Origin: Taibaiella lutea
GTDB lineage: Bacteria; Bacteroidota; Bacteroidia; Chitinophagales; Chitinophagaceae
Direction of reading: 5' to 3'
NCBI RefSeq assembly: GCF_008629695.1
Contig: NZ_VWSH01000001.1
Coordinates: 1,577,990 to 1,641,989 of the forward strand
DNA: 64,000 bases
A model generated the notes under the pieces. It was not told the origin of the DNA and made no database searches. It saw only the letters and a list, made by a program, of their open reading frames with translations. Shown piece by piece: positions 1-64,000 of the stretch. The position numbers and the translations under genes were made by a program. Within the stretch, counting starts at the first letter, position 1. Every line of letters begins with the position of its first letter.

Positions 1-27
1 TGTGCCGGATATTTCATATCCGGCACA
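1..27. terminator. Hairpin at window edge, probable bidirectional terminator
   Basis: A perfect 12-bp inverted repeat (tgtgccggatat / atatccggcaca) with a 3-nt loop lies downstream of the minus-strand gene that ends at 53. It most likely ends that transcript, and perhaps one arriving from the left. No U-tract is visible on the plus side; the minus side is outside the window. Confidence 0.55.
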
Positions 28-52
28 ATTCTGTAAAAAATAATTACTGACA

Positions 53-556
53 TTATTCAATAAAAGGTTTGTCTTCTTCGATGTTAGAACCTTCTTTACC
101 TTCAAAACTAATTTTCCATTTAGATTCTATTTTAACCAATTTGATAAGATAAGGAATCAATAATATTAATTCTAACCTAAAAATAAATTTGGTATCTGGC
201 GTAATTAATACCATTGTCATCGAAACAATGCAGGTCAAGATTCCGACAATCGCATCTATTACTCCGACTTTTATAGCAAAGTCTTTTTCAAACCATAAAG
301 CATAGGAAGCGATACCTTTTAAAAGGGTAAGTCCAATGATCATTAAACCTGTTATTGAGTAAGGATTATGAGTTTCAAAACCATATAAACTTAAATTCGG
401 TTGAAATCCAAATAAGCTGATAAGAAGGCAAACAATAGCCAATATACCAATTAACATAAAAAACCAGCAGAATATTTTAATCCACCAAGGCAATAATTGT
501 CTTCTGCTTAATCTTATTTGATCAATATTATCAAAAATACTTGTTGTGTTTTCCAT
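53..556 (-). CDS. Hypothetical integral membrane protein (167 aa)
   Basis: I do not recognise the family. After a charged N-terminus of about 25 residues there are four to five hydrophobic segments (about 26-47, 68-84, 98-118, 124-140) and an acidic, soluble tail of about 25 residues. This fits a small inner-membrane protein with cytoplasmic ends. It is transcribed in the same direction as miaA, 84 nt downstream of it, and is followed by a strong hairpin at the window edge. The ATG start sits at the beginning of the open frame and no closer alternative is better. Confidence 0.6.
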   Translation of the reverse strand: MENTTSIFDNIDQIRLSRRQLLPWWIKIFCWFFMLIGILAIVCLLISLFGFQPNLSLYGFETHNPYSITGLMIIGLTLLKGIASYALWFEKDFAIKVGVIDAIVGILTCIVSMTMVLITPDTKFIFRLELILLIPYLIKLVKIESKWKISFEGKEGSNIEEDKPFIE

Positions 557-640
557 TGTATGTTTTAGAATCCATAATTAGCCGCTAAAATAGTAATAAA
601 TGTAAAATCATGCATCGCAATATGCAATAAGTTAAAAAAG

Positions 641-1552
641 TTAGCTTCTCTCCACCGCCGATAAAATACCTTTTAAATCAGTCGGCTCAAACCATTTAAA
701 ATCTTTATCCTTCCTGAACCAGGTTAATTGTCTTTTGGCATAGTTGCGACTATGTTGCTTAATCAGTTCAATGCTTTTCTCTTGTGTAATAACACCATCA
801 AAGCATTCAAATATTTCGGTATAGCCAACCGTTTGCAGGTTCTTCAACGCCCTTTGCGGATAAAGCGCAACAGCTTCTTCCCAAAGACCCTGCGCCATCA
901 TAATATCTACCCTTCTGTTGATTCTATCATATAAAATTTCACGTGGCAAATCAAGGCCGATTTTAATGATATCAAAATATCTTTCCTTTTGATTGCCACT
1001 TCTGAAATGCACAATGGAAATACCTGTGCTCCGCCTAAAAGCAATGCCCCTTATCAGCCTTGCAGGGTTTTGCTGTTCTGCAGCGGCATAAAATTCAGGA
1101 TCTTCTTTTGCTACTATGTTCTGCAACCATTCCATACCATTTTCATCATAACCATCCTGCAATGCCTTTTCTATTGCGCGGTCTGTTTTAGGCATTTCAT
1201 CAATGCCTTCACATAATGCCTTGATGTATAAACCCGTTCCACCACAAACAACAGCATAATCACTTTTGCTGAAAACAGCATCGCAATAACCCAATGCCAA
1301 TTGCTCGTAATCACCGGCATTCAATTCTTCTGTAATACTATGGGAATTTATAAAATAATGATGAACGGCTGCAAGCTCCGCCGCGTCAGGCTTTGCAGTG
1401 CCAATGCTCATCTCACAGTAACATTGCCTTGAGTCGGCAGAAATAATTTCTGTTCCGAAATGCTTTGCTACATGAATAGCCGCAGCCGTTTTGCCAACAG
1501 CCGTAGGTCCTGCTATTACTATGAGTTTTTTCTTGTTATGCATATCCAGCAT
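641..1552 (-). CDS. miaA: tRNA dimethylallyltransferase MiaA
   Basis: Transfers the dimethylallyl group of DMAPP to N6 of A37 in tRNAs that read U-starting codons; cytoplasmic. The P-loop GPTAVGKT is at residues 15-22, the family's SADSRQ motif at about 38-43, GGTGLYIKAL near 107, and the RNA-binding C-terminal part ends with the usual YAKRQLTWFR. At 303 aa it has the normal length. A start three codons later (MHNKKK) is equally possible. The gene is not in the Enterobacterial mutL-miaA-hfq context; it stands between two unrelated genes. Confidence 0.95.
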   Translation of the reverse strand: MLDMHNKKKLIVIAGPTAVGKTAAAIHVAKHFGTEIISADSRQCYCEMSIGTAKPDAAELAAVHHYFINSHSITEELNAGDYEQLALGYCDAVFSKSDYAVVCGGTGLYIKALCEGIDEMPKTDRAIEKALQDGYDENGMEWLQNIVAKEDPEFYAAAEQQNPARLIRGIAFRRSTGISIVHFRSGNQKERYFDIIKIGLDLPREILYDRINRRVDIMMAQGLWEEAVALYPQRALKNLQTVGYTEIFECFDGVITQEKSIELIKQHSRNYAKRQLTWFRKDKDFKWFEPTDLKGILSAVERS

Positions 1553-1558
1553 TCATCA

Positions 1559-1599
1559 AAATTTGTAGAGACGTTGCTATGCAACGTCTCTACAAATTT
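1559..1599. repeat. Perfect 19-bp palindrome (REP/MITE-like)
   Basis: The arms aaatttgtagagacgttgc (1559-1577) and their exact reverse complement (1581-1599) flank a 3-nt loop. It fills most of the 67-nt gap between miaA and the next upstream gene. The core gtagagacgttgc differs in base composition from the surrounding AT-rich spacer and looks like a dispersed palindromic element rather than an ordinary terminator. I see only one copy in this window. Confidence 0.7.
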
Positions 1600-1619
1600 A
1601 TCCTATAATAATGTTTTTA

Positions 1620-2192
1620 TTAAAATGCCTCATCGCCATCTGTTACAAATCCTGAAGTATCATCATCAGAACCATTTTTCTCCTCACCTTCATCGCTAAA
1701 ACCTTCGCTCATATCTTCAGAAGTCAAATCATATTTTTCCTCAATTTCCACCAAACGCTCATTAGCCAAGCCTTTTATACCTGTCTGCGCAGGCGCAACG
1801 CCTTCTTTTTTGAAGCAATAAGGATATTCTTTTCTGCTGTCTTCTTCCTTTTCGACTCCGATTAATTCTATCAAAAATGTCCATTTTTTTACTGGATCAT
1901 AAGTATAAACAAATTTTTCATCAGGCTTTTCCACCAGTGCAGAAACAGGAGTCTTTATCATAGACAAGGCCGGCGCTTCTTTTTTGTTGACCAACACTTC
2001 GGAAGAAATTTCCCTGCCACGAATCCATTTGTCATTACTTGTAAAAAAAGAAGCACTATGCTTTTTATCAAATTCATAAGCAGTCAGAATAGCTTCATGG
2101 AAGGATTGAAATGACTGCCCCGTTTTCAATGCGATGTCTCTATATATATTATCATCATCTTCCCAGTAAACCCGGAATTTTAAAATTGGCAT
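1620..2192 (-). CDS. pRiA4b ORF-3-like domain protein
   Basis: The N-terminal half (MPILKFRVYWEDDDNIYRDI...) matches the plasmid pRiA4b ORF-3-like fold. That family is found widely on chromosomes and sometimes mislabelled as an IS1096 TnpR passenger. The C-terminus is a disordered, Asp/Glu/Gly/Ser-rich tail of about 35 residues. Function is unknown. The open frame extends eight codons further (to 2216), but a -7 box overlaps that region and homologues begin at MxILKFRVYWEDD, so I chose 2192. Nothing mobile surrounds it. Confidence 0.75.
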   Translation of the reverse strand: MPILKFRVYWEDDDNIYRDIALKTGQSFQSFHEAILTAYEFDKKHSASFFTSNDKWIRGREISSEVLVNKKEAPALSMIKTPVSALVEKPDEKFVYTYDPVKKWTFLIELIGVEKEEDSRKEYPYCFKKEGVAPAQTGIKGLANERLVEIEEKYDLTSEDMSEGFSDEGEEKNGSDDDTSGFVTDGDEAF

Positions 2193-2213
2193 GTGGTGTG
2201 TTTTTTTCAGAGG

Positions 2214-2221
2214 CAAAAGTA
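2214..2221 (-). promoter_or_regulatory. Putative -7 box of the pRiA4b ORF-3-like gene
   Basis: TACTTTTG on the minus strand fits the Bacteroidota TAnnTTTG consensus. It lies 22 nt upstream of the chosen start and overlaps the first bases of the longer frame, which argues for the downstream start. Confidence 0.4.
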
Positions 2222-2342
2222 ATCAATAATGAGATATCAGATTTTAGAAATTAGAAATTGAGTTTAAGGATTTAAGGGATTTTGTAAAAGGTAAGAATTC
2301 TGTAAGGAATGTTTTCATTCAGTTAAGCTTATTGCATCTTAG

Positions 2343-2370
2343 TTGCATTTAAAAAGATTGATTACCTTTG
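2343..2370 (+). promoter_or_regulatory. Putative promoter of the His-rich protein/TonB receptor genes
   Basis: TTG at 2343-2345, a 17-nt spacer, then TACCTTTG at 2363-2370 match the Bacteroidota -33/-7 pattern (TTTG ... TAnnTTTG). The start codon at 2383 follows 12 nt later, so the leader would be very short. Confidence 0.5.
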
Positions 2371-2382
2371 CTTCGTTAATTC

Positions 2383-2721
2383 ATGTTGAAGCGCATCCTA
2401 AATATATTTATTGCTGCATCTTTGGTTCTGCTAATGATGCTGTCGGGCGTTGCGCATGAATTTGTCCATAGCTTTATTGGCCATCAGGATACCATTGACC
2501 ATGTTCAGGATGGAAAGCATCCCGGTGCAATGTCATTCGAGAATGAACACCATCACTGTGATTTCCTTCAATTCCCTTCACCTGTATTTTTATCTTCTTC
2601 ATTTAACTTACAATTTCATCCGGCATTAGAACATACCGAAAAGTTCCTGTTGGCTGATTTACCTGTTGTTTCAAGGCCCGGCCTATACACTACACTTCGC
2701 GGGCCTCCATCTATCGTTTGA
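2383..2721 (+). CDS. Small His-rich exported/membrane protein (112 aa)
   Basis: Starts with a hydrophobic signal-anchor segment (residues 4-24). This is followed by histidine-rich stretches: HEFVHSFIGHQD, HVQDGKH and ENEHHHCDF, the last containing the only cysteine. The rest of the protein is short and has no domain I recognise. Such small His-rich proteins commonly precede TonB receptors for metals in Bacteroidota, and here a TonB receptor follows after about 220 nt. I infer a periplasmic metal-binding or sensing accessory role. The metal cannot be read from the sequence. Confidence 0.65.
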   Translation: MLKRILNIFIAASLVLLMMLSGVAHEFVHSFIGHQDTIDHVQDGKHPGAMSFENEHHHCDFLQFPSPVFLSSSFNLQFHPALEHTEKFLLADLPVVSRPGLYTTLRGPPSIV

Positions 2722-2944
2722 TTCCATTTAGCTTTAAATTTTCAATCTGCCGGGATATGTTATGCCTGCTGATTTCGTTGATTTTTTTCAGATACTCTAT
2801 ATTTCTTTGATTTCAATTAAGAATTCAACGAAATTCTATGTTATCTGTAAGCTATTAATTCCTGAGTTTAATCTTTCAAAAACATACAGCATGCTGCATT
2901 GAATCTTATTGTTCTTTGCAATATGCTCTCAAATAATAATAACA

Positions 2945-5443
2945 ATGAAATTCAAGCTATTTTATTGCTTCCTATTTCTACTTCTCAATATTAACGCATT
3001 TTCAAAAGAACCGCCAATAACGGGTACATCCAATAATGGTGCTCTGAATGGTACAATTACAGACAAATCCGACAGCAGTGCCATTGTTGGTGCAACTATT
3101 TACATTCCGGATCTAAGAATTGGTATCAATACGGATGCAAACGGGAAGTATATGCTTAGTGATCTGCCAAAAGGTGTTTATCTGGTTCAAGTGAGTTATA
3201 TAGGTTATGCAACCGTAAACCAGAAAGTATCCATCAATGAAAATGCTGTATTGAATGTACAACTTAATGAATCGTCTATTGAAGCGGACGAAGTTGTAAT
3301 TACAGGTGTCAGCAAAGCCACCGAGATTAAAAGAGACCCCGTACCTATGTTGGCAGTAAGCAAAGCTTATATGGATCAGCATGCTGCTTCGGGCAATATC
3401 ATAGATCAAATTGCCAATATGCCGGGCATTAGCGCCGTATCTACAGGACCTAACGTTTCCAAGCCTTTTATCAGAGGACTTGGCTATAACAGAGTCGTTA
3501 CTGCTGTTGATGGCATTCGTCAGGAAGGTCAACAATGGGGAGATGAACATGGTATAGAAGTGGATCAAAATTCCATTGACAGGGTAGAAGTAATCAAAGG
3601 GCCTGCCAGTCTGAGTTTCGGATCTGATGCCATTGGGGGCGTAGTCAATCTTATAACAGCACCACCTGTTCCAAATGGTAAGATTCTGGGGTCGGTTAGC
3701 GGAATCTATGGAACCAATAATGGGTTGGTTAATGGTTCCCTGAAACTACAAGGCAATAACAATGGCTTGATATGGGGTACCGTTCTTTCAGCAAAAGAAA
3801 GCAAGAATTATCAGAATGAACATGACGGTCGTGTATATGCCACCAATTTTAAGGAAAAGGATGCCAGGGTTATGCTTGGTATCAATAAAGCATGGGGCCA
3901 TTCTTATTTCAATGCTTCTTTGTATGATGATGTTCAGGCAATTCCTGATGGTAGCCGGGATTCGGCTACGCGCCGCTTTACAAGAGCCATTTCAGATGAT
4001 GACATGGAAATTGTTCCTGCATCAGCATTGAATAGCTACTCTATTCCGGATTTGCATCAACATGTACAATTGTATAGAATTTACAATAACAGTAATTTTC
4101 ATATCGGCAACGGAAACCTATTGGTAAACCTGGGTTATCAATATAGTCACAGAAGAGAGTTTACGCACCCTGAAGCAACAGATATTGCAGGCCTTAACCT
4201 GGAACTGAGCAGCTACACATATGACCTGAAGTACAATTTTGAAATTGGCAATGGTTACGAAACAACCTTTGGTATCAATGGAATGTATCAACATAACGGT
4301 ATCGGTCCTGGAACAGACTTTCCTATACCTGTTTATAATCAGTTTGATATAGGACCTTTTTTCGTGATGAAGAAAACATTTGGCAAATTAGACCTTTCAG
4401 GTGGCGTACGTTATGACACCCGTTCTTTCAGTGGAAAAGCAATGTACCTCGATACAAGTAATGCCGATTTTCCCAAACTCTATACAGGGTCTAATCCTGA
4501 AGGTGCAGCTAATGTAACGCAACAATTCGCAGCATTAAGTAAAAACTTTTCGGGTATTACAGGAAGCATTGGTGCCACTTATAATTTCTCAGATAAATTT
4601 TTGCTGAAAGCCAATATCGCACGTGGCTTCCGGGCACCAAGCATTGCCGAGTTATCAGCAAACGGTGCAGATCCGGGCTCGCAGATATACCATCTGGGCA
4701 ACAGCAATTTTAAACCGGAATTTAGTCTGCAAGGCGATATCGGGGCATTTCTTACTTTGCCTAATATATCTGCAAGTGCAGAGTTATTCCACAATACAAT
4801 TGACAATTATATCTTCCAGCAACAATTGCTGAATCCTGACGGCTCACCTGTAACTACACAAGGCTACAATACTTTTACTTATGTTCAGACGAAAGCCCGC
4901 ATACAAGGTGCGGAATTCGGCCTTGACATACACCCTTTGCCCTGGTTACATTTTGAGAATGAAGCTACGCTTACTTATGGCACTAACTTAGGCAATGGCA
5001 GCACTGTTGATAATGACTTGAAGTATTTACCATTTATTCCACCTTTCCATCTGCACTCTGAACTGCGCGGCACTTTTATTAAAGGGTTCAAGCGGGTCAA
5101 TAATTTATATTGCTTTGTCGGTTTCGATCATTTTAATGCGCAAAACAGATTTTTTGCGGCATACGGAACCGAGACTTACACCGCAGGATATAATTTGCTG
5201 AGCGCAGGTATAGGCGCCAGTCTCGTAAATGCATCAGGCAAGAAGATACTTGATTTATTTATAGAAGGTACTAATCTGGCTAATGTAAATTATCAATCCA
5301 ATATGAGCAGGTTAAAGTATTTTGATAATCCTGAAGTTCCGGCGGGTGTGCAACCTGGCATTTTTAATATGGGGAGAAACATCAGTTTCAAACTTGTTGT
5401 GCCTTTTGACTTATCGCCAAAAACAAAAAACACAGGTTCTTAA
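2945..5443 (+). CDS. TonB-dependent outer-membrane receptor, probable metal or metal-chelate importer
   Basis: Signal peptide (MKFKLFYC... to about residue 21), a carboxypeptidase-regulatory-like domain (NGTITDKSDSSAIVGATIY... at about 35-110), a plug domain (PGISAVSTGPNVSKPFIRGLGYNRV, then DRVEVIKGPASLSFGSDAIGG), and a 22-strand-type barrel to the C-terminus. The plug has the GxQWGDEHGIEVDQ stretch seen in receptors grouped with ZnuD-like metal importers. The open frame has a TTG at 2909, but ATG 2945 gives a proper signal peptide. The His-rich upstream neighbour supports metal transport (inference). Confidence 0.85.
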   Translation: MKFKLFYCFLFLLLNINAFSKEPPITGTSNNGALNGTITDKSDSSAIVGATIYIPDLRIGINTDANGKYMLSDLPKGVYLVQVSYIGYATVNQKVSINENAVLNVQLNESSIEADEVVITGVSKATEIKRDPVPMLAVSKAYMDQHAASGNIIDQIANMPGISAVSTGPNVSKPFIRGLGYNRVVTAVDGIRQEGQQWGDEHGIEVDQNSIDRVEVIKGPASLSFGSDAIGGVVNLITAPPVPNGKILGSVSGIYGTNNGLVNGSLKLQGNNNGLIWGTVLSAKESKNYQNEHDGRVYATNFKEKDARVMLGINKAWGHSYFNASLYDDVQAIPDGSRDSATRRFTRAISDDDMEIVPASALNSYSIPDLHQHVQLYRIYNNSNFHIGNGNLLVNLGYQYSHRREFTHPEATDIAGLNLELSSYTYDLKYNFEIGNGYETTFGINGMYQHNGIGPGTDFPIPVYNQFDIGPFFVMKKTFGKLDLSGGVRYDTRSFSGKAMYLDTSNADFPKLYTGSNPEGAANVTQQFAALSKNFSGITGSIGATYNFSDKFLLKANIARGFRAPSIAELSANGADPGSQIYHLGNSNFKPEFSLQGDIGAFLTLPNISASAELFHNTIDNYIFQQQLLNPDGSPVTTQGYNTFTYVQTKARIQGAEFGLDIHPLPWLHFENEATLTYGTNLGNGSTVDNDLKYLPFIPPFHLHSELRGTFIKGFKRVNNLYCFVGFDHFNAQNRFFAAYGTETYTAGYNLLSAGIGASLVNASGKKILDLFIEGTNLANVNYQSNMSRLKYFDNPEVPAGVQPGIFNMGRNISFKLVVPFDLSPKTKNTGS

Positions 5444-5465
5444 TACATCCGTTAAGATCAAAAAT

Positions 5466-5500
5466 AAAATAGCTCCGTCAACAGATGATGGAGCTATTTT
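5466..5500. terminator. Bidirectional rho-independent terminator
   Basis: An 11-bp stem (aaaatagctcc / ggagctatttt) with A-rich upstream and T-rich downstream flanks, between the convergent TonB receptor and glycosyltransferase genes. Confidence 0.8.
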
Positions 5501-5522
5501 TATTTAAGTATAAATATTTTGC

Positions 5523-6557
5523 CTAATAGAAATCCGGCATGGGATTACCTAATCTCTTTTCTACTCCTTCTAAAAAATCATGTATCAGTTGTTCCACAGC
5601 AACAGCAGCTGTCTCTTTTGAAAAAGTTACTTCTACTTTACTGTCATTTAAAATCCATTCGTTTACTTTCTCAAAATATTTTGGTTGCAGAGAAGGTATT
5701 ACGGGAACACCTAATTGCTCTAAAGCAGCGGCATTACATTGCTGCTCTATCTGACGCATCATCGGTACAACCATTAATTTCTTATTAAGATACAGTGCTT
5801 CTGAAGGCCCTTCAAAACCCGCACCTAATAAGGCTCCTTTACATTCAGATAAACTTTTAAGGAATGCATCATTTGATATAGGGGAAACTGAGATATTCTC
5901 GAACTGAAATGCTTCTTTGGTGTGTTTACAAAACACCTGCCATTCCACTTTCTGTGTCTTACTTAAAAACCTGACAAGCGCTTCTGCATTATAAGAAGGT
6001 AGGTAAACCGTGTAATGTTTGCCTGTACTACTTTCCAGAGCTTGTACTTCTTTTCTTATAACAGGCAGGAACACATTTGAATCGTATCGCTTAAAATGAA
6101 AACCGTAATGAGAAGAAAAAGGGGCATAGTATTTGAGGATACTACGGCCAAACCAGCCATCTTTTTTAGGTTTGGGCACAGCCTCATGTACTACTGCCGA
6201 CTGATGACTTAATGCAATACAGGGATGACCATGAAACTTACAAGCCCATGCAGAAATCGGTTCAAAGTCATTTACTATTAAATCATAATCTTCAACAGGA
6301 AGACGATAAGCATCTCTCACAAATTGAAACAGATTCAATCGCTTTGCTGTCTGCATCAACGAGACACCACCATGTTTCCCAAAAATAAAACTCAGTCCTT
6401 TCAATCGGTACTTAACAGGAAATGGCAATGGAATATCACTTTGATAACCACTTACAAGCAAGTCTACTTCGCCATATTTCTGTAGTTCGGGATAAATATC
6501 TTTGGCTCTGCAGAGATGTCCATTTCCTGTTCCTTGAATCGCATACAAAATTTTCAT
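5523..6557 (-). CDS. GT28/MJ1255-like glycosyltransferase
   Basis: The N-terminus MKILYAIQGTGNGHLCRA is the glycine/His loop of MurG-like GT-B enzymes, followed by DLIVNDFEPIS. The C-terminal half contains the nucleotide-sugar-binding stretch GALLGAGFEGPSEALYLNKKLMVVPM. At 344 aa it has the length of the MJ1255/VC2487 family, whose members glycosylate lipids or cell-surface molecules. It follows the LpxH-like phosphatase gene by 50 nt in the same direction, probably as one operon, which suggests envelope glycolipid synthesis. The acceptor and donor are unknown. Confidence 0.8.
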   Translation of the reverse strand: MKILYAIQGTGNGHLCRAKDIYPELQKYGEVDLLVSGYQSDIPLPFPVKYRLKGLSFIFGKHGGVSLMQTAKRLNLFQFVRDAYRLPVEDYDLIVNDFEPISAWACKFHGHPCIALSHQSAVVHEAVPKPKKDGWFGRSILKYYAPFSSHYGFHFKRYDSNVFLPVIRKEVQALESSTGKHYTVYLPSYNAEALVRFLSKTQKVEWQVFCKHTKEAFQFENISVSPISNDAFLKSLSECKGALLGAGFEGPSEALYLNKKLMVVPMMRQIEQQCNAAALEQLGVPVIPSLQPKYFEKVNEWILNDSKVEVTFSKETAAVAVEQLIHDFLEGVEKRLGNPMPDFY

Positions 6558-6607
6558 AGTAATGACAGAACGTATTATATAGGGGCTTTTATATTTGGTG
6601 AAAGCGG

Positions 6608-7450
6608 TTAAACAGTGATTTTCATTTCAGCAAGAAGGCTGTTAAAAAGCGCCTTATTACTTTCTTTATTTTTTGAACGATGCTCCAGCTCTACGCTCTG
6701 AGCAACTTCATCTTCATAATAGCGATAAATTTTCCATTGTGCATCATTGTACTCTAATGCAGTCAGGTTTTCAATCCAGTCGCCGGAATTCAAATAACAA
6801 ACTGTTCCTTTATCTGTAACGACATGTTTTAATGCAGGTTCATGTATATGCCCGCAAATCACATACTGATAATTATTTTCAGCAGCAATCTCGCAAACGG
6901 TTGATTCAAATTTATTGATGAATGCAACTGCGCTTTTTACACTGTTCTTAATTCTTTTTGAAAGCGAAAGTTTACCTCTTCCCATCTTTTCAGAAAAGAA
7001 ATTCATGAAGCGATTAATGAGTATAAGTGTATCGTATCCAACGGCACCAAGCTTTGCAAGCCATTTGGAATGTTGCATTACCACATCGAAAGCATCGCCG
7101 TGAAACATCCATGTTCTTTCTCCATGAAGGTTCAATGACAGTTTATTTACAATCCTCAATGAACCCAGTTGCGTTCCTTTGAACTTACGCATCATTTCAT
7201 CATGGTTGCCGGGAATGTAATAGATGGGTGTTCCTTTTGCTATAAGCCCGATAAGGTGCTTTATCACCATCATGTGCTCAGAAGGCCAATAACGTTTACT
7301 GAATTGCCATACATCGATGATGTCGCCATTCAACACAATAGATTTTGGTTGAATGCTTTTCAGGTATTGAAGTAATTCTTTGGCATGGCAGCCATAGGTG
7401 CCCAAATGAATATCGGACAAAACCAGCAACTCAATTTCTCTCTTTATCAT
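6608..7450 (-). CDS. LpxH-like UDP-2,3-diacylglucosamine diphosphatase-family metallophosphoesterase
   Basis: Calcineurin-like phosphoesterase with all metal motifs visible: SDIHLG (residues 12-17), LNGDIID, PGNHDE, FHGDA and CGHIH. The LpxH family hydrolyses UDP-2,3-diacyl-GlcN to lipid X in lipid A synthesis. This 280-aa form is longer than E. coli LpxH (240 aa) and belongs to the Bacteroidota subgroup often called UDP-2,3-diacylglucosamine diphosphatase, so the exact substrate is inferred. It is the first gene of a two-gene unit with the glycosyltransferase. Confidence 0.8.
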   Translation of the reverse strand: MIKREIELLVLSDIHLGTYGCHAKELLQYLKSIQPKSIVLNGDIIDVWQFSKRYWPSEHMMVIKHLIGLIAKGTPIYYIPGNHDEMMRKFKGTQLGSLRIVNKLSLNLHGERTWMFHGDAFDVVMQHSKWLAKLGAVGYDTLILINRFMNFFSEKMGRGKLSLSKRIKNSVKSAVAFINKFESTVCEIAAENNYQYVICGHIHEPALKHVVTDKGTVCYLNSGDWIENLTALEYNDAQWKIYRYYEDEVAQSVELEHRSKNKESNKALFNSLLAEMKITV

Positions 7451-7457
7451 AAGGTAA

Positions 7458-7465
7458 CAAAAATA
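7458..7465 (-). promoter_or_regulatory. Putative -7 box of the phosphoesterase gene
   Basis: TATTTTTG on the minus strand fits TAnnTTTG. It lies only 7 nt from the start codon, so the mRNA would be nearly leaderless if this is used. Confidence 0.3.
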
Positions 7466-7615
7466 AATTCGTCATTTCCTATATGCAAAGAGCGGAAATA
7501 AACATTGCTTAATAGTTAATACGCAATGAAGGAATTATTAATAATAAGTGTATAGCGGCAGCAATAAAATTTCACCTACTTGTTATACATTCGGAAAGCG
7601 GGCAGGAATTTTCCT

Positions 7616-8758
7616 CTAAATACTTTTGAGATTTTCTACTGCAGCCATTAATGTTTCTTCTTTTTTTGCAAAACAAAAACGGACCCATTTTTCATTGTTG
7701 TCGTCCTGATAAAAGGAACTTAACGGAATACAGGCAACACTATAATTTTTTGTGAGCCATATTGCAAATTCCATACTTGGCAAATCTGAAATGGCTTCAT
7801 AATTCATCAATTGAAAATAGCTTCCTGCGGCAGGTTTCAGCCATTTGAATCTGGTTGCCTTCATCTGTTCCAGAAAAAAATCCCTTCTTTGTTGCAGCAT
7901 GCGGGTTGTCGTTTCAAGATGACTCAAATCATCTAAATATGTTGCAATACCTTGCTGCATAGGCGTGTTCACGCTAAAGGCAAGATATTGATGAATAGCC
8001 CTGAATGCATGCATCAATTCAGCCGGCGCAATGCAATAACCCATTTTCCAACCGGTACTGTGAAATGCCTTACCGAAAGAATGAATAACAAAACTCCTGG
8101 AACGCAATTCAGGATATCTTAAAACAGAAATATGCTCTTTGCTATCAAAAACCAAATGCTCATAAACCTCATCCGAAACTACATACAAATTATGCTTTTC
8201 CACCAAAGTTATTAAATGCTGAAAGTCTTGCTCAGACCATGTTACGCTACAGGGATTATGTGGGTTGTTGATAATGATTGCTTTTGTTTTAGTGGTTATT
8301 GCAGCATATATTTTGTTCCAGTCTATTTCAAATGTTCCATCGTTTAACGTTATCCGTACAGGAGTCGCACCGCAGGTATAGATATTAGGCACATAACTAT
8401 CATAGGCGGGTTCTAAAACAATAACTTCGTCATCGGGCTGAAGGATAGTTGCAAAGGCGGTATAAATGGCGTAAGTAGCGCCGGGAGTTATCGTAATTTC
8501 CGTATTAGGATTTACTTCTACTTTCTGAAAATGCAGGATTTTATTGGCAATAGCTTCTCTCAGGTTCTGTAAGCCAATCATAGGTGCGTATTGATTAAAC
8601 CCATCCATGATAGCTTTATTTACAAGGCTCCCGAGCATTTCATCAATTGGAAAATCGGGAAAGCCCTGCGATAAATTGATTGCCTTATGTTCATTTGCAA
8701 GAGCAGACATTATACTAAAAATAGTAGTGCCAGTTGCAGGATATTTTGGGATAATCAT
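7616..8758 (-). CDS. PLP-dependent class I/II aminotransferase, methionine/kynurenine aminotransferase type
   Basis: Fold-type I aminotransferase close to YbdL/KAT enzymes. It has INLSQGFPDFP near the N-terminus, PGATYAIYTAF, the NNPHNP motif, DEVYEHLVFD, and SFGKAFHSTGWKMGY with the PLP lysine in the SFGK stretch. The open frame runs upstream to 8830, but that extension contains most of the 8788-8817 palindrome, and homologues start at MIPKYPATGTTIF, so ATG 8758 is chosen (380 aa). A tryptophan dioxygenase lies elsewhere in the window, so kynurenine transamination is possible but unproven. Confidence 0.85.
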   Translation of the reverse strand: MIIPKYPATGTTIFSIMSALANEHKAINLSQGFPDFPIDEMLGSLVNKAIMDGFNQYAPMIGLQNLREAIANKILHFQKVEVNPNTEITITPGATYAIYTAFATILQPDDEVIVLEPAYDSYVPNIYTCGATPVRITLNDGTFEIDWNKIYAAITTKTKAIIINNPHNPCSVTWSEQDFQHLITLVEKHNLYVVSDEVYEHLVFDSKEHISVLRYPELRSRSFVIHSFGKAFHSTGWKMGYCIAPAELMHAFRAIHQYLAFSVNTPMQQGIATYLDDLSHLETTTRMLQQRRDFFLEQMKATRFKWLKPAAGSYFQLMNYEAISDLPSMEFAIWLTKNYSVACIPLSSFYQDDNNEKWVRFCFAKKEETLMAAVENLKSI

Positions 8759-8787
8759 TTTGCCAGATAATTTTATGCTTAAAACAA

Positions 8788-8817
8788 ATTTGACAACTTT
8801 TTTAAAAGTTGTCAAAT
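8788..8817. promoter_or_regulatory. 14-bp inverted repeat upstream of the aminotransferase
   Basis: The arms atttgacaactttt and aaaagttgtcaaat are perfect and separated by two thymines. The repeat sits between the stop of the 116-aa gene (8840) and the aminotransferase start (8758). On the minus strand a T-rich stretch follows, so it may be a terminator. The TTGACAACTT half-sites also look like an operator for a MarR-type dimer. The sequence does not decide. Confidence 0.6.
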
Positions 8818-8839
8818 CAATTATGGTCATTCAATATTT

Positions 8840-9190
8840 TTATTCGATTCCGAAATATTCCAGAATATACTCTTTCAGTAAAGCATCTTGTGCCATCAGT
8901 GTATCCTGGTCTGTTTCTACATGTTTCAATTGCCTGAAATGCGGCCAGCCTTCATCATCATATCCTTCTAACTGATAATAACCATCTTGTGCCAGTAGTG
9001 TGCAAACCGCAACATGCATCAGATCCTGTTTCTGCTCTTTTGAGAATTTTATTTTGGGAATCCTGCCTCTGTATTCATTCATGCCAATCAAAAACAAAAT
9101 GGCTTCCATATTGGGTTTCTTGCCAAATTTTTCCACCAAATCAGCTTCTAATATAATCCAACGCTCAAATATTGCTCTTGTCTTTTCCAT
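8840..9190 (-). CDS. Conserved hypothetical protein of Bacteroidota (116 aa)
   Basis: Soluble, acidic, no signal peptide or membrane segment. The N-terminus (MEKTRAIFERWIILEADLVEKFGKKPNMEAILFLIGMNE) and the DGYYQLEGYDDEGWPHFRQL stretch are typical of a short protein I have seen only as a conserved hypothetical in this phylum. It lies 97 nt downstream of the MoxR-type ATPase gene and upstream of the aminotransferase, all on the minus strand. No function can be assigned. Confidence 0.65.
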   Translation of the reverse strand: MEKTRAIFERWIILEADLVEKFGKKPNMEAILFLIGMNEYRGRIPKIKFSKEQKQDLMHVAVCTLLAQDGYYQLEGYDDEGWPHFRQLKHVETDQDTLMAQDALLKEYILEYFGIE

Positions 9191-9287
9191 TTTTAAATTG
9201 TTTCATTGCCAAAATGATTAAATTGTTATTGCGATGTTGCATTCACAATATGGTTTGAACAATTAAACCATAAAACCATTTAATCCA

Positions 9288-10253
9288 TTACAATAATCTG
9301 TCTATCAACTCAGCAATTGAAATGCCTTCTGCTTCTGCCTTGTAGCTTCCTACTACTCTGTGCAAAAGTACGGATTGTGCCATAGCTTTTACATCTTCAA
9401 TATCAGGAGAATATTTGCCATGTAATAAAGCATAGCATTTAGCAGCCAATATCAGATTCTGCGAAGCGCGCGGACCTGCGCCCCAGGCCAGGTACTGAGT
9501 TGCAAGGCTATTACTGTCGTTTTTATTTGGCCTTGTTTTCTGAACCAGTCTTACAGCATATTCCAACACATTATCAGGTACCGGAACTCTTCTCACCAAT
9601 TGCTGGAAATATAAAATCTCTTCTGCATGCAAAACCTTGGGTAAATTAATATTCTGCGGACTTGTGGTCTGTCTTACAATCTGAACTTCCTCTTCAAAAG
9701 CCGGGTAATCCACAATTATCTGAAACATAAAACGGTCCAGTTGTGCTTCAGGCAAGGGATAGGTCCCTTCCTGTTCAATCGGATTTTGTGTGGCTAATAC
9801 AAAAAAAGGTGCGGGCAATTTAAACTCTTCGCCTGCAGTGGTTACATTTCGTTCCTGCATGGCTTCCAGTAAGGCTGCCTGAGTCTTGGGCGGTGTACGG
9901 TTTATTTCATCGGCCAAAACAATATTTGCAAAAATGGGTCCTTTTAAAAACTTGAACCTGCGGTTTTCGTCTAATATTTCTGCACCTGTAATATCGCCCG
10001 GCATAAGGTCGGGTGTAAACTGAATACGCTTGAATGACAAATCCAAAGCATCTGCAACTGTTTTTACCAATAATGTTTTTGCGAGCCCGGGAACACCCAC
10101 CAGCAAGCTATGTCCATTACAAAGAATAGAAATAATCAGCTTTTCTATCACATCCATTTGCCCTACAATAACCTGCCCAACGGCACCACGCAGTTCTTCG
10201 TATTTCTGTTGCAGGCCTTTTACAGCTTCAACATCAGATGAATAATTTACCAT
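9288..10253 (-). CDS. MoxR-family AAA+ ATPase
   Basis: Walker A GVPGLAKT at residues 53-60, Walker B IVLADEINRTPPKTQ near 110, sensor-1 stretch FFVLATQNPIEQEGTYPLPEAQLDRF, and a C-terminal lid with GAGPRASQNLILAAK. MoxR ATPases act as chaperones that insert metals or assemble complexes and usually sit beside DUF58 and von Willebrand-A genes. None of these partners is adjacent here; the next genes are mqnC upstream and a hypothetical gene downstream. The 321-aa length is standard. Confidence 0.9.
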   Translation of the reverse strand: MVNYSSDVEAVKGLQQKYEELRGAVGQVIVGQMDVIEKLIISILCNGHSLLVGVPGLAKTLLVKTVADALDLSFKRIQFTPDLMPGDITGAEILDENRRFKFLKGPIFANIVLADEINRTPPKTQAALLEAMQERNVTTAGEEFKLPAPFFVLATQNPIEQEGTYPLPEAQLDRFMFQIIVDYPAFEEEVQIVRQTTSPQNINLPKVLHAEEILYFQQLVRRVPVPDNVLEYAVRLVQKTRPNKNDSNSLATQYLAWGAGPRASQNLILAAKCYALLHGKYSPDIEDVKAMAQSVLLHRVVGSYKAEAEGISIAELIDRLL

Positions 10254-10380
10254 ATTCCAAAGTAAGGGGATAATTGGGAAATGAGCAAATTAGTCTTTTA
10301 GCCGTTAGTGAATAGAGATTAAAGGTTAGTAATTAGTGGTCAATCATGAGAAGTAATAGAGATATGAAACTGATTCAACT

Positions 10381-10412
10381 GAAAATGCCAATCTTAAAAG
10401 ATTGGCATTTTC
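10381..10412 (-). terminator. Terminator of mqnC
   Basis: A 15-bp perfect stem (gaaaatgccaatctt and its complement) with a 2-nt loop, 28 nt downstream of the mqnC stop on the minus strand. Confidence 0.75.
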
Positions 10413-10439
10413 TATAAAAACAAATTTAAAAACTATCGA

Positions 10440-11561
10440 CTAATAATTAATCACCTGCTGTTCCAGCAACGGCATTTCGCGGAATTCATATTGCTGGTTA
10501 CGCAATTGCGGTTCGAAACCCGCTTCCCGAATAGCCTCCTGAATACCTTCGGCGGTAAAACGATGTGGTGCACCTGCGGCGCTCACTACATTTTCTTCAA
10601 TCATGATAGAGCCGAAATCATTGGCTCCTGCATGTAAACAAAGCTGTGCTGTCTGTTTACCAACGGTCAGCCAGCTTGCCTGAATGTTTTTCACATTTGG
10701 CAGCATAATACGGCTCATGGCAATCATTCGGATATATTCTTCGGGTGTAGTATCATTTTTAGCCCGACGAATACGTTTCAACAAAGTATCGACATCCTGG
10801 AAAGTCCATGGAATAAAAGCAAGAAACCCTTTTGCATCTTCCGGTTTTTTGGCCTGCACTTCACGCAATTTTACTAAATGCTCGAAACGTTCCATAATGG
10901 TTTCCACATGTCCGAACATCATGGTAGCGCTGGTTGTAAGCTTTAACTGATGCGCCACTTCCATAATATCCAGCCATTCTTTTGCACCACATTTCCCTTT
11001 GGAAATCAGACGGCGTACCCTGTCATCCAGAATTTCAGCACCCGGGCCGGGCATACTGTCCATACCGGCCTCTTTCAATGCTGATAAAGCTTCATAATAA
11101 GTTACACCGCTTACTTTGCAAATATGTGCAATCTCCGGTGGCCCTAACGCGTGAAGTTTCAGATTTGGATATAGTGCTTTTAACTGCCTGAATAAATCCA
11201 CATAATAAGGCAGACCCAAATCAGGATGGTGACCTCCCTGCAATAAAAGCTGTTCGCCTCCGTAGCGGAAGGTTTCTTCTATTTTACGTTTATAGGTTTC
11301 AATATCGGTCGTATATCCTTCGGCATGGCCGGGAATGCGGTAAAAATTACAAAACTTACAATTGGCCGTACAAACATTGGTTGTGTTCATATTACGGTCA
11401 ATAATCCAGGTGACTTTATTATACGGCACCTGAATTTTACGCAGTTCATTCGCCACAAAAGCAATTTCAGCAAGCGGTGCATGTTCAAACATATAGGCTC
11501 CTTCTTCTGCAGAAAGAAACTCAAAATTGAGCGCACGTCGATATAGTTCGGAAAGATTCAT
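10440..11561 (-). CDS. mqnC: Cyclic dehypoxanthinyl futalosine synthase MqnC
   Basis: Radical SAM enzyme of the futalosine route to menaquinone. It converts dehypoxanthinyl futalosine to its cyclic form. The 4Fe-4S motif CTANCKFC (Cys64, Cys68, Cys71) is followed by NFYRIPGH, and LLQGGHHPDLGL and the TTSATMMFGHVET stretch are characteristic of the MqnC/MqnE/CofH group. The N-terminal residues and NFYR favour MqnC over MqnE. It stands alone with its own terminator; other mqn genes are not in the window. It indicates menaquinone-based respiration. Confidence 0.93.
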   Translation of the reverse strand: MNLSELYRRALNFEFLSAEEGAYMFEHAPLAEIAFVANELRKIQVPYNKVTWIIDRNMNTTNVCTANCKFCNFYRIPGHAEGYTTDIETYKRKIEETFRYGGEQLLLQGGHHPDLGLPYYVDLFRQLKALYPNLKLHALGPPEIAHICKVSGVTYYEALSALKEAGMDSMPGPGAEILDDRVRRLISKGKCGAKEWLDIMEVAHQLKLTTSATMMFGHVETIMERFEHLVKLREVQAKKPEDAKGFLAFIPWTFQDVDTLLKRIRRAKNDTTPEEYIRMIAMSRIMLPNVKNIQASWLTVGKQTAQLCLHAGANDFGSIMIEENVVSAAGAPHRFTAEGIQEAIREAGFEPQLRNQQYEFREMPLLEQQVINY

Positions 11562-11721
11562 TGTCGCAATTTATCTGTAAAAATTTCACCGGTCATTCAG
11601 TGAAACGCTGTTGAAAAGCAAAGTTAAGATAAAAATGCGCTGAGGCATGAAAGATTGACAATAGGCCTATCGATATTAATTCTTATCAGAATATCATTAA
11701 ACAAGAAAAATATAAATATTC

Positions 11722-12627
11722 CTAATAATATTGTTCTGCTCCTTTCAAAATTGTCTTTAAAGATTTCCGCAATTGCTGTGGTTGTAATACTTCCACCTCA
11801 TCGCCATGTTTCAGGATTTCCATTACAAAGTCATGGGTAATGAATAATAATAATTTCACCTGTAATTCCTTTTCGTCTTCTTTAATAATTTGCTGGGAAA
11901 TGTGTAGCGGAAGGCTTTTGATATATTTGCCTTTATTACCTTTAAACGAAAGAATAATTTCTTCCGGTTTTGCATTGGTTTCAGAAGGTCTCACAATACC
12001 AAAACAATGTTCAAAATAAGTATTTACATTAAAATTCTTATCAGCCTTGAAACGCTGTTTCGTTGTTTCCGGATAACTCATTCTATCCAGAGCAAAAATC
12101 TTTATGGTATTATCCTTCAGGTCCTTTGCCAGTAAATACCAGCGACTTTCAAATTCTTTTAGTGCCAACGGTTCTGCCCTTCTTGCCGTTGCATCGCTGT
12201 TATCATATTTTTCGTATTCAAACTTAATGATGAATTTCCCTTTTAATGCCTGCATAAGCTCACTGAAATGTTCCATGCCTTGCGGACGTCGCTTTTCAAG
12301 ATGTACAAAATCGGCAATACTTTCCATCATATTCAAAGCAAGGTAAGTATTGTAAGTATCGGCAATTCTGCCGCCAAAATCATCCTGAATTTCTTCTTCT
12401 TCCAGGTAATATTTGTTCAGCGATTTATTATAACCGATTTCCCTTTTGAACATGGAAAGGATTTCATTTTTATCTCTTATGAATGTTCGTTTTGAAAAAC
12501 TGAAAGCATAGCCATGTGTCTCGCATTCCAGCTCATAATAATCCTGAATTTCCTCCAGGCTTGCAGGCGCTTTCTGAAGTTTACGGAGAATGCATTGATG
12601 ACGAAAATAATAATCGGTATGCGACAT
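11722..12627 (-). CDS. WYL-domain transcriptional regulator
   Basis: N-terminal winged-helix region (MSHTDYYFRHQCILRKLQKAPASLEEIQDYYE..., FSKRTFIRDKNEI), a middle WYL domain (IKFEYEKYDNSDATARRAEPLALKEFESRWYLLAKD) and a C-terminal WCX-like extension. WYL regulators bind nucleic acid or nucleotide ligands and often control DNA-damage or defence genes. The open frame continues to 12672, but the residues before MSHTDYY are not family-like. It follows a terminator and a 156-aa unknown gene that runs the same way; a functional link is possible but unproven. Confidence 0.88.
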   Translation of the reverse strand: MSHTDYYFRHQCILRKLQKAPASLEEIQDYYELECETHGYAFSFSKRTFIRDKNEILSMFKREIGYNKSLNKYYLEEEEIQDDFGGRIADTYNTYLALNMMESIADFVHLEKRRPQGMEHFSELMQALKGKFIIKFEYEKYDNSDATARRAEPLALKEFESRWYLLAKDLKDNTIKIFALDRMSYPETTKQRFKADKNFNVNTYFEHCFGIVRPSETNAKPEEIILSFKGNKGKYIKSLPLHISQQIIKEDEKELQVKLLLFITHDFVMEILKHGDEVEVLQPQQLRKSLKTILKGAEQYY

Positions 12628-12687
12628 AGTTTTTGCAATTGTATAAATAAAAACAAAGTTCAAATCTAACAATAAAAAGAAAGAAAA

Positions 12688-12714
12688 GCCGACAACCCCT
12701 CCTCGGGTGCCGGC
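12688..12714 (-). terminator. GC-rich terminator of the 156-aa gene
   Basis: A GC-rich hairpin (gccggca / tgtcggc type stem with one mismatch and one bulge) is followed on the minus strand by a long T-rich run. It separates the 156-aa gene from the WYL regulator gene. Confidence 0.7.
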
Positions 12715-12747
12715 CTCCTGATGACAGGAATTTAATGGGGTTAGGGT

Positions 12748-13218
12748 TTAATTATAAATAATATCAGCAGGGCCCATCAGGCCACCTAAGGTTTTATATT
12801 TACTTTCAAAATGATTGGTATTCCAATGGCTGCGAATCCAATTCAACCATGATTCAGATTTGTTTTTATCCATTAACGGGGAAGGATGAAAAGTATTTTC
12901 TTTCTCGAACTGCGCAGCAATAGCTTCGTCAAAAAACAAGTCGTGCAGGCAAAGTATATGTTGCTTTTCATAGTCTTCATTCTTTCTGAACCGGAACAGC
13001 GTTTTATGCCTCAACTTACCACTGAGTATATATTTAGCTTCGGTATAGTAGATTACATTATCTGTGTTTTTATTTTCAAAAAGATGAATGGTCAATTCCA
13101 AAGCCTCTCCGTTTCTGACACAGTAAAAATGCCTTGGGTGGGTAACCGCTCTGAAACCTAACCTGCTGATTAAATCCTGAGAAACGTTGATTGTTTCGTA
13201 AACTTGCATTGTCTCCAT
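12748..13218 (-). CDS. Hypothetical protein (156 aa) with upstream operator-like repeat
   Basis: I do not recognise the family. It is soluble and rich in aromatic and charged residues (HFYCVRNGEALELTIHLF, GKLRHKTLFRFRKNEDY, ESWLNWIRSHWNTNHF), with no signal peptide. It has its own -7 box (13264-13271), an inverted repeat just upstream of that box, and a strong terminator downstream. It is therefore probably a single regulated transcription unit. The WYL regulator gene next to it is a candidate regulator (inference). Confidence 0.6.
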   Translation of the reverse strand: METMQVYETINVSQDLISRLGFRAVTHPRHFYCVRNGEALELTIHLFENKNTDNVIYYTEAKYILSGKLRHKTLFRFRKNEDYEKQHILCLHDLFFDEAIAAQFEKENTFHPSPLMDKNKSESWLNWIRSHWNTNHFESKYKTLGGLMGPADIIYN

Positions 13219-13263
13219 ATTGAATATGTTTTAATGGTGAATACTTTGTTTCATTTGATAAAT

Positions 13264-13271
13264 CAAAGGTA
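13264..13271 (-). promoter_or_regulatory. Putative -7 box of the 156-aa gene
   Basis: TACCTTTG on the minus strand is a full match to TAnnTTTG, about 45 nt upstream of the start codon. Confidence 0.5.
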
Positions 13272-13280
13272 GTTTTGCTG

Positions 13281-13299
13281 TACGCCATTTTGCGGCGTA
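13281..13299. promoter_or_regulatory. Inverted repeat, candidate operator
   Basis: tacgcc at 13281-13286 and ggcgta at 13294-13299 form a perfect inverted repeat with a 7-nt spacer. It begins 9 nt upstream of the -7 box of the 156-aa gene, inside the promoter, where a repressor or activator could act. Confidence 0.45.
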
Positions 13300-13467
13300 G
13301 TAAAATAAAAGTAGTATTCAGGGAAAAAATTATTCCTATCAGGTGTCTTTGGTCAACTATTTGTAACAAACTGTGTTTCTTTGGCTTTATAAAACATTCA
13401 TATCAAAACATACTACTCTTCTTTTATTTAATTAGCTTTATGCAATACACGTTCCAAACCGAAGCTC

Positions 13468-14670
13468 ATGGGATTTTTTACATTTAAGAAACAACGGCCC
13501 TCCAATGAGGAAGCCGAATTAACAGTTCAGCCCAGACCCAGGAATTTCCCGTTTTATATAAAGGCGCCACTTGTCCTGATTGGTCTTTACCTGTTCTTTT
13601 ATATTCTGTCTTTATTACAGGATATTTTAGTTCCGTTTGCATTTGCAGGTCTGATTGCAATATTGCTGAATCCGCTTTACAACAGGCTGGAGAAATGGAA
13701 GGTGCCTAAGATACTTGCAATAATCTTAACCTTACTGACGGCTATTATTGTTCTGGCGGGGGTTATGCTTTTCCTATCTACCCAGATTATTCAGTTTGGC
13801 GACATGTTGCCCCAGTTGAAACAAAAGTCATTAGGGCTGTTGAATGAAGCTCAACAATGGGTAAGCATGAAGTTCAATATTCCGCTGGACAAACAGATGA
13901 AGATGCTCAATGATACTTTAAATAACAGCAAAGGTTATCTGGGGCAGACTTTAAATACTGTTTTTGGTATCGTAAGTTATTTTGTACTGATACCGTTGTA
14001 TGTGTTTTTATTACTTTTCTATAAGCCGTTATTACTGAATTTTATTTTTGAAGTATTCAAAGAAGATAATAAAGAACAGGTAGCCGACATTTTACAGGAA
14101 ACGAAAAGTGCCGTTCAAAGTTATATTGTAGGCCTGATGATAGAGGCTTGTATCATTGCAACACTGAACTCAGTTGCATTGATGATTCTGGGTGTAAAAT
14201 ATGCTATTCTGATTGGTGTTATAGGTGCTATCTTAAACGTTGTACCATATATCGGCGGAGTTATTGCAATAGCCATTCCGGTACTTATTTCTTTTGTAAC
14301 GAAAGATGACGGTCTTACAACGCCGGTTTTAATTGTAATTGCCTACCTGGTCATTCAATTCATAGATAATAATATTGTTGTGCCGCGTGTAGTATCATCA
14401 AAAGTATCTGTCAATGCGCTTGTTTCCATAGTTATTGTTTTGCTTGGCGGAACGCTCTGGGGAGTCAGCGGGATGTTTCTTTCCATACCTTTTGTTGCAG
14501 TGCTGAAAATTATTTTTGACCGCATAAATGAACTGAAGCCCTGGGGCAAATTATTGGGAGAAGAAATGCCAAAAAATATCCCTCATAAGGTGGTTATTAA
14601 AGAAGAGCAGGGAAATGAGAATTCAGAAGACAAAACTCAAACTAATGATACAAAGGAAAATATGGAGTAG
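13468..14670 (+). CDS. AI-2E family (PerM/YdiK-type) permease
   Basis: About eight membrane segments in the order typical of PF01594 proteins, with the amphipathic region containing PLDKQMKMLNDTLNN and the conserved C-terminal block IGGVIAIAIPVLISF ... QFIDNNIVVPRVVSSKVSVNALVSI. A charged, Glu/Asn-rich cytoplasmic tail follows. The family includes TqsA and sodium/proton antiporters, so the substrate cannot be inferred. At 400 aa with an ATG start it is complete. It lies 86 nt upstream of an MscS gene and may be co-transcribed with it. Confidence 0.85.
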   Translation: MGFFTFKKQRPSNEEAELTVQPRPRNFPFYIKAPLVLIGLYLFFYILSLLQDILVPFAFAGLIAILLNPLYNRLEKWKVPKILAIILTLLTAIIVLAGVMLFLSTQIIQFGDMLPQLKQKSLGLLNEAQQWVSMKFNIPLDKQMKMLNDTLNNSKGYLGQTLNTVFGIVSYFVLIPLYVFLLLFYKPLLLNFIFEVFKEDNKEQVADILQETKSAVQSYIVGLMIEACIIATLNSVALMILGVKYAILIGVIGAILNVVPYIGGVIAIAIPVLISFVTKDDGLTTPVLIVIAYLVIQFIDNNIVVPRVVSSKVSVNALVSIVIVLLGGTLWGVSGMFLSIPFVAVLKIIFDRINELKPWGKLLGEEMPKNIPHKVVIKEEQGNENSEDKTQTNDTKENME

Positions 14671-14755
14671 TTAAAAAAATATTTTAAAATTTTATGAGTT
14701 TGGCATAAAAGTTGTAGTGGTATATCTGTATTATTTTCACAAAATCATAACTGAT

Positions 14756-15613
14756 ATGACTTATTTACAAATCACACAAAGTTTACCTACTCCAAACGGT
14801 GTCGTAAACACAGGAAAAGAGTGGCTTACGAGCCTCCAGGTCTTAGCGCTTGATTACGGGCCCAAGATAATTGGCGCGATCTTAATTTACATAATTGGTT
14901 CCTGGTTGATAAGGAAGGCCAATGGGGTATTACAGAAGTTATTTGCGACGAAAAATTTTGATGCCACTCTTCAGCGTTTTCTGCTTTCGGTTATAAAAGC
15001 AGCCCTTACTATTTTATTGTTCCTTGTTATTGTAAGTAAAATCGGGGTTGACATTACCGGTTTTGCTGCATTATTGGCGGGAGCAGGCCTGGCAATCGGC
15101 GCAGCACTAAATGGTTCACTCGGTAACCTTGCCGGAGGAGTAATGATTATGATATTCAAGCCGTTCAAAGTACATGATATGATTGAAGCGCAGGGAATGA
15201 CAGGCATCGTACAGGAAATAGGTATTTTTAATACCACTATGCTTTCGCCGGAAAATAAAGTCATCATTCTTCCAAATGGCGGCTTGTCAACAGGTGTGAT
15301 TACAAATTATACAACCCACGGAAATTTAAGAGTGGATTTATCTATGGCGATTGCATTAGATATGGATATTGATAAAGCCCGTAAAATAGCAACTGAAGCT
15401 ATGTTGCAGCATCCAAAAGTACTTACGGCACCATCACCGGAGGTGAGTGTCCTGAAAGTAGGAGATGGCATGGTTTCTCTTGCTATACGGCCATATACCT
15501 TGCAGGCAGATTATTGGGATGTTTATTTCGGCGTTCAGGAGCGTGTCAAAAAAGCCTTTGATGAAAACGGAATAGCAGCACCTATACCGACAAGGGTTCT
15601 TATCAATAAATAA
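14756..15613 (+). CDS. MscS-family small-conductance mechanosensitive channel
   Basis: Three N-terminal membrane helices; the pore-lining TM3 shows the Ala/Gly pattern ALLAGAGLAIGAALNGSLGNLAGGVMI, followed by FKPFKVHDMIEAQGMTGIVQEIGIFNTTM and the beta domain ILPNGGLSTGVITNYT. It releases osmolytes on hypo-osmotic shock. The open frame begins with a GTG at 14717, but ATG 14756 is the more likely start (285 aa, the usual length). The gene ends before a strong bidirectional terminator. A second, MscL-type channel is encoded at 45640. Confidence 0.93.
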   Translation: MTYLQITQSLPTPNGVVNTGKEWLTSLQVLALDYGPKIIGAILIYIIGSWLIRKANGVLQKLFATKNFDATLQRFLLSVIKAALTILLFLVIVSKIGVDITGFAALLAGAGLAIGAALNGSLGNLAGGVMIMIFKPFKVHDMIEAQGMTGIVQEIGIFNTTMLSPENKVIILPNGGLSTGVITNYTTHGNLRVDLSMAIALDMDIDKARKIATEAMLQHPKVLTAPSPEVSVLKVGDGMVSLAIRPYTLQADYWDVYFGVQERVKKAFDENGIAAPIPTRVLINK

Positions 15614-15658
15614 TTGGTTTAACAGAACGATAGCTTGTGCTTTTTGCAACAGGGCAAA

Positions 15659-15702
15659 ATAAAAGAGAGGTTAGTTGAATGTTCAACTAACCTCTCTTTT
15701 AT
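15659..15702. terminator. Bidirectional terminator between mscS-like gene and fabH
   Basis: A 21-bp perfect stem (left arm includes aaaagagaggttagttgaa) with a 2-nt loop and A/T flanks separates two convergent genes. Confidence 0.85.
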
Positions 15703-15722
15703 GATCGAATTAAATTATTGAC

Positions 15723-16712
15723 TTAGTAAGCCCATTTAATATAGGTAGAACCCCATGTAAACCCACCGCCAAAAGCAGCAAGAATAAGGTTATCGCCTTT
15801 TTTCAATTTACTTTCCCACTCCCATAAACACAATGGAATAGTACCGCTTGTGGTATTACCATAACGCTGAATATTCAGCATCACTTTTTCTTCCGGCAAG
15901 CCCATTCTATCTGAAGTCGCGCTGATGATGCGCAAGTTAGCCTGATGTGGCACCAGCCAATCAACATCTTCTGCGGTAAGTCCGTTACGTTCCATTATTT
16001 CGGCAGAAACATTGGCCATATTTGTAACAGCAAATTTAAAAACCGTTTGTCCTTCCTGATAAATATAATGTTGCCTTGCCGTAACAGTTTCAATAGAAGC
16101 CGGCATTTTAGAACCTCCGGCTTTTTGGTGTAAATGCACCCAACCTTTACCGTCGCTTTTCAATATAGAATCCAGCACGCCATTGCCTTCCTCGTTTGGC
16201 TCTAACAACACAGCACCAGCGCCGTCGCCAAAAATAATACAGGTAGAACGGTCAGTATAATCTACTATAGAACTCATTTTATCGGCACCAACTATAATCA
16301 CTTTCTTATTACGGCCGCTTTCAATAAATTGAGCGCCTGTATTCAGGGCGTATATAAAACCACTGCATGCAGCACTTACATCATAACTGAAAGCGTTAGT
16401 CAAACCACAATTGGCAGCAACAAGGTTTGCCGTAGCCGGGAATTGCATATCGGGTGTTGTAGTTGCGCAAATAAGCAAATCGATAGATTCAGGATCAATG
16501 TTCTTTTTCTTCAAAAGATCTTTCACGGCTTCTGTGGCCATGAAAGAAGTTCCCAATCCCTCACCTTTCAATATTCTGCGCTCTTTGATGCCCGTTCGGG
16601 CTGTTATCCATTCGTCTGTGGTGTCGACGATCGTTTCTAATTCCTTATTGGATAAAATATATTCCGGCACATAGCCACCGACAGCTGTAATTGCTGCGTG
16701 CATTTTTCCCAT
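15723..16712 (-). CDS. fabH: Beta-ketoacyl-ACP synthase III FabH
   Basis: Condenses acyl-CoA with malonyl-ACP to start fatty acid synthesis. The catalytic triad is visible: Cys116 in DVSAACSGF, His256 in VPHQANLR and Asn286 in GNTTSG. The [10 protein letters not shown] loop is also present. At 329 aa it is full length; a start three codons later is possible. It lies downstream of fabG (121-nt gap) but has its own -7 box. The acyl primer (acetyl or branched) cannot be told from sequence. Confidence 0.95.
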
Positions 16713-16736
16713 TCAATAATTTATTTTAATAGCAGA

Positions 16737-16763
16737 CAAAGGTAGTCTAAAATGAAATTCCAA
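16737..16763 (-). promoter_or_regulatory. Putative fabH promoter
   Basis: The minus strand carries TACCTTTG (16744-16737), a full -7 match, with TTG 16 nt upstream (16763-16761). The leader would be about 20 nt. Confidence 0.5.
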
Positions 16764-16833
16764 GTTATAAATCAAAAATTCCAAATCTCAACTTCAAATT
16801 GCTTGTCCCTATTTCTAATTTCCAATTTCAATA

Positions 16834-17580
16834 TTATATATTCATCCCGCCGCAGGCGCTCAACACCTGACCGGTCATATAAGCACTCATATCGGAAGCC
16901 AGGAATAATGCAACATTTGCAATTTCTTCAGGCTTGCCAAAACGCTGTAACGGTATTTTTTCAAACCACTGGCTTGCATCGCCTTCTTTTAAATAATGTG
17001 TCATGTCTGTTTCTACAAACCCCGGAGCAATAGCATTGCAACGTACATTACGGCTACCCAATTCCTGTGCAACCGATTTTGTAAAACCAATAATACCTGC
17101 TTTGGAAGCGGCATAACTGCTTTGACCTGCATTACCTTTTACACCAACTATGGAGCTCATATTGATAATACTGCCGCTGCGGGCTTTCATCATGGTACGG
17201 ATTACCTGTTTTGTAAGATTGAAAACAGATTTCAGATTTGCATGCATTACTTCATCCCACTGGTCGGAGGTGACACGCAATAATAAATTATCGCGGGAAA
17301 TGCCTGCATTATTTACACAAATATCAATAGCACCAAATTCTTTTACCACATCGTTTGCCAAAGCTTCCGCCGCCGCAAAATCCGCCGCATCACTTTTATA
17401 CGCTTTTGCTTTTACCCCCATTGCCGTTAATTTATCTTCAAGGGCTTTTGCTTTTTCATCAGAAGATAAGTAAGTGAACGCGACATTGGCGCCATGTTCA
17501 GCAAACTTCAAAGCAATGGCTTCACCGATTCCACGGCTGCCACCGGTTACAATAGCGGTTTTATTTTCGAGTAGTTTCAT
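16834..17580 (-). CDS. fabG: 3-oxoacyl-ACP reductase FabG
   Basis: Short-chain dehydrogenase that reduces 3-oxoacyl-ACP with NADPH. It has TGGSRGIG at residues 12-19, NNAG near 90-93, and the catalytic Ser143, Tyr156 and Lys160 (YAASK). The C-terminus ends MTGQVLSACGGMNI, close to the typical GQTLHVNGGMYM of FabG. The length (248 aa) is normal. It is upstream of fabH on the same strand. Confidence 0.93.
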   Translation of the reverse strand: MKLLENKTAIVTGGSRGIGEAIALKFAEHGANVAFTYLSSDEKAKALEDKLTAMGVKAKAYKSDAADFAAAEALANDVVKEFGAIDICVNNAGISRDNLLLRVTSDQWDEVMHANLKSVFNLTKQVIRTMMKARSGSIINMSSIVGVKGNAGQSSYAASKAGIIGFTKSVAQELGSRNVRCNAIAPGFVETDMTHYLKEGDASQWFEKIPLQRFGKPEEIANVALFLASDMSAYMTGQVLSACGGMNI

Positions 17581-17595
17581 TTAGTGGATTGTTTG

Positions 17596-17629
17596 CAAAA
17601 TTAACTTCATAAGAATGACACATATCAAA
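17596..17629 (-). promoter_or_regulatory. Putative fabG promoter
   Basis: On the minus strand TTTG (17629-17626), 22 nt, then TAATTTTG (17603-17596) match the Bacteroidota -33/-7 pattern, with the start codon about 15 nt further on. Confidence 0.5.
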
Positions 17630-17685
17630 GAATAATCATCCTTTCTGTTTCAGGCCGCTAAAATAAACCATAAAATTGAAAATCG

Positions 17686-17693
17686 TACTTTTG
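17686..17693 (+). promoter_or_regulatory. Putative -7 box of the 227-aa gene
   Basis: TACTTTTG fits TAnnTTTG and lies 29 nt upstream of the ATG at 17723. No good -33 element is visible. It is divergent from the fabG promoter. Confidence 0.4.
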
Positions 17694-17722
17694 GAAGAAA
17701 TCAGCCAATATCCGAGCCTTAC

Positions 17723-18406
17723 ATGAAAGTAGTTTTCTATAGCCTTTTATTCGTTCTTATTTCGAAAGCTGCTTTAGCACAAACATACGATCCGGTCAAA
17801 TTATTTGACATGGGGTCCTGTGCCGAAGTCATAACATACGGTACTATTTCAAAACTTGATGATAAATACTATTACCTCGATTGTATCATTAATAAAGGGA
17901 AAATAAGTACGCTTAAAATTCAAAAATATATTGGCCGTTCCGGTTCTTTCCGATATACAAAATATGAAACGGGCCAAAAGCTTTTTGTTTTCCTGAAAAA
18001 AGTAAACGGCGAATATCAGTTATACAGCACGGGTATTGAATCTGAAATTCCCGTTATCCATGATTCTCTGGTGATTGATATGAATTGCTTTCTTCCAAAG
18101 ACGGCTGAAAGCCTTGCACCAAAAGGATATACAGCTGAATATAGGAAAATACAAACATTTACGGTTGGTAATAAAACAGTATTCGGCTTAAGGTTTTCGC
18201 CTAAATATTTGTACGAATCTATTACGGCTTTTAACAATTGCTATCAGGTAATTTTGAAAAGACCTAATACTTTCCCGAGTTTTTTCTGTTTCAATTTTTT
18301 CAACAGGCTGACAAGAGAACGTACAGATATGTCCAAACGCAAATCGAAACTGATGAAACTCATGTTTATGGACATGGAAGAAGCACAACTCAAAAACTGT
18401 AAGTAA
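17723..18406 (+). CDS. Exported hypothetical protein (227 aa)
   Basis: Signal peptide MKVVFYSLLFVLISKAALAQ with a clean Ala-x-Ala cleavage site, then a beta-rich domain beginning DMGSCAEVITYGTISKLDDKYYYLDC with further Cys residues downstream (MNCF, NNCY, FFCF). The C-terminal 35 residues are basic (RERTDMSKRKSKLMKLMFM). The layout vaguely recalls NTR/TIMP-like secreted domains, but this is weak. It is 43 nt upstream of the prolyl oligopeptidase gene in the same direction, so the two may be co-expressed exported proteins. Confidence 0.6.
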   Translation: MKVVFYSLLFVLISKAALAQTYDPVKLFDMGSCAEVITYGTISKLDDKYYYLDCIINKGKISTLKIQKYIGRSGSFRYTKYETGQKLFVFLKKVNGEYQLYSTGIESEIPVIHDSLVIDMNCFLPKTAESLAPKGYTAEYRKIQTFTVGNKTVFGLRFSPKYLYESITAFNNCYQVILKRPNTFPSFFCFNFFNRLTRERTDMSKRKSKLMKLMFMDMEEAQLKNCK

Positions 18407-18449
18407 ATTTGACCCAATAATTTATTATTCCGCAAAAAACAAACAAGGA

Positions 18450-20564
18450 ATGAACAAAAAAATACTCCCGCTATTCGCTATTGCAGCCTGTAGCAGCTTA
18501 CAAATGAATGCACAATTAAAATACCCTGAAACCAGAAAGGTAGATCAAACCGATAATTACTTCGGTAAAAGTATTACAGATCCTTACCGGTGGCTGGAGA
18601 ACGACACCGCAGCAGAAACAACGCAATGGGTGAAGGATGAAAACGTTGTTACGCAACTATATTTGTCCAAGATTCCTTTCAGACAAAAAATACACGAGCG
18701 ATTAACTAACTTATGGAACTATGAACGTATTTCCGCACCAACAAGGGAAGGAAAATGGCTTGCATTTTACAAAAATGATGGCTTGCAAAACCAATCAGTC
18801 TTATACGTAAAGAAAGGCTTTGAAGGCGCACCGGAAGCATTCATCAATCCAAACAACCTTTCCACCGACGGAACTGTTGCGTTGCAGGCAACGGCATTTT
18901 CAAAAAATCAGAAATACTTTGCTTTTGCTACCTCATCATCCGGCAGCGATTGGCAGGAGATCAATATTGTTGACTTTGAGAAAAGGACATCGCTGAAAGA
19001 CAAACTGCAATATGTAAAGTTTACCGACATCAGCTGGAAGGGTGATGAAGGTTTTTACTACAGTGGTTATGAACGTCCGAAAGATGAAGCAACAAAGTAC
19101 AGCGCCAAGACAGAATACCAGAAAATATATTTCCATAAAATAGGTACTGAACAGAGCGAAGATGTATTGATCTATGAAGACAAAGAACATCCCTTGCGTT
19201 ACGTTGGCGGTGGCCTTACAGAGGATGAACGTTTCCTTGTATTAAGTATTTCTGAAGGGACGGATGGCTCTGAAATTAAAATAAAAGACCTGAAAGATAA
19301 AAATGCGACAGGGTTTATAACTATTGTGCCCGGATTCAAAACCAATGCTGCAGTAATTGACAATATTGGTGATAAGATTATAATACAAACTAATTTTGAA
19401 GCGCCGAACAATAAGGTCGTTCTGCTGGATCCGAAACATCCTGAAGCAAGTAACTGGAAAGTATTGATTCCTGAACAAAAACAAACATTACAAAGTGTAG
19501 GAAGCGGAGGCGGAAAACTTTTTGCAAACTACCTTAAAGATGCATGTACGGAAATAAATCAATACAACTACGAAGGGAAACTGGAGCATGTGGTTGAATT
19601 GCCGGGCCTCGGAACCGCAACCGGTTTTGGTTGTAAGAAAGACGAAAATTCATTCTTCTATACCTTTACTTCTTATACTTACCCGCCAACGGTTTTTAAC
19701 TATAATATTAAATCAGGCAAATCAGATTTATATGCCAAGCCACAGTTGAAATTTAATCCGGACGATTTTGAAACAAAAAAGGTATTCTACCCAAGTAAAG
19801 ATGGCACACAGGTTCCGATGTACATTACTTATAAAAAAGGATTAAAACTGGATGGCAATAACCCTACAATGTTGTATGCTTACGGCGGTTTCAACATCAA
19901 CATGACGCCTGCATTCTCCGTTTCCAATATTGCATTTATGGAAATGGGCGGTGTTTATTGTGTTGCCAATATCCGTGGTGGCGGTGAATATGGCGAGGAC
20001 TGGCACAGAGCAGGTATGCTTGCTAATAAACAGAACGTATTTGATGATTTTATAGCAGGTGCAGAATATTTGATCAGAGAAAAATATACAAGTACACCTA
20101 AGTTAGCTATTAAAGGCGGCAGTAACGGAGGTCTTTTAATAGGCGCTTGTTTAACCGAACGTCCCGATTTGTTTGGCGTTGCTATTCCACAAGTGGGTGT
20201 TTTAGACATGTTGCGTTACCACAAATTCACTGTTGGCTGGGGATGGGCTGTAGAATATGGCAGCAGCGACAACGAAGAGCAATTCAATTATCTGATAAAA
20301 TACTCTCCGTTACATAATATCAAAAAAGGTACTTGTTATCCGGCAACTATGATTACAACTGCCGATCATGATGATCGTGTGGTTCCTGCGCATTCATTTA
20401 AGTTTGCAGCAACGCTTCAGGAAGCGCAAGGATGCGATAAACCAACTTTGATTCGCATTGATAGCAAAGCGGGGCATGGAGCCGGCAAACCGACTTCCAA
20501 ATCTATTGATGAACAAACTGATATCTGGAGTTTTGTACTTTATAATATGGGCGTGAAAATCTAA
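18450..20564 (+). CDS. Prolyl oligopeptidase (family S9A), exported
   Basis: Serine peptidase that cuts short peptides after proline. It has a signal peptide (to about residue 22), an N-terminal segment with DPYRWLEND, a seven-blade beta-propeller, and a C-terminal alpha/beta hydrolase. The nucleophile is Ser558 in GGSNGG, the acid Asp641 in DHDDRV and the base His676 in AGHGAG. RGGGEYGEDWHRAG is typical of S9A. At 704 aa it is full length. The signal peptide places it in the periplasm, as in Flavobacterium prolyl endopeptidases. Confidence 0.94.
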   Translation: MNKKILPLFAIAACSSLQMNAQLKYPETRKVDQTDNYFGKSITDPYRWLENDTAAETTQWVKDENVVTQLYLSKIPFRQKIHERLTNLWNYERISAPTREGKWLAFYKNDGLQNQSVLYVKKGFEGAPEAFINPNNLSTDGTVALQATAFSKNQKYFAFATSSSGSDWQEINIVDFEKRTSLKDKLQYVKFTDISWKGDEGFYYSGYERPKDEATKYSAKTEYQKIYFHKIGTEQSEDVLIYEDKEHPLRYVGGGLTEDERFLVLSISEGTDGSEIKIKDLKDKNATGFITIVPGFKTNAAVIDNIGDKIIIQTNFEAPNNKVVLLDPKHPEASNWKVLIPEQKQTLQSVGSGGGKLFANYLKDACTEINQYNYEGKLEHVVELPGLGTATGFGCKKDENSFFYTFTSYTYPPTVFNYNIKSGKSDLYAKPQLKFNPDDFETKKVFYPSKDGTQVPMYITYKKGLKLDGNNPTMLYAYGGFNINMTPAFSVSNIAFMEMGGVYCVANIRGGGEYGEDWHRAGMLANKQNVFDDFIAGAEYLIREKYTSTPKLAIKGGSNGGLLIGACLTERPDLFGVAIPQVGVLDMLRYHKFTVGWGWAVEYGSSDNEEQFNYLIKYSPLHNIKKGTCYPATMITTADHDDRVVPAHSFKFAATLQEAQGCDKPTLIRIDSKAGHGAGKPTSKSIDEQTDIWSFVLYNMGVKI

Positions 20565-20585
20565 CCCTGAATTATATATCTCCAT

Positions 20586-20626
20586 AAATAAAAATCCTTG
20601 CTCTTACTGAGCAAGGATTTTTATTT
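20586..20626. terminator. Bidirectional terminator between prolyl oligopeptidase and hpt
   Basis: An 18-bp perfect stem (core atccttgctc / gagcaaggat) with a 5-nt loop and A/T-rich flanks on both sides lies between convergent genes. Confidence 0.85.
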
Positions 20627-20655
20627 TCTTGTAGAATCTGCATTTCGTAATCAAT

Positions 20656-21189
20656 CTATCCTAACTGGTATATTCCGGGAATATTCCGGCCCAGCCCATC
20701 ATAATCCAGACCGTAGCCAACAACAAACTTATTAGGGATTTCAAAACCTGAATATTTAGGATGAACAGGAAATTTCAATGCATCCGGTTTTGTCAGCAAT
20801 GCGGCAACTTCAATAGATGCAGGACCCTGATGCTGTAGCTGTGGCAAAAATTCGTGTAGTGTTTTTCCTGTATCGATAATGTCTTCCAATAAAATCACAT
20901 GACGTTGGTGCAACGATTCCTCAAGGCCAATCGCAGTGATGACATTGCCTGTAGATGTTGTCCCTTTGTAGGATGCGAGTTTGATGAAAGATATTTCGGC
21001 ATCTATATTTAACCGCCTGAATAAATCGGAAGCAAAAATGAAGGATCCGTTTAACACAGCAATAAATAAAGGCCTTTTGCCTTCATAATCTTTACTAATC
21101 TGAGAAGCAATCTCTTTTATCTTTTCTGCTATATCGGCAGCGGAAATATATGGTACAAATGTTTTATCGTGCACTTGAATAGCATCCAT
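20656..21189 (-). CDS. hpt: Hypoxanthine phosphoribosyltransferase
   Basis: Purine salvage enzyme that makes IMP/GMP from hypoxanthine/guanine and PRPP. The PRPP-binding motif VILLEDIIDTGKT is complete, FIAVLNGSFIFASDL gives the PPi loop, and KFVVGYGLDYDGLGRNIPGI the C-terminal motif. The open frame starts at 21210, but MDAIQVHDKTF (ATG 21189) is the usual beginning. It follows the MutS-like gene with a short gap and is probably co-transcribed with it. Confidence 0.92.
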   Translation of the reverse strand: MDAIQVHDKTFVPYISAADIAEKIKEIASQISKDYEGKRPLFIAVLNGSFIFASDLFRRLNIDAEISFIKLASYKGTTSTGNVITAIGLEESLHQRHVILLEDIIDTGKTLHEFLPQLQHQGPASIEVAALLTKPDALKFPVHPKYSGFEIPNKFVVGYGLDYDGLGRNIPGIYQLG

Positions 21190-21247
21190 CGTCATTAAAT
21201 TTATCTGCAAAGAAACGGGAAATTAAAAAAGCTTTCAATTTGGATTA

Positions 21248-22558
21248 TTATGCTTTCAATAAATCTAGCACACCTTCATTTCTCAAAACGAGGTAACCTA
21301 TCCTGTCTTTAGATACGCCTTCCTTTAATTGATAAGTAAAAGTATATTGGCCATTGGTTGTGATGTCGGTGTAGCAATAGCGGAACCAAACATTAGGTTG
21401 TGTTTTCAGGTTTTCGGAAAGTTCATTCAAATGCGTCGAAAGTGCCATTAAATTATCCTTTTGTTTCAACAATCCATCTATCACAGCTCGGCTGCATTCA
21501 TAAGCATCATGTACATTAGTGCCTTTAAATAGCTCATCCATCAAAACCAGATAATAGCGATTCTTGTTTAATTTTTGTGCGGTTAATTTCATGCGCTGCA
21601 CTTCTGCAAAGAAGTAACTTTCACCCAGAAAGATATTATCCTCAACCTGCATATTGGTAACAATGCCTTCCAGAAAACTTATCTGCATTGACTTTGCCGG
21701 GACACCCATTCCTAAATGCGCCAATAAAGCGCCAACGCCCATCGCTCTTATCAAAGTACTTTTACCCGACATATTTGCTCCGGTGAGAAACAGGAAATTT
21801 TGTTCTTTCGAATAATTAATATCATAAGCCACCGGATTTTTCAGTAACGGATGATGCAATTGTTCTGCCTGATATTGCAATAATGCAGACGGTTTCAGCT
21901 CCGGCATTGTCCAGCCCTTTTTCAAAGTAACGTTTGCCATTGACTGTAATGCATCCAGTTTTGCATAACGGTCGATCATCTGCAATACTATGTGCTTTAT
22001 CTCCCTTCTTGCCTTGTAACTCAGTTCCAATAACTGTGGTTGTGGTGCATTGTCAGATGTATTTACAAGTTCCCTGCATAATGGCAATGCTATTACTTCT
22101 TTAAAAGATTCTAAAATAACAGCGATAATTTTTGGTGGACGGTGCTCCAATAAAACAACCAATTCATTACATCCTTTTAAAAAGTCAATGAGATGTGAAA
22201 TGGAAAAACGCACAAAAGAATAAGCATTTCTATTGAATAATTTTTGCATGACGGAGTTCATGAAAAGACCTATTGAATTGCTTTTACCGTGAAAAGCATC
22301 GGCAGATTCATAGAATTTCTCAATCATTACCAATGTCCCGTTTGAAATTTTAGATGTCCATGCATCGGGATATTGCATCCAGAATTTTACAGCGTCTTGC
22401 TGTTCTCTTAATTTTTCAAAGTCGGAGGGAGGCATCTGAACTATTTTCTTCAAAACATCACTGCCGGCCTGAGTCGTACATTGATTTATAAGTGCAAACA
22501 CAGAATGCTCTCCTTGTAAAAAAGAAAGGTCATGTAAGGTTGTTTTATCTAATATCAC
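21248..22558 (-). CDS. MutS-like ATPase lacking the mismatch-recognition domain
   Basis: The C-terminal half is a complete MutS domain V: Walker A TGANMSGKSTLIRA, the signature NIFLGESYFFAEVQRM, Walker B YLVLMDELFKGTNVHDA and the His switch LSTHLNEL. The N-terminal half is a shortened lever/clamp region. Domains I and II, which contain the mismatch-reading Phe-x-Glu, are absent, so it is not the repair sensor MutS (about 860 aa). It belongs to the Bacteroidota MutS-related group whose role is unknown. It is in an apparent operon with hpt. Confidence 0.88.
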   Translation of the reverse strand: MILDKTTLHDLSFLQGEHSVFALINQCTTQAGSDVLKKIVQMPPSDFEKLREQQDAVKFWMQYPDAWTSKISNGTLVMIEKFYESADAFHGKSNSIGLFMNSVMQKLFNRNAYSFVRFSISHLIDFLKGCNELVVLLEHRPPKIIAVILESFKEVIALPLCRELVNTSDNAPQPQLLELSYKARREIKHIVLQMIDRYAKLDALQSMANVTLKKGWTMPELKPSALLQYQAEQLHHPLLKNPVAYDINYSKEQNFLFLTGANMSGKSTLIRAMGVGALLAHLGMGVPAKSMQISFLEGIVTNMQVEDNIFLGESYFFAEVQRMKLTAQKLNKNRYYLVLMDELFKGTNVHDAYECSRAVIDGLLKQKDNLMALSTHLNELSENLKTQPNVWFRYCYTDITTNGQYTFTYQLKEGVSKDRIGYLVLRNEGVLDLLKA

Positions 22559-22575
22559 ACTGCTGATTTGAAAGC

Positions 22576-22583
22576 CAAAAGTA
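22576..22583 (-). promoter_or_regulatory. Putative -7 box of the MutS-like gene
   Basis: TACTTTTG on the minus strand fits TAnnTTTG, 18 nt upstream of the start codon. Confidence 0.4.
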
Positions 22584-22711
22584 AAAATTTAAAAACGGAT
22601 ATAATGTAGACACGGAAAATATCATATTTCATATCATCTTTATTGTTCTTATTTCATCTCGCACAAGGTTGCTATTATAGAGTTTTACGTGTGGTTTTTG
22701 ATTTTAATTTC

Positions 22712-22719
22712 TACATTTG
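22712..22719 (+). promoter_or_regulatory. Putative -7 box of gpsA
   Basis: TACATTTG matches TAnnTTTG, 24 nt upstream of the gpsA ATG. The -33 region is not clear. Confidence 0.4.
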
Positions 22720-22743
22720 GCCTTTGAATTTTAAACTAAAGAA

Positions 22744-23745
22744 ATGTTTGGCATTATAGGAAATGGGAGCTGGGCTACAGCATTGGCAAAAATGCTTACT
22801 GACAATGGCAACACTATTCATTGGTGGATGCGAAATGAAAGTTCTGTTACTCATTTATTGCAAAAGCATCATAATCCGCAGTATCTCACATCGGTTTCAT
22901 TTGCTGCAGATAAAATAAAGCCAACTACAAATTTACAGGCGGTTTTGGATGCGTCTGATATATTGGTGTTCTGCGTTCCGTCTGCATTTGCAATGGATAT
23001 ACTGCATGCCATTCCAAAAGATGCACTTAAAAACAAAACTGTCATCTCCGCTATAAAAGGCATTTTGCCTGAAAAATATGTTTTATTGAATGATTACCTG
23101 GCCAGTGAATTTGATTTTGAATTGGACCAATATGTAGCTATTACAGGACCTTGCCATGCCGAAGAAGTGGCACAGGAAAGGCTTTCCTATCTTACTTTTT
23201 CAGGATTGGATGATGCTGCAACCATAAAGTGTGCCCGGGCATTTGGTACCGATTATATTCGCACAACTTCCAACCATGATCTCTGGGGTGCACAATATGC
23301 GGCCGTTTTAAAAAATATTTATGCTGTTGGCGCAGGCATAGCACATGGTATTGGGTATGGTGATAATTTCCTTAGTGTGTATAATACTAACTGTTATCGT
23401 GAAATGTACCGTTTTCTGGAACTGCAATTTGAAAAGGTACATCCGTCAAATGAAGTGCCCGATTTCCATACAAGCGCCTATCTGGGCGACTTGTTGGTAA
23501 CATGTTATTCACCTCACAGCCGTAACCGCGCTTTCGGGACTTTGATTGGCAAAGGTTATTCGGTAAAAGCTGCAACAACCGAAATGAGCATGGTTGCAGA
23601 AGGTTATTTCGCAGTAAGAGGCATGAAAAAGATTGCAGCGGAACTAAACATTGAAATGCCGATTATGCAATGGATACATGATACGCTTTGGGCACAAACA
23701 TTACCTGCAGAGGCCTTTAAAGAAATAGAGAAACTGCTCTCTTAG
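22744..23745 (+). CDS. gpsA: Glycerol-3-phosphate dehydrogenase [NAD(P)+] GpsA
   Basis: Reduces dihydroxyacetone phosphate to sn-glycerol 3-phosphate, the backbone of membrane phospholipids. It has the Rossmann motif IIGNGSWATALA at residues 4-15, FCVPSAF, SAIKGI, the substrate block ITGPCHAEEVAQ and the catalytic-lysine region AVLKNIYAVGAGIAHGIGYGDN. At 333 aa it is complete. It is a single gene with its own promoter, divergent from the MutS-like gene. Confidence 0.94.
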   Translation: MFGIIGNGSWATALAKMLTDNGNTIHWWMRNESSVTHLLQKHHNPQYLTSVSFAADKIKPTTNLQAVLDASDILVFCVPSAFAMDILHAIPKDALKNKTVISAIKGILPEKYVLLNDYLASEFDFELDQYVAITGPCHAEEVAQERLSYLTFSGLDDAATIKCARAFGTDYIRTTSNHDLWGAQYAAVLKNIYAVGAGIAHGIGYGDNFLSVYNTNCYREMYRFLELQFEKVHPSNEVPDFHTSAYLGDLLVTCYSPHSRNRAFGTLIGKGYSVKAATTEMSMVAEGYFAVRGMKKIAAELNIEMPIMQWIHDTLWAQTLPAEAFKEIEKLLS

Positions 23746-23767
23746 AAAGAAAAATTGATAACGCTAA

Positions 23768-23800
23768 AAAGCCAAGATGTTATAAAACAATCGTGGCTTT
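23768..23800. terminator. Weak terminator after gpsA
   Basis: An imperfect stem (aaagccaagat / atcgtggcttt, one mismatch) lies between the convergent gpsA and DUF1634 genes. Confidence 0.4.
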
Positions 23801-23824
23801 CTAATTTGTTACTATTTAAATTAA

Positions 23825-24202
23825 TCAATGCGATGTTACGCCGAAAAACAAGCTGTAAGCTATTATACAAAGAACAATAAAAGCAATAATGGTGTACATC
23901 CTGTCTTTTTCCAGCCAAAAACCGATCATGGTAAAAAGGACTCTTGCAATCGGAATGACAATCAAAACAATGACACCTAATTCCATAATGGCACTGCTGT
24001 TACCGCTCATTAATCTTTGGTAAAAATCTGCAAATTTAAAAGCATTTTCTGCCTTGAAAGTGCTGTAATGTATCGTCTCGTGACCATATTGAAACATGTA
24101 AAGTACAATACCGATCACAACAATCGTCATTGCAGTCAGTACTCCGACACGAAGCAGATTACCAATAAACGACTGCAAATCTTTATCCTGAAATGATTTC
24201 AT
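23825..24202 (-). CDS. DUF1634 family membrane protein
   Basis: 125 aa with three membrane helices: LRVGVLTAMTIVVIGIVLYMFQYG, a middle segment IMELGVIVLIVIPIARVLFTMIGFWLEKD, and a C-terminal TIIAFIVLCIIAYSLFF. The PIARV...F.LEKDR stretch is the hallmark of DUF1634. Members usually sit next to a TSUP (TauE/SafE) anion transporter and are thought to work with it. No TSUP gene is adjacent here; the next gene is a TlpA-like redoxin. A partner elsewhere in the genome is likely. Confidence 0.82.
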   Translation of the reverse strand: MKSFQDKDLQSFIGNLLRVGVLTAMTIVVIGIVLYMFQYGHETIHYSTFKAENAFKFADFYQRLMSGNSSAIMELGVIVLIVIPIARVLFTMIGFWLEKDRMYTIIAFIVLCIIAYSLFFGVTSH

Positions 24203-24279
24203 AATGGCAAAAATAACAAATCCTTTTCCGCAAAACAGAAAAGGATTTGATGGTTCTTTTGTAAATATTTTTTAGAAAA

Positions 24280-24783
24280 TTATTTAGCTGCGATTTCTTT
24301 CATTTTTGTAAAAAGAATTTCTTCGCCACCAGCTTCGTAACCGCTTTGCATATAGGCGATTTTACCATCTTTGCCTACAATGATACTAAAAGGAACATTC
24401 TGAAAATTCAAAGAACGCTTTAAATCGGAATTAGGATCCTGATAATAAGGAAAATCCCAGCCCTGAGATTTTGCGTAAGCCTTAACCTGAGCTGTAGCGC
24501 GGCTATCATCGACAGAAACGGTTACATAATTAAAATCAACTTCTTTTTTCCAGCTTTCCATATTGTTTCTAACGGCAATAATTTCTTTTTTACAAGGAAT
24601 ACACCATGTCGCCCAAAAACTTACAAGTGTAACTTTGCCTTTTTCAAAAGATTGGTTAAATGGAATAGAACTACCATTCATCTGCTTTACCGGAGTGTTT
24701 GGTAAATCCATCTCCGTAGCATTTTGTGCATTTGCACTAAACCCGAAAATTGCCATCGCAGCAATTGCAATTAATTTCTTCAT
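24280..24783 (-). CDS. TlpA-like thiol-disulfide oxidoreductase
   Basis: Signal peptide MKKLIAIAAMAIFGFSANAQ followed by a thioredoxin-fold domain of the AhpC/TSA-redoxin type. The active site WCIPC has Cys61 and Cys64, with the preceding VSFWATW strand and the cis-Pro region NVPFSIIV. It is periplasmic and reduces disulfides, perhaps for cytochrome c maturation or general thiol repair. The length of 167 aa is normal. It is 77 nt upstream of the DUF1634 gene on the same strand. Confidence 0.9.
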   Translation of the reverse strand: MKKLIAIAAMAIFGFSANAQNATEMDLPNTPVKQMNGSSIPFNQSFEKGKVTLVSFWATWCIPCKKEIIAVRNNMESWKKEVDFNYVTVSVDDSRATAQVKAYAKSQGWDFPYYQDPNSDLKRSLNFQNVPFSIIVGKDGKIAYMQSGYEAGGEEILFTKMKEIAAK

Positions 24784-24852
24784 ACCTTTAGTAATAATTT
24801 ATTTTCGATTTTCAATTAAAAAATACGCCCTGAAAAACAATCAGCGTAAGAG

Positions 24853-24860
24853 CAAATATA
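24853..24860 (-). promoter_or_regulatory. Putative -7 box of the redoxin gene
   Basis: TATATTTG on the minus strand fits TAnnTTTG, with a possible TTG about 24 nt further upstream. It would give a leader of roughly 65 nt. Confidence 0.4.
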
Positions 24861-25061
24861 CGTTTTTATAAATTGGATTTACACCAATAGAAGTGCTATA
24901 TTAACACTTACTTTACGCAAATTGAGGTTATTGCTTAAAATCAAGATGATAATGGTCTTTCATTAAAATAAGAGTAATAAGTAAAAAACAAAGTAAAAAA
25001 AATATACCTTAGCGTCCATATTTTCAGTTTGATTAAAATTTCCACTCATTGTTTAATACTA

Positions 25062-26669
25062 ATGAAAAATAAATTTTTACGCCTTTCTGCATTATCTGCA
25101 GTTTCATTATTGGCATTTTCAGAAGCAAAGGCTCAAAACGGAGGCTCCTTTTCGGGTGATTTGATGATGAATGCCAATTTTTATCAGAGAGATTCTGCCA
25201 TCGGAGCAGATAACGATTTATATAACCATTATTTAAGTGGTGGCGAAGGATGGCTAAGCTTAAGATATTCCAATTATGGATTTACGGGATTCTTAAGATT
25301 AGATGTTTTCGGAAATTCAAATCTGAAAGATCCGAGTGCAGGAACAGGCTTTACCGGTTTTGGCATCGGAGCCTGGAATATCAGCAAAGAAGTAAAAGGA
25401 CTGACCATTACCGGTGGTTATATTTATGACCAGGTTGGTAGCGGGATAATTTTCCGTTCTTACGAAGACAGAGGTTTGCTTATTGACAATGCGTTGAAAG
25501 GATTGCATTTGAAATATCAACTGACCAATAACATTACATTGAAAGCATTTACCGGTCAGCAAAAAAATTATTTTGAAACCTACCAACCTATTATAAAAGG
25601 TTTTAGTGCGGAAGGTGATTTTCAATTAAGCGATAACGTACATATAACGCCGGGAGTTGGTGCCGTGAACCGCACATTGGATGAAACGAGTAGAAATGAA
25701 ATAAAAAGTACGGTGGTGACTTATGATTCTGCAGAAATATTCAACCCTGTTTATAATACTTATGCATTTACGGGATACAATACTTTGACAGCAGGAGATT
25801 TCACATGGTATGTGGAAGGCGCTTATAAAACACATGAAGCCATTTATGACCAAAGTGGGAATACTTTGGTTGATAAACCGGGCAATGTTGTTTTTACAAC
25901 CTTAGGCTATGCGCGTAAAGGGTTTGCATTAAACATTACGGCAAAACGCACTGAGAATTTTATCATGAGAGTTTCACCTTTTGATAATGCGCCCAACAGT
26001 GGTATGGTTAACTGGCAACCCGTTACGGCACAAATTCGCCCTCAACGTCTGATTGCACGTTATACGCCTGCTACTCAGGATTTAAGTGAAAAGGCATTTA
26101 ATGCAAACATGATAGTGTCTCCCAATAAAAATCTGGATTTAAATTTCAGCTTTACTTATTTAAATACGCTGGAAGATGTAGGCCTGTATCGTGAAGGTTA
26201 CTTTGAAGCAAATATCCGTAGCGTTAAAAACTTTTTGATTGATGTTGGCGCACAATATATGTACTATAACAAAACCTTTTATCAGGGGCATGGTGATATC
26301 ATAAAAGCATTTACGCCATTTACTGAGATAACTTATTTGATTGATGACAAAAGATCTTTAAAACTTCAGGCGCAATACATGAATACCAAACAGGATAACG
26401 GTAGCTGGGCTTTTGCAAGTCTTGAATACGCAGTTGCCCCTAAATGGTCATTTGCATTGTCAGATATGTATAATGTAAATCCGGAAGACGCTGCGCAACA
26501 GTATAAAGGCAAACATTTTTACAATATATTTCTTGCACGTACCCAAGGCGCACATCGCATTTCGCTGGCTTACGTAAAACAAGTTGATGGTATTAACTGT
26601 ACCGGTGGTGTTTGCCGCTATGAGCCCGGGTTCAGTGGTTTCAAAGTGATGATTACTTCAAGTTTCTAA
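25062..26669 (+). CDS. DUF6029 family outer-membrane beta-barrel protein
   Basis: Signal peptide (MKNKFLRLSALSAVSLLAFSEAKAQ), then a long run of alternating aromatic/polar strands: GFTGFLRLDVFGN, GLTITGGYIYDQVGSGIIFRSYEDRGL and NITLKAFTGQQKNYFE. It ends in a barrel-like C-terminal strand FKVMITSSF. The GSGIIFRSYEDRGLGIDN-type block is typical of DUF6029. Function is unknown; it probably forms an outer-membrane barrel. The frame opens with a TTG at 25029, but ATG 25062 yields the signal peptide. Confidence 0.75.
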   Translation: MKNKFLRLSALSAVSLLAFSEAKAQNGGSFSGDLMMNANFYQRDSAIGADNDLYNHYLSGGEGWLSLRYSNYGFTGFLRLDVFGNSNLKDPSAGTGFTGFGIGAWNISKEVKGLTITGGYIYDQVGSGIIFRSYEDRGLLIDNALKGLHLKYQLTNNITLKAFTGQQKNYFETYQPIIKGFSAEGDFQLSDNVHITPGVGAVNRTLDETSRNEIKSTVVTYDSAEIFNPVYNTYAFTGYNTLTAGDFTWYVEGAYKTHEAIYDQSGNTLVDKPGNVVFTTLGYARKGFALNITAKRTENFIMRVSPFDNAPNSGMVNWQPVTAQIRPQRLIARYTPATQDLSEKAFNANMIVSPNKNLDLNFSFTYLNTLEDVGLYREGYFEANIRSVKNFLIDVGAQYMYYNKTFYQGHGDIIKAFTPFTEITYLIDDKRSLKLQAQYMNTKQDNGSWAFASLEYAVAPKWSFALSDMYNVNPEDAAQQYKGKHFYNIFLARTQGAHRISLAYVKQVDGINCTGGVCRYEPGFSGFKVMITSSF

Positions 26670-26686
26670 TATCTGCAAATTCTTAT

Positions 26687-26719
26687 AACAATGCCCGGAC
26701 CAAAATTCCGGGCATTGTT
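26687..26719 (+). terminator. Terminator of the DUF6029 gene
   Basis: A 13-bp perfect stem (aacaatgcccgga / tccgggcattgtt) with a 7-nt loop, 17 nt after the stop codon. Confidence 0.8.
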
Positions 26720-26836
26720 GTTTCAAAGGGTATATTCTTTAATTATTATCCAATAAATCATTCAGATTTACGTTTTAACTTTACATGAAACTAAAAGTCT
26801 AAGTTTAATTGCTCAAATTATAAAAAATCAATTCAG

Positions 26837-27598
26837 ATGAAACGGATATTAATGCTGATAATGGCTTTATTCTTTATCGTTCCGGCACTTTTTGCAGGAG
26901 CAAGGAGCACTATCAGAATTAGATTAAGTGATGGGAGTCCATTAATGGTTAGTATTAATGGCCGCGATTTTAAAAAAATCGGCAGAACAGTTACTATTGG
27001 CGACATTCCAGGGAAACGTCAATATTTACAGGTTTACAGATACAGAATGTATGCTGACGGGAAAGGTGGCAAAGCCGAGCTGGCATATAGCGGCAATATC
27101 AAAATCGAAAAGGGCGGAACTTACGATTGCATTGTAGATTTGAGAACCCAAAAATTAAGAATGAAAGAAGTTGCTTCTTTACAGCCTATTGCAAATACCC
27201 CGCCTTTTAATCCTAACCTGAGTCAGCCATTAGATCAGACTGAAAATCAAACTGATAATCAGGTCCAGAATGAAAATACGGATAATGACACTCCTTTAGA
27301 ATTACCGGTAACGCAAGAAGTAAATCCCGGGCTTTCATCTTTGAAAAAATCGATGGAAAGTGTTGATGCTGATAGTAAAAAACTGGCTATAGCTTTGGCT
27401 TATACCAATAAAAACACTTTTAATTCACAGGATGTGAGCAATATTGCAAGCTGGATATTTTTTGATGACAATAGATTAAAGTTTGTAAAACAAGCTTACG
27501 CAAAAGTCAGCGATAAAAGCAATTTCGCTATTGTAGCAAATGTGTTTACACTGGACGACAGCAAAAAGGACTTTAACAGTTTCCTGAATCAACAATAA
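26837..27598 (+). CDS. Exported DUF4476 domain protein
   Basis: Signal peptide to about residue 20 (ALFFIVPALFAGA), an N-terminal beta domain (IRIRLSDGSPLMVSINGRDFKKIG...) resembling a short PEGA-like fold, a linker rich in Asn, Gln and Asp (about residues 120-160), and a C-terminal DUF4476 domain (ALAYTNKNTFNSQDVSNIASWIFFDDNRLKFVKQAY). DUF4476 is a helical domain of unknown role in Bacteroidota secreted proteins. It is a single gene between two terminators. Confidence 0.8.
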   Translation: MKRILMLIMALFFIVPALFAGARSTIRIRLSDGSPLMVSINGRDFKKIGRTVTIGDIPGKRQYLQVYRYRMYADGKGGKAELAYSGNIKIEKGGTYDCIVDLRTQKLRMKEVASLQPIANTPPFNPNLSQPLDQTENQTDNQVQNENTDNDTPLELPVTQEVNPGLSSLKKSMESVDADSKKLAIALAYTNKNTFNSQDVSNIASWIFFDDNRLKFVKQAYAKVSDKSNFAIVANVFTLDDSKKDFNSFLNQQ

Positions 27599-27605
27599 AA
27601 CTAAT

Positions 27606-27635
27606 TAAATGCCCTCTTTTGAGGGCGTTTTTCGT
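27606..27635 (+). terminator. Terminator of the DUF4476 gene
   Basis: The hairpin gccctc-tttt-gagggc is followed by gtttttcg, directly after the stop codon. Confidence 0.8.
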
Positions 27636-27738
27636 AATAGGCATTCCGGCTGATTACTTATCTCCTGAAACGGGCTTATTTTCAATTTTCAGCTGAAATT
27701 TATAAAAATCCGCACATAGAAAGCATTTATCATAAATC

Positions 27739-27770
27739 TTGGTAAATGCCGCTTTTTGGTTGTAACTTTG
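27739..27770 (+). promoter_or_regulatory. Putative promoter of the suf operon
   Basis: TTG (27739-27741), 21 nt, then TAACTTTG (27763-27770), a full -7 match. Transcription would start near 27776 and give a leader of about 100 nt. GGGGTAA lies directly at the predicted 5' end (27782-27788). No Rrf2/IscR-type operator is obvious. Confidence 0.55.
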
Positions 27771-27879
27771 CAGGCTTATCAGGGGTAAATAGGGTTGTTT
27801 TCAACATTTTTGGCTTCGTAAGATTCCATTAATCTTGCTGAAACAACAAATGTAATTGCCTCTGTAGGATTGTGAAATT

Positions 27880-29325
27880 ATGGAAAATAGTACAGAATTT
27901 TTAGAAGAGATAACCGGTAAGGAGTACGAACATGGGTTCATTACCGATATCGAACAGGATATATTGCCGCCGGGCCTCAACGAAGAAACCATTCATTTTA
28001 TTTCCAAAAAGAAAAATGAACCGGAATGGCTGTTGGAATGGCGTTTGAAGGCTTTTCGTGCCTTTCAGAAAATGGAAATGCCTGCATGGCAAAACTTTAA
28101 AATGCCCGAAATGGATTTTCAGGCTATCTCTTATTATGCCGCGCCCAAACAAAAGGCAAAATTAAACAGCCTTGATGAAGTTGATCCCGAATTATTAGCC
28201 ACTTTTAAAAAATTAGGCATCTCCTTAAATGAGCAAAAAGCACTGACTGGCGTTGCTGTGGATGTAGTATTTGACAGTGTTTCTGTAGCAACGACTTATA
28301 AAGAAGAATTAAAAAAATTAGGTATTATTTTTTGTTCTTTCGGGGAAGCGGTTCAGGAACATCCTGATTTGGTAAAACAATATCTGGGAACTGTAGTACC
28401 GCATTCTGATAACGTGTTTGCAGCTTTAAATGCAGCCGTTTTTTCTGATGGGTCCTTTGTTTATATTCCAAAAGGTGTTCGCTCGCCTATGGAATTAAGC
28501 ACTTACTTCCGTATCAACGCAGCTAATACAGGCCAGTTCGAACGTACCCTTATCATTGCTGATGATGATGCTTTTGTAAGTTATCTCGAAGGCTGTACGG
28601 CTCCTATGCGGGACGAGAATCAATTACACGCGGCGGTTGTTGAAATCATTGCCAATAAAAATGCAGAAGTAAAATATTCAACTGTTCAAAACTGGTATCC
28701 CGGCGACAAAGATGGGAAGGGTGGTGTTTTTAATTTTGTAACCAAACGCGGTGCCTGTCGTGGTGCCAATTCGCATATTTCCTGGACACAGGTAGAAACA
28801 GGTTCTGCCATTACATGGAAATATCCGAGCGTAATTTTGCAGGGCGACAATAGTTATGGTGAATTTTACAGCGTAGCAGTTGCCAAAGGCAAACAAATTG
28901 CTGATACGGGAACGAAAATGTATCATATCGGTAAAAATACCCGTAGCCGTATTATTTCCAAAGGTATCTCTGCCGGAAACGGTCAGAATAGTTACAGAGG
29001 TTTGGTTCAAATCGGCGCGAAAGCAGATAATGCAAGAAATTTTACCCAATGCGATTCTATGTTGATTGGTGACAGATGCGGTGCACATACATTCCCTTAT
29101 ATCGAATCGAAAAACAGTACTGCAACATTAGAGCACGAAGCAACGACTTCCAAAATCGGTGAAGATCAGATTTTCTATCTGAATGCCCGTGGCATTGATA
29201 CGGAGAAAGCCGTTGAATTAATTGTAAATGGTTTTGCGAAGGAAGTTTTAAATAAATTACCAATGGAATTTGCTGTGGAAGCACAAAAGCTTTTGGCTAT
29301 TTCTCTGGAAGGAAGTGTGGGTTAA
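27880..29325 (+). CDS. sufB: Fe-S cluster assembly scaffold SufB
   Basis: Core scaffold of the SUF iron-sulfur assembly complex (SufBC2D). The conserved C-terminal half includes [27 protein letters not shown], SIGxGxQxxDTGTKM-like [12 protein letters not shown], [15 protein letters not shown], and [23 protein letters not shown] with the Cys used in cluster assembly. At 481 aa it has the normal length. It is the first gene of the operon, but the next two genes are a toxin-antitoxin pair rather than sufC. Confidence 0.96.
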
Positions 29326-29345
29326 TTTTTAAGTTAAATTTTATT

Positions 29346-29552
29346 ATGGAAACGATATTAGCGCATCCGGAAAACCAAGAGCAATTGGAAGCCATAAAAG
29401 CTTTCTTGAAAGCTCTGAAAATAAAATTTGAATCAAAAAAGGAAGAAAAACCAAATTATGATCCTGAGTTTGTAAAAATGTTGCTGGAAGGGAAAAAGCA
29501 GATTGAAGAAGGAAGAGGGGTCAAAATTTCTTTGGAAGATTTATGGAAATAG
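29346..29552 (+). CDS. Antitoxin of a YoeB-type module (DUF2683-like)
   Basis: 68-aa acidic/Lys-rich helical protein, with METILAHPENQEQLEAIKAFLKALKIKFE at the N-terminus and a C-terminal part (ILEGKKQIEEGRG-type: LLEGKKQIEEGRGVKISLEDLWK) expected to wrap the toxin. The N-terminal DNA-binding region is short. The gene overlaps the toxin gene by 10 nt (translational coupling). It begins 21 nt after the sufB stop, so it must share the suf transcript unless it has an internal promoter. Confidence 0.85.
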   Translation: METILAHPENQEQLEAIKAFLKALKIKFESKKEEKPNYDPEFVKMLLEGKKQIEEGRGVKISLEDLWK

Positions 29553-29821
29553 AATTTTCGGATAAAGCGAAAGACGATTTATTATTTTGGAAAAAATCGG
29601 GAAATAAAGGGGTACAAAAGAAAATTTCTGAGTTATTGGAAGATATTGTCAGACATCCATATTCAGGCATAGGTAAACCGGAAGCATTGAAAGAAAACCT
29701 ATCCGGACTTTGGTCCAGAAGAATTACAAAAGAAGACAGGTTGGTTTATAGCATCATTTATAAAGTTGAGAATGATGTCATTTCTGTTCTTTCGTTGAAA
29801 GGTCATTATGAAGGACTATAA
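29543..29821 (+). CDS. YoeB/Txe-family toxin (ribosome-dependent mRNA endonuclease)
   Basis: RelE-fold toxin of 92 aa. The catalytic set of YoeB is intact: Glu47 in GKPEALKENLSGLWSRRI, Arg59/60, Arg66 in DRLVYSI, and the C-terminal His88-Tyr89 in KGHYEGL. YoeB cuts mRNA in the ribosomal A site. No frameshift or missing key residue is seen, so it is probably active. It lies between sufB and sufC, in the operon orientation. Confidence 0.9.
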   Translation: MEIEFSDKAKDDLLFWKKSGNKGVQKKISELLEDIVRHPYSGIGKPEALKENLSGLWSRRITKEDRLVYSIIYKVENDVISVLSLKGHYEGL

Positions 29822-29853
29822 AAATAAAAAAGTAAATAAGGTTTGAAATTCAA

Positions 29854-29885
29854 ATCTCAAATCTAACATCTCAAATCTAATATCT
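29854..29885 (+). repeat. 14-bp imperfect tandem repeat before sufC
   Basis: The unit atctcaaatctaac is present 2.3 times (29854-29867, 29868-29881 with one change, then atct) in the spacer between the toxin gene and the GTG start of sufC. It may be a trace of slippage or of the insertion of the toxin-antitoxin pair. Confidence 0.5.
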
Positions 29886-29893
29886 ATTTATAA

Positions 29894-30646
29894 GTGTTAT
29901 CAATAAAAAATCTCCATGCCGGAGTTGAAGAAAAGGAAATATTAAAAGGATTGAACCTTGAAGTTAAACCGGGCGAAGTTCATGCTATAATGGGACCAAA
30001 CGGTGCAGGTAAAAGTTCTCTGGCTTCTGTACTTTCAGGACGTCCTAATTACGAGGTAACAGAAGGAAGTGTGATGCTGGACGGCAAGGACCTTTTAGAA
30101 ATGTCTCCCGAAGACAGAGCTCGTGAAGGTGTATTTCTGGCATTCCAATATCCGATTGAAATTCCGGGCGTATCCAATATCAATTTCCTGAAAACAGCTA
30201 TGAACGAAATGCGTGCTTATAAAGGCTTGGAGCCCTATACCGCAAAAGAATTTTTAGCTTTATCCAAAGAAAAACAAAAGTTGGTTGAGTTCGATGCCAA
30301 ATTGGTAAACCGTTCTTTGAACGAAGGTTTTTCGGGTGGAGAAAAGAAACGCAATGAAATTTTCCAATTGGCAATGCTGGAACCGAAACTGGCTATTCTG
30401 GATGAAACGGATTCAGGTCTGGATATTGATGCATTGCGTATTGTAAGCCGCGGTGTAAACAAATTGCGCAGCGATAAAAATGCCTTTATTATCATTACCC
30501 ACTACCAGCGTTTACTGGATTATATCGTACCGGATTTTGTACACGTTTTGAGCGATGGTAAAATTGTGAAGACAGGTGGCAAGGAATTGGCTTTGGAACT
30601 GGAAGAAAAAGGCTACGACTGGATTAAAGAAGAAGCTGTAAGTTAG
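29894..30646 (+). CDS. sufC: Fe-S assembly ATPase SufC
   Basis: ABC-type ATPase of the SufBCD complex. It has Walker A GPNGAGKSS (residues 34-42), Q-loop FLAFQYPIEIPGVS, the signature FSGGEKKRNEIFQL, Walker B LAILDETDSGLDIDAL and His switch IIITHYQ. The start is a GTG giving MLSIKNLHAG, the usual N-terminus; there is no upstream ATG in frame. The 250-aa length is normal. A short gap separates it from sufD. Confidence 0.95.
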   Translation: MLSIKNLHAGVEEKEILKGLNLEVKPGEVHAIMGPNGAGKSSLASVLSGRPNYEVTEGSVMLDGKDLLEMSPEDRAREGVFLAFQYPIEIPGVSNINFLKTAMNEMRAYKGLEPYTAKEFLALSKEKQKLVEFDAKLVNRSLNEGFSGGEKKRNEIFQLAMLEPKLAILDETDSGLDIDALRIVSRGVNKLRSDKNAFIIITHYQRLLDYIVPDFVHVLSDGKIVKTGGKELALELEEKGYDWIKEEAVS

Positions 30647-30717
30647 TACTGAGTGTTCGTATAAGATTTTAAACAACACTACATAATACCAATACAGTGC
30701 ATACAACACAAACAAAA

Positions 30718-32079
30718 ATGATTAATCAATTGGAAACGCCGTTATATGAGAGCATAGTTGCCAAATTTGAAATTGCAGCCCTTCAAAGCCGCAATACTCA
30801 AATCGGTGATTTGCGCCAGCAGGCGTTTGATATATTTAAAGCATCAGGTTTTCCTTCTCCCAAAAATGAAGAATGGAAATATACCAATGTACTGCCTTTT
30901 CTGAAAGATGAATTTGAACTGGAAATTAGCCAGGATGAATTATCCGAAGCCACTTTTGATAAGGTTGCAAAGATGGTGACAACTCATATCGAAGCTATTC
31001 AAAATTCTATCAAAGGCGAACAAAAAGGTGCTTATCGTTTGATTGCGGTAAATGGAAAGTTTAATGAAACGTTGTCCATCCTTCCTGAAGCCGGTAAAAT
31101 AAAAATTCAGGCATTATCTGCCGCAACCGAAGAACCTGCATTTATTCAGAATTTCGGAAAGATAGCAACAATAAAGGACAATGCTTTTGCGGCTTTGAAC
31201 ACTGCGTTGTTTCATGATGGCTTATTCATTGAGGTACCTAAAAATGTTTCTTTGGACAAGCCGCTGCATGTAATCAATGTTTTACTAGCTGATGCAAATG
31301 TATTTATACAACCACGTAATTTGTTTGTGATTCATGCAAATGCCTCTTTGGAAATTATTGAAACAACTATTACAAACGAAGCCGGTCATACCATCTTTGC
31401 AAATGGCGTTACGGAAATTGCAGTAGCTGAAAATGCACATTTACATCATTACGATATCCAAACAGGACATAAAGGGTTACGGTTGGTGCAAAGAACAGAA
31501 GCTACACAAGAGCAACACAGTAATTACAGCAATTACACATTCACGCTACCGGGAACGGAATTGGTACGGAACAATCTTATCCTACATTTGAACGCCAAAG
31601 ATCTGGAAAGTCATTTATATGGTTTGTATCTGACTGCAGATAAGCAATTAGTGGACAATCATACTGAAGTACACCATAAAATGCCGAATGGCGAAAGCAA
31701 CCAGCTTTATAAAGGTGTATTGATGGATAATTCCAAAGCAGTGTTTAATGGCAAAATATATGTGTATGAAGATGCACAAAAGACCAATGCTTTCCAGCAG
31801 AGTAATAATATCCTGTTCAGCGAGAAAGCTACGGTAAATGCAAAACCACAATTGGAAATTTTTGCTGATGACGTGAAATGCAGCCATGGTACTACCATTG
31901 GTCAAATGAACAAAGAATCTTTATTCTATCTGCAAAGCCGTGGAATCAGCGAACAAACGGCCAAGAATATGATGGTAAATGCATTTGCATTTGATGTAAC
32001 ACAAAAGATAAAAATTGCCCCTGTACGCGTTTATCTGGAGAAATTGATTGCAGCCGAGATGGAGAAAAATGTTCATTAA
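30718..32079 (+). CDS. sufD: Fe-S assembly protein SufD
   Basis: SufB paralogue that pairs with it in the SufBC2D complex. The N-terminal part has GFPSPKNEEWKYTNV, followed by the beta-helix core (ALNTALFHDGLFIEVPKNVSLDKPLHV) and a C-terminal FADDVKCSHGTTIGQMNKESLFYLQSRGIS, with the conserved Cys-Ser-His. A GTG seven codons upstream (30697) is possible, but the ATG is preferred. It ends at a terminator. No sufS or sufE follows, so the cysteine desulfurase must be elsewhere. Confidence 0.94.
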   Translation: MINQLETPLYESIVAKFEIAALQSRNTQIGDLRQQAFDIFKASGFPSPKNEEWKYTNVLPFLKDEFELEISQDELSEATFDKVAKMVTTHIEAIQNSIKGEQKGAYRLIAVNGKFNETLSILPEAGKIKIQALSAATEEPAFIQNFGKIATIKDNAFAALNTALFHDGLFIEVPKNVSLDKPLHVINVLLADANVFIQPRNLFVIHANASLEIIETTITNEAGHTIFANGVTEIAVAENAHLHHYDIQTGHKGLRLVQRTEATQEQHSNYSNYTFTLPGTELVRNNLILHLNAKDLESHLYGLYLTADKQLVDNHTEVHHKMPNGESNQLYKGVLMDNSKAVFNGKIYVYEDAQKTNAFQQSNNILFSEKATVNAKPQLEIFADDVKCSHGTTIGQMNKESLFYLQSRGISEQTAKNMMVNAFAFDVTQKIKIAPVRVYLEKLIAAEMEKNVH

Positions 32080-32107
32080 CCTATAACGGAATACGATTCA
32101 ATAAATA

Positions 32108-32138
32108 AAGGGCAATATCCTCCTGTGATATTGCCCTT
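32108..32138 (+). terminator. Terminator of the suf operon
   Basis: A 12-bp stem (aagggcaatatc / gatattgccctt) with a 7-nt loop and a following T-rich stretch, 29 nt after the sufD stop. Confidence 0.8.
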
Positions 32139-32225
32139 GTTATTAATCATGCTTACTTTTATTTAATTATCAGAGTTTATAGCTTAATTCTAAAAGTAAA
32201 ATTAGCTTTTCCACAATGCTTTCAA

Positions 32226-32233
32226 TATTTTTG
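32226..32233 (+). promoter_or_regulatory. Putative -7 box of gldG
   Basis: TATTTTTG fits TAnnTTTG, 17 nt upstream of the gldG ATG. The suf terminator precedes it, so gldG appears to be transcribed independently. Confidence 0.4.
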
Positions 32234-32250
32234 CCTCATTTAAGAAAGCA

Positions 32251-33969
32251 ATGTCTGCAACCAATTCAACTATAAATAAAAGAAAGGCCGCCCCCGGCAA
32301 AAAATTAATAACCGTAATTGCTATTTTAATTGCGGCCAATATTACTGCCTGGTTTTTTTATGGACAGATAGACCTCACTAAAGATAAACGATACACCATA
32401 ACGGACGCCACACAGCACATGCTGAAGGGCCTGGATAAGAAAATGGAGATTACGGTCTTCTTGGACGGCGATGATTTACCCGCCGCATTTCAAAGCCTGG
32501 CCAACAGCACAGATGCTATGTTGCGTCATTTCAGGGATATCAGTGACAATAAAGTCACCTATCATTTTACAGATCCTTTAGGCAGTGATACGGCTGCCTT
32601 GCAAATATTAAAGCAGTATCACATGACCGGTCTTCCGGTTACTGTCAGCGAGGGGAAAAAAGGAACTTCGCAAAAAATGATTTTCCCCTGGGCTTTGGTA
32701 AGCACCGTTGATGCTAAAGGCAAGGCAATTGACTATCCTGTTTTTCTTCAGGAAACTAACACTTTAAATTTCAACAGACATACCTTATTGAAGTCTGAAA
32801 TTTTGCTCGAATACAATCTTGCAAATGCTATCCACCAATTATCAAAAAGTGAAAAAACAAATGTAGCATACCTTTTGGGGAATGGCGAACAGTTTGATTC
32901 GCACATTGGCAGCATGGCAATGACTCTGGCACAGGCATACAATTTTGATACACTCGATATTAACGGGCAAAATAGTATTCCGTCAAAAATCAAAACGGTT
33001 ATTATACAAAACCCCACAGTTCCTTTTACAGATGAACAAAAGTTCAAACTGGACCAATATGTAATGCATGGCGGACATATTTTCTGGAGCTTAAATATGG
33101 TTACCGGTACAATTGACAGCCTGCGTAGCGGACAGTTTTCTGCAATGCCAATAGATGTAAATCTCAACAACCTGTTGTTTAATTACGGTGTAAGAGTTAA
33201 TACAAATATGGTGGAAGACGCAGTCGATCATGCTTTTGTTCCGCTGGAAGCGCAAAGCAAGAAATCGGAGACCACAATGTTCCCCTGGGTTTATTTTCCG
33301 GTTTTAAATCCGGGAAGCGATCATCCTATTGTAAAAAATCTGAATGGTGTTTTAGCGCGCTTTGTCAGTAGCATTGATACGGTTGGCAGTAATGCCGCTA
33401 TTCAAAAAACTGTATTATTATCATCGGGCAGATACAGTAAATCGGAGCCTACACCAATGCCTGTTATTCTGGAATCTGCGATTGTACCGCCCAATCCTGC
33501 AGAATATCCGCAACATAATTTGATAGCCGGAATATTACTGGAAGGCAATTTTAATTCTGCCTATAGCTCTAATCGTCCGGTGGCATTGAGCGATTGGATT
33601 ACTGCCTCCGGCGTTAATATAAAAGATCAATCCGGCCCTGCAGGAAAAATGATCGTATTGAGTGATGGAGATATATTGACAAATGACTTTGGTCAACAGT
33701 CCGGGCCATTGCCGATGGGTTCCTTTATATTAGATCCTTCTTATAAATTCGACAATCAGGCATTCCTGCTGAATTGTATGGAATATCTGAATGACGATGA
33801 GAATCTTTTGGAAGCAAGAAATAAAAATTTTGATAACCGGATTCTGGACCCCAAAGTAGTGGAAGATGAAAGAACTAAATGGCAGTTCATTAATATAGGA
33901 TTACCTGTTATTGCCATTTTAATATTCGGTGCTGTTTTCTTTTTTATACGCAAAAGAAAATATGCCTGA
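32251..33969 (+). CDS. gldG: Gliding-associated ABC transporter component GldG
   Basis: GldG works with GldA (ATPase) and GldF (permease) in Bacteroidota gliding. It has an N-terminal membrane helix (about 20-38), the extracytoplasmic opening DLTKDKRYTITDATQHMLKGLDKKMEITVFLDG, the GldG/IFT52-like region (VAYLLGNGEQ... FWSLNMVTGTIDSL) and a C-terminal helix with a basic tail (FINIGLPVIAILIFGAVFFFIRKRK). At 572 aa it is complete. GldF, normally directly upstream or fused, is absent; the upstream neighbour is sufD behind a terminator. Confidence 0.9.
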   Translation: MSATNSTINKRKAAPGKKLITVIAILIAANITAWFFYGQIDLTKDKRYTITDATQHMLKGLDKKMEITVFLDGDDLPAAFQSLANSTDAMLRHFRDISDNKVTYHFTDPLGSDTAALQILKQYHMTGLPVTVSEGKKGTSQKMIFPWALVSTVDAKGKAIDYPVFLQETNTLNFNRHTLLKSEILLEYNLANAIHQLSKSEKTNVAYLLGNGEQFDSHIGSMAMTLAQAYNFDTLDINGQNSIPSKIKTVIIQNPTVPFTDEQKFKLDQYVMHGGHIFWSLNMVTGTIDSLRSGQFSAMPIDVNLNNLLFNYGVRVNTNMVEDAVDHAFVPLEAQSKKSETTMFPWVYFPVLNPGSDHPIVKNLNGVLARFVSSIDTVGSNAAIQKTVLLSSGRYSKSEPTPMPVILESAIVPPNPAEYPQHNLIAGILLEGNFNSAYSSNRPVALSDWITASGVNIKDQSGPAGKMIVLSDGDILTNDFGQQSGPLPMGSFILDPSYKFDNQAFLLNCMEYLNDDENLLEARNKNFDNRILDPKVVEDERTKWQFINIGLPVIAILIFGAVFFFIRKRKYA

Positions 33970-34033
33970 AACAATGTAACAAAATAGCTTTCAGTCTCGT
34001 TTAGTTGATGCCTGAATCGCCAAATATTATTGT

Positions 34034-35080
34034 ATGGAAAAGAAACAACGACCGCCTGTTTATTACAGTGAATATCTACAGCTTGACAAAATATTAAATG
34101 CTCAAATGCCTGAAAGTGCAAAAGAAGGTATCAAAGCAGATGATGAAATGCTGTTTGTAATCATTCATCAGACGTATGAGCTTTGGTTTAAGCAAATTCT
34201 ACATGAGCTTGACATTATCAGGGAAATTTTCAGACAACCTAATGTGGCCGATAATTCACCTGATATATATAATTCAGTTCATCGTTTGAAACGTATCTGT
34301 ACTATTCTTACGGTATTGGTCGATCAGATTTCGATTATCGAAACTATGACCCCGCTTGACTTCCTTGATTTCCGCGATCTGTTGCGCCCCGCCTCGGGTT
34401 TTCAAAGTATTCAGTTTAAAATGATTGAAGCCGCGTTAGGTTTGAATTACGAAAACAGGTTTGGTCAGGAATATTATCTTTCTCAGTTGAACCAGACTGA
34501 CATCGACAGAGTGAAAAAAGCAGAAGATGAAGAATCGTTACTTGTGTTGCTGAACAGATGGTTGGAACGCATGCCTTTTAGCAACGATGAAGCTTGCTGG
34601 TCGGGTAATGCCGGTGAAAATGGCAATCATCCATTCTGGGATTCTTACCGTAAAACCTATGCAGAAGGTTTATCTCCGGTAGAGCAACAGAATCTGGCAA
34701 CATTCGATAAGCTGTTCATGAATGAAAATGAATATCCTTCAGACAGAAGATTAAGCAGCAAAGCAAGCCGCAGCGCCTTCTTTATAATGTTGTACCGCGA
34801 TTTTCCATTACTACAATTACCGTTTGAATTGTTGAGTATGCTTCTTGAAATTGACGAATTGTTGTCACTCTGGCGACACAGGCATATTCATATGGTACAA
34901 CGCACCATAGGCAAGCGTGTAGGAACCGGCGGAAGCACAGGGGCAGGTTACCTTAAATCTGCAGCAGACAACCATGCTATATTTAAGGAAATTGCAGAAC
35001 TTACCTCATTCCTGCTGCCAAGACACGAAATTCCTGAATTACCTGCTAAGCTGAAGGACGCTTTGAGCTATAACAGATAA
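34034..35080 (+). CDS. kynA: Tryptophan 2,3-dioxygenase
   Basis: Heme enzyme opening the indole ring of L-tryptophan to N-formylkynurenine. It has the N-terminal YSEYLQLDKILNAQ, the heme-pocket block HQTYELWFKQILHELD, and RHIHMVQRTIGKRVGTGGSTGAGYLKSA near the C-terminus with the proximal His region. At 348 aa it has the length of Bacteroidota forms, which are longer than Xanthomonas TDO (298 aa). No other kynurenine-pathway gene adjoins it, though a KAT-like aminotransferase is at 7616. It ends at a bidirectional terminator. Confidence 0.92.
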   Translation: MEKKQRPPVYYSEYLQLDKILNAQMPESAKEGIKADDEMLFVIIHQTYELWFKQILHELDIIREIFRQPNVADNSPDIYNSVHRLKRICTILTVLVDQISIIETMTPLDFLDFRDLLRPASGFQSIQFKMIEAALGLNYENRFGQEYYLSQLNQTDIDRVKKAEDEESLLVLLNRWLERMPFSNDEACWSGNAGENGNHPFWDSYRKTYAEGLSPVEQQNLATFDKLFMNENEYPSDRRLSSKASRSAFFIMLYRDFPLLQLPFELLSMLLEIDELLSLWRHRHIHMVQRTIGKRVGTGGSTGAGYLKSAADNHAIFKEIAELTSFLLPRHEIPELPAKLKDALSYNR

Positions 35081-35097
35081 TCAATTTAGCAGTTATA

Positions 35098-35134
35098 AAC
35101 AGAAGCCGCGCCTGTAATAGGTGCGGCTTCTGTT
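35098..35134. terminator. Bidirectional terminator after kynA
   Basis: A 16-bp stem with one G-T pair (aacagaagccgc... / ...gcggcttctgtt) lies between convergent genes and touches the stop codon of the minus-strand gene. Confidence 0.85.
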
Positions 35135-35576
35135 ATATTGTATTAAGTGTCTTTTTATTTTCTTCCGGTATGTTTTTCTTTGTAGCCAAAACATATAAAG
35201 AACCAATAACCCAGCTCAGCCAGAAAAGATAAAAGCCAAGATGAAACTTTTCTTTCATGAGTTTATGCGTAAACGTAGACTGAAAGTCATTGTAGGTAAA
35301 ATAAAGACCTGCGATACCAATTAGTAAAAAAACAAGTATCGTAACAAATGCAGCCTTTCTGGATGCTTTTCTTTTTACCATCCATTGAATAATCAGCACA
35401 ATAACCTGGACAACAAATAAAATGATAGCTGTTTGCCACCAGGATTTGAACACTTTATACTGAGGCATAAACCAAGTAACACCAATACGTCCAATCCAGG
35501 ACATCTTGGAAATCAGGAATCCGGAAATAACAGAAAGGACAGCTTGTAATAAAAAGATATACGGACTGAGTTTCAT
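35133..35576 (-). CDS. Hypothetical four-helix membrane protein (147 aa)
   Basis: Four hydrophobic segments (about 5-24, 48-67, 75-93 and 114-132) with short basic loops (WMVKRKASRKAA, KLMKEKF) and a charged C-terminus. I recognise no domain. It follows the DUF4249 gene by 21 nt on the same strand, so it is probably the last gene of the TonB receptor/DUF4249 unit, though a function in uptake is only a guess. Confidence 0.6.
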   Translation of the reverse strand: MKLSPYIFLLQAVLSVISGFLISKMSWIGRIGVTWFMPQYKVFKSWWQTAIILFVVQVIVLIIQWMVKRKASRKAAFVTILVFLLIGIAGLYFTYNDFQSTFTHKLMKEKFHLGFYLFWLSWVIGSLYVLATKKNIPEENKKTLNTI

Positions 35577-35597
35577 TATGTTTAAGAATCAAAAATA

Positions 35598-36416
35598 TTA
35601 TGGTGCAATAATAATCTTAGTTTGTGTATTCTGTGCACTGAAATAACCCAATGCATCTCCTTTAATATTACTGACAGGATTTGCCGGTGCAGCAGAGCCT
35701 TGCCCGCCAGAAGCACTTTGTTCAAAGCTAAACCAATATTGGTAAGTAGGACGATCAATGCCTAACAGATCGATTCTTATTTCGTCGCCGGATTTTATAC
35801 TGTCCACGTCATTTTGGTCAAAATATAAAGTGGATTCAAAACGTTTGCCGTCACTGTAATCATCATCCAGAATAAAATTTCCTTTTGTACGCTTGCCATT
35901 CACATATTGAATACAACGATAATTATTTTGTGTATCAACAGGGTCTTGCAGCATAACTGTTGCAAAAGTATAGTTATTGCCAAAGAAAGATTGTGTTTCT
36001 GCATAAGCGCTGTCGAATGGCACCAAATAAGGCATGGTAGAAACGGCAGTATAAGACTTGCCATTCAGAACTACAGAAAGCTCGTAAGCCTTACCATAAT
36101 TACCTTTCAAATCCGAATCGACATATACACCTTGTGATGTTTCATGAAGTGTAGACAATAATTGGCCATTAGAGGAAATAGTAACTTGTGCGCCACTGAT
36201 TCCTGTAAAAGAATTATCATCATAAAACTCTTTAGTTTGGGACAGTTTCACAACGCAACCGCCTTTTTGGTCAGTAAGCACCGCGTCAATTACAAGTTTT
36301 TTATCAGTTTCTTTCAGGTTAACATTAATCACCTTCTGACAGGAAACTGTTGATAAGACTAAAAGCGCTGCTATTAAATAATGATATGATTTTATAAACT
36401 TCATAATCTGTTTCAA
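35598..36416 (-). CDS. DUF4249 domain lipoprotein
   Basis: Lipoprotein signal with lipobox LSTVSC near residue 26, then a beta-sandwich domain (KVINVNLKETDKKLVIDAVLTDQKGGCVVKLSQTKEF) characteristic of DUF4249. The C-terminal part has WFSFEQSASGG, typical of the family. DUF4249 genes nearly always sit directly downstream of a TonB receptor, as here (8-nt gap), and are thought to be its surface-exposed or periplasmic partner. The substrate is unknown. A start at residue 5 (MKFIKS) is also possible. Confidence 0.86.
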   Translation of the reverse strand: MKQIMKFIKSYHYLIAALLVLSTVSCQKVINVNLKETDKKLVIDAVLTDQKGGCVVKLSQTKEFYDDNSFTGISGAQVTISSNGQLLSTLHETSQGVYVDSDLKGNYGKAYELSVVLNGKSYTAVSTMPYLVPFDSAYAETQSFFGNNYTFATVMLQDPVDTQNNYRCIQYVNGKRTKGNFILDDDYSDGKRFESTLYFDQNDVDSIKSGDEIRIDLLGIDRPTYQYWFSFEQSASGGQGSAAPANPVSNIKGDALGYFSAQNTQTKIIIAP

Positions 36417-36424
36417 TATTTTAT

Positions 36425-38746
36425 TTAGAATTTAAAATTGTAGGAAATGGACGGAATGAACTTAAACAATGCAATTTTCACTGCTTCTGTTTTATTCGGA
36501 TCGTCTTTATTGTCACGGAAGACGATGGTATAAGCATTCTCACGTCCATAAGCGTTGTATAAACTGAAAGCAAGCTCGCTGCTCCATTTTTTCCTTTGAG
36601 CCAGTTTGCAGGTCGCGCCTAAATCCAGGCGATGATATGCCGGCATCCTGTATGCATTTCTGTTGGTATAATAATAAACTGTTTGTCCGTCAACCTGATA
36701 TTTGCCTGCGGGGAAAGTAATTGCGTCTCCTGTATAATAAACCCAGTTGGCACTCAATGTCCATTTGCGGGAAAGCTCATAAGAAGCAACTATAGCAAAA
36801 TCATGCGTTCTGTCCTGACGGGCATTATACCATTGGTTATTATTGATGCCGTCAATCTGTCTTTCTGTTTTTGATAAAGTATAGCTTATCCAGCCCGATA
36901 ACCTTCCCACTTTTTTCTTAAGTAAAAATTCAAGACCATAAGCGCGGCCTTTTCCAAAAAGCAATTGACTTTCAATAGCATTGGAATTTAAATAAACATT
37001 TGCGCCATCACGATAATCAATCTGATTTTGCATGGTTTTATAATAGGTTTCTACTGTTAATTCATACTTGTCATTCGCAAAATCCCTGTAATAGCCCAAC
37101 GAAACCTGGTCGGAAATTTCAGGCTTAATAAGATTGGTACTTGCCAACCACTTATCCGTAGGACTTGAAGAAGTTGAATTGGAAATCAGATGCAGGTTCT
37201 GCGTATTCCTTGCATACGAAGCTTTTAAGGAAGAAACCGTATTCAGCATATAACTTGCAGATAACCTTGGTTCAAGATTCAAATATGTTTTAATAGCCTG
37301 TCCGCTATTATAATGCATCGTATCATTTACATTTCCGTTGGCATCCAATCCATAATAATCACCGGGCCCAAGAATAGTGAATGTTCCCAATCGCGCGCCG
37401 TATTCCACATTCAGTTTATTACTTACTTTCCATGCATTGCTTGCATAGATAACATTTTCCAGGGCATATCTGCTTTCCAATGCCGTGCTGTTAAGGCTTG
37501 TTAAATCATTGGATTTTACTTCACCCGGTTTGATATCATGATGGATAAGGTTGTATCCAAATTTGATAGTGTTATTATTATTCAGATACCATTGTATTTC
37601 TTCTTTAAAATTCAAATCCTGAATACGGGACTTGATGTCGAAGTCATAGGCGCCCGATTTAATAGAAATATTATAATTGTAATTGCTGAAGATTAAAGAA
37701 GTGTTGGAGAATAAATTGTTGTTGAAAATATGGTTCCATCTTAATGTTCCTGTTGCATTGCCCCAATCCAGACCGAAGCCTTCTCCATCACCGAAACTTG
37801 CGCCCAGCTTATCTTTCCCGAAATAACCCGATAAATACAATCTGTCTTTATCTCCCAGAATATAATTGACCTTTGCATTTAAATCATAGAAATACAAAGA
37901 ATTGTCTTTATACTCGTTAGATAATTTCAGGAACATATCAGCGTATGTTCTGCGGCCGGTGATTAAAAAAGAAGATTTATCTTTTTGTATTGGTCCTTCT
38001 ACATTTAATTTGGCAGAAATCAAGCCGACACCACCGCTCACATCAAAATCCTGATTATTACCGTCATTCATTTTTATATCCAATACCGATGATAAACGTC
38101 CACCGTATCTTGCAGGCATACCACCTTTATAAACAGTAATGTCTTTTAATGCATCGGAATTAAAAGTAGAGAAGAACCCTAACAAATGCGAAGCATTGTA
38201 AACAGGCGCTTCGTCCAATAAAATTAAATTCTGATCGGCAGCACCACCCCGTACAAACATGCCGGCATTACCATCGCCTGCGGATTTAATACCTGGCAAT
38301 AACTGAATAGCCTTCATTACATCTTTCTCTCCGAACAGGACAGGTATGTGCTCAATTTCTTTCATGGAAAGCTTCTCCACGCTTGTTTGGGCGCTTTTTA
38401 AGCTACGACCGCCTGTGCTTTCTGTAATAACAACTTCTTGCAAACTACTGGATCCATCTTCCATTTTAATATTGATGGTAGTGTCTTTTGTAATGGTCAG
38501 CGGCATTTTTATTGTTTCCATTCCAACCGATGAAATCTCCAGAACATACGTACCTGAAGGAACATTCAAAGAATAGAAACCATATTCATTACTAACTGTT
38601 CCGGCAGTTGAATCGGCTTTCACGGTTGCACCTATGACAGTTTCGCCGTCTGATTTGGATTTAATAATTCCGCCAATGGTGACTTTTTGGGCATAAGTAA
38701 TACTTGCTGATACTAATAACAGTAATCCTGAAATGTATTTTTTCAT
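36425..38746 (-). CDS. TonB-dependent receptor with carboxypeptidase-like N-domain
   Basis: Signal peptide (to about residue 19), a carboxypeptidase-regulatory-like domain (TIGGIIKSKSDGETVIGATVKAD..., about 22-105), a plug domain (IPVLFGEKDVMKAIQLLPGIKSAGDGNAGMFVRGGAADQNLILLDEAPVYN) and a long barrel ending IPSISYNFKF. This architecture is found with DUF4249 partners. At 773 aa it is complete. The 91-nt upstream gap carries TTACCCCTATC (38802-38812), a relative of the motif near the sigma gene. The substrate is unknown. Confidence 0.9.
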   Translation of the reverse strand: MKKYISGLLLLVSASITYAQKVTIGGIIKSKSDGETVIGATVKADSTAGTVSNEYGFYSLNVPSGTYVLEISSVGMETIKMPLTITKDTTINIKMEDGSSSLQEVVITESTGGRSLKSAQTSVEKLSMKEIEHIPVLFGEKDVMKAIQLLPGIKSAGDGNAGMFVRGGAADQNLILLDEAPVYNASHLLGFFSTFNSDALKDITVYKGGMPARYGGRLSSVLDIKMNDGNNQDFDVSGGVGLISAKLNVEGPIQKDKSSFLITGRRTYADMFLKLSNEYKDNSLYFYDLNAKVNYILGDKDRLYLSGYFGKDKLGASFGDGEGFGLDWGNATGTLRWNHIFNNNLFSNTSLIFSNYNYNISIKSGAYDFDIKSRIQDLNFKEEIQWYLNNNNTIKFGYNLIHHDIKPGEVKSNDLTSLNSTALESRYALENVIYASNAWKVSNKLNVEYGARLGTFTILGPGDYYGLDANGNVNDTMHYNSGQAIKTYLNLEPRLSASYMLNTVSSLKASYARNTQNLHLISNSTSSSPTDKWLASTNLIKPEISDQVSLGYYRDFANDKYELTVETYYKTMQNQIDYRDGANVYLNSNAIESQLLFGKGRAYGLEFLLKKKVGRLSGWISYTLSKTERQIDGINNNQWYNARQDRTHDFAIVASYELSRKWTLSANWVYYTGDAITFPAGKYQVDGQTVYYYTNRNAYRMPAYHRLDLGATCKLAQRKKWSSELAFSLYNAYGRENAYTIVFRDNKDDPNKTEAVKIALFKFIPSISYNFKF

Positions 38747-38801
38747 ATTGTTTTTTGAATCGGGAATTCGCTTCTTATATCCCAGACAGGTTCATTGAGC
38801 T

Positions 38802-38812
38802 TTACCCCTATC
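38802..38812 (-). promoter_or_regulatory. GGGGTAA-type motif upstream of the TonB receptor
   Basis: On the minus strand GATAGGGGTAA lies 55 nt upstream of the receptor start and is preceded by a T-rich run. It resembles the two CATGGGGGTAA copies at 41863 and 45446. Confidence 0.35.
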
Positions 38813-38837
38813 ACTGTAAAAAAAATTATGGGAAATA

Positions 38838-39854
38838 TTATACAATCTGAACTTCACGTTCGAGATCAATATTAAATTTATCATGCACAGATGCCATTAT
38901 CCTTTCAGAAAGTGCTGCAATCTGCGCTCCTCTTGCTTTTGAATAATTGACCAATACCAATGCCTGATGTTGATGAACGCCGTAATCATTCTCCCTGAAA
39001 CCTTTCCAGCCACATTGCTCTATCAGCCAGCCTGCCGGAACTTTAGTAATAGTTTCATTGATTTTATAACCCGGCATATCCGGATATTTCATTTTCAATT
39101 GTTGATATTGCGAGGAGGGAATCTCCGGGTTCTTAAAAAAGCTGCCTGCATTGCCAATAACTTTTGGATCCGGCAACTTCGAACTTCTGATGCTGATAAC
39201 CGCATCTGATATTGCTTTAATAGAAAGTTCCGTAATCCCTTTAGCATCCAACTCCTGCTGGATATTCCCGTAACTTGTATTATAAACGGGTACTTTATTC
39301 AACTTAAAAACAACGGAAGTAATAATAACCTTTCCTTTTAGCAATCTTTTAAAAACACTATCTCTGTAGCCAAATTGACAAGCTTCGTTATTGTACTCTT
39401 CAAAAGTTCCTGATTCTATATTAAAAAAACGAACACTTTCAATCACATCTTTTACTTCTACACCATAAGCACCGATATTCTGCATCGGCGCTGCTCCTAC
39501 AGTTCCCGGAATTAATGATAGATTTTCGACGCCGGCATAATTATTATCAACGCAGTATAAAACAAATAAATGCCATACTTCTCCCGCACCTACTTTAAGC
39601 CATACATGCGCATTATCTTCCTTTATCTTTTCAATCCCTTTTATTTCATTCCGGACAACCCATGCAGAAACGTCTTTGGTAAACAAAATATTGCTTCCGC
39701 CTCCTAAAACAAAGATGCCTTGCTTATAAGCGTCCTGATTTTTCAATTCCAACAATTCTTCTTCCTTTCTTACAGAAGAAAAATAAGCTGCTTCCACATC
39801 CATGCCAAAAGTATTGAATGGGTATAAGCCAAAATGTGCTACTGGTTCAAACAT
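38838..39854 (-). CDS. murB: UDP-N-acetylenolpyruvoylglucosamine reductase MurB
   Basis: FAD enzyme that reduces UDP-GlcNAc-enolpyruvate to UDP-MurNAc, an early step of peptidoglycan synthesis. It has FVLGGGSNILF, LIPGTVGAAPMQNIGAYGVEV, the type I motif FGYRDSVFK, the catalytic Ser in GNAGSFFKNP, and the C-terminal EQCGWKG...GVHQHQALVLVN. At 338 aa it is the E. coli-like type I enzyme. It is a single gene with no other mur genes nearby. Confidence 0.95.
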   Translation of the reverse strand: MFEPVAHFGLYPFNTFGMDVEAAYFSSVRKEEELLELKNQDAYKQGIFVLGGGSNILFTKDVSAWVVRNEIKGIEKIKEDNAHVWLKVGAGEVWHLFVLYCVDNNYAGVENLSLIPGTVGAAPMQNIGAYGVEVKDVIESVRFFNIESGTFEEYNNEACQFGYRDSVFKRLLKGKVIITSVVFKLNKVPVYNTSYGNIQQELDAKGITELSIKAISDAVISIRSSKLPDPKVIGNAGSFFKNPEIPSSQYQQLKMKYPDMPGYKINETITKVPAGWLIEQCGWKGFRENDYGVHQHQALVLVNYSKARGAQIAALSERIMASVHDKFNIDLEREVQIV

Positions 39855-39991
39855 TGCAAGATGTATAATTGAAAATTTATACGATGAGATTATTTTAAAA
39901 TCAGTTGCGAAATTAGGTTAAATTCAGGAAGCGCAAACATTAACGCTACTCTAAAGAATGAATGGTTCTCATGCACATTGACTGCAAAAAA

Positions 39992-40020
39992 ATAGAGGCC
40001 ATGATTTACATGGCCTCTAT
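39992..40020 (-). terminator. Rho-independent terminator of the DUF4288-like gene
   Basis: A 12-bp perfect stem (atagaggccatg / catggcctctat), followed on the minus strand by seven thymines. Confidence 0.85.
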
Positions 40021-40066
40021 CAACACACACTAATCCATCACAAAAACAACCACTTCACCCATATTT

Positions 40067-40426
40067 TTAAGCAGAAAGCGCAATTTGCATTTGAAGGCTT
40101 TCCAAACGCTCCCTTAATGTAATCATATGCTGTCTTGCATCCTGTGCAGTAGACATTGCGTATTGAAAAGTTCCGTAACCTTTTACTTCTCTTGGTTCAT
40201 CAATAGTTTGAAAAAGCCCGATGCCTATAAACTCCCATTGCGCAAATGCTTCATCATCATTTCTTAAATCCAGTTCTTTTGATGCCAGAACCAATGAAAA
40301 CTGATAAGCTTCCCTTTCTGAAGAGGCTTTTATCATTTTCATTTGTTTGTCAAATTGATAAACATCCGATTCATTTTTATTATGAATTCTGTAAATCAAT
40401 TCAGTTAAAAACCATCCTTCATTCAT
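40067..40426 (-). CDS. DUF4288-like hypothetical protein (119 aa)
   Basis: Soluble protein opening WFLTELIYRIHNKNES and containing KMIKASSEREAYQFS and WEFIGIGLFQTID, which resembles the DUF4288 layout. No signal peptide or catalytic motif. It is monocistronic with a strong terminator downstream. I would not assign a function; the family match is moderate. Confidence 0.65.
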   Translation of the reverse strand: MNEGWFLTELIYRIHNKNESDVYQFDKQMKMIKASSEREAYQFSLVLASKELDLRNDDEAFAQWEFIGIGLFQTIDEPREVKGYGTFQYAMSTAQDARQHMITLRERLESLQMQIALSA

Positions 40427-40639
40427 ATAATTTGTTTTATTCTAAATAATTTTCAGGCTACTTATTAATGCTAAACGCCTGTTTCATTATTTTATTTTAA
40501 CTGCTCCGCCTATTAAATAACTATTAACAAACTGCAGCCTTATTAAACCCATTGATGCTTTCATAGACGAGAAAAAGCATGCAGGCCTTGGTTAATAAAA
40601 TGATAATAAATGGCCTGAAAAGCTATAGTTTATATCAAT

Positions 40640-41824
40640 TTAAAAGCGAAACTGAATGCCTGCCACGCCGCCGATAAATAATCCATTGAATTGTTCTCCT
40701 TTCTTTTCATTCCATAAATAGTGATCTTCGCGGATATCTTTCTGGTCGCTTTCATAACCCATATAATTGAAACTTGGACCTGCAAAAAGTTCTATGCGAT
40801 TACCCAGTTTTAATCCCGCTGTGATTCTTGCAGTTGATTTAAAATAAACATCATCTTTCAAATCAGATAAGGAAGAAAAAGTAAGTTCCGTGTTGAATCT
40901 GAAATATTCCCCGATTGGAAAATGCGCTCCCAAACCTGCCTCTAAAACATAGCGAGCATTGTCCTCTTTAAAATTATAACCTGCACCCAATATGCCGTAC
41001 AAAACTTTACCACCTGAGCGTAAGGAGACAAGAGAAGTTCCCATTTCATCCATAGAAACACCAATCATCTTCTCACCGTTTTTAATGATATTTACAATAC
41101 CGATAGGATAATCACTTTCTTCCGCAATATTGACAAATCCTGCCAACTGTAACCCTTTTACCTTCTTAGCTACATTGATAAAACCTGCGATTTGTGTTTC
41201 GACAGTATCACCCAGATTTATAAAGCCTGCTACCTGAATAGCTTCTGATTTCTTTGTTATATTAATAAATCCGGCAAGTTGTACATCTGAAGAATCCGCT
41301 ATATTCATGAATCCTGAAAGTTGTGCCCCATCTACATTACGGGCGATATTAGTAAGGCCTGACATTTGCAGTCCGCCGGCATTGTCAGCAAAATTTGCAA
41401 TACCGGAGATTTGTGCACCCCTTGCGTCTTTGGAAATATTGCTGATACCTGCAAGCTGGACACCTTTGAAATTATTACCATTATAGTTGACGAGTCCTGC
41501 CAGTTGAAAACCATGTCCATTATATCCTACATGATTATAAAGACCTGAAATGATGGCACCGTCCGCATTGCCTTTAACAATAGAGCTGAGGCCCGACAAG
41601 CAGAATGCATCTTCTTGTCCCGAAACACCTGCCAAAAGATGGAATGAAATGCCATTCTCTGTATAAGGAGCCTGAATGCCATTGGAACTTAAAGGATAAA
41701 TGAAACCAATGTGTGCAGGTCTTTTCAGCGTATCTTGTGCATGCGAAACGATGCTGAAACAAAATAGGATAAGCGCTATGCTAATTAGCCATAAAAGTCC
41801 TTTACTTACTAAATAACGTGTCAT
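40640..41824 (-). CDS. LA_2272-type surface-repeat protein (394 aa)
   Basis: Signal peptide to about residue 30. From about residue 75 to 245 it consists of imperfect 15-residue units of the form G-x-Q-(L/I/V)-(A/S)-G-(F/I/L)-x-N-(I/F): GVQLAGISNI, GAQISGIANF, GLQMSGLTNI, GAQLSGFMNI and so on. These are expected to stack as a beta-solenoid or surface domain. The last 140 residues look like an outer-membrane beta-barrel ending IGGVAGIQFRF. It is 65 nt downstream of a larger paralogue with the same repeats. The CATGGGGGTAA motif lies 39 nt upstream of its start. Confidence 0.78.
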   Translation of the reverse strand: MTRYLVSKGLLWLISIALILFCFSIVSHAQDTLKRPAHIGFIYPLSSNGIQAPYTENGISFHLLAGVSGQEDAFCLSGLSSIVKGNADGAIISGLYNHVGYNGHGFQLAGLVNYNGNNFKGVQLAGISNISKDARGAQISGIANFADNAGGLQMSGLTNIARNVDGAQLSGFMNIADSSDVQLAGFINITKKSEAIQVAGFINLGDTVETQIAGFINVAKKVKGLQLAGFVNIAEESDYPIGIVNIIKNGEKMIGVSMDEMGTSLVSLRSGGKVLYGILGAGYNFKEDNARYVLEAGLGAHFPIGEYFRFNTELTFSSLSDLKDDVYFKSTARITAGLKLGNRIELFAGPSFNYMGYESDQKDIREDHYLWNEKKGEQFNGLFIGGVAGIQFRF

Positions 41825-41862
41825 GTTTTAATGTCTTTCTAACAAGACACACAAACAGGATT

Positions 41863-41873
41863 TTACCCCCATG
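41863..41873 (-). promoter_or_regulatory. CATGGGGGTAA motif upstream of the repeat-protein gene
   Basis: This 11-mer on the minus strand is identical to the one upstream of the ECF sigma gene (45446-45456). It lies in the 65-nt gap before the 394-aa gene and is preceded by a T-rich run. It could be part of a promoter or a transcript 5' end. Confidence 0.45.
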
Positions 41874-41889
41874 ATTATTTGAAAAAAGA

Positions 41890-43680
41890 TCAGAATAAGT
41901 CCAGGCCTATGTTCCACCCGATCCAGCCCGTTACATATTTACCCATTGAGAAAGAAGGATAACCATTTGTAAAGTCGTATTGGTAGCCTTCAACAGGAGT
42001 TGTCTGTTTGGAATAAAGAACCGAAAATGCAGGCCCGGCGTATATATCCGCATATTTGCCTAACTTGTATTTTAAATTGATCTGTAGTCTTGATAGCAGA
42101 TTTTGATGAGCATCATTCCCGTTGTAAATGTATTGATGTGTCAATTCGGGATTAATGTAAAAACCTTTCTTTCCAATACGTCTATCGCTCCCTAACCCAT
42201 AACCATAAGAATAAGCCTTCTTGTTTCTATCTAATTGCATACCTCCTAACAGCATACTGTATAGCTTCGCATTTCCTGATTTATAGGCAATGGAAAGCTG
42301 TTGCCACTCGCTACTGGAAACAGATAATTTGTGGTAGCCGTGTATCACGATATTGACTAAACCTATACTGTAGCCATCGCTTGAATCAGCAATATTTATC
42401 ATTCCTATTTGTACACCTTTTAATTTTCGCGTATAGTTCAAAATGCCTGAAAGTTGCAGGCCATTCATTTCCTTCATGCTAAAATTTGTTGTACCGGCAA
42501 CCTGCAAGCCTTCTGTTTTAGCAAGCGTTACATTCACTGTACCTGCCAACTGAACACCGTTCATATTTCTGGCAACATTAAATGTGCCACCAACAACCAT
42601 TCCATGGCAACTTTGTGTATTTACACTTCCAACACCTGAAGCCTGAAAACCATATACATTGCTTGAGTAATTATAAATTCCTGCTACCTGCACTCCTTCT
42701 ACATCCTTCATCACAATATTGGCCAAACCCGCAGCCTGACAGCCTTGCATGTTTTCCAAACCATTATTGTATAATCCGGCAACCTGTACGCCTTGTATCT
42801 CTCCCCCAACTACATTAAACAAACCCGCAAATTGTGCGTACCCCATATTTCCCTTGTCAATATTGAAAAGGCCGCCCAGTTCAAAACCTTTTACACCTGC
42901 AGTATAACCACCCAGCAAATTCAAAGAGAATTTATTGACAACCTGCGAACCCATACTTCCATGCGAACCCAAACCGGGCGTCAATGAAAACTGGACAGGT
43001 TGCTTAGTGAAGAAATTGCTCAGGTTCAGGCTGTTCATGGTTTGCTTGGAGGATATAAAAAGTCCTGCCAGCCAATTTTGTTCTACGCCTGAAATAACCA
43101 CGGAATCAAGTTCATAAGCTTTTGGCTGTATCGGAATTTTAATAACTTCCTGTCTGCTCGCCGACATTAAAAGAACGGTATCTTTATAGGAAAGCTTACT
43201 AACGCTTATAGATGTCTGGCTTCTTTTTTCTTTTAATGGCAATTTAAAAAAACCATGTTCGTCGGTCATGGTAGCAATGAGTTGTTGCTGTTCGAAAACA
43301 GTGGCATATCCGACTGGTTCTCCCGTATTCATATCAATGACATATCCGCTCACATACCAATAGTCGGGCGATGTATTAGGCTGAATGATTAAATGGTTGG
43401 TACTTTCCTGATATTGGAATTGGTTGCCAAAAAGCGATTCCAATAAAAATTTCAATGATTTATTGTTAATTGAAATCGTAACAATGCTGTCTTCATTAAT
43501 AATATTGTTATTGTAGGAGAAATAAAAACCGCCTTGCTTTTCCGCCATTTTAAAAACATCCGATACTTTTTTGTTTTTTGCATCGATAGACATTCTTTTC
43601 TCCAGGATACTTTGCGCATGTATTGTCGCAGCAAAACATATAAGGATAATGAACAATAATAATTTCGGGAATAGCTTCAT
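41890..43680 (-). CDS. STN-domain/carboxypeptidase-like/LA_2272-repeat fusion protein (596 aa)
   Basis: Signal peptide (1-22); STN domain (about 28-101: MSIDAKNKKVSDVFKMAEKQ ... LKFLLESLFGNQFQY ... LIIQP), as found at the N-terminus of signalling TonB receptors; carboxypeptidase-regulatory-like domain (about 107-190); then about ten 15-16-residue repeats (about 265-445: GVQVAGLYNN, GCQAAGLANI, GVQLAGTVNV, GLQLSGILNY); then a barrel-like C-terminus ending IGWNIGLDLF. There is no TonB plug and no 22-strand barrel. It is downstream of the sigma/FecR operon, from which a terminator separates it. I infer that it is the sensor of that pair. Confidence 0.8.
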   Translation of the reverse strand: MKLFPKLLLFIILICFAATIHAQSILEKRMSIDAKNKKVSDVFKMAEKQGGFYFSYNNNIINEDSIVTISINNKSLKFLLESLFGNQFQYQESTNHLIIQPNTSPDYWYVSGYVIDMNTGEPVGYATVFEQQQLIATMTDEHGFFKLPLKEKRSQTSISVSKLSYKDTVLLMSASRQEVIKIPIQPKAYELDSVVISGVEQNWLAGLFISSKQTMNSLNLSNFFTKQPVQFSLTPGLGSHGSMGSQVVNKFSLNLLGGYTAGVKGFELGGLFNIDKGNMGYAQFAGLFNVVGGEIQGVQVAGLYNNGLENMQGCQAAGLANIVMKDVEGVQVAGIYNYSSNVYGFQASGVGSVNTQSCHGMVVGGTFNVARNMNGVQLAGTVNVTLAKTEGLQVAGTTNFSMKEMNGLQLSGILNYTRKLKGVQIGMINIADSSDGYSIGLVNIVIHGYHKLSVSSSEWQQLSIAYKSGNAKLYSMLLGGMQLDRNKKAYSYGYGLGSDRRIGKKGFYINPELTHQYIYNGNDAHQNLLSRLQINLKYKLGKYADIYAGPAFSVLYSKQTTPVEGYQYDFTNGYPSFSMGKYVTGWIGWNIGLDLF

Positions 43681-43746
43681 TTGTTGCTTGTGTGAAATAT
43701 CTTATTTTAAAGCATTTCATGCATTTTTGGTCTTTAAATAAATAAA

Positions 43747-43776
43747 AGATTAGCATAACTTCCGTTATGCTAATCT
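43747..43776 (-). terminator. Terminator of the sigma/anti-sigma operon
   Basis: A 13-bp perfect stem (agattagcataac / gttatgctaatct) with a 4-nt loop, followed on the minus strand by a T-rich stretch. Confidence 0.8.
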
Positions 43777-43808
43777 CCATCCTCACAAATCTTTTTCCGC
43801 TTCTATAA

Positions 43809-44780
43809 TTACTTAAGTATAATTCTCCCGTCTCTCTGTTCTATGCTTAAATTGTAAGTTTCTGTAATGACTTTAAGAATATCAGTTAAAGATTCATTCT
43901 TAAATGTTGAACTATATGGTAAATTCCTGATTTTATCATTTGCAATAATTATTTGTACATCATAAGTTTTATTCAATGCATCGACCAATTCATACAAAGG
44001 TGTATTAAAACATTCAAACGTTTTTGTACGATAATAATTGTATAACAAGTCATTGTTTTTATCGACCTTCAGCTTAGTTGCATTTCTTGGAATAATCACT
44101 TTTTCCTTTGGCAGCAATTTAACGGACTCTTTGTCCATGCTGACTTTAACAACACCCGTTTCAACAATAACTGCCGTTTCCATACTATCTGCTTTTACGT
44201 TGAAAGACGTACCAACAACATGAACGTTTACTTTGCCGACTTTAATATCAAACGGTTTTTGTTTGTTGGGTGCAACATCAAAGAAAGCTTCTCCGTTCAG
44301 CGTTACTTCCCTTGTTTTTTCATTAAAATCTTTAGAATATACCAACGAAGAATGCTTGTTCAAGGTAATAACGGAACCATCCGGCAAACGCTCAACACGT
44401 ACTTCATTTTCAGATGCCAGTGTAATTTCTTTATCACGAAACAAAACATTCATGCCAAACAAGCCACCCGCAATGATAATAAATGCAGCTGCGACTCTCA
44501 TCCAGTTTAACCGTTTCTTCTCATGAACAAACGGAATTACATCAGACTGTTCATTAGCTGATGCTCTGGCTTTAAATCTTTTCCAGGCTTCGTTTTCATC
44601 TATCTCCTTTTCTGATTGTAAATTTTTGCTTGCATTCCATATTGTTCTAAAATCCTGATAATATTTTTCATTCTCCAGGTTTGCAGCACGCCAGGTATTT
44701 ACTGTCTGATTTTCATCAGAAGTAGTTTCATTTAATAATTGTTTTATTAAAAGCTCATCCATTTGTTCATTTGTTTTCAT
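43809..44780 (-). CDS. FecR-family anti-sigma factor with DUF4974 C-terminus
   Basis: N-terminal cytoplasmic region (about 1-88, sigma-binding), one membrane helix (MRVAAAFIIIAGGLFGMNVLF, about 92-112), FecR domain (about 116-205: EVRVERLPDGSVITLNKHSSLVY ... VTLNGEAFFDVAP ... VVGTSFNVKA), and a C-terminal STN-like DUF4974 domain (about 250-322). It holds the ECF sigma factor inactive until a signal from the outer membrane arrives. The gene starts 15 nt after the sigma gene stop. It is complete, at the normal 320-aa size. Confidence 0.93.
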   Translation of the reverse strand: MKTNEQMDELLIKQLLNETTSDENQTVNTWRAANLENEKYYQDFRTIWNASKNLQSEKEIDENEAWKRFKARASANEQSDVIPFVHEKKRLNWMRVAAAFIIIAGGLFGMNVLFRDKEITLASENEVRVERLPDGSVITLNKHSSLVYSKDFNEKTREVTLNGEAFFDVAPNKQKPFDIKVGKVNVHVVGTSFNVKADSMETAVIVETGVVKVSMDKESVKLLPKEKVIIPRNATKLKVDKNNDLLYNYYRTKTFECFNTPLYELVDALNKTYDVQIIIANDKIRNLPYSSTFKNESLTDILKVITETYNLSIEQRDGRIILK

Positions 44781-44795
44781 TTTCCTGCGCTCCTT

Positions 44796-45419
44796 TTATT
44801 TAATAAAATCCTTAAATAAACAAATCAATACAATCCAGAGTGTCGGTAGATATGCTGCCAATTCTGCTCTCATTATTTTCAAAGCCTTTCCCATCTGGTT
44901 CTCTATTGTTTTCACTGAAAGCTGCAAACGTTCTGCAATCTCTTTATATTTCAACTCCTCATACCGGCTCAATTGAAATATAGTGCGGCATTGCTCCGGC
45001 AACTTATTCAGGGCTATTCTTATTTTTCCCTCCAATTCTTTTGTATCAATATCCTTGTGATGATTATTGGAAGATTCCGTCATGGTATGTTTCACAAAAG
45101 ATACATGTGCCTGTTTCACCTTTTCATGTTTTAAAAAATTAATGGATTCGTTATAAACCGATCGGTAGAGATATGCCTGAATAGAACTGTTTATTTCAAT
45201 ATTTGCTCTCTTTTCCCATAATTTCAAAAACACCTGTTGCACCATTTCTTCCGCATGTTCATAATCTGTCAGAATGGAATTGGCGTAGGCATGTAAAGCC
45301 TTAAAATGCGCTTTGTACACATTTTCAAAAACTTTTTCAGAAATCCCCTGTTGGTTTAACTCCATAAATGGCGCCTGCTTATATGCCCCAAAGTTAGCAG
45401 GAAGTATCAATGTTTCCAT
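44796..45419 (-). CDS. ECF-type RNA polymerase sigma factor
   Basis: Sigma-70 region 2 (FENVYKAHFKALHAYANSILTDYEHAEEMVQQVFLKLWEK) and region 4 (LPEQCRTIFQLSRYEELKYKEIAERLQLSVKTIENQM), followed by a hydrophobic C-terminal tail common in Bacteroidota ECF factors. It is co-transcribed with the FecR anti-sigma gene. Length is 207 aa from ATG 45419; a start at 45365 (MELNQQ, 189 aa) is equally likely. The CATGGGGGTAA motif is 27 nt upstream, suggesting that it may control its own promoter. Confidence 0.92.
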   Translation of the reverse strand: METLILPANFGAYKQAPFMELNQQGISEKVFENVYKAHFKALHAYANSILTDYEHAEEMVQQVFLKLWEKRANIEINSSIQAYLYRSVYNESINFLKHEKVKQAHVSFVKHTMTESSNNHHKDIDTKELEGKIRIALNKLPEQCRTIFQLSRYEELKYKEIAERLQLSVKTIENQMGKALKIMRAELAAYLPTLWIVLICLFKDFIK

Positions 45420-45445
45420 TAATGATAAGATACCTTAAAGGCACA

Positions 45446-45456
45446 TTACCCCCATG
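45446..45456 (-). promoter_or_regulatory. CATGGGGGTAA motif upstream of the sigma gene
   Basis: This is identical over 11 nt to the motif before the 394-aa repeat protein gene. A TTTTC run lies 6 nt upstream of it, as at the other copy (7 nt). No TAnnTTTG box is seen in this gap. Confidence 0.45.
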
Positions 45457-45639
45457 CGCTCCGAAAATTATTCGATTGCTGCTTTTATCAGAGAAATTAA
45501 TTTTAGTAATTCTCATAAATTTAGTTCCACTATATAGCTTCTGTTTTGCAAAAACTATCCTAAGAAATGAAAATGCAATGCATCAAAGCTTTCATTTTAA
45601 GCCGGAAAAAATTACATTTGATAAACTAAAATTGCAATT

Positions 45640-46074
45640 ATGGGATTCGTAAAGGAATTTAAAGAGTTCGCCGTAAAAGGCAATGTAATGGATTTGGCTG
45701 TCGGTGTCATTATTGGCGGTGCATTTGGTAAAATTATTGACAGCGTTGTCAATGATTTAATCATGCCATTGGTTTCGGGTATTATCGGTTCTCCTGATTT
45801 TACCAACAAATACTATGTCATTAAAGGAACGGTTCCTGAAGGCACTTCTCTTGCCGAAGCCCGAAAAATTGCAGACACAGCCATTTTTGCTTATGGTAAT
45901 TTCATTACCGTATTCATTAACTTCCTGTTACTTGCGTTCGTTATTTTTATGATGGTGAAAGGCATGAATAGCCTGAAACGCAAACAGGAACAAGCTCCTG
46001 CTGCTCCGCCGGCACCTTCAAGCACGGATGTATTGCTGACAGAAATCCGTGATGAGTTAAAAAAGAAAAACTAA
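45640..46074 (+). CDS. mscL: Large-conductance mechanosensitive channel MscL
   Basis: Pentameric channel that opens in response to membrane tension. The N-terminal amphipathic helix ([44 protein letters not shown]) contains the TM1 pore motif; TM2 is [24 protein letters not shown]-like, and the C-terminal bundle has a Pro/Ala linker before the [11 protein letters not shown] helix. Length is 144 aa, normal. The gene has its own terminator and is divergent from the sigma operon. Confidence 0.95.
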
Positions 46075-46095
46075 GTTTGCAATAATTTCCTGTAT

Positions 46096-46119
46096 CCCCG
46101 GAAACGAAAATTTCCGGGG
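46096..46119 (+). terminator. Terminator of mscL
   Basis: The stem ccccggaaa / tttccgggg with a 6-nt loop is followed by tttatttt, just after the stop codon and before the GGGPS-like gene. Confidence 0.85.
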
Positions 46120-46139
46120 TTTATTTTAACTCTGAAAAC

Positions 46140-46904
46140 ATGCGAATAGCGACTGTATATCCACAATTCAAACAATTAAAAGCGGAAAACAAGAACGCCT
46201 TTGCAGTGCTGATTGACCCTGATAGCATTACACCATCATCTATTCAGCGCATAGCCGAATTGTGCAATGAAGCACAGGTTGATTTTGTATTCATCGGTGG
46301 AAGCATTATGGTTACAACGCATGTAGATATCTGTATTCAGGAATTTAAAAAACAGAGTAATATACCATTAGTATTGTTTCCGGGAAGTCCTTCGCAGGTT
46401 TCTCCATCGGCAGATGCTTTATTATATCTATCCCTGATTTCAGGCCGTAACCCCGATTTGCTTATTGGCCAGCACGTTATTTCCGCACCGGGTATTAAAG
46501 CCAGCGGCCTGGAAGTAATCAGTACCGGATATATGGTGATTGATGGAGGTGTGCCAACTACAGTTTCCTATATGAGTCATTCTGCTCCGATTCCTGCAAA
46601 TAAACCTGATGTAGCGCTTTGTACTGCCTGGGCCGGAGAATTGCAGGGCAAACATGTTATTTACATGGATGCCGGAAGTGGTGCTCAATTTCCTATCAGC
46701 AAAGAAATGATTCACAAAGTCAGCTCTAATATTGATATTCCTTTAATTGTCGGTGGCGGCATCCGTACGCCTGAAAAGGTTTATGAAAATTGCAAAGCTG
46801 GCGCACAAGTAGTGGTTGTAGGGAATGCTATTGAAAAAGATTTGAATCTGATTAAGGAAATGAGCGTAGCCACGAAAGAAGGTATTGCAGGACAAATTTC
46901 CTGA
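46140..46904 (+). CDS. Geranylgeranylglyceryl phosphate synthase-like prenyltransferase (PcrB family)
   Basis: TIM-barrel enzyme that joins glycerol 1-phosphate to a polyprenyl diphosphate. It has FAVLIDPDS at the start, FIGGSIMVT, VLFPGSPSQVSPSADALLYLSLISGRNP, TGYMVIDGG, YMDAGSGAQFPIS and the phosphate-binding IVGGGIRTPEKV. The GGGP synthase group is archaeal but also occurs in Bacteroidota, where the product's role is unclear. At 254 aa it matches group II bacterial homologues. Chain length cannot be assigned without structural comparison. Confidence 0.9.
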   Translation: MRIATVYPQFKQLKAENKNAFAVLIDPDSITPSSIQRIAELCNEAQVDFVFIGGSIMVTTHVDICIQEFKKQSNIPLVLFPGSPSQVSPSADALLYLSLISGRNPDLLIGQHVISAPGIKASGLEVISTGYMVIDGGVPTTVSYMSHSAPIPANKPDVALCTAWAGELQGKHVIYMDAGSGAQFPISKEMIHKVSSNIDIPLIVGGGIRTPEKVYENCKAGAQVVVVGNAIEKDLNLIKEMSVATKEGIAGQIS

Positions 46905-46968
46905 TATGGATTTTAATTCCCCCTACCATTAAAATTTGCTTCCGTAACTTCGCAGCAAATTTCAAAAT

Positions 46969-47838
46969 TTGAAACCGGTACATTTTATAGCAATTTTTGT
47001 GGCATTAGGTCTTATTGCTGCATTATATTTTGGTGGGAACACCTTAAAGCCTAAAGAGAATAAACCTGCACCTGCTGGCCCTATGGCCGGTGGCGGCACA
47101 CCCGGCGAAATGCAAGCCAGCATGGTTGATATTCCCGAACCTGCAAACTTTGATACTTTATTGGCAAATGCCAAAATGAAACTTTCACCGGCAGCACAAG
47201 CCGAAATAAGCAGGCAGGAAAATACGATAACAAGAGGCGATGTAAAAGAACAGAAAGTATTGGCTTTAGAGACTTTGGCTAAGCTTTGGCAGAATAATAA
47301 AAACCGTGCAATTGCAGCTTATTATTTCGCCGAAAGCGGAAAATTGGAAAATTCACAGAAAAAGCTGAACTTTGCCGCCCATTTGTTAGCGGAGGAGATG
47401 CATGAGGAGAAAAATCCGAATTACAAACAATGGATGGCAACAGTTGCTATAAGTTCTTTACAACAAAGCATAGCCTTGAATCCAAGTGATACAAGCCGCA
47501 TTGACCTTGCGGATATATATATCAACGGAACAGGCGAAACAATGAAAGGAATTGAACAATTACTTACAATTGTAAGACAGGATTCCACAAATATTCCTGC
47601 CAATGTGATTTTGGGCAGAATGGCTGTTGAGTCGGGACAATTGGACAAAGCAATAGCAAGAGGCGAAACTATTTTGCGTGTAGATAAAAATAATATCGAA
47701 GCACATTTATTTCTTGCCGAAGCTTATAAAAGAAAAGGCGACACCCAAAAAGCAAAAGCGCTTTTTGAAGAAGCCAAAACTATCATGAAGAATCCGAGTT
47801 TCAGTAAAGATTTGGATGCGTACATGAAAACTTTTTAA
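46969..47838 (+). CDS. Membrane-anchored TPR protein (289 aa)
   Basis: A TTG start gives MKPVHFIAIFVALGLIAALYFGG, a clear N-terminal membrane anchor; the first in-frame ATG lies well inside the protein. A Pro/Gly/Ala linker follows, then helical TPR-like repeats with KEKALA-type motifs (NIPANVILGRMAVESGQLDKAIARGETILRVDKNNIEAHLFLAEAYKRKGDTQKAKALFEEA). No partner is evident. It probably acts as a periplasmic scaffold. The 64-nt gap to the GGGPS-like gene allows co-transcription. Confidence 0.78.
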   Translation: MKPVHFIAIFVALGLIAALYFGGNTLKPKENKPAPAGPMAGGGTPGEMQASMVDIPEPANFDTLLANAKMKLSPAAQAEISRQENTITRGDVKEQKVLALETLAKLWQNNKNRAIAAYYFAESGKLENSQKKLNFAAHLLAEEMHEEKNPNYKQWMATVAISSLQQSIALNPSDTSRIDLADIYINGTGETMKGIEQLLTIVRQDSTNIPANVILGRMAVESGQLDKAIARGETILRVDKNNIEAHLFLAEAYKRKGDTQKAKALFEEAKTIMKNPSFSKDLDAYMKTF

Positions 47839-47975
47839 TAAAAATTAAAAAGTCAAAAATTAAAAATGAGGAAAGCAGTGTAAAAATCAGACAATAAATG
47901 TTGTTCTTTGATTTTACTTGCATTTTGAATTTATATAATACAATAACATTTATTAACAACAAAATTATTTGAGCT

Positions 47976-48071
47976 ATGCCAAGTGGTAAAAAAAGAAAAC
48001 GTCATAAGATTGCAACGCATAAACGTAAAAAACGTTTGAGAAAAAATCGCCATAAAAGCAAGAAGAAATAA
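47976..48071 (+). CDS. AURKAIP1/COX24 (mS38/bS22-like) ribosomal small basic protein, 31 aa
   Basis: A very short, extremely basic frame: MPSGKKRKRHKIATHKRKKR followed by LRKNRHKSKKK. It closely matches the DUF1713/AURKAIP1-COX24 proteins conserved in Bacteroidota, which are related to the mitochondrial ribosomal protein mS38 and to bS22. There is a normal ATG and TAA stop, and no other coding frame in the spacer. It precedes the RNase E/G gene, a placing I recall from other genomes of the phylum, and probably binds the 30S subunit. Confidence 0.85.
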   Translation: MPSGKKRKRHKIATHKRKKRLRKNRHKSKKK

Positions 48072-48375
48072 AAACAGCCAGTTAAAGAACAGCACTTTTT
48101 ATATTAAAACAGCTGCCTGATTTTTTACTGATTTGTGAAATGTTAACCCGGGATTTCCGACTCTCAGAGCGGGTTTCGGGTTGCATTTTTTTGTAGCCTT
48201 TCTGATGTGGCTACCCTTGCTTGTGTTATATTTTGCCAAAGAAAATACTCATTTTATTAAATTTTAATAGAGTGCGGACTTATTTAATTGGCAGAATAAT
48301 TTGAGATGAATAAAGTTGATTGTAAAGCATTTGTTTTTACAATACAACATTTGACAGAACGACAAAAAAGATATC
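48072..48375 (+). promoter_or_regulatory. 304-nt spacer/leader before the RNase E/G gene
   Basis: No coding frame. It contains a possible attenuator or terminator region (aacccg ... cgggtt with a T7 run at about 48186-48192) and a perfect 6-bp hairpin gtagcc / ggctac at 48193-48214. RNase E mRNA in enterobacteria carries a self-regulating 5' leader, so a structured leader here would be sensible, but this is only inference. Confidence 0.35.
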
Positions 48376-49932
48376 ATGAACAAAGAAATGATTATCAATG
48401 CGTCGGACGATGGTGTGGAAATTGCGCTTTTAGAAGATAAGAAACTTGTAGAGCTTCATTACGAACATAACAATTCGGCATTTGCCGTAGGCGATTTATA
48501 TCTTGGCAAAGTTAAAAAACTGATGCCGGGCCTGAATGCAGCTTTCGTGGACGTTGGTTTCGAAAAAGATGCATTCCTGCATTATACGGATTTAAGTCCT
48601 TATATAAAATCATTGTTGAAGTTTACTCAGCAATCCATAAAGTCGCAGGACCCAAATGGATTTGATTTTGGTAAATTCCAGAATGAGCAGGAAATTTTAA
48701 AGACAGGTAAAATTACCGATGTTCTAAACCAAAAACCGGAAATAGTTGTTCAGATTTTAAAAGAACCTATTTCATCAAAAGGCCCAAGGTTAAGTTGCGA
48801 GCTTTCTTTTCCGGGAAGATTTGTGGTATTGACACCTTTCAACAATTTTGTTTCTGTTTCCCGTAAAATACATTCGGGAGAGGAACGCAAGCGATTGCAA
48901 AAAATTGTGGAAAGCATCAAACCTAAGAATTTCGGAGTGATTGTAAGAACTGCCGCCGAAGGCAAGAATACTGCTGAGTTGCATGCCGACTTAATGGATC
49001 TTGCCGAACAATGGCGCAGTATTCAACTGAACCTGAAAGATGCCAAACCGCCTAAACGCATTATGAGCGAGCAGGCAAAAACCACATCCATCCTCCGGGA
49101 TTTGCTGAATGAAAGTTTTCAGCGCATTGTAGTAAATGAAAAAGGAATTTTGCAGGAAACCAAAGAGTATATTTCCCGCATTGCTCCCGAAAAAGAAGAA
49201 ATTGTACAGTTATACCAGAACGGACAGGGGATCTTTGACTTTTATGGTGTAACACGTCAGGTGAAAGCCGCTTTTGGCAAAACCGTAAACATGGGCAGCG
49301 GTGCTTATCTCATCATTGAGCATACCGAAGCGCTACATGTGATAGACGTAAACAGCGGCACCCGCGGCCCCGATGGAAACCAGGAGGAAAGTGCCCTGAA
49401 AACCAATCTGGAAGCAGCCGAGGAGATTGCCAGGCAGTTAAGATTGCGTGATATCGGAGGCATTATCATCATCGATTTCATCGACATGAAATTGCCCGAT
49501 AACAAGAAAAAGTTATTTGAAGCGATGAGCGAATTTATGACGGGCGACCGCGCACGTCATACCATTTTACCGATTTCAAAATTCGGACTGATGCAGATTA
49601 CGCGTCAACGTCTGAGACCTGAAATCAAGATTACAACTTCCGAGGTTTGCCCGAGTTGTAAAGGAACTGGTAAAATAGGGCCTTCGTTATTGATTACGGA
49701 TGAACTGGAGAAAGATTTCCATTATCTGATCAATCAGGGTCATCGCAAATTGAAATTGCATGCGCATCCTATGTTGATAGCTTATATCAAAGACAAAGGA
49801 TTCTGGCGTTCCCTGCAATGGAAATGGTACCGTAAGCATAACGTATGGTTGGAACTTTATACCGACAATAATTATCAGCTTACAGAATATTACTTCTTTG
49901 ATAAGAAGACCGATGAGGTAATTAAATTGTAA
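48376..49932 (+). CDS. rng: Ribonuclease E/G family endonuclease (Rng-type)
   Basis: Single-strand RNA endonuclease used in rRNA processing and mRNA decay. It has an S1 domain (about 35-130), the 5'-sensor/RNase H-like core, and the catalytic site with Asp in HVIDVNSGTRG and in IIIIDFIDMKL. The Zn-link CPSCKGTGKIG has both cysteines. The length of 518 aa and the lack of the long acidic C-terminus make it RNase G-like. It is preceded by the 31-codon ribosomal protein gene and an unusually long leader, and followed by a strong terminator. Confidence 0.93.
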   Translation: MNKEMIINASDDGVEIALLEDKKLVELHYEHNNSAFAVGDLYLGKVKKLMPGLNAAFVDVGFEKDAFLHYTDLSPYIKSLLKFTQQSIKSQDPNGFDFGKFQNEQEILKTGKITDVLNQKPEIVVQILKEPISSKGPRLSCELSFPGRFVVLTPFNNFVSVSRKIHSGEERKRLQKIVESIKPKNFGVIVRTAAEGKNTAELHADLMDLAEQWRSIQLNLKDAKPPKRIMSEQAKTTSILRDLLNESFQRIVVNEKGILQETKEYISRIAPEKEEIVQLYQNGQGIFDFYGVTRQVKAAFGKTVNMGSGAYLIIEHTEALHVIDVNSGTRGPDGNQEESALKTNLEAAEEIARQLRLRDIGGIIIIDFIDMKLPDNKKKLFEAMSEFMTGDRARHTILPISKFGLMQITRQRLRPEIKITTSEVCPSCKGTGKIGPSLLITDELEKDFHYLINQGHRKLKLHAHPMLIAYIKDKGFWRSLQWKWYRKHNVWLELYTDNNYQLTEYYFFDKKTDEVIKL

Positions 49933-49956
49933 TTATTTCCAAGGTAAAGAAATTGA

Positions 49957-49983
49957 AAATGCCCGGCTCATCGCCGGGCATTT
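49957..49983 (+). terminator. Rho-independent terminator of rng
   Basis: An 11-bp stem (aaatgcccggc / gccgggcattt) with a 5-nt loop and a run of Ts, 25 nt after the stop codon. Confidence 0.9.
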
Positions 49984-50081
49984 TTTTATTATTACAAAAT
50001 ACCTGTCAAGATTAAGGGAAGTTAAATATTATGAAAATAATAAGCATTTTATTACATTGCAATTCATAAACCTCTGTAACT

Positions 50082-50612
50082 ATGAAAAAAGCAATACTCT
50101 CTTTATTTGCACTAACAACTGCCTGGGCTGTTGGTGCACAAGGTGTTTCCATCAAGACAAAAGACGATGGCAGGTTTTTATATGGCAATAGCATCCATTT
50201 TGAAGCCGGTGGACATGGTTTGGTATATTCTCTGAATTATGAAAGAAACATTATAAATACCAGGCATTTCAAAACCTCTATGCAAGTTGGCTTGTCGCTT
50301 TATCCGGGGGCCCTTGATTTGGTAAGTAATGTATGGATTCCCTATTCTATTAATCAATTATTTTCCCTGAACCAACATCATATTGAAACAGGTATAGGAC
50401 TTGTGCTGACACAAAGCGCAAACGGATTTGCAGAAGGGCGGGGCATTAATAAATACTTCAATACTTATTATTCAGCAAAAATTGGTTACCGTTACCAGAA
50501 ACCTAATGGAAGGATGACTTATAAAGTTCTGTTCACACCTTTATGGGAGAAAATATATAATTATACAGAATTTCATCCTTTGGGTGCTTTTTCTATCGGT
50601 TATAATTTTTAG
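50082..50612 (+). CDS. Exported hypothetical protein (176 aa), barrel-like
   Basis: Signal peptide MKKAILSLFALTTAWAVGAQ, then alternating strands (HFEAGGHGLVYSLNYERNI, TSMQVGLSLYPGALDLVSNVWIPYSI, GIGLVLTQS, AKIGYRYQKPNGRMTYKVLFTPLW) that end in SIGYNF, a typical outer-membrane barrel terminus. This suggests a small 8-10-strand barrel. The family is not recognised. It converges with the LTA synthase-like gene with a 2-nt gap between stops. Confidence 0.65.
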   Translation: MKKAILSLFALTTAWAVGAQGVSIKTKDDGRFLYGNSIHFEAGGHGLVYSLNYERNIINTRHFKTSMQVGLSLYPGALDLVSNVWIPYSINQLFSLNQHHIETGIGLVLTQSANGFAEGRGINKYFNTYYSAKIGYRYQKPNGRMTYKVLFTPLWEKIYNYTEFHPLGAFSIGYNF

Positions 50613-50614
50613 AA

Positions 50615-52603
50615 TCACTTCACTTTATTCTTCAGCAACATATATCGTGCCGTCTGGAAATAAGCTTCTGTAAGCTGATGATAAAACTGTTTGGAATCAT
50701 CATGCAGATTTACGGGTTTATTATTAAGAATACTCCAGATCTGCGGAGGAAATTTGCCTGCAATATCATAATTATAAAACACATCATTATTTACAATTCC
50801 GATACGTTTCTTATCGGGATTGTAAATGAATGCCGCCTGTAATCCTTTATTTTCCTGAATGTTTTTACTCAATAAATCCCTTCCTAAAGTTGTGTTGCGA
50901 TAAGCAACCTTTGCGAGTCCGGCAGCAGTAGGCAATACATCGCATTGACTCACCGGGAAATCATATTCCTGATGCTGAAAAATTTCAGGAGCATAGAACA
51001 GCAAAGGCACATGCATGCTTGTCAGTTCTTTTGTCCAGGCTTGCGGGAACATATTACCGGCATCACCACCAATACCATGATCTCCTACAAAAACAAAAAT
51101 GGTATTCCTGAAATAACTTTCCTTTTTGGCGGCTTCTATGAATTTCTTAAAGCAGAAATCTGTGTAACGGAAGGCATTATATTCGTCTTCCGATTCAAAA
51201 CCGAATTGATGCAGGCTGTCGGCAGTAATATGTTGAACTTTAAATTCAGCTTTATCTTCATCAGGGATGGTATATGGCCTGTGATTATCGGCAGTCTGCA
51301 CAACAGCAATAAATGGCTTCTGTTGCTTTGCGAAAATTTTATTGGCGGCCAATAAAAGGTTTTTATCGCTTACACCCCATACATCCACTTTTGCAGCATC
51401 ATAATCATCCTGTTCGTAAATATGCAAATCGTGAATACTATTTGTAAGGAAACCCCGGATATTAGCCCAGCTGAGGCTTCCGCCAATCATGTAATATTTT
51501 TCATAGCCCGAAAAGTCATTCATGATAGTATGTTGGTTTACAGCAGAAGGATTACGGCTTGAAGTCCTTGATAAATCGACATCGGGAATGCCCGTGACAG
51601 TTGTCCATACGCCGCGGGCCGTTCCATAACTTGGTGTAAAACATCTGTTGAAAAAGATACCCTGCTTACACATTTCATCGAAATAAGGTGTTGTGTTCAA
51701 GGGATTGCCATACATCGAGCTTTTATAACTGCTGAACGATTCGCAAATAACTACTACTACATTCCGTGCTTCACTCAATTGTGTATCTGGTTTTACGATG
51801 CGTTCAAAATTAAGATTGCTGCTGTCCGGTTCCGTTATGCCCAGATAAGTCACCATCAATGGATAAGCTGCTTTTACCTTTTTCAGATCATAAGTAGATT
51901 GGCGAAATTCCAGAGAGCTGGCGAAAGATTGAAAAGGATTCAGCGCGGCATTGGAAGCATAATCATTACCCATAGAAAAAGCGTCGCTCCAGCGTAAGGG
52001 ATATTGACCGACGCGGCCAAAAATCAATAATGCAAGCAACAAGAAATAACCTATCCCATAAATACCTTTGGATTGCCTGGTTAGAACAATATTGTCCTTT
52101 TTTATTTTCCTGTATAATAGTTTTATTATGAAAAGAAATGCCAGCAATGCTATTACTATGGCAACTATTATTTTTATTACAGGATAAGTTTGCCACATCA
52201 TGCTTGCAGAAGTCTCTGCATCTGCAACGTAATTCAACAAGCTTGCATTCAATCTTTCGTTCAGGTAAGCATAGTTAGCAAAATCTACAGCGTAAAAAAT
52301 ACCGATTATGATAATAAACACGCTCCATACGATCAAAGCAAACCTTTTACCTGCGCGTGTTTCAAAAGGATTCAAGAACGGAACAAGGCCTTTTAAAAAT
52401 AAAATCAGACTGACGATTGCTATAATCCTTGCATCAAAGCGAAGCCCCAACCATAATATTTCAGCAACAGGGACAGGCTGACTTCCGGATGGTGCAGGAA
52501 ATATATTCAGGAATACAATGCGCAAAACCGTCATTAAAAGAAGGAATAAAATGCCACAGCCCAAAAGCCATTTTATATTTTTAGGAACCGCAAATTGCTT
52601 CAA
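50615..52603 (-). CDS. LTA synthase/sulfatase-fold family transferase (LtaS-like)
   Basis: Five N-terminal membrane helices (within about residues 10-200), then an alkaline phosphatase-fold domain. VVVICESFSSYKSSMYG supplies a metal ligand, SYGTARG carries the nucleophile Thr328, and VFVGDHGIGGDAGN completes the metal site. LtaS proteins polymerise glycerol phosphate; Gram-negative homologues transfer phosphate-linked head groups to periplasmic glycans or lipid A. The substrate here is unknown. The gene is divergent from a PAP2 phosphatase gene, with a -7 box between them. Confidence 0.85.
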   Translation of the reverse strand: MKQFAVPKNIKWLLGCGILFLLLMTVLRIVFLNIFPAPSGSQPVPVAEILWLGLRFDARIIAIVSLILFLKGLVPFLNPFETRAGKRFALIVWSVFIIIIGIFYAVDFANYAYLNERLNASLLNYVADAETSASMMWQTYPVIKIIVAIVIALLAFLFIIKLLYRKIKKDNIVLTRQSKGIYGIGYFLLLALLIFGRVGQYPLRWSDAFSMGNDYASNAALNPFQSFASSLEFRQSTYDLKKVKAAYPLMVTYLGITEPDSSNLNFERIVKPDTQLSEARNVVVVICESFSSYKSSMYGNPLNTTPYFDEMCKQGIFFNRCFTPSYGTARGVWTTVTGIPDVDLSRTSSRNPSAVNQHTIMNDFSGYEKYYMIGGSLSWANIRGFLTNSIHDLHIYEQDDYDAAKVDVWGVSDKNLLLAANKIFAKQQKPFIAVVQTADNHRPYTIPDEDKAEFKVQHITADSLHQFGFESEDEYNAFRYTDFCFKKFIEAAKKESYFRNTIFVFVGDHGIGGDAGNMFPQAWTKELTSMHVPLLFYAPEIFQHQEYDFPVSQCDVLPTAAGLAKVAYRNTTLGRDLLSKNIQENKGLQAAFIYNPDKKRIGIVNNDVFYNYDIAGKFPPQIWSILNNKPVNLHDDSKQFYHQLTEAYFQTARYMLLKNKVK

Positions 52604-52633
52604 TGAAATTTCTTTTTAGATAAAATAATACTG

Positions 52634-52641
52634 CAAAAATA
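52634..52641 (-). promoter_or_regulatory. Putative -7 box of the LtaS-like gene
   Basis: TATTTTTG on the minus strand fits TAnnTTTG, 31 nt upstream of the start. Confidence 0.4.
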
Positions 52642-52719
52642 GGCTTTACAGCTACACTATTTGTAAATTGCCGACTTATGTCCCCCTGTTTAACGTCCAC
52701 TTTTTTATTTGCTGACAAT

Positions 52720-53316
52720 ATGTTGTCCCATCTCAAGGATTGGGACATGCGATGTTTCATTAAAATAAACGTGGACTGGACCGGTACTTTCGGCGATTTC
52801 CTGATGCCTTTGATGCGCGACCAGAGAGTCTGGTATCCGCTATATGCTTTATTGCTTACTTATGTTATAGTGAAGTTCAAATGGAAGGCTGTTCCGTTTA
52901 TATTGTTTGGTGTAGTTACAGTGGCATTATCCGACATTATCAGCAGCCATTTTCTTAAAGATTTTATAGGAAGAATAAGGCCTTGTCATGAAGAACAATT
53001 AGTAGGTATCATGAAACTGCGGGTTGGCTATTGCCCAAACAGCGGCAGCTTCACTTCTTCACATGCGGTCAATCATTTTAGTCTGGCTACTTTCTTTTAT
53101 CTCGCATTACGACCGTATTTCAAACGATGGGCATTGCTGTTTTTCCTTTGGGCAGGTTTAATAGCTTACGCACAAGTTTATGTCGGTGTGCACTATCCGG
53201 GCGATGTTTTGGGTGGTGCTGTCTTGGGAATGCTGATAGGAATTCTTACGGCTTATTTTTTCAGGCGCTATTTTAACTTTCAGAAAAATCCTTTTAAGAA
53301 AGAAGCCCGGATTTAA
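52720..53316 (+). CDS. PAP2-family phosphatase
   Basis: Membrane phosphatase of the phosphatidic acid/undecaprenyl-pyrophosphate type. The three signature motifs are visible: KDFIGRIRPCHE (KxxxxxxRP), SFTSSHAVNHF (PSGH variant, with Ser instead of Pro-Ser-Gly) and YAQVYVGVHYPGDVLGG (SR-like xxxxxHxxxD). The open frame starts at 52678, but MLSHLKDWD (ATG 52720, 198 aa) is the usual start. It is divergent from the LtaS-like gene, so the two may act on envelope phospholipids together. Confidence 0.87.
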   Translation: MLSHLKDWDMRCFIKINVDWTGTFGDFLMPLMRDQRVWYPLYALLLTYVIVKFKWKAVPFILFGVVTVALSDIISSHFLKDFIGRIRPCHEEQLVGIMKLRVGYCPNSGSFTSSHAVNHFSLATFFYLALRPYFKRWALLFFLWAGLIAYAQVYVGVHYPGDVLGGAVLGMLIGILTAYFFRRYFNFQKNPFKKEARI

Positions 53317-53360
53317 TAATATTCTTTAGAAATCCCGAAATCATACAATTAAAAGAATTT

Positions 53361-54023
53361 TCAGGCAGATATTCTTTTCTTTTCCTGTCTCCAGATTATA
53401 TAGGAATAGATAAAGGGAAAGAATGCAATTGACAATGTTACAATCAGGAAAATCTGATTCATCAGCACTTCATTGTTCAATATAAATGGCAATACAGCCA
53501 GAAACAAGCCTGCTACTACCCAGATTTTACCTGCAAGCTGATGCGTTTTCTTCCATACTATTTCATTTTCTAATGCCCACGGAGAGCGGATTCCGATGAA
53601 ATAATTCGGCTTTAAAGCAGGAAAGAAATTACCCAATACGGCAAAAAATAATCCTATGCCTGCAAATAAGAAATTCCCGGTATGCCCTATATTCTGCTTA
53701 TAAGAAATATAGATGGTAATACAGGCAATAGCGGTGATAAAAAGCAATACGATAAATCTTATTTTTTCAAATTTACCGCCCTGTTGTAATCTTTGCTTCG
53801 GATCAATTCTGGGAATAACGAGGAATAATAAGTACATCATCAGGCTTAAACTCGCAGGTATAAACCAAAGACTTTCCTTGCTACTCCAGCCATTCGCCTT
53901 TCCATCAATACCAAAATGTGTCGGCACCGTTTGCGGCAAAGAAGCATACACCCAACTTAAAAATACGTATGGAAGGATGCACAGCAACCAATAGAATATT
54001 TCTTTTTTAAAATGAATTTTCAT
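53361..54023 (-). CDS. SdpI-family membrane protein (DUF1648 N-domain)
   Basis: Six membrane segments. The N-terminal part (WLLCILPYVFLSWVYASLPQTVPTHFGIDGKANGWSSKESLWF) matches DUF1648, and the C-terminal half (FFPALKPNYFIGIRSPWALENEIVWKKTHQLAGKIWVVAG) matches the SdpI domain. In Bacillus, SdpI gives immunity to the SdpC toxin and recruits the repressor SdpR to the membrane. The frame extends to 54089, overlapping the upstream gene, but ATG 54023 is the better start. An ArsR-type repressor gene is directly upstream. Confidence 0.9.
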   Translation of the reverse strand: MKIHFKKEIFYWLLCILPYVFLSWVYASLPQTVPTHFGIDGKANGWSSKESLWFIPASLSLMMYLLFLVIPRIDPKQRLQQGGKFEKIRFIVLLFITAIACITIYISYKQNIGHTGNFLFAGIGLFFAVLGNFFPALKPNYFIGIRSPWALENEIVWKKTHQLAGKIWVVAGLFLAVLPFILNNEVLMNQIFLIVTLSIAFFPFIYSYIIWRQEKKRISA

Positions 54024-54048
54024 CTTTATTGATTTTAGATAATTAAGG

Positions 54049-54303
54049 TTATTTCCGAAGTGATAATATCCATTCAAGAACATCGTCAAGCACAGTCGTA
54101 TTAATACTATAAACTATAAATTGTCCTTTTTTTTCAGAACCAACTAAGTCTGCCTGTCTTAAAATCTCCAGATGATGCGAAATACTCGGCTTTGAAATAT
54201 GGAACAAATCTGCAATTTCTCCTGCAGTCAAATCCTTCTCACGCAAGTGTTTCAGTATCTCGCGACGTATTGGATCATTTAATGCCTTAAATAGATTATT
54301 CAA
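54049..54303 (-). CDS. ArsR-family repressor (SdpR-like autorepressor)
   Basis: 84-aa winged helix-turn-helix protein: FKALNDPIRREILKHLREKDLTAGEIADLFHISKPSISHHLEILRQADLVGSEKKGQFIVYSIN. There is no cysteine metal site, so it is not a metal sensor and resembles SdpR of Bacillus subtilis. The next gene encodes an SdpI-like protein (25-nt gap). An inverted repeat 12 nt upstream of its start is the likely operator. Together this looks like a self-regulated immunity/signalling pair. Confidence 0.9.
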   Translation of the reverse strand: MNNLFKALNDPIRREILKHLREKDLTAGEIADLFHISKPSISHHLEILRQADLVGSEKKGQFIVYSINTTVLDDVLEWILSLRK

Positions 54304-54314
54304 TGAATGATTAG

Positions 54315-54338
54315 ATATTTAGACAAATGTCTAAATAT
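54315..54338. promoter_or_regulatory. Inverted-repeat operator of the sdpRI-like operon
   Basis: atatttagac at 54315-54324 and gtctaaatat at 54329-54338 are perfect complements with a 4-nt spacer, the form of ArsR/SdpR sites. The minus-strand -7-like sequence GACATTTG lies within it, so bound repressor would block transcription. Confidence 0.65.
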
Positions 54339-54353
54339 TATCTGATAAAAACA

Positions 54354-54383
54354 AATGCCACATCGGCATTTTGATGTGGCATT
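54354..54383 (-). terminator. Terminator of trhO
   Basis: An 11-bp stem (aatgccacatc / gatgtggcatt) with a T-rich run following on the minus strand, 23 nt after the trhO stop. Confidence 0.75.
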
Positions 54384-54405
54384 CTTGTTATTCCTTATTA
54401 TGCAT

Positions 54406-55479
54406 TTACAAATTATCAGCAGCATCTCTTTCTTTGCGCCAATCTTCACGGTGCTTTCTCAGTGGATGATCTTTAGATTTGTTGAATATTTTTATACCGT
54501 TTTCGCGTCCGGCACGTAAGGCTCTTTGTTCTTCTTCAGGCAAATGATGTTCTGTCACACAGGCCTCGCTACAACAACCATCGTGTTTTACAGCACAGTC
54601 TTCACATTGAATAAATAACAAATGGCAACCGTCATTTTTACAGTTGGTATGTACATCGCAAGCCTTTCCGCATTGATGGCAATGCGCAATCACATCTTCT
54701 GTAATGCGCTCTCCAAGTCTCTCATCAAAAACAAAATTCTTCCCGATAAATTTCAACGGAAGATTTTGCTCTTTAGCCTTTCTTGCATATTCAATAATAC
54801 CACCTTCCACATGAAATACATTTCTGAATCCGTTATGAAGCATATAAGCGCTTGCTTTTTCACAGCGAATACCGCCTGTACAGTACATTACAATATTTTT
54901 ATCCTTATTGTCTTTCAGCATGTCTAATGCCATTGGCAGCTGTTCTCTGAAAGTATCTGACGGTACCTCTATTGCATCCTGAAAGTGTCCTACTTCATAT
55001 TCATAATGATTGCGCATATCCACAAACACTGTTTCAGGATCATCAATCATTTGATTTACTTCGTCAGCTTTCAGATATTTACCAACGTTGGCGGGATTGA
55101 AATTGGGGTCGTCGATACCATCGGCAACAATCTGATTGCGCACTTTCATACGTAATACCCAAAACGATTTACCGTCATCATCTACCGCAATGTTCAAACG
55201 TACACCGTTCAATTCAGGAGCGGCATTAAACAGTGTTTCCTTAAAAGCTTCAAATTGACTTTCAGGCACGCTTGCCTGTGCATTAATCCCTTCGTGCGCA
55301 ATATAAATGCGGCCAAAGACTTTTAAAGGTTCAAATTGTTTGTAAAGCGCATCCCGAAAGGCCTGCGGCTCATTGATGTGGAAATACTTGTAAAAGGAAA
55401 CTGTAGTACGCGGCTCGGTTTCTGCCAACATACGTGCTTTCAGCTCCTCATTAGAAATACGGTTGTGTAACACTGGCAT
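54406..55479 (-). CDS. trhO: tRNA uridine-34 5-hydroxylase TrhO (rhodanese family)
   Basis: Oxygen-dependent hydroxylase making ho5U34 in tRNA. It has an N-terminal UPF0176 domain ([18 protein letters not shown] ... [17 protein letters not shown]), a central rhodanese domain with the active-site loop [11 protein letters not shown] (Cys200) and a C-terminal Cys-rich zinc-like region ([29 protein letters not shown]), as in YceA/TrhO. At 357 aa it is full length. It has its own promoter (55523-55552) and terminator. Confidence 0.94.
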
Positions 55480-55522
55480 GGTGCTCTTCCTTATTTGATT
55501 AGAGGTAATTAAATTATCGCCG

Positions 55523-55552
55523 CAAAATTAAAGAAAAATAAATAAACGTCAA
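55523..55552 (-). promoter_or_regulatory. Putative trhO promoter
   Basis: On the minus strand TTG (55552-55550), 19 nt, then TAATTTTG (55530-55523) match the Bacteroidota consensus closely, giving a leader of about 38 nt. Confidence 0.6.
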
Positions 55553-55565
55553 TTGGAGGTAAAGA

Positions 55566-56558
55566 TTACTTCAGCCTTCTCAAACCATCCATCGCATCTT
55601 TTAAGTTAGGATTGAAAACCAAGGATTGGTTATAAGCTACGACAGCACTATCTTTCTGATGCATCGTTTCAAAACATTGCCCTTTATAAAAATAGGCTTC
55701 TGCATCATTTGGCTGGCTTTCAATGGCCATATTAAAATGACGCAATGCCTTTTCTGTATTTTTTTCCTGATAAAATATTTTGCCTAAAGCTATGTACGCA
55801 TCGGTATAATCGCGATCTCTGAGAATACAGTCAGTGTAGAATTCCTTTGCTTTAGGAATATCTTTTCTATCCGCATAAAAAGAAGCCAAATCATACAAAG
55901 GTGTCACATCCATTGTATCAAGCCGGAAAGTCTGTTGATATTGAGGAACAGCCATGTCATTATCTGACTCGCTGTATAAAGTTGCCAATCCGTAAGAAGC
56001 CTGATAATTAAGTGGATCGGTTTTTAAAACAGCAAGCAATGTATTAATCGCAGATGCTGTATCCTTCTGAGCTGCAAAAATTTCCGCCTGCATTAACATT
56101 GCCCCGGCATGTTGTGGTGCAGCAGCCAAAATCTGGTTTACCTGATGCTTGGCATCTTCTACTTTATTATCAGCAAGAAATGCTTTGGCCAATAAAATTC
56201 TTGTGTTCACATTACCTGAAGAAACTTTCAGGTTTTCCTGCAAAGCCTTTATGGCCGCATCGGTGTGACCTAATTGCAAATTCAGATAACCAATGGTAAA
56301 AGAATATTGCTGATTATTTTTATCTAAACTTTGTGCCTTTATTACATCAACCAAAGCAAGGCTATCGTTGTTAATCTGAGAAAGTGCTTCGGCACGACGG
56401 AAATATAATGCTGCATCATTCGGATTTTCCCTGATTGAATCCGTTAATGGCTGGACGGTGGGATTATGATAAGCGGGATTTGTTTCTTCAGGCTGCGATG
56501 AACCGCAGGAAACAAGTATCATTCCAAGAATAAAAAAAGGTGCAATTATTTTCAGCAT
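55566..56558 (-). CDS. TPR-repeat lipoprotein
   Basis: Signal peptide with lipobox LVSCGSS (cysteine near residue 18), then eight or more TPR units, e.g. DAALYFRRAEALSQINNDSLALVDVIKAQSLD, QYSFTIGYLNLQLGHTDAAIKALQEN and DAYIALGKIFYQEKNTEKALRHFNMAIE. It is probably an outer-membrane-anchored scaffold. The open frame extends to 56612, but ATG 56558 gives the lipoprotein signal. A minus-strand TACTTTTG box lies 35 nt upstream. It is monocistronic and convergent with nothing. Confidence 0.82.
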   Translation of the reverse strand: MLKIIAPFFILGMILVSCGSSQPEETNPAYHNPTVQPLTDSIRENPNDAALYFRRAEALSQINNDSLALVDVIKAQSLDKNNQQYSFTIGYLNLQLGHTDAAIKALQENLKVSSGNVNTRILLAKAFLADNKVEDAKHQVNQILAAAPQHAGAMLMQAEIFAAQKDTASAINTLLAVLKTDPLNYQASYGLATLYSESDNDMAVPQYQQTFRLDTMDVTPLYDLASFYADRKDIPKAKEFYTDCILRDRDYTDAYIALGKIFYQEKNTEKALRHFNMAIESQPNDAEAYFYKGQCFETMHQKDSAVVAYNQSLVFNPNLKDAMDGLRRLK

Positions 56559-56592
56559 AATTTTGGAAACGTATTTCAATTTTGAACCAGAG

Positions 56593-56600
56593 CAAAAGTA
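56593..56600 (-). promoter_or_regulatory. Putative -7 box of the TPR lipoprotein gene
   Basis: TACTTTTG on the minus strand fits TAnnTTTG. Its position supports the shorter start at 56558. Confidence 0.4.
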
Positions 56601-56707
56601 AGATAACCGCATTAATCAGGCATGGCAAATATTAACCAGCTTTATACATTTTCGTTGTGTCATTTAAAATTCATATTCAATAACTTAGCAAAAAATAGCT
56701 TTAATAA

Positions 56708-57592
56708 ATGGAACGTGTAAAAATATTCGTACAAAAAATTCAGGAGTTATATTACAGCAAACACCCCAAATCGGCCATAGACATAGATTTGATGCTGGAT
56801 TATACAAGGGTTATGTATATTGATTTATTGGAATGGAGAAAAGAATTCACAGAACCGGTTCAGTCGGATGTTAATACAGTAATGCAGGAACATGCTGCAA
56901 CAAATAATGAAAACGAAACGGAACAGCAGTCATCTGTTCAAACACAGGAAACGAAAGATGAACCCGTAAATGAAAATATAATTCAGCCTGCAACAAAAGA
57001 AGAAACGGAGCCTGCAACAAATAATTCAACAGAAACAGAAGAAATTACACAGCCGGAAACGCAGGTTGAAAATATTCCCACGCAAGAAGAAGAAAAGGAG
57101 CCCGAACCTGAATTGGTTCAGGAATTTCCGGAGGAGGAAAGCATTGCTGCTTTATCGCAAGAGAACACAGGCATTAGTTTTGAAGCACCTGCTCCTGCAG
57201 AACATTTTGTAGCAATTGAAGACACACTTGTTGAAGAAGCTCCGGTAGAAACACAGACGGCTATTGAAATTCCGGCTCCTACACCTGCCGAAATTCCTTT
57301 GCCTGAAATAAAAAAGTACGAGCCTGCAAAGCTGTTTGACAGCATTGTTGAAACAAAAGACATCAGGACTTCTATCGGCATTAATGATAAATATCTTTTT
57401 TTAAATGAGTTGTTCAATAATCATAAATCCAATTATGAGGAGACATTGGACAAACTAAATCAGATAAAAACATTGAACGAAGCCAAAGACTGGGTAAAAA
57501 CAAAAGTCGCAGCCAATTTACATTGGGATGATAATGACGGGACGGTTAAAGGTTTTTATGCCTTATTGGAAAAACATTTTTCTGCCAGGTAA
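56708..57592 (+). CDS. Hypothetical protein with Glu/Pro/Thr-rich low-complexity middle (294 aa)
   Basis: Two conserved-looking ends, MERVKIFVQKIQELYYSKHPKSAIDIDLMLDYTRVMYIDLLEWRK (1-46) and a C-terminal domain (about 205-294: RTSIGINDKYLFLNELFNNHKSNYEETLDKLNQI), are joined by about 150 residues of acidic, Pro/Thr/Gln-rich disordered sequence. This end-linker-end pattern is common in conserved Bacteroidota proteins of unknown role. The C-terminal 36 nt of the gene plus its stop overlap the convergent kdtA gene. Confidence 0.75.
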   Translation: MERVKIFVQKIQELYYSKHPKSAIDIDLMLDYTRVMYIDLLEWRKEFTEPVQSDVNTVMQEHAATNNENETEQQSSVQTQETKDEPVNENIIQPATKEETEPATNNSTETEEITQPETQVENIPTQEEEKEPEPELVQEFPEEESIAALSQENTGISFEAPAPAEHFVAIEDTLVEEAPVETQTAIEIPAPTPAEIPLPEIKKYEPAKLFDSIVETKDIRTSIGINDKYLFLNELFNNHKSNYEETLDKLNQIKTLNEAKDWVKTKVAANLHWDDNDGTVKGFYALLEKHFSAR

Positions 57593-58755
57593 TCCATAAT
57601 TCTTTTGGTAGCACCTAACTGAGCCAAAACATACATCTTTGCGTTGTTGCTTAACTGCAGCAACGCATTTTTATTATTTAAAATAGCATTTGTAAATTCG
57701 TTTGCACTCGAAATGCTTTTGGCTGCATTGATTTCTATCATCTCAACAGCTTCTCTGTAACGGTCATACGTCGGACCAAAGAAAATAGGTTTACCAAAAA
57801 CAGCGGGCTCTATAACATTGTGGATCCCGCTGCGTGTAAAACCGCCGCCAACCCAGATAACATCCGCATACTTATATAAATAGGACAATTGTCCCATTGT
57901 ATGTATGATACAAACACGGCTCCTTCTGAAATCTTCTTCATTTGTTGCCCATAAACAACTTTCACAGGGAAACAAGCCCTGGATTCGTGAGATATTGACA
58001 TCATTTATTTCATGCGGCGCCAATAAAAGTTTGTATTCCGATGGCAGAGCTTTCAAAGTCTTTTTTAATAAAGCCTCATCATCAAACCATGTGCTTCCGG
58101 CAACTATAAGTTTATGGTTTTCTTTAAAAACTTCTATTGTCCTGAAAGATTTATCCATCTCCAGCACTCTGGCAGAACGGTCAAATCTTGTGTCTCCTGC
58201 TATTTGTACATTCCTGATTTGAATATTATAGAGCAATTTTGCAGATGCTGCATCCTGTACAAAGATTTGCGTATAAGCCTGCAACATTGCCCGATACAAG
58301 CTCCCATACCATTTAAAAAAAGGATGACGTGGCTGAAATATAGCAGAGAAAAGGATTACAGGGATTTTACGACCCTGAAGGGTTTTAAGATAATGATACC
58401 AGAATTCGTATTTTACAAAAAGAACACAAACCGGGTTTATAAGTGAGATAAATTTTTCTGCAGTCCTTTTACCATCCAAAGGAAGGTAAAAAATATGATC
58501 TGCATGCTCATAATTCTTTTTAGCCTCAAATCCTGACGGTGAAAAAAAAGTAAGCACTATGCTGTATTCAGGGTATTGTTCTTTAATGGCTTCAATAATA
58601 GGGCGGCCTTGTTCAAACTCTCCTAATGATGCACAATGAATCCATACTTTCTTTCTTTCATCATTTTTAAGATCTGTTTCAACACGTTTTAATATACGCT
58701 TTCTTCCTTGTACAAATAATTTTGCTTTGGCATTGAATAATGAAGCGAGGCGCAA
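57556..58755 (-). CDS. waaA: 3-deoxy-D-manno-octulosonic acid transferase KdtA (WaaA)
   Basis: Adds Kdo to lipid IVA in lipopolysaccharide assembly. It has VWIHCASLGEFEQGRPIIEAIK, the catalytic region VLTFFSPSGFEAKK, VCVLFVKYEFWYHYL, LIVAGSTWFDDEALL and the C-terminal GGGFTRSGIHNVIEPAVFGKPIFFGP. TTG 58755 is the first conventional start in the frame, but the family's N-terminus (LYNIGI..YG) is encoded in frame just upstream (to about 58794) without an ATG, GTG or TTG. The real start may be a CTG or ATT codon. A stop lies in frame at about 58829-58827. Confidence 0.9.
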   Translation of the reverse strand: MRLASLFNAKAKLFVQGRKRILKRVETDLKNDERKKVWIHCASLGEFEQGRPIIEAIKEQYPEYSIVLTFFSPSGFEAKKNYEHADHIFYLPLDGKRTAEKFISLINPVCVLFVKYEFWYHYLKTLQGRKIPVILFSAIFQPRHPFFKWYGSLYRAMLQAYTQIFVQDAASAKLLYNIQIRNVQIAGDTRFDRSARVLEMDKSFRTIEVFKENHKLIVAGSTWFDDEALLKKTLKALPSEYKLLLAPHEINDVNISRIQGLFPCESCLWATNEEDFRRSRVCIIHTMGQLSYLYKYADVIWVGGGFTRSGIHNVIEPAVFGKPIFFGPTYDRYREAVEMIEINAAKSISSANEFTNAILNNKNALLQLSNNAKMYVLAQLGATKRIMDYLAEKCFSNKA

Positions 58756-58820
58756 GCCAGCGCCATAACATGCAATGCCGATATTGTACAGAAAAAGCTG
58801 GATAGGAAAAATATTATTGG

Positions 58821-59591
58821 TTAAATCTTAATGTCAATATGTAAACCATCATAAGCCATAAACATGCCTGCGGGCAAATCTGCTTCCAATGTTGCATGTA
58901 AGCCAAGTTGATGGCTTGCATGGGTAAAATATGTTTTGGCAGCTCCTATCTCTTTTGCCAGCTCTATTGCTTCACTCAATGTAAAATGAGAAACATGCGG
59001 TTCATGCCTTAATGCATTTAACACTAAAATTTCAGTCCCCTTAAGTTTTTCAATTTCTTCCGGTGCAATGTAGTTGGCGTCCGTTATATAACTGAAATTT
59101 CCGATCCTGAAACCATAAACCGGTAACTTATAGTGCATAACATGGATTGGTTGAAACGTAACATCTCCAATAGTAAAAGGTTCGCCGGTTATGGGGATAA
59201 TATTTAAAACCGGAATACCTGGATATTGAACGCCATTAAACGCATATTGAAATTCTCTGCGAAGGACCTCTTCTGTATACTTATCGGCATATAAATCTAT
59301 GCCGCTATTTTGCCAGTAATTAAAAGCTCTTACATCATCCAGGCCTGCAACATGATCTTTATGACCGTGTGTAAAAACAACTGCATCTAAGGTAGGAACT
59401 TGTGCACGCAACATCTGATAACGAAAGTCAGGACCTGTATCAATAACGATACTTGTATTTTCTGTTTTAACCCAGATGGATGCTCTTAAACGGTTATCTC
59501 TTGTGTCCGGGGAAGTACACACGTTACATTTGCAGCCAATAAATGGAACACCTTGCGAAGTTCCGGTTCCTAAGAAAGTAATTGTAGCCAC
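58821..59591 (-). CDS. Metallo-beta-lactamase fold hydrolase (PhnP-like)
   Basis: MBL phosphodiesterase-type protein: MATITFLGTGTSQGVPFIGCKCNVC at the N-terminus, the metal motif THGHKDH (His75, His77, Asp79, His80), DDVRAFNYWQ, and later HVMHYKLPVYGFR and YFTHASHQLGLH. The CxCxxC stretch near residue 20 matches PhnP, a cyclic-phosphate diesterase; other members act on different substrates. It follows the 102-aa gene with a 2-nt gap and precedes waaA, forming one operon. Confidence 0.87.
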   Translation of the reverse strand: MATITFLGTGTSQGVPFIGCKCNVCTSPDTRDNRLRASIWVKTENTSIVIDTGPDFRYQMLRAQVPTLDAVVFTHGHKDHVAGLDDVRAFNYWQNSGIDLYADKYTEEVLRREFQYAFNGVQYPGIPVLNIIPITGEPFTIGDVTFQPIHVMHYKLPVYGFRIGNFSYITDANYIAPEEIEKLKGTEILVLNALRHEPHVSHFTLSEAIELAKEIGAAKTYFTHASHQLGLHATLEADLPAGMFMAYDGLHIDIKI

Positions 59592-59593
59592 GA

Positions 59594-59902
59594 TTATAAA
59601 TCCATTTTGGTTTGTACCGGATTGTTGTTTTCTCCGGTATTATTCTCGAGTAGTTGCTTGTACCATTTAAGCATTTCGCCACTCAGCTCATCTTCATTCA
59701 CCTGCAAGGTTGGTAATATTTCTATTAAAGCATTGATTCTGCCTTCTACATTCAGGAAGCGATTAATGACGGCAATACGCTTATCTTCCAATACACAGAA
59801 GCCGGAATTGAAATTGCCTTTCTCGTAGCGCACACGGTAACGTGCCTCTTCAAAGAGTTGTTCCAACTTTTTTAATGTGTTTGGTGTATATTTGAAGCTC
59901 AT
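59594..59902 (-). CDS. Conserved hypothetical protein (102 aa)
   Basis: Soluble, mostly helical. The start MSFKYTPNTLKKLEQLFEEARYRVRYEKGNFNSGFCVLED followed by KRIAVINRFLNVEGRINALIEIL is typical of a short protein widespread in Bacteroidota without known function. It is the first gene of the operon that continues with the MBL hydrolase and waaA. The acidic C-terminal tail is probably disordered. Confidence 0.7.
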   Translation of the reverse strand: MSFKYTPNTLKKLEQLFEEARYRVRYEKGNFNSGFCVLEDKRIAVINRFLNVEGRINALIEILPTLQVNEDELSGEMLKWYKQLLENNTGENNNPVQTKMDL

Positions 59903-59985
59903 TGCTGCGTTATCTTTTTGAATAGCTGACAGTAAAATTAATCAGGCTTTTTAAATCGGTAAAAATATTATTCCGTATTAACTAT

Positions 59986-60708
59986 ATGATATTAAAGACC
60001 AAAGATTTCAGAAACAAGGCTGAAATCCCGAAGGATAAAGGTAACAAAATACTTGCAATCCTTTTGTTTATATTATCGATTACCGCTTCGCAACTGCATG
60101 CGCAGGATTACAAACCCGAATATCATAACATGAGTGCAGGTTTGATAGGTGGCATTGATTTTGCGCAGGTGGATGGCGACGGTTACAAGGGTTATAACAA
60201 AATGGGCATTACCGGTGGCGGCGTGCTTTTCATGCCTTTCGGGCAATTGGAAAATTTCCCGATAGATGCTACGATTGCATTGAGTATGGAAGTATTATTT
60301 ACACAAAAGGGTTCAAAAGGCAACGATCCTGTCCCCGGTATATTAAGCCAGAATATTAATATGCAGTATGCCGAGGTCCCTTTTCAACTGAACTTATATC
60401 GTGGTCCCCGCAAATCCGGTTTTGGCATGGGGCTTTCCATCGGATATTTGGCCATAAGCGAAGAAACTATTGTAACAGATCAGGGCGTATCATTGAAGAA
60501 TGGCAATCCGTTTAATAAATTTGATTTGAATTATGTGCTGACGGCTAATATCCATTTATGGAACGGCCTTTTCCTCAGCCCTAAATTTCAATATTCCCTG
60601 CTTTCTGTACGGGATAACAATAGTATGTATGGCGGCCGCGATCAGCAGTTCAATAATGTAGTGGCATTAAGGTTGATGTATTTATTTAAAAATGACAGTA
60701 ATAATTAG
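59986..60708 (+). CDS. Outer-membrane beta-barrel (porin-family) protein
   Basis: A long basic N-terminus precedes a signal peptide (ILAILLFILSITASQLHAQ). It is followed by a barrel of the OMP_b-brl type: AGLIGGIDFAQVDGDGYKGYNKMGITGGGVLFMPFG ... MQYAEVPFQLNLY ... GMGLSIGYLAISEE ... SPKFQYSLLSV ... ALRLMYLFKN. The QYAEVPF strand is a hallmark of the family. The extra 20 residues before the signal are unusual, and no later ATG gives a better start. Its stop is 2 nt from the next gene, so they are co-translated. Confidence 0.8.
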   Translation: MILKTKDFRNKAEIPKDKGNKILAILLFILSITASQLHAQDYKPEYHNMSAGLIGGIDFAQVDGDGYKGYNKMGITGGGVLFMPFGQLENFPIDATIALSMEVLFTQKGSKGNDPVPGILSQNINMQYAEVPFQLNLYRGPRKSGFGMGLSIGYLAISEETIVTDQGVSLKNGNPFNKFDLNYVLTANIHLWNGLFLSPKFQYSLLSVRDNNSMYGGRDQQFNNVVALRLMYLFKNDSNN

Positions 60709-60710
60709 AA

Positions 60711-61154
60711 ATGAAATATTTAAAGATAGTTTTTGCCATAGTTATATTATTCAGTGCTTTACAAGCTAAAAGCCAAAGCAATTATTCAAGTGCTTTGAGT
60801 GGTTTTGAAAATGAATACCAGAATTGCCTTGATAAAGGAGACAATATGCTGGGCTGTTCGCAACAATATTATCAGCAATTGGATGGCCTGTTGCAGTCGG
60901 TTTTGAAGGATTTGAAAACCAGCATGAAAGTCAGTCAGAGAACAACATTCAGAAATGAACAAACAGCCTGGACCCAAAAGAAAGAAGCTTATTTCAGGCA
61001 ATTGCCTAAAAGTGTAAAGGAAGATAATGAGGATTTATCGGGCGCAGATCTGCAAATGGTAATACTGGACAAAAAGTCGGAATTTTTGATTGAAAGGATA
61101 AATGAGTTAATTGGAATGGGGGGAGATATTGGAGATTCCGGAGACGGCAATTAA
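60711..61154 (+). CDS. LprI-like (DUF1311) exported protein
   Basis: Signal peptide (MKYLKIVFAIVILFSALQAKSQ) and a single domain with the DUF1311/LprI pattern: CLDKGDNMLGCSQQYYQQLDGLLQSVLKDLK, with two Cys and the QxAWxxxKEAYF-like EQTAWTQKKEAYFRQL. Some LprI proteins inhibit lysozyme; here that is only a family hint. The C-terminus is Gly/Asp-rich. It is 2 nt behind the OMP gene and 137 nt upstream of the T9SS cargo gene. Confidence 0.8.
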   Translation: MKYLKIVFAIVILFSALQAKSQSNYSSALSGFENEYQNCLDKGDNMLGCSQQYYQQLDGLLQSVLKDLKTSMKVSQRTTFRNEQTAWTQKKEAYFRQLPKSVKEDNEDLSGADLQMVILDKKSEFLIERINELIGMGGDIGDSGDGN

Positions 61155-61297
61155 TCTATTTATATTTTATAATAACGTTTACAAGAAAAACAATCCGTTA
61201 TCAAGATATATTAAGTAGTAATGTATTATTGGTCCTATTTTTGGCATACCCTAAATCTGGTTAGTCATTTAAGATTAATAAACATATCTATTTGCCC

Positions 61298-63646
61298 GTG
61301 AGAAAAATTATACTCTTCATCTGCTTCCTCTTTTTATCTTTCTATACAAACGCTCAGCCAACTTGCAATGGTGTACTTGGAGCACCTATTGTGAATGTAA
61401 ATTTTGGACAAGGAAATAGTACTCAAGCCGGTTATAGCCCCTTCTCTGCATATGCACCCGGGTTAACTACCAATACAATCCTTCAGCCATCAGGGTTTTT
61501 AAGTGCTGCCAATACTTCCGGGTTAGTAAAAAATGGTACTACATTTGGTTCAGCCCCCCAATGGTTAGCAACACCCGATCATACGGGAAATAGTTTTGGC
61601 CTGTTTATGGGTATCAATATGCCTGACAATATTGGAGACACAGTAGTTGAATATATAATGACCGGCCTTTGTCCGAATACAACTATGCAATATTCTATCT
61701 GGTTGGTAAATCTTATGGCTCCAACACATCCGATGGTTGTATCAGGCAGTTCCTTAATTCAATATCCCAACATGATAATGCGTATTATCGACGCATCCAA
61801 CAATGTAATTGGTACTTTTAATACAGGAAATGTACCTACAGATGGGCTGTGGCATCAATATGCCTATCTTTTTAATAATGGCACAAGTTCTACAGTAAGA
61901 CTTCAATTAATCAATAACACATCAGGTTCAGATTATGGCAATGATGTTGCTTTAGATGATATAACGGTCAGGCCTTGTGTGCCTGATGCCGACATTTTGC
62001 CGAAAATAGATACTACTTTTTGTAAAACCACATCTTTAACATTCACTGGAAATATTACCTCCAATGTATATAATCCGGCCAATTATCAATGGCAGTATAG
62101 TACAAATCAGGGGAATACCTGGACCAATGCCGGAGTTCCGTCAACCAACAATACATTCAATTTCGTTTTCTCCACAACTAATGCGCCAACTGAATATTGG
62201 GTTCGTTACTTAGTTTCACCGGGAAACACATCAGCAACTACAAATTGCCATGCCACTTCTGATACTTCCAAAATCAGGATAGATACGATTGCCCCTTTTC
62301 ATTTACCTCCGGATACAACTATTTGTTCAAACATCAGTTTGAATTTAAGTGCAGCAAATGTAAATGCCTCAAGCTACCTTTGGAATACCGGCGCCACAGC
62401 TTCAAATATTAATATAACCACTGCCGGAAACTATTGGGCCATTGCCTCTTCACAATATGGCTGTAAAGAATCGGATACTATAAATGTTACTGTAACTCAG
62501 GTCAATAACCCTGATCTTGGAAATGATACCGTTTTTTGCATTGGCACACAATACAATTTAAATGTTGGCAATACGAATGCAAGCAGTTATTTATGGAATA
62601 CCGGAATTACGGGCCCTGACATTACAGTAAATGCAAGCGGAGATTATTGGGTCAAAGCATTTTTCGGTAATTGCAGCAGTTCAGATACTATTCATATTGA
62701 TTTCAACCCGGCACCCGAAGTTAATCTGGGAAATGATACATCATTCTGTTTATTGGAATCTTATACTTTAAATGCCAGTACTGCAAATGCAAATGGTTAT
62801 TTATGGAATACCGGAGCTACAACGCCTGCTATTCAGTTAAACACAAGTGGTTTATATTGGGTTAGGGTAAGTTACCTTAACTGTTTCAATACCGATAGCA
62901 TTCAGGTCGATTTCAAGCAATATCCGATACCTTATCTTGGCAACGATACTTCCTTTTGTGAGGGTTTTCAATACACATTAAACATTAGCGATATAAATGC
63001 TGATAGCTATTTATGGAATACGGGTGCAACAGGTACAACCTTACAAATAAATACACCCGGAGATTATTGGGTTAAAGCTTCTTTTGACGACTGTTTTACA
63101 TCTGATTCTGTCCATATTGATTTTAATGAATATCCCATTGTCGACTTAGGTGCGGATACAATGATTTGCGAAGGCATAGAAATTACACTTAAAAGTTTTA
63201 AAAACTACCCTGACGCAGTTTATAAATGGAATGGCAATGCCGATTATAATCTTCCCGGCCTTTCAGTTGAAACAGCAGGTAAATATTGGCTTACAATTAC
63301 CAATTCGCCTGATTGCACAGGTAGCGATTCTATAGAAATAAAAACAAGTAAATGTAAATGTGATTTGATGGTTCCTAATGCATTTTCACCTAATGGTGAT
63401 GGGATAAATGAGGTCTATCTGCCAAGGCTTATTTTTGAGGGATGCCCCTTGGATCATTATAGAATGTACATCTACAACAGATGGGGACAAAACGTTTTCT
63501 TTACTACAAATCCCCTTAAAGGCTGGGATGGATATATGAACAATATACCTGCAGATGTCGGCACATATATGTATTACATTAGTTTTCAGGATTGGACTTC
63601 TGGTCAGGTCAAGTCTTACAAAGGAGATCTAATGCTTATCAGATAA
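61298..63646 (+). CDS. T9SS type B cargo protein with gliding-associated C-terminal domain
   Basis: Signal peptide from a GTG start (MRKIILFICFLFLSFYTNAQ); a TTG two codons upstream is the alternative. The N-terminal domain (about 20-225) is jelly-roll-like (VNFGQGNSTQAGYSPFSAYAPG ... VRLQLINNTSGSDYGNDVALDDITV). Five roughly 70-residue repeats follow (LGNDTxFC ... YLWNTGAT ... GDYWVKA), then the sorting domain (about 695-782: MVPNAFSPNGDGINEVYLPR ... YNRWGQNVF ... GTYMYYISFQDW). It is secreted by the type IX system and anchored at the cell surface. Confidence 0.92.
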   Translation: MRKIILFICFLFLSFYTNAQPTCNGVLGAPIVNVNFGQGNSTQAGYSPFSAYAPGLTTNTILQPSGFLSAANTSGLVKNGTTFGSAPQWLATPDHTGNSFGLFMGINMPDNIGDTVVEYIMTGLCPNTTMQYSIWLVNLMAPTHPMVVSGSSLIQYPNMIMRIIDASNNVIGTFNTGNVPTDGLWHQYAYLFNNGTSSTVRLQLINNTSGSDYGNDVALDDITVRPCVPDADILPKIDTTFCKTTSLTFTGNITSNVYNPANYQWQYSTNQGNTWTNAGVPSTNNTFNFVFSTTNAPTEYWVRYLVSPGNTSATTNCHATSDTSKIRIDTIAPFHLPPDTTICSNISLNLSAANVNASSYLWNTGATASNINITTAGNYWAIASSQYGCKESDTINVTVTQVNNPDLGNDTVFCIGTQYNLNVGNTNASSYLWNTGITGPDITVNASGDYWVKAFFGNCSSSDTIHIDFNPAPEVNLGNDTSFCLLESYTLNASTANANGYLWNTGATTPAIQLNTSGLYWVRVSYLNCFNTDSIQVDFKQYPIPYLGNDTSFCEGFQYTLNISDINADSYLWNTGATGTTLQINTPGDYWVKASFDDCFTSDSVHIDFNEYPIVDLGADTMICEGIEITLKSFKNYPDAVYKWNGNADYNLPGLSVETAGKYWLTITNSPDCTGSDSIEIKTSKCKCDLMVPNAFSPNGDGINEVYLPRLIFEGCPLDHYRMYIYNRWGQNVFFTTNPLKGWDGYMNNIPADVGTYMYYISFQDWTSGQVKSYKGDLMLIR
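62303..63355 (+). repeat. Five 210-213-nt tandem repeats in the T9SS cargo gene
   Basis: The Leu codon of the LGNDT motif is at 62516, 62726, 62936 and 63146, exactly 210 nt apart; a more diverged copy begins 213 nt earlier at 62303. Each unit encodes an Ig/PKD-like domain of about 70 residues. Blocks such as tatttatggaatac recur almost unchanged. Confidence 0.85.
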
Positions 63647-63678
63647 TTATTATTTTAATTAACCTTCAATATTCAAAT

Positions 63679-64000
63679 ATGAGAATATCATTTACCCTAT
63701 TTTGCCTGCTATTATGCTCAAATATTAATGCCCAGACTATTTATCCGAGCGGCGTTACAAACTGTATAGCACGATATGATTTCAGTACTACGCAAACGAC
63801 TGTTACAAGCTTACAAGACGTTAGTGGAAATAATAATAACTCATACGTGGTTCAGGATATTGTTCCTACTACAAGCTGGAGGAATTTACCAAATAAAGCA
63901 ATGCTTTTTAATGGTTCAAGCAGCTACGCAATCATTCCCGATGCTGCTAGTTTAAGGACTCAGGCCGTGACTATGGTAGCTTTAGTTAAATTAAATGGCT
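63679..64000 (+). CDS. Exported LamG-like protein, 5' part only
   Basis: The gene starts at ATG 63679, 32 nt after the T9SS cargo stop, and runs off the window end. It encodes a signal peptide (MRISFTLFCLLLCSNINAQ) and the start of a concanavalin/LamG-type domain (CIARYDFSTTQTTVTSLQDVS ... LFNGSSSYAIIPDAASLRTQAVTMVALVKLNG). The first 107 codons are present. It probably is another T9SS cargo protein, but the C-terminal sorting domain is outside the window. Confidence 0.85.
   Translation, partial: MRISFTLFCLLLCSNINAQTIYPSGVTNCIARYDFSTTQTTVTSLQDVSGNNNNSYVVQDIVPTTSWRNLPNKAMLFNGSSSYAIIPDAASLRTQAVTMVALVKLNG

Follow-up and report, generated by a model that had tools for sequence, protein, structure and literature searches.

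The ECF sigma locus of Taibaiella lutea

We analyzed a window of 64,000 nt of the Taibaiella lutea genome (GCF_008629695.1, NZ_VWSH01000001.1, 1,577,990-1,641,989), which holds at positions 40640-45419 a module of four genes, all on the minus strand (Table 1): an ECF sigma factor (172.2 bits against the TIGR02985 profile, cut-off 126.4), a FecR-type anti-sigma factor with both the FecR and the FecR_C domain, a 596-aa protein combining STN, carboxypeptidase-like, and repeat regions (here called the sensor), and a second protein built of repeats. These are the four genes that a first-pass annotation of the sequence had listed, and the first two are the regulator pair expected of a Fec-type system. 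Two further features were not part of that annotation: a C-terminal outer-membrane barrel is predicted in both repeat proteins; and a TonB-dependent receptor gene with its DUF4249 neighbor (35598-38746) has the promoter element found before the sigma gene and the second repeat protein gene. Between the receptor and the module lie murB and a DUF4288 gene.

Table 1. Genes, protein regions, and sequence elements of the module and of the neighboring receptor locus (window positions).
Feature	Position	Strand	Evidence or remark
Element before sigma gene: TGGGGGTA-N14-TATC	45429..45454	-	both halves deviate from consensus
ECF sigma factor, 207 aa, TIGR02985 family	44796..45419	-	gene call and profile match
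FecR-type anti-sigma factor, 323 aa, FecR and FecR_C	43809..44780	-	PF04773 and PF16344 above cut-off
Terminator-like hairpin between FecR and sensor genes	43745..43778	-	15-pair stem
Sensor/transducer, 596 aa: signal peptide, STN, carboxypeptidase-like domain, solenoid, predicted outer-membrane barrel	41890..43680	-	
STN signaling domain of sensor, residues 24-102	43375..43611	-	alignment members, own profile, PupA 2a02 fold match
CarbopepD_reg_2 domain of sensor, residues 110-196	43093..43353	-	45.7 bits, cut-off 32.2
Repeat solenoid of sensor, residues 249-447, 15-16-residue coils with two short strands each	42340..42936	-	AlphaFold2 secondary structure
Predicted outer-membrane barrel of sensor, residues 449-596, with eight long strands and a terminal Phe	41893..42336	-	AlphaFold2/Foldseek
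Element before second solenoid-barrel protein: TGGGGGTA-N14-TGTC	41846..41871	-	
Second solenoid-barrel protein, 394 aa, without STN	40640..41824	-	
Element 38 bp before TonB receptor: TAGGGGTA-N14-TGTC	38785..38810	-	sole exact consensus match in genome
TonB-dependent receptor (773 aa) with plug and carboxypeptidase-like domain but no STN match	36425..38746	-	predicted target
DUF4249 protein, 8 bp downstream of TonB receptor	35598..36416	-	lipoprotein-like by eye

At the terminator proposed between the FecR and sensor genes there is a 15-pair stem, and the intergenic stretch folds at z -4.49, but terminator-like sites are not in excess in the region (5, vs. 4.2 in shuffles). Three Taibaiella loci have hairpins at the same place, with other sequence, and an Rfam scan of 40400-45700 gave no family above threshold.

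Domains and predicted folds of the two repeat proteins

Against the Pfam STN model the sensor of the window scores 15.3 bits, below the cut-off of 28.4. It nevertheless likely carries an STN domain: in alignment A4, which comprises the window protein and the proteins of 79 of the 80 loci described below (the short L147 is excluded), PF07660 is matched by 77 of the 80 rows (E<0.01), and the window's own row is among the three that miss; in addition, Foldseek matched the model of the window protein, weakly, to the signaling domain of PupA (2a02; TM-score by target 0.61, E 0.097). The third part of a Fec-type system, a partner with a periplasmic STN domain, is likely present in the window, at a sub-cut-off score. 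The carboxypeptidase-like domain that follows resembles 5aq0 (TM-score by target 0.74-0.78 in Foldseek), and a sequence search of solved structures with the sensor returned two carboxypeptidase-like-domain matches, both in TonB-type proteins. The stretch LDSVVI (residues 191-196) resembles a TonB box, but it falls inside the last part of the carboxypeptidase-like match and varies too much among homologs to be claimed as one.

The strand pattern of the AlphaFold2 model leads us to read the repeats as a solenoid, and pLDDT exceeds 90 across most of this region. Behind the repeats, the model suggests a small outer-membrane barrel; the matches to barrels are weak (best E 8e-4 in Foldseek; pTM of the model 0.56), and the terminal Phe596 is conserved at 90% or more in alignment A1 (46 rows, the window plus 45 of the 48 family loci, excluding L044, L061, and L072), and in a majority, not above 90%, of A4. 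No plug or TonB barrel was matched in the sensor with Pfam, and the model has repeats plus about eight barrel strands where a TonB barrel has 22. The earlier description of a sensor with neither plug nor TonB barrel stands, but the protein is probably not a simple barrel-less solenoid. Nor does the sensor have the layout of VreA, in which the STN domain is followed by a TolA/TonB-like domain and no barrel: its C-terminal part differs, according to the model and Foldseek.

The second repeat protein is predicted to have the same solenoid-barrel body as the sensor, minus the STN domain, and lies close to the sensor gene in 45 of the 80 loci. A search of solved structures with its sequence gave weak matches to ribosomal proteins only. 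The repeats of both window proteins are of the type found in the LA_2272 surface repeat and VC2662 families (NCBIfam), with neither protein reaching the 25-bit cut-off of NF047436, the LA_2272 repeat model (23.8 and 17.9 bits). Judged by E-value (E<0.01) and not by the curated cut-off, NF047436 is matched by 17 of the 42 members of the second protein's alignment (A5, the window plus 41 of the 45 genes for this protein, excluding L134, L138, L165, and L170).

The sensor gene is coupled to sigma and FecR genes in related bacteria

A search with a seven-row alignment found 232 relatives, the best 80 of which make up the set of named loci; a single-sequence scan of genome contigs gave 13 pattern matches, none of them confirmed. 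Sigma and FecR genes lie directly upstream of the sensor gene, on the same strand, in 71 of the 80 loci, and in one more the FecR gene is present at a contig end, so that the coupling holds in 72; in the remainder, one sensor sits at a contig edge and seven sensors have neither gene beside them. The gap between FecR and sensor has a median of 14 bp by first start codon. The coupling was also seen in 45 of the 48 loci of the family survey and, in other families, in 10 of 12 chosen loci, with FecR alone in an eleventh (the 20 phylum loci were chosen from the best matches, not at random). These counts are non-independent samples: some genomes recur in both large sets, and the 80 loci are the top-ranking part of the 232. 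In contrast, among eight solenoid-barrel relatives outside sensor loci, which have the repeats and the barrel part but, unlike the sensor, no STN domain, sigma/FecR genes were found at none of seven (the eighth locus ends at the contig end).

The first-pass annotation had called for such a co-occurrence search, reasoning that homologs regularly found away from sigma/FecR genes would speak against its proposal; this did not occur, the uncoupled sensors being few (seven and two in the two large sets). The conserved coupling supports its central claim that an STN protein lacking a plug and a TonB barrel is the partner gene of the sigma/anti-sigma pair. All seven uncoupled sensors of the 80-locus set are Chitinophaga-type, keep the STN domain, and fall in one clade (support 99).

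Within the T. lutea genome there are three FecR genes and three STN proteins, each FecR gene being followed by its own STN gene. The STN count holds within the reach of profile A6, which included the two other STN domains, so that their recovery is by construction; the Pfam STN model alone recovered one of the three, and the A6 search found no fourth STN protein in the genome. One of the other systems (L088) has a classical STN-TonB receptor directly behind its own sigma-FecR pair, and the other (L089) consists of sigma, FecR, and a 426-aa STN protein that weakly matches an outer-membrane barrel. Because FecR and STN genes pair one to one, we see no other STN receptor as a possible partner of the FecR protein in the window.

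A promoter element shared by the sigma, second repeat protein, and receptor genes

Comparison of the loci revealed a bipartite ECF-type element, TAGGGGTA-N14-TGTC, before many of the sigma, second-repeat-protein, receptor, and GIN genes. In the 80-locus set, 49 of 70 coupled sigma genes have TAGGGGTA upstream, vs. none of four other sigma genes; the figures are 27/45 for second-repeat-protein genes, 28/40 for receptor genes, and 10/44 for GIN genes and, among the controls, 0/80 for sensor genes, 0/72 for FecR genes, and 2/595 for other genes. The family set gives a similar picture: 31 of 44 coupled vs. 0 of 5 other sigma genes; repeat protein, 15/21; receptor, 17/28; GIN, 5/29; sensor and FecR, 0/47 each; other genes, 5/492. 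The window's sensor gene, too, has no copy before it. When sites were anchored on TAGGGGTA only, GTC began exactly 15 bases after it in 115 of 152 distinct sites. The exact -35 sequence is absent before 21 of 70 and 13 of 44 coupled sigma genes in the two sets, including all ten Dyadobacter loci.

A pattern widened to admit the sites before the sigma and second repeat protein genes of the window has three matches in this assembly (before these two genes and before the TonB receptor) and none in the reversed-pattern control; because of that widening, the first two matches are not independent, and the receptor match alone is. A longer pattern allowing two mismatches is uninformative in this genome, because it has 1 match vs. 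10 in the reversed control. The exact form was found in 34 of the 46 family genomes with a fetched sensor locus vs. 15 of the 101 others (147 genomes in total; Fisher p 4e-12), and 53 of the 86 sites in sensor genomes fall within 12 kb of the sensor locus, where 0.4 are expected. Out of the 33 distant sites in sensor genomes, 20 were read and 2 were assigned to repeat genes by position; some distant sites precede receptors in genomes with no receptor beside the sensor (G055, G065, and G085). A literature search for the -35 sequence gave, among the matches listed, none that was about such a promoter by its title. As a predicted promoter the element is unusually clear, and would allow the regulon to be read from sequence in many genomes.

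The element makes the STN-less TonB receptor a predicted target of the same sigma factor. It also bears on the second repeat protein, which had been suggested to be a partner, a ligand-binding subunit, or a target: sharing the promoter element of the sigma gene, it is best read as a target. The receptor was rejected as an invariant part of the module, lying near the sensor in only 40 of the 80 loci. The window's receptor is of a different subfamily from that in most other family-set loci (at least two receptor subfamilies are used), and is similar in sequence to the STN-bearing receptor of L088, with which it groups at 400 bits and whose sigma gene shows no copy of the element.

A probable transducer separate from the transporter

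Cell-surface signaling has mostly been described as a trait of TonB receptors that sense their own cargo. We consider it probable that the window encodes a Fec-type system in which one protein acts as the transducer and another as the transporter, the latter as a regulated target. The modeled C-terminal barrel would anchor the sensor in the outer membrane, with the solenoid, carboxypeptidase-like, and STN domains on the periplasmic side, an orientation that we infer from the even number of strands and from the need of the STN domain to reach FecR. By analogy with the Fec, Fox, and Pup systems, the STN domain would touch the C-terminal domain of FecR, and would so govern FecR's hold on the sigma factor when a putative ligand is sensed. 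The freed sigma factor would recognize TAGGGGTA-N14-TGTC and transcribe the operon of its own gene, FecR, and the sensor, the gene for the second solenoid-barrel protein, and the STN-less TonB receptor gene along with the neighboring DUF4249 or GIN gene. In this bacterium and many relatives, an outer-membrane transport receptor would then apparently be switched on through a separate sensor of unusual shape, a new layout of a well-known system. The first-pass annotation had proposed a new kind of cell-surface signaling module; the separate, non-TonB sensor is upheld, but a TonB receptor probably belongs to the system, as a predicted target of the sigma factor.

Going one step further, we lean slightly toward viewing this as an undescribed class of signaling, in which the STN domain has moved from the TonB receptor to a solenoid-barrel transducer that senses something other than its own transport cargo, and that uses an ECF sigma factor with a distinct promoter code to command an STN-less receptor and a free copy of the transducer's body. 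The free copy may serve as a decoy, a co-receptor, or a feedback brake. Sensing by a separate, non-transporting, and widely conserved outer-membrane protein would make the STN/FecR link a portable module, and some LA_2272-type repeat proteins would gain a role.

The strongest alternative, plausible although we think it the less probable reading, keeps the STN-less TonB receptor as the true ligand sensor and makes the solenoid-barrel protein an adaptor that relays to FecR which state the receptor (or the second protein) is in; the receptor would in effect have lent its STN domain to a partner. The receptor is indeed a predicted target of the same sigma factor in the window and many relatives, sometimes when it lies elsewhere in the genome, and its sequence is near that of the STN-bearing L088 receptor, with its element-free sigma gene. 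However, a receptor is nearby in only half of the 80 loci, and at least two subfamilies are used, which makes it less constant than the sensor. It is rather unlikely that the sensor monitors outer-membrane assembly or envelope stress, so that a misassembled body, and not a ligand, would free the STN domain, the second protein being a competing or replacement client. Sensor and target share one body, the sensor has no transport part, and several genes behind distant sites look secreted or outer-membrane-like (by eye; the genes of a minority of the 20 sites were identified), but the TonB receptors among the predicted targets point to uptake.

We regard it as improbable that the sensor gene is a mere passenger or target of the operon whose STN domain no longer signals. 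Two observations run in that direction, the hairpin that splits FecR from the sensor in the window and the 7 of 80 sensors that retain STN beside no sigma or FecR gene; against them, STN and FecR have been kept together across several families, and the FecR protein of this locus would otherwise have no partner found in the genome. A classical system, in which FecR answers to a TonB transducer elsewhere in the genome (an outcome that the first-pass annotation had named as fatal to its proposal), is highly improbable, given that the one such receptor that exists, in L088, sits directly behind its own sigma-FecR pair, and that only three STN proteins were found, within the reach of profile A6, for the three FecR genes.

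Comparison with known signaling systems

The proposed system with separate transducer and transporter shares with FecA-FecR-FecI and the Fox and Pup transducers (PMC11637429, PMC9249621) an ECF sigma factor, a FecR-type anti-sigma factor, an N-terminal STN domain on a (here predicted) outer-membrane protein, and a receptor among the (here predicted) regulated genes. Unlike in those systems, the STN carrier is not a TonB receptor but a predicted solenoid with a small barrel and no plug, and the receptor and the repeat protein are separate predicted targets. PUMA3 (VreA-VreR-VreI) of Pseudomonas aeruginosa likewise combines sigma and anti-sigma genes with an STN carrier other than a TonB receptor (PMC2729926); VreA is small and mostly soluble, with a TolA/TonB-like C-terminal domain and no barrel, whereas the STN carrier here is a 600-aa predicted outer-membrane protein. 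Closer in taxonomy are the SusC-type receptors of Bacteroides ECF/anti-sigma polysaccharide loci, likewise from Bacteroidota, which have STN and carboxypeptidase-like (NTE) domains in a sigma/anti-sigma-controlled locus; in these receptors (PMC7782687), NTE precedes STN and both are fused to the TonB transporter, whereas in the sensor STN comes first and no transporter follows. Within T. lutea itself, the L089 protein shares with the sensor an STN domain on a non-TonB, barrel-like protein beside a sigma-FecR pair, but differs in having neither the carboxypeptidase-like domain nor the repeats; it was matched at E<=1e-6 in 9 of 98 family genomes.

Conservation of the Sensor Locus

All four genes proposed in the first-pass annotation, encoding an ECF sigma factor, a FecR-type anti-sigma factor, a 596-aa sensor and a 394-aa repeat protein, are present, and the finding is conserved across relatives. 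The closest named relatives come from Taibaiella (61, 61, and 59% identity). In alignment A4 (the window protein and 79 relatives), the carboxypeptidase-like domain was matched in all 80 members at a domain threshold of E<0.01 and the STN domain in 77, with the window protein among the misses.

Features of the sensor locus in the window
Feature	Position	Strand	Remarks
ECF sigma factor	44796-45419	minus	TIGR02985 match over cut-off
FecR-type anti-sigma factor	43809-44780	minus	FecR and FecR_C over cut-off
Terminator-like hairpin	43745-43778		between FecR and 596-aa genes
596-aa sensor	41890-43680	minus	CarbopepD_reg_2 over cut-off; STN under Pfam cut-off
394-aa repeat protein	40640-41824	minus	second repeat gene
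TonB receptor	36425-38746		predicted promoter site 38 bp upstream

Judged from gene order, the claimed coupling of the sensor to sigma and FecR genes is real and conserved. Of 147 genomes in the family, 119 contain some match to the sensor at E<=0.001; many weak matches are limited to the N-terminal 200 residues, inside frames of ~1100 aa. Among 48 sensor loci surveyed in the family, sigma, FecR and sensor genes are contiguous in 45, one lies at a contig edge, and two lack the arrangement. The 80-locus set (the best 80 of 232 relatives from a scan of named genomes, overlapping in genomes with the family set) contains 71 loci with both genes, one with FecR at a contig end, one with the sensor at a contig edge, and seven with neither. 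Homologues away from sigma and FecR genes are few. These seven (L098, L100, L110, L116, L117, L118, and L127), six of them named Chitinophaga, form one clade (SH-aLRT support 99) and retain the STN domain. The gene adjacent to the L098 sensor encodes a carbon-nitrogen hydrolase. Twenty loci were chosen among the top hits of a survey of the phylum. Twelve have an STN sensor, spread over six other families; ten of these carry sigma and FecR, one FecR only, and one neither. The remaining eight (L211-L218) encode solenoid-barrel proteins without STN, and no sigma or FecR gene was found at the seven that have >6 kb of upstream sequence each (the eighth ends 263 bases upstream). STN-less solenoid-barrel proteins such as these occur in many genomes of f23, another family of the phylum.

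Three FecR genes were found in the window's genome, and behind each of them stands a gene for an STN protein: this sensor, the classical STN-TonB receptor of L088, and at L089 an STN protein of 426 aa. A TonB receptor elsewhere as the true partner of this anti-sigma factor is disfavored, since among the three STN proteins found by profile search the classical STN-TonB receptor follows a FecR gene of its own. At L089 (L089:3554-6275; G000:C1, ~994053-996774), sigma, FecR and the 426-aa protein make up another signalling layout of non-TonB type; the protein combines an STN domain with a linker rich in glycine and weakly matches an outer-membrane barrel. It has matches at E<=1e-6 in 9 of 98 family genomes (its own counted): near full length in a congener (G001), in two pieces of one frame in G031, and partial in the others.

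Terminator-like sites over the whole region numbered five, versus 4.2 in shuffles, which is no excess. Three other Taibaiella loci (L091-L093) have hairpins of differing sequence at the position of the one between FecR and sensor (z-scores -2.2, -6.1, and -2.7); unlike sequences at an equal place in four related genomes suggest attenuation between the two genes.

Predicted Folds and Related Systems

The AlphaFold2 model of the sensor, built with 80 sequences (mean pLDDT 84.1, pTM 0.56), begins with an STN-like domain followed by a carboxypeptidase-like one; after a linker of poor prediction quality (low confidence at 190-197 and 210-249) come the repeats and then eight long strands reaching the last residues. 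Each repeat of 15-16 residues has two short strands, a pattern that we read as a solenoid. Foldseek comparison with the PDB matched outer-membrane barrels, with weak E-values (porin BpsOmp38, E 8e-4). The sensor had been described as lacking both plug and TonB barrel, which stands; together, the C-terminal strands and barrel matches make it improbable that the protein is barrel-less, and it probably has a barrel of another kind. Because the strand number is even and the STN domain periplasmic, the solenoid would most simply lie on the periplasmic side. The second repeat protein (mean pLDDT 90.2, pTM 0.68) resembled small outer-membrane barrels, among them NspA and, with a TM-score by target of 0.71, Opa60; none matched at E<=0.001.

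The contact of STN with the anti-sigma factor, and the resulting anti-sigma protection, are known from TonB transducers (PMC11637429). SusC-type receptors can bear STN and carboxypeptidase-like domains together (PMC7782687). Among published STN sensors, VreA (PMC2729926) is the only one we found that lacks a barrel; like our sensor it carries STN on a protein other than a TonB receptor, but our sensor has a predicted barrel. No account of this architecture was found among the papers listed by searches of an open-access library.

A Putative Promoter Element Shared by Sigma Factor and Neighboring Genes

Neighbors recurring in the 80-locus set are a second solenoid-barrel gene (near 45 sensors), a TonB receptor (40) and a downstream GIN-domain gene (44; the two GIN proteins examined were PF10988). 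Of 70 receptors that a family profile picked out at the scanned loci, some genomes being included twice, one (that of L088) has an STN match. One receptor subfamily is common to 25 loci of the family set; another comprises those of the window, L035, L049, and L088, with L078 added at a lower threshold.

Side-by-side comparison of upstream regions revealed GGGGTA before both the sigma and the second repeat gene. We searched for TAGGGGTA, the first half of the putative ECF promoter, in the 250 bases preceding each gene and in the gene's own first 60 bases.

Genes with TAGGGGTA in the three locus sets
Gene class	80-locus set	Family set	Phylum set
Sigma (coupled, in first two sets)	49/70	31/44	6/10
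Other sigma	0/4	0/5	
Repeat	27/45	15/21	2/12
Receptor	28/40	17/28	1/4
GIN	10/44	5/29	0/5
Sensor	0/80	0/47	0/12
FecR	0/72	0/47	0/11
Other genes	2/595	5/492	3/197

Over the four target classes, 419 rearrangements of the element's eight letters gave a mean total of 0.95 versus 114, and only those shifted along the same site scored high. A second element appeared unasked for at fixed spacing, with T, G and T in 144, 150, and 152 of 152 distinct sites, and GTC begins exactly 15 bases past the first element in 115 of the 152. ECF promoters usually have a GTC-type -10 element, and their -35 element is more often GGAAC-like. No such element was seen by eye before five other sigma genes (those of L088 and L089, and the second ones of L046, L061, and L081). 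In the 80-locus set, 21 of the 70 coupled sigma genes lack TAGGGGTA upstream. Among them are those of all ten Dyadobacter loci (L141, L143, L149, L153, L157, L163, L164, L165, L167, and L168); these loci keep sigma, FecR and sensor and may use another promoter sequence or code.

Predicted Regulon

TRGGGGTA-N14-TRTC occurs three times in the 4.27 Mb of the window's genome (reversed control, 0): before the sigma gene, before the second repeat gene, and before the TonB receptor. The degeneracy of the pattern was set so as to include the sigma and repeat-gene sites, which leaves the receptor site as the one independent prediction; that site is also the genome's sole exact consensus match. The congener G101 has exact sites before its sigma gene, repeat gene and a receptor of the window's subfamily, and G001 before sigma and repeat genes, with a third at the edge of the stretch examined. 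The proposal of a new signalling module holds in part: a TonB receptor is present as a predicted target, and the system is best classed, on sequence grounds, as a novel cell-surface signalling variant in which the sensor is detached from the transporter that it seemingly regulates.

Across 147 family genomes, the exact form is found in 34 of the 46 with a fetched sensor locus (window counted) versus 15 of 101 others (p 4e-12), amounting to 86 and 22 sites; the reversed control, counted by eye, gave 14 and 35. In the sensor genomes, 53 of the 86 sites lie <12 kb from the sensor (0.4 expected). The 33 others are distant, of which 20 were fetched and two more placed by position (in G002 and G102, each ~50 bp ahead of an unlinked repeat gene). 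At five of the 20 fetched sites a TonB receptor comes next, at a distance of 21 to 777 bp; one site is followed by a sigma gene, one by a GIN-like gene and 13 by something else, some of these being sites inside other genes that likely reflect chance. Three genomes (G055, G065, and G085) have a distant-site receptor and no receptor beside the sensor. Distant sites of the promoter type at L232, L235, L236, L241, L243, and L247 lie ahead of genes for small proteins that look secreted or barrel-like, hinting at additional regulon members; by eye, the L235 and L236 proteins are alike, as are those of L241 and L247.
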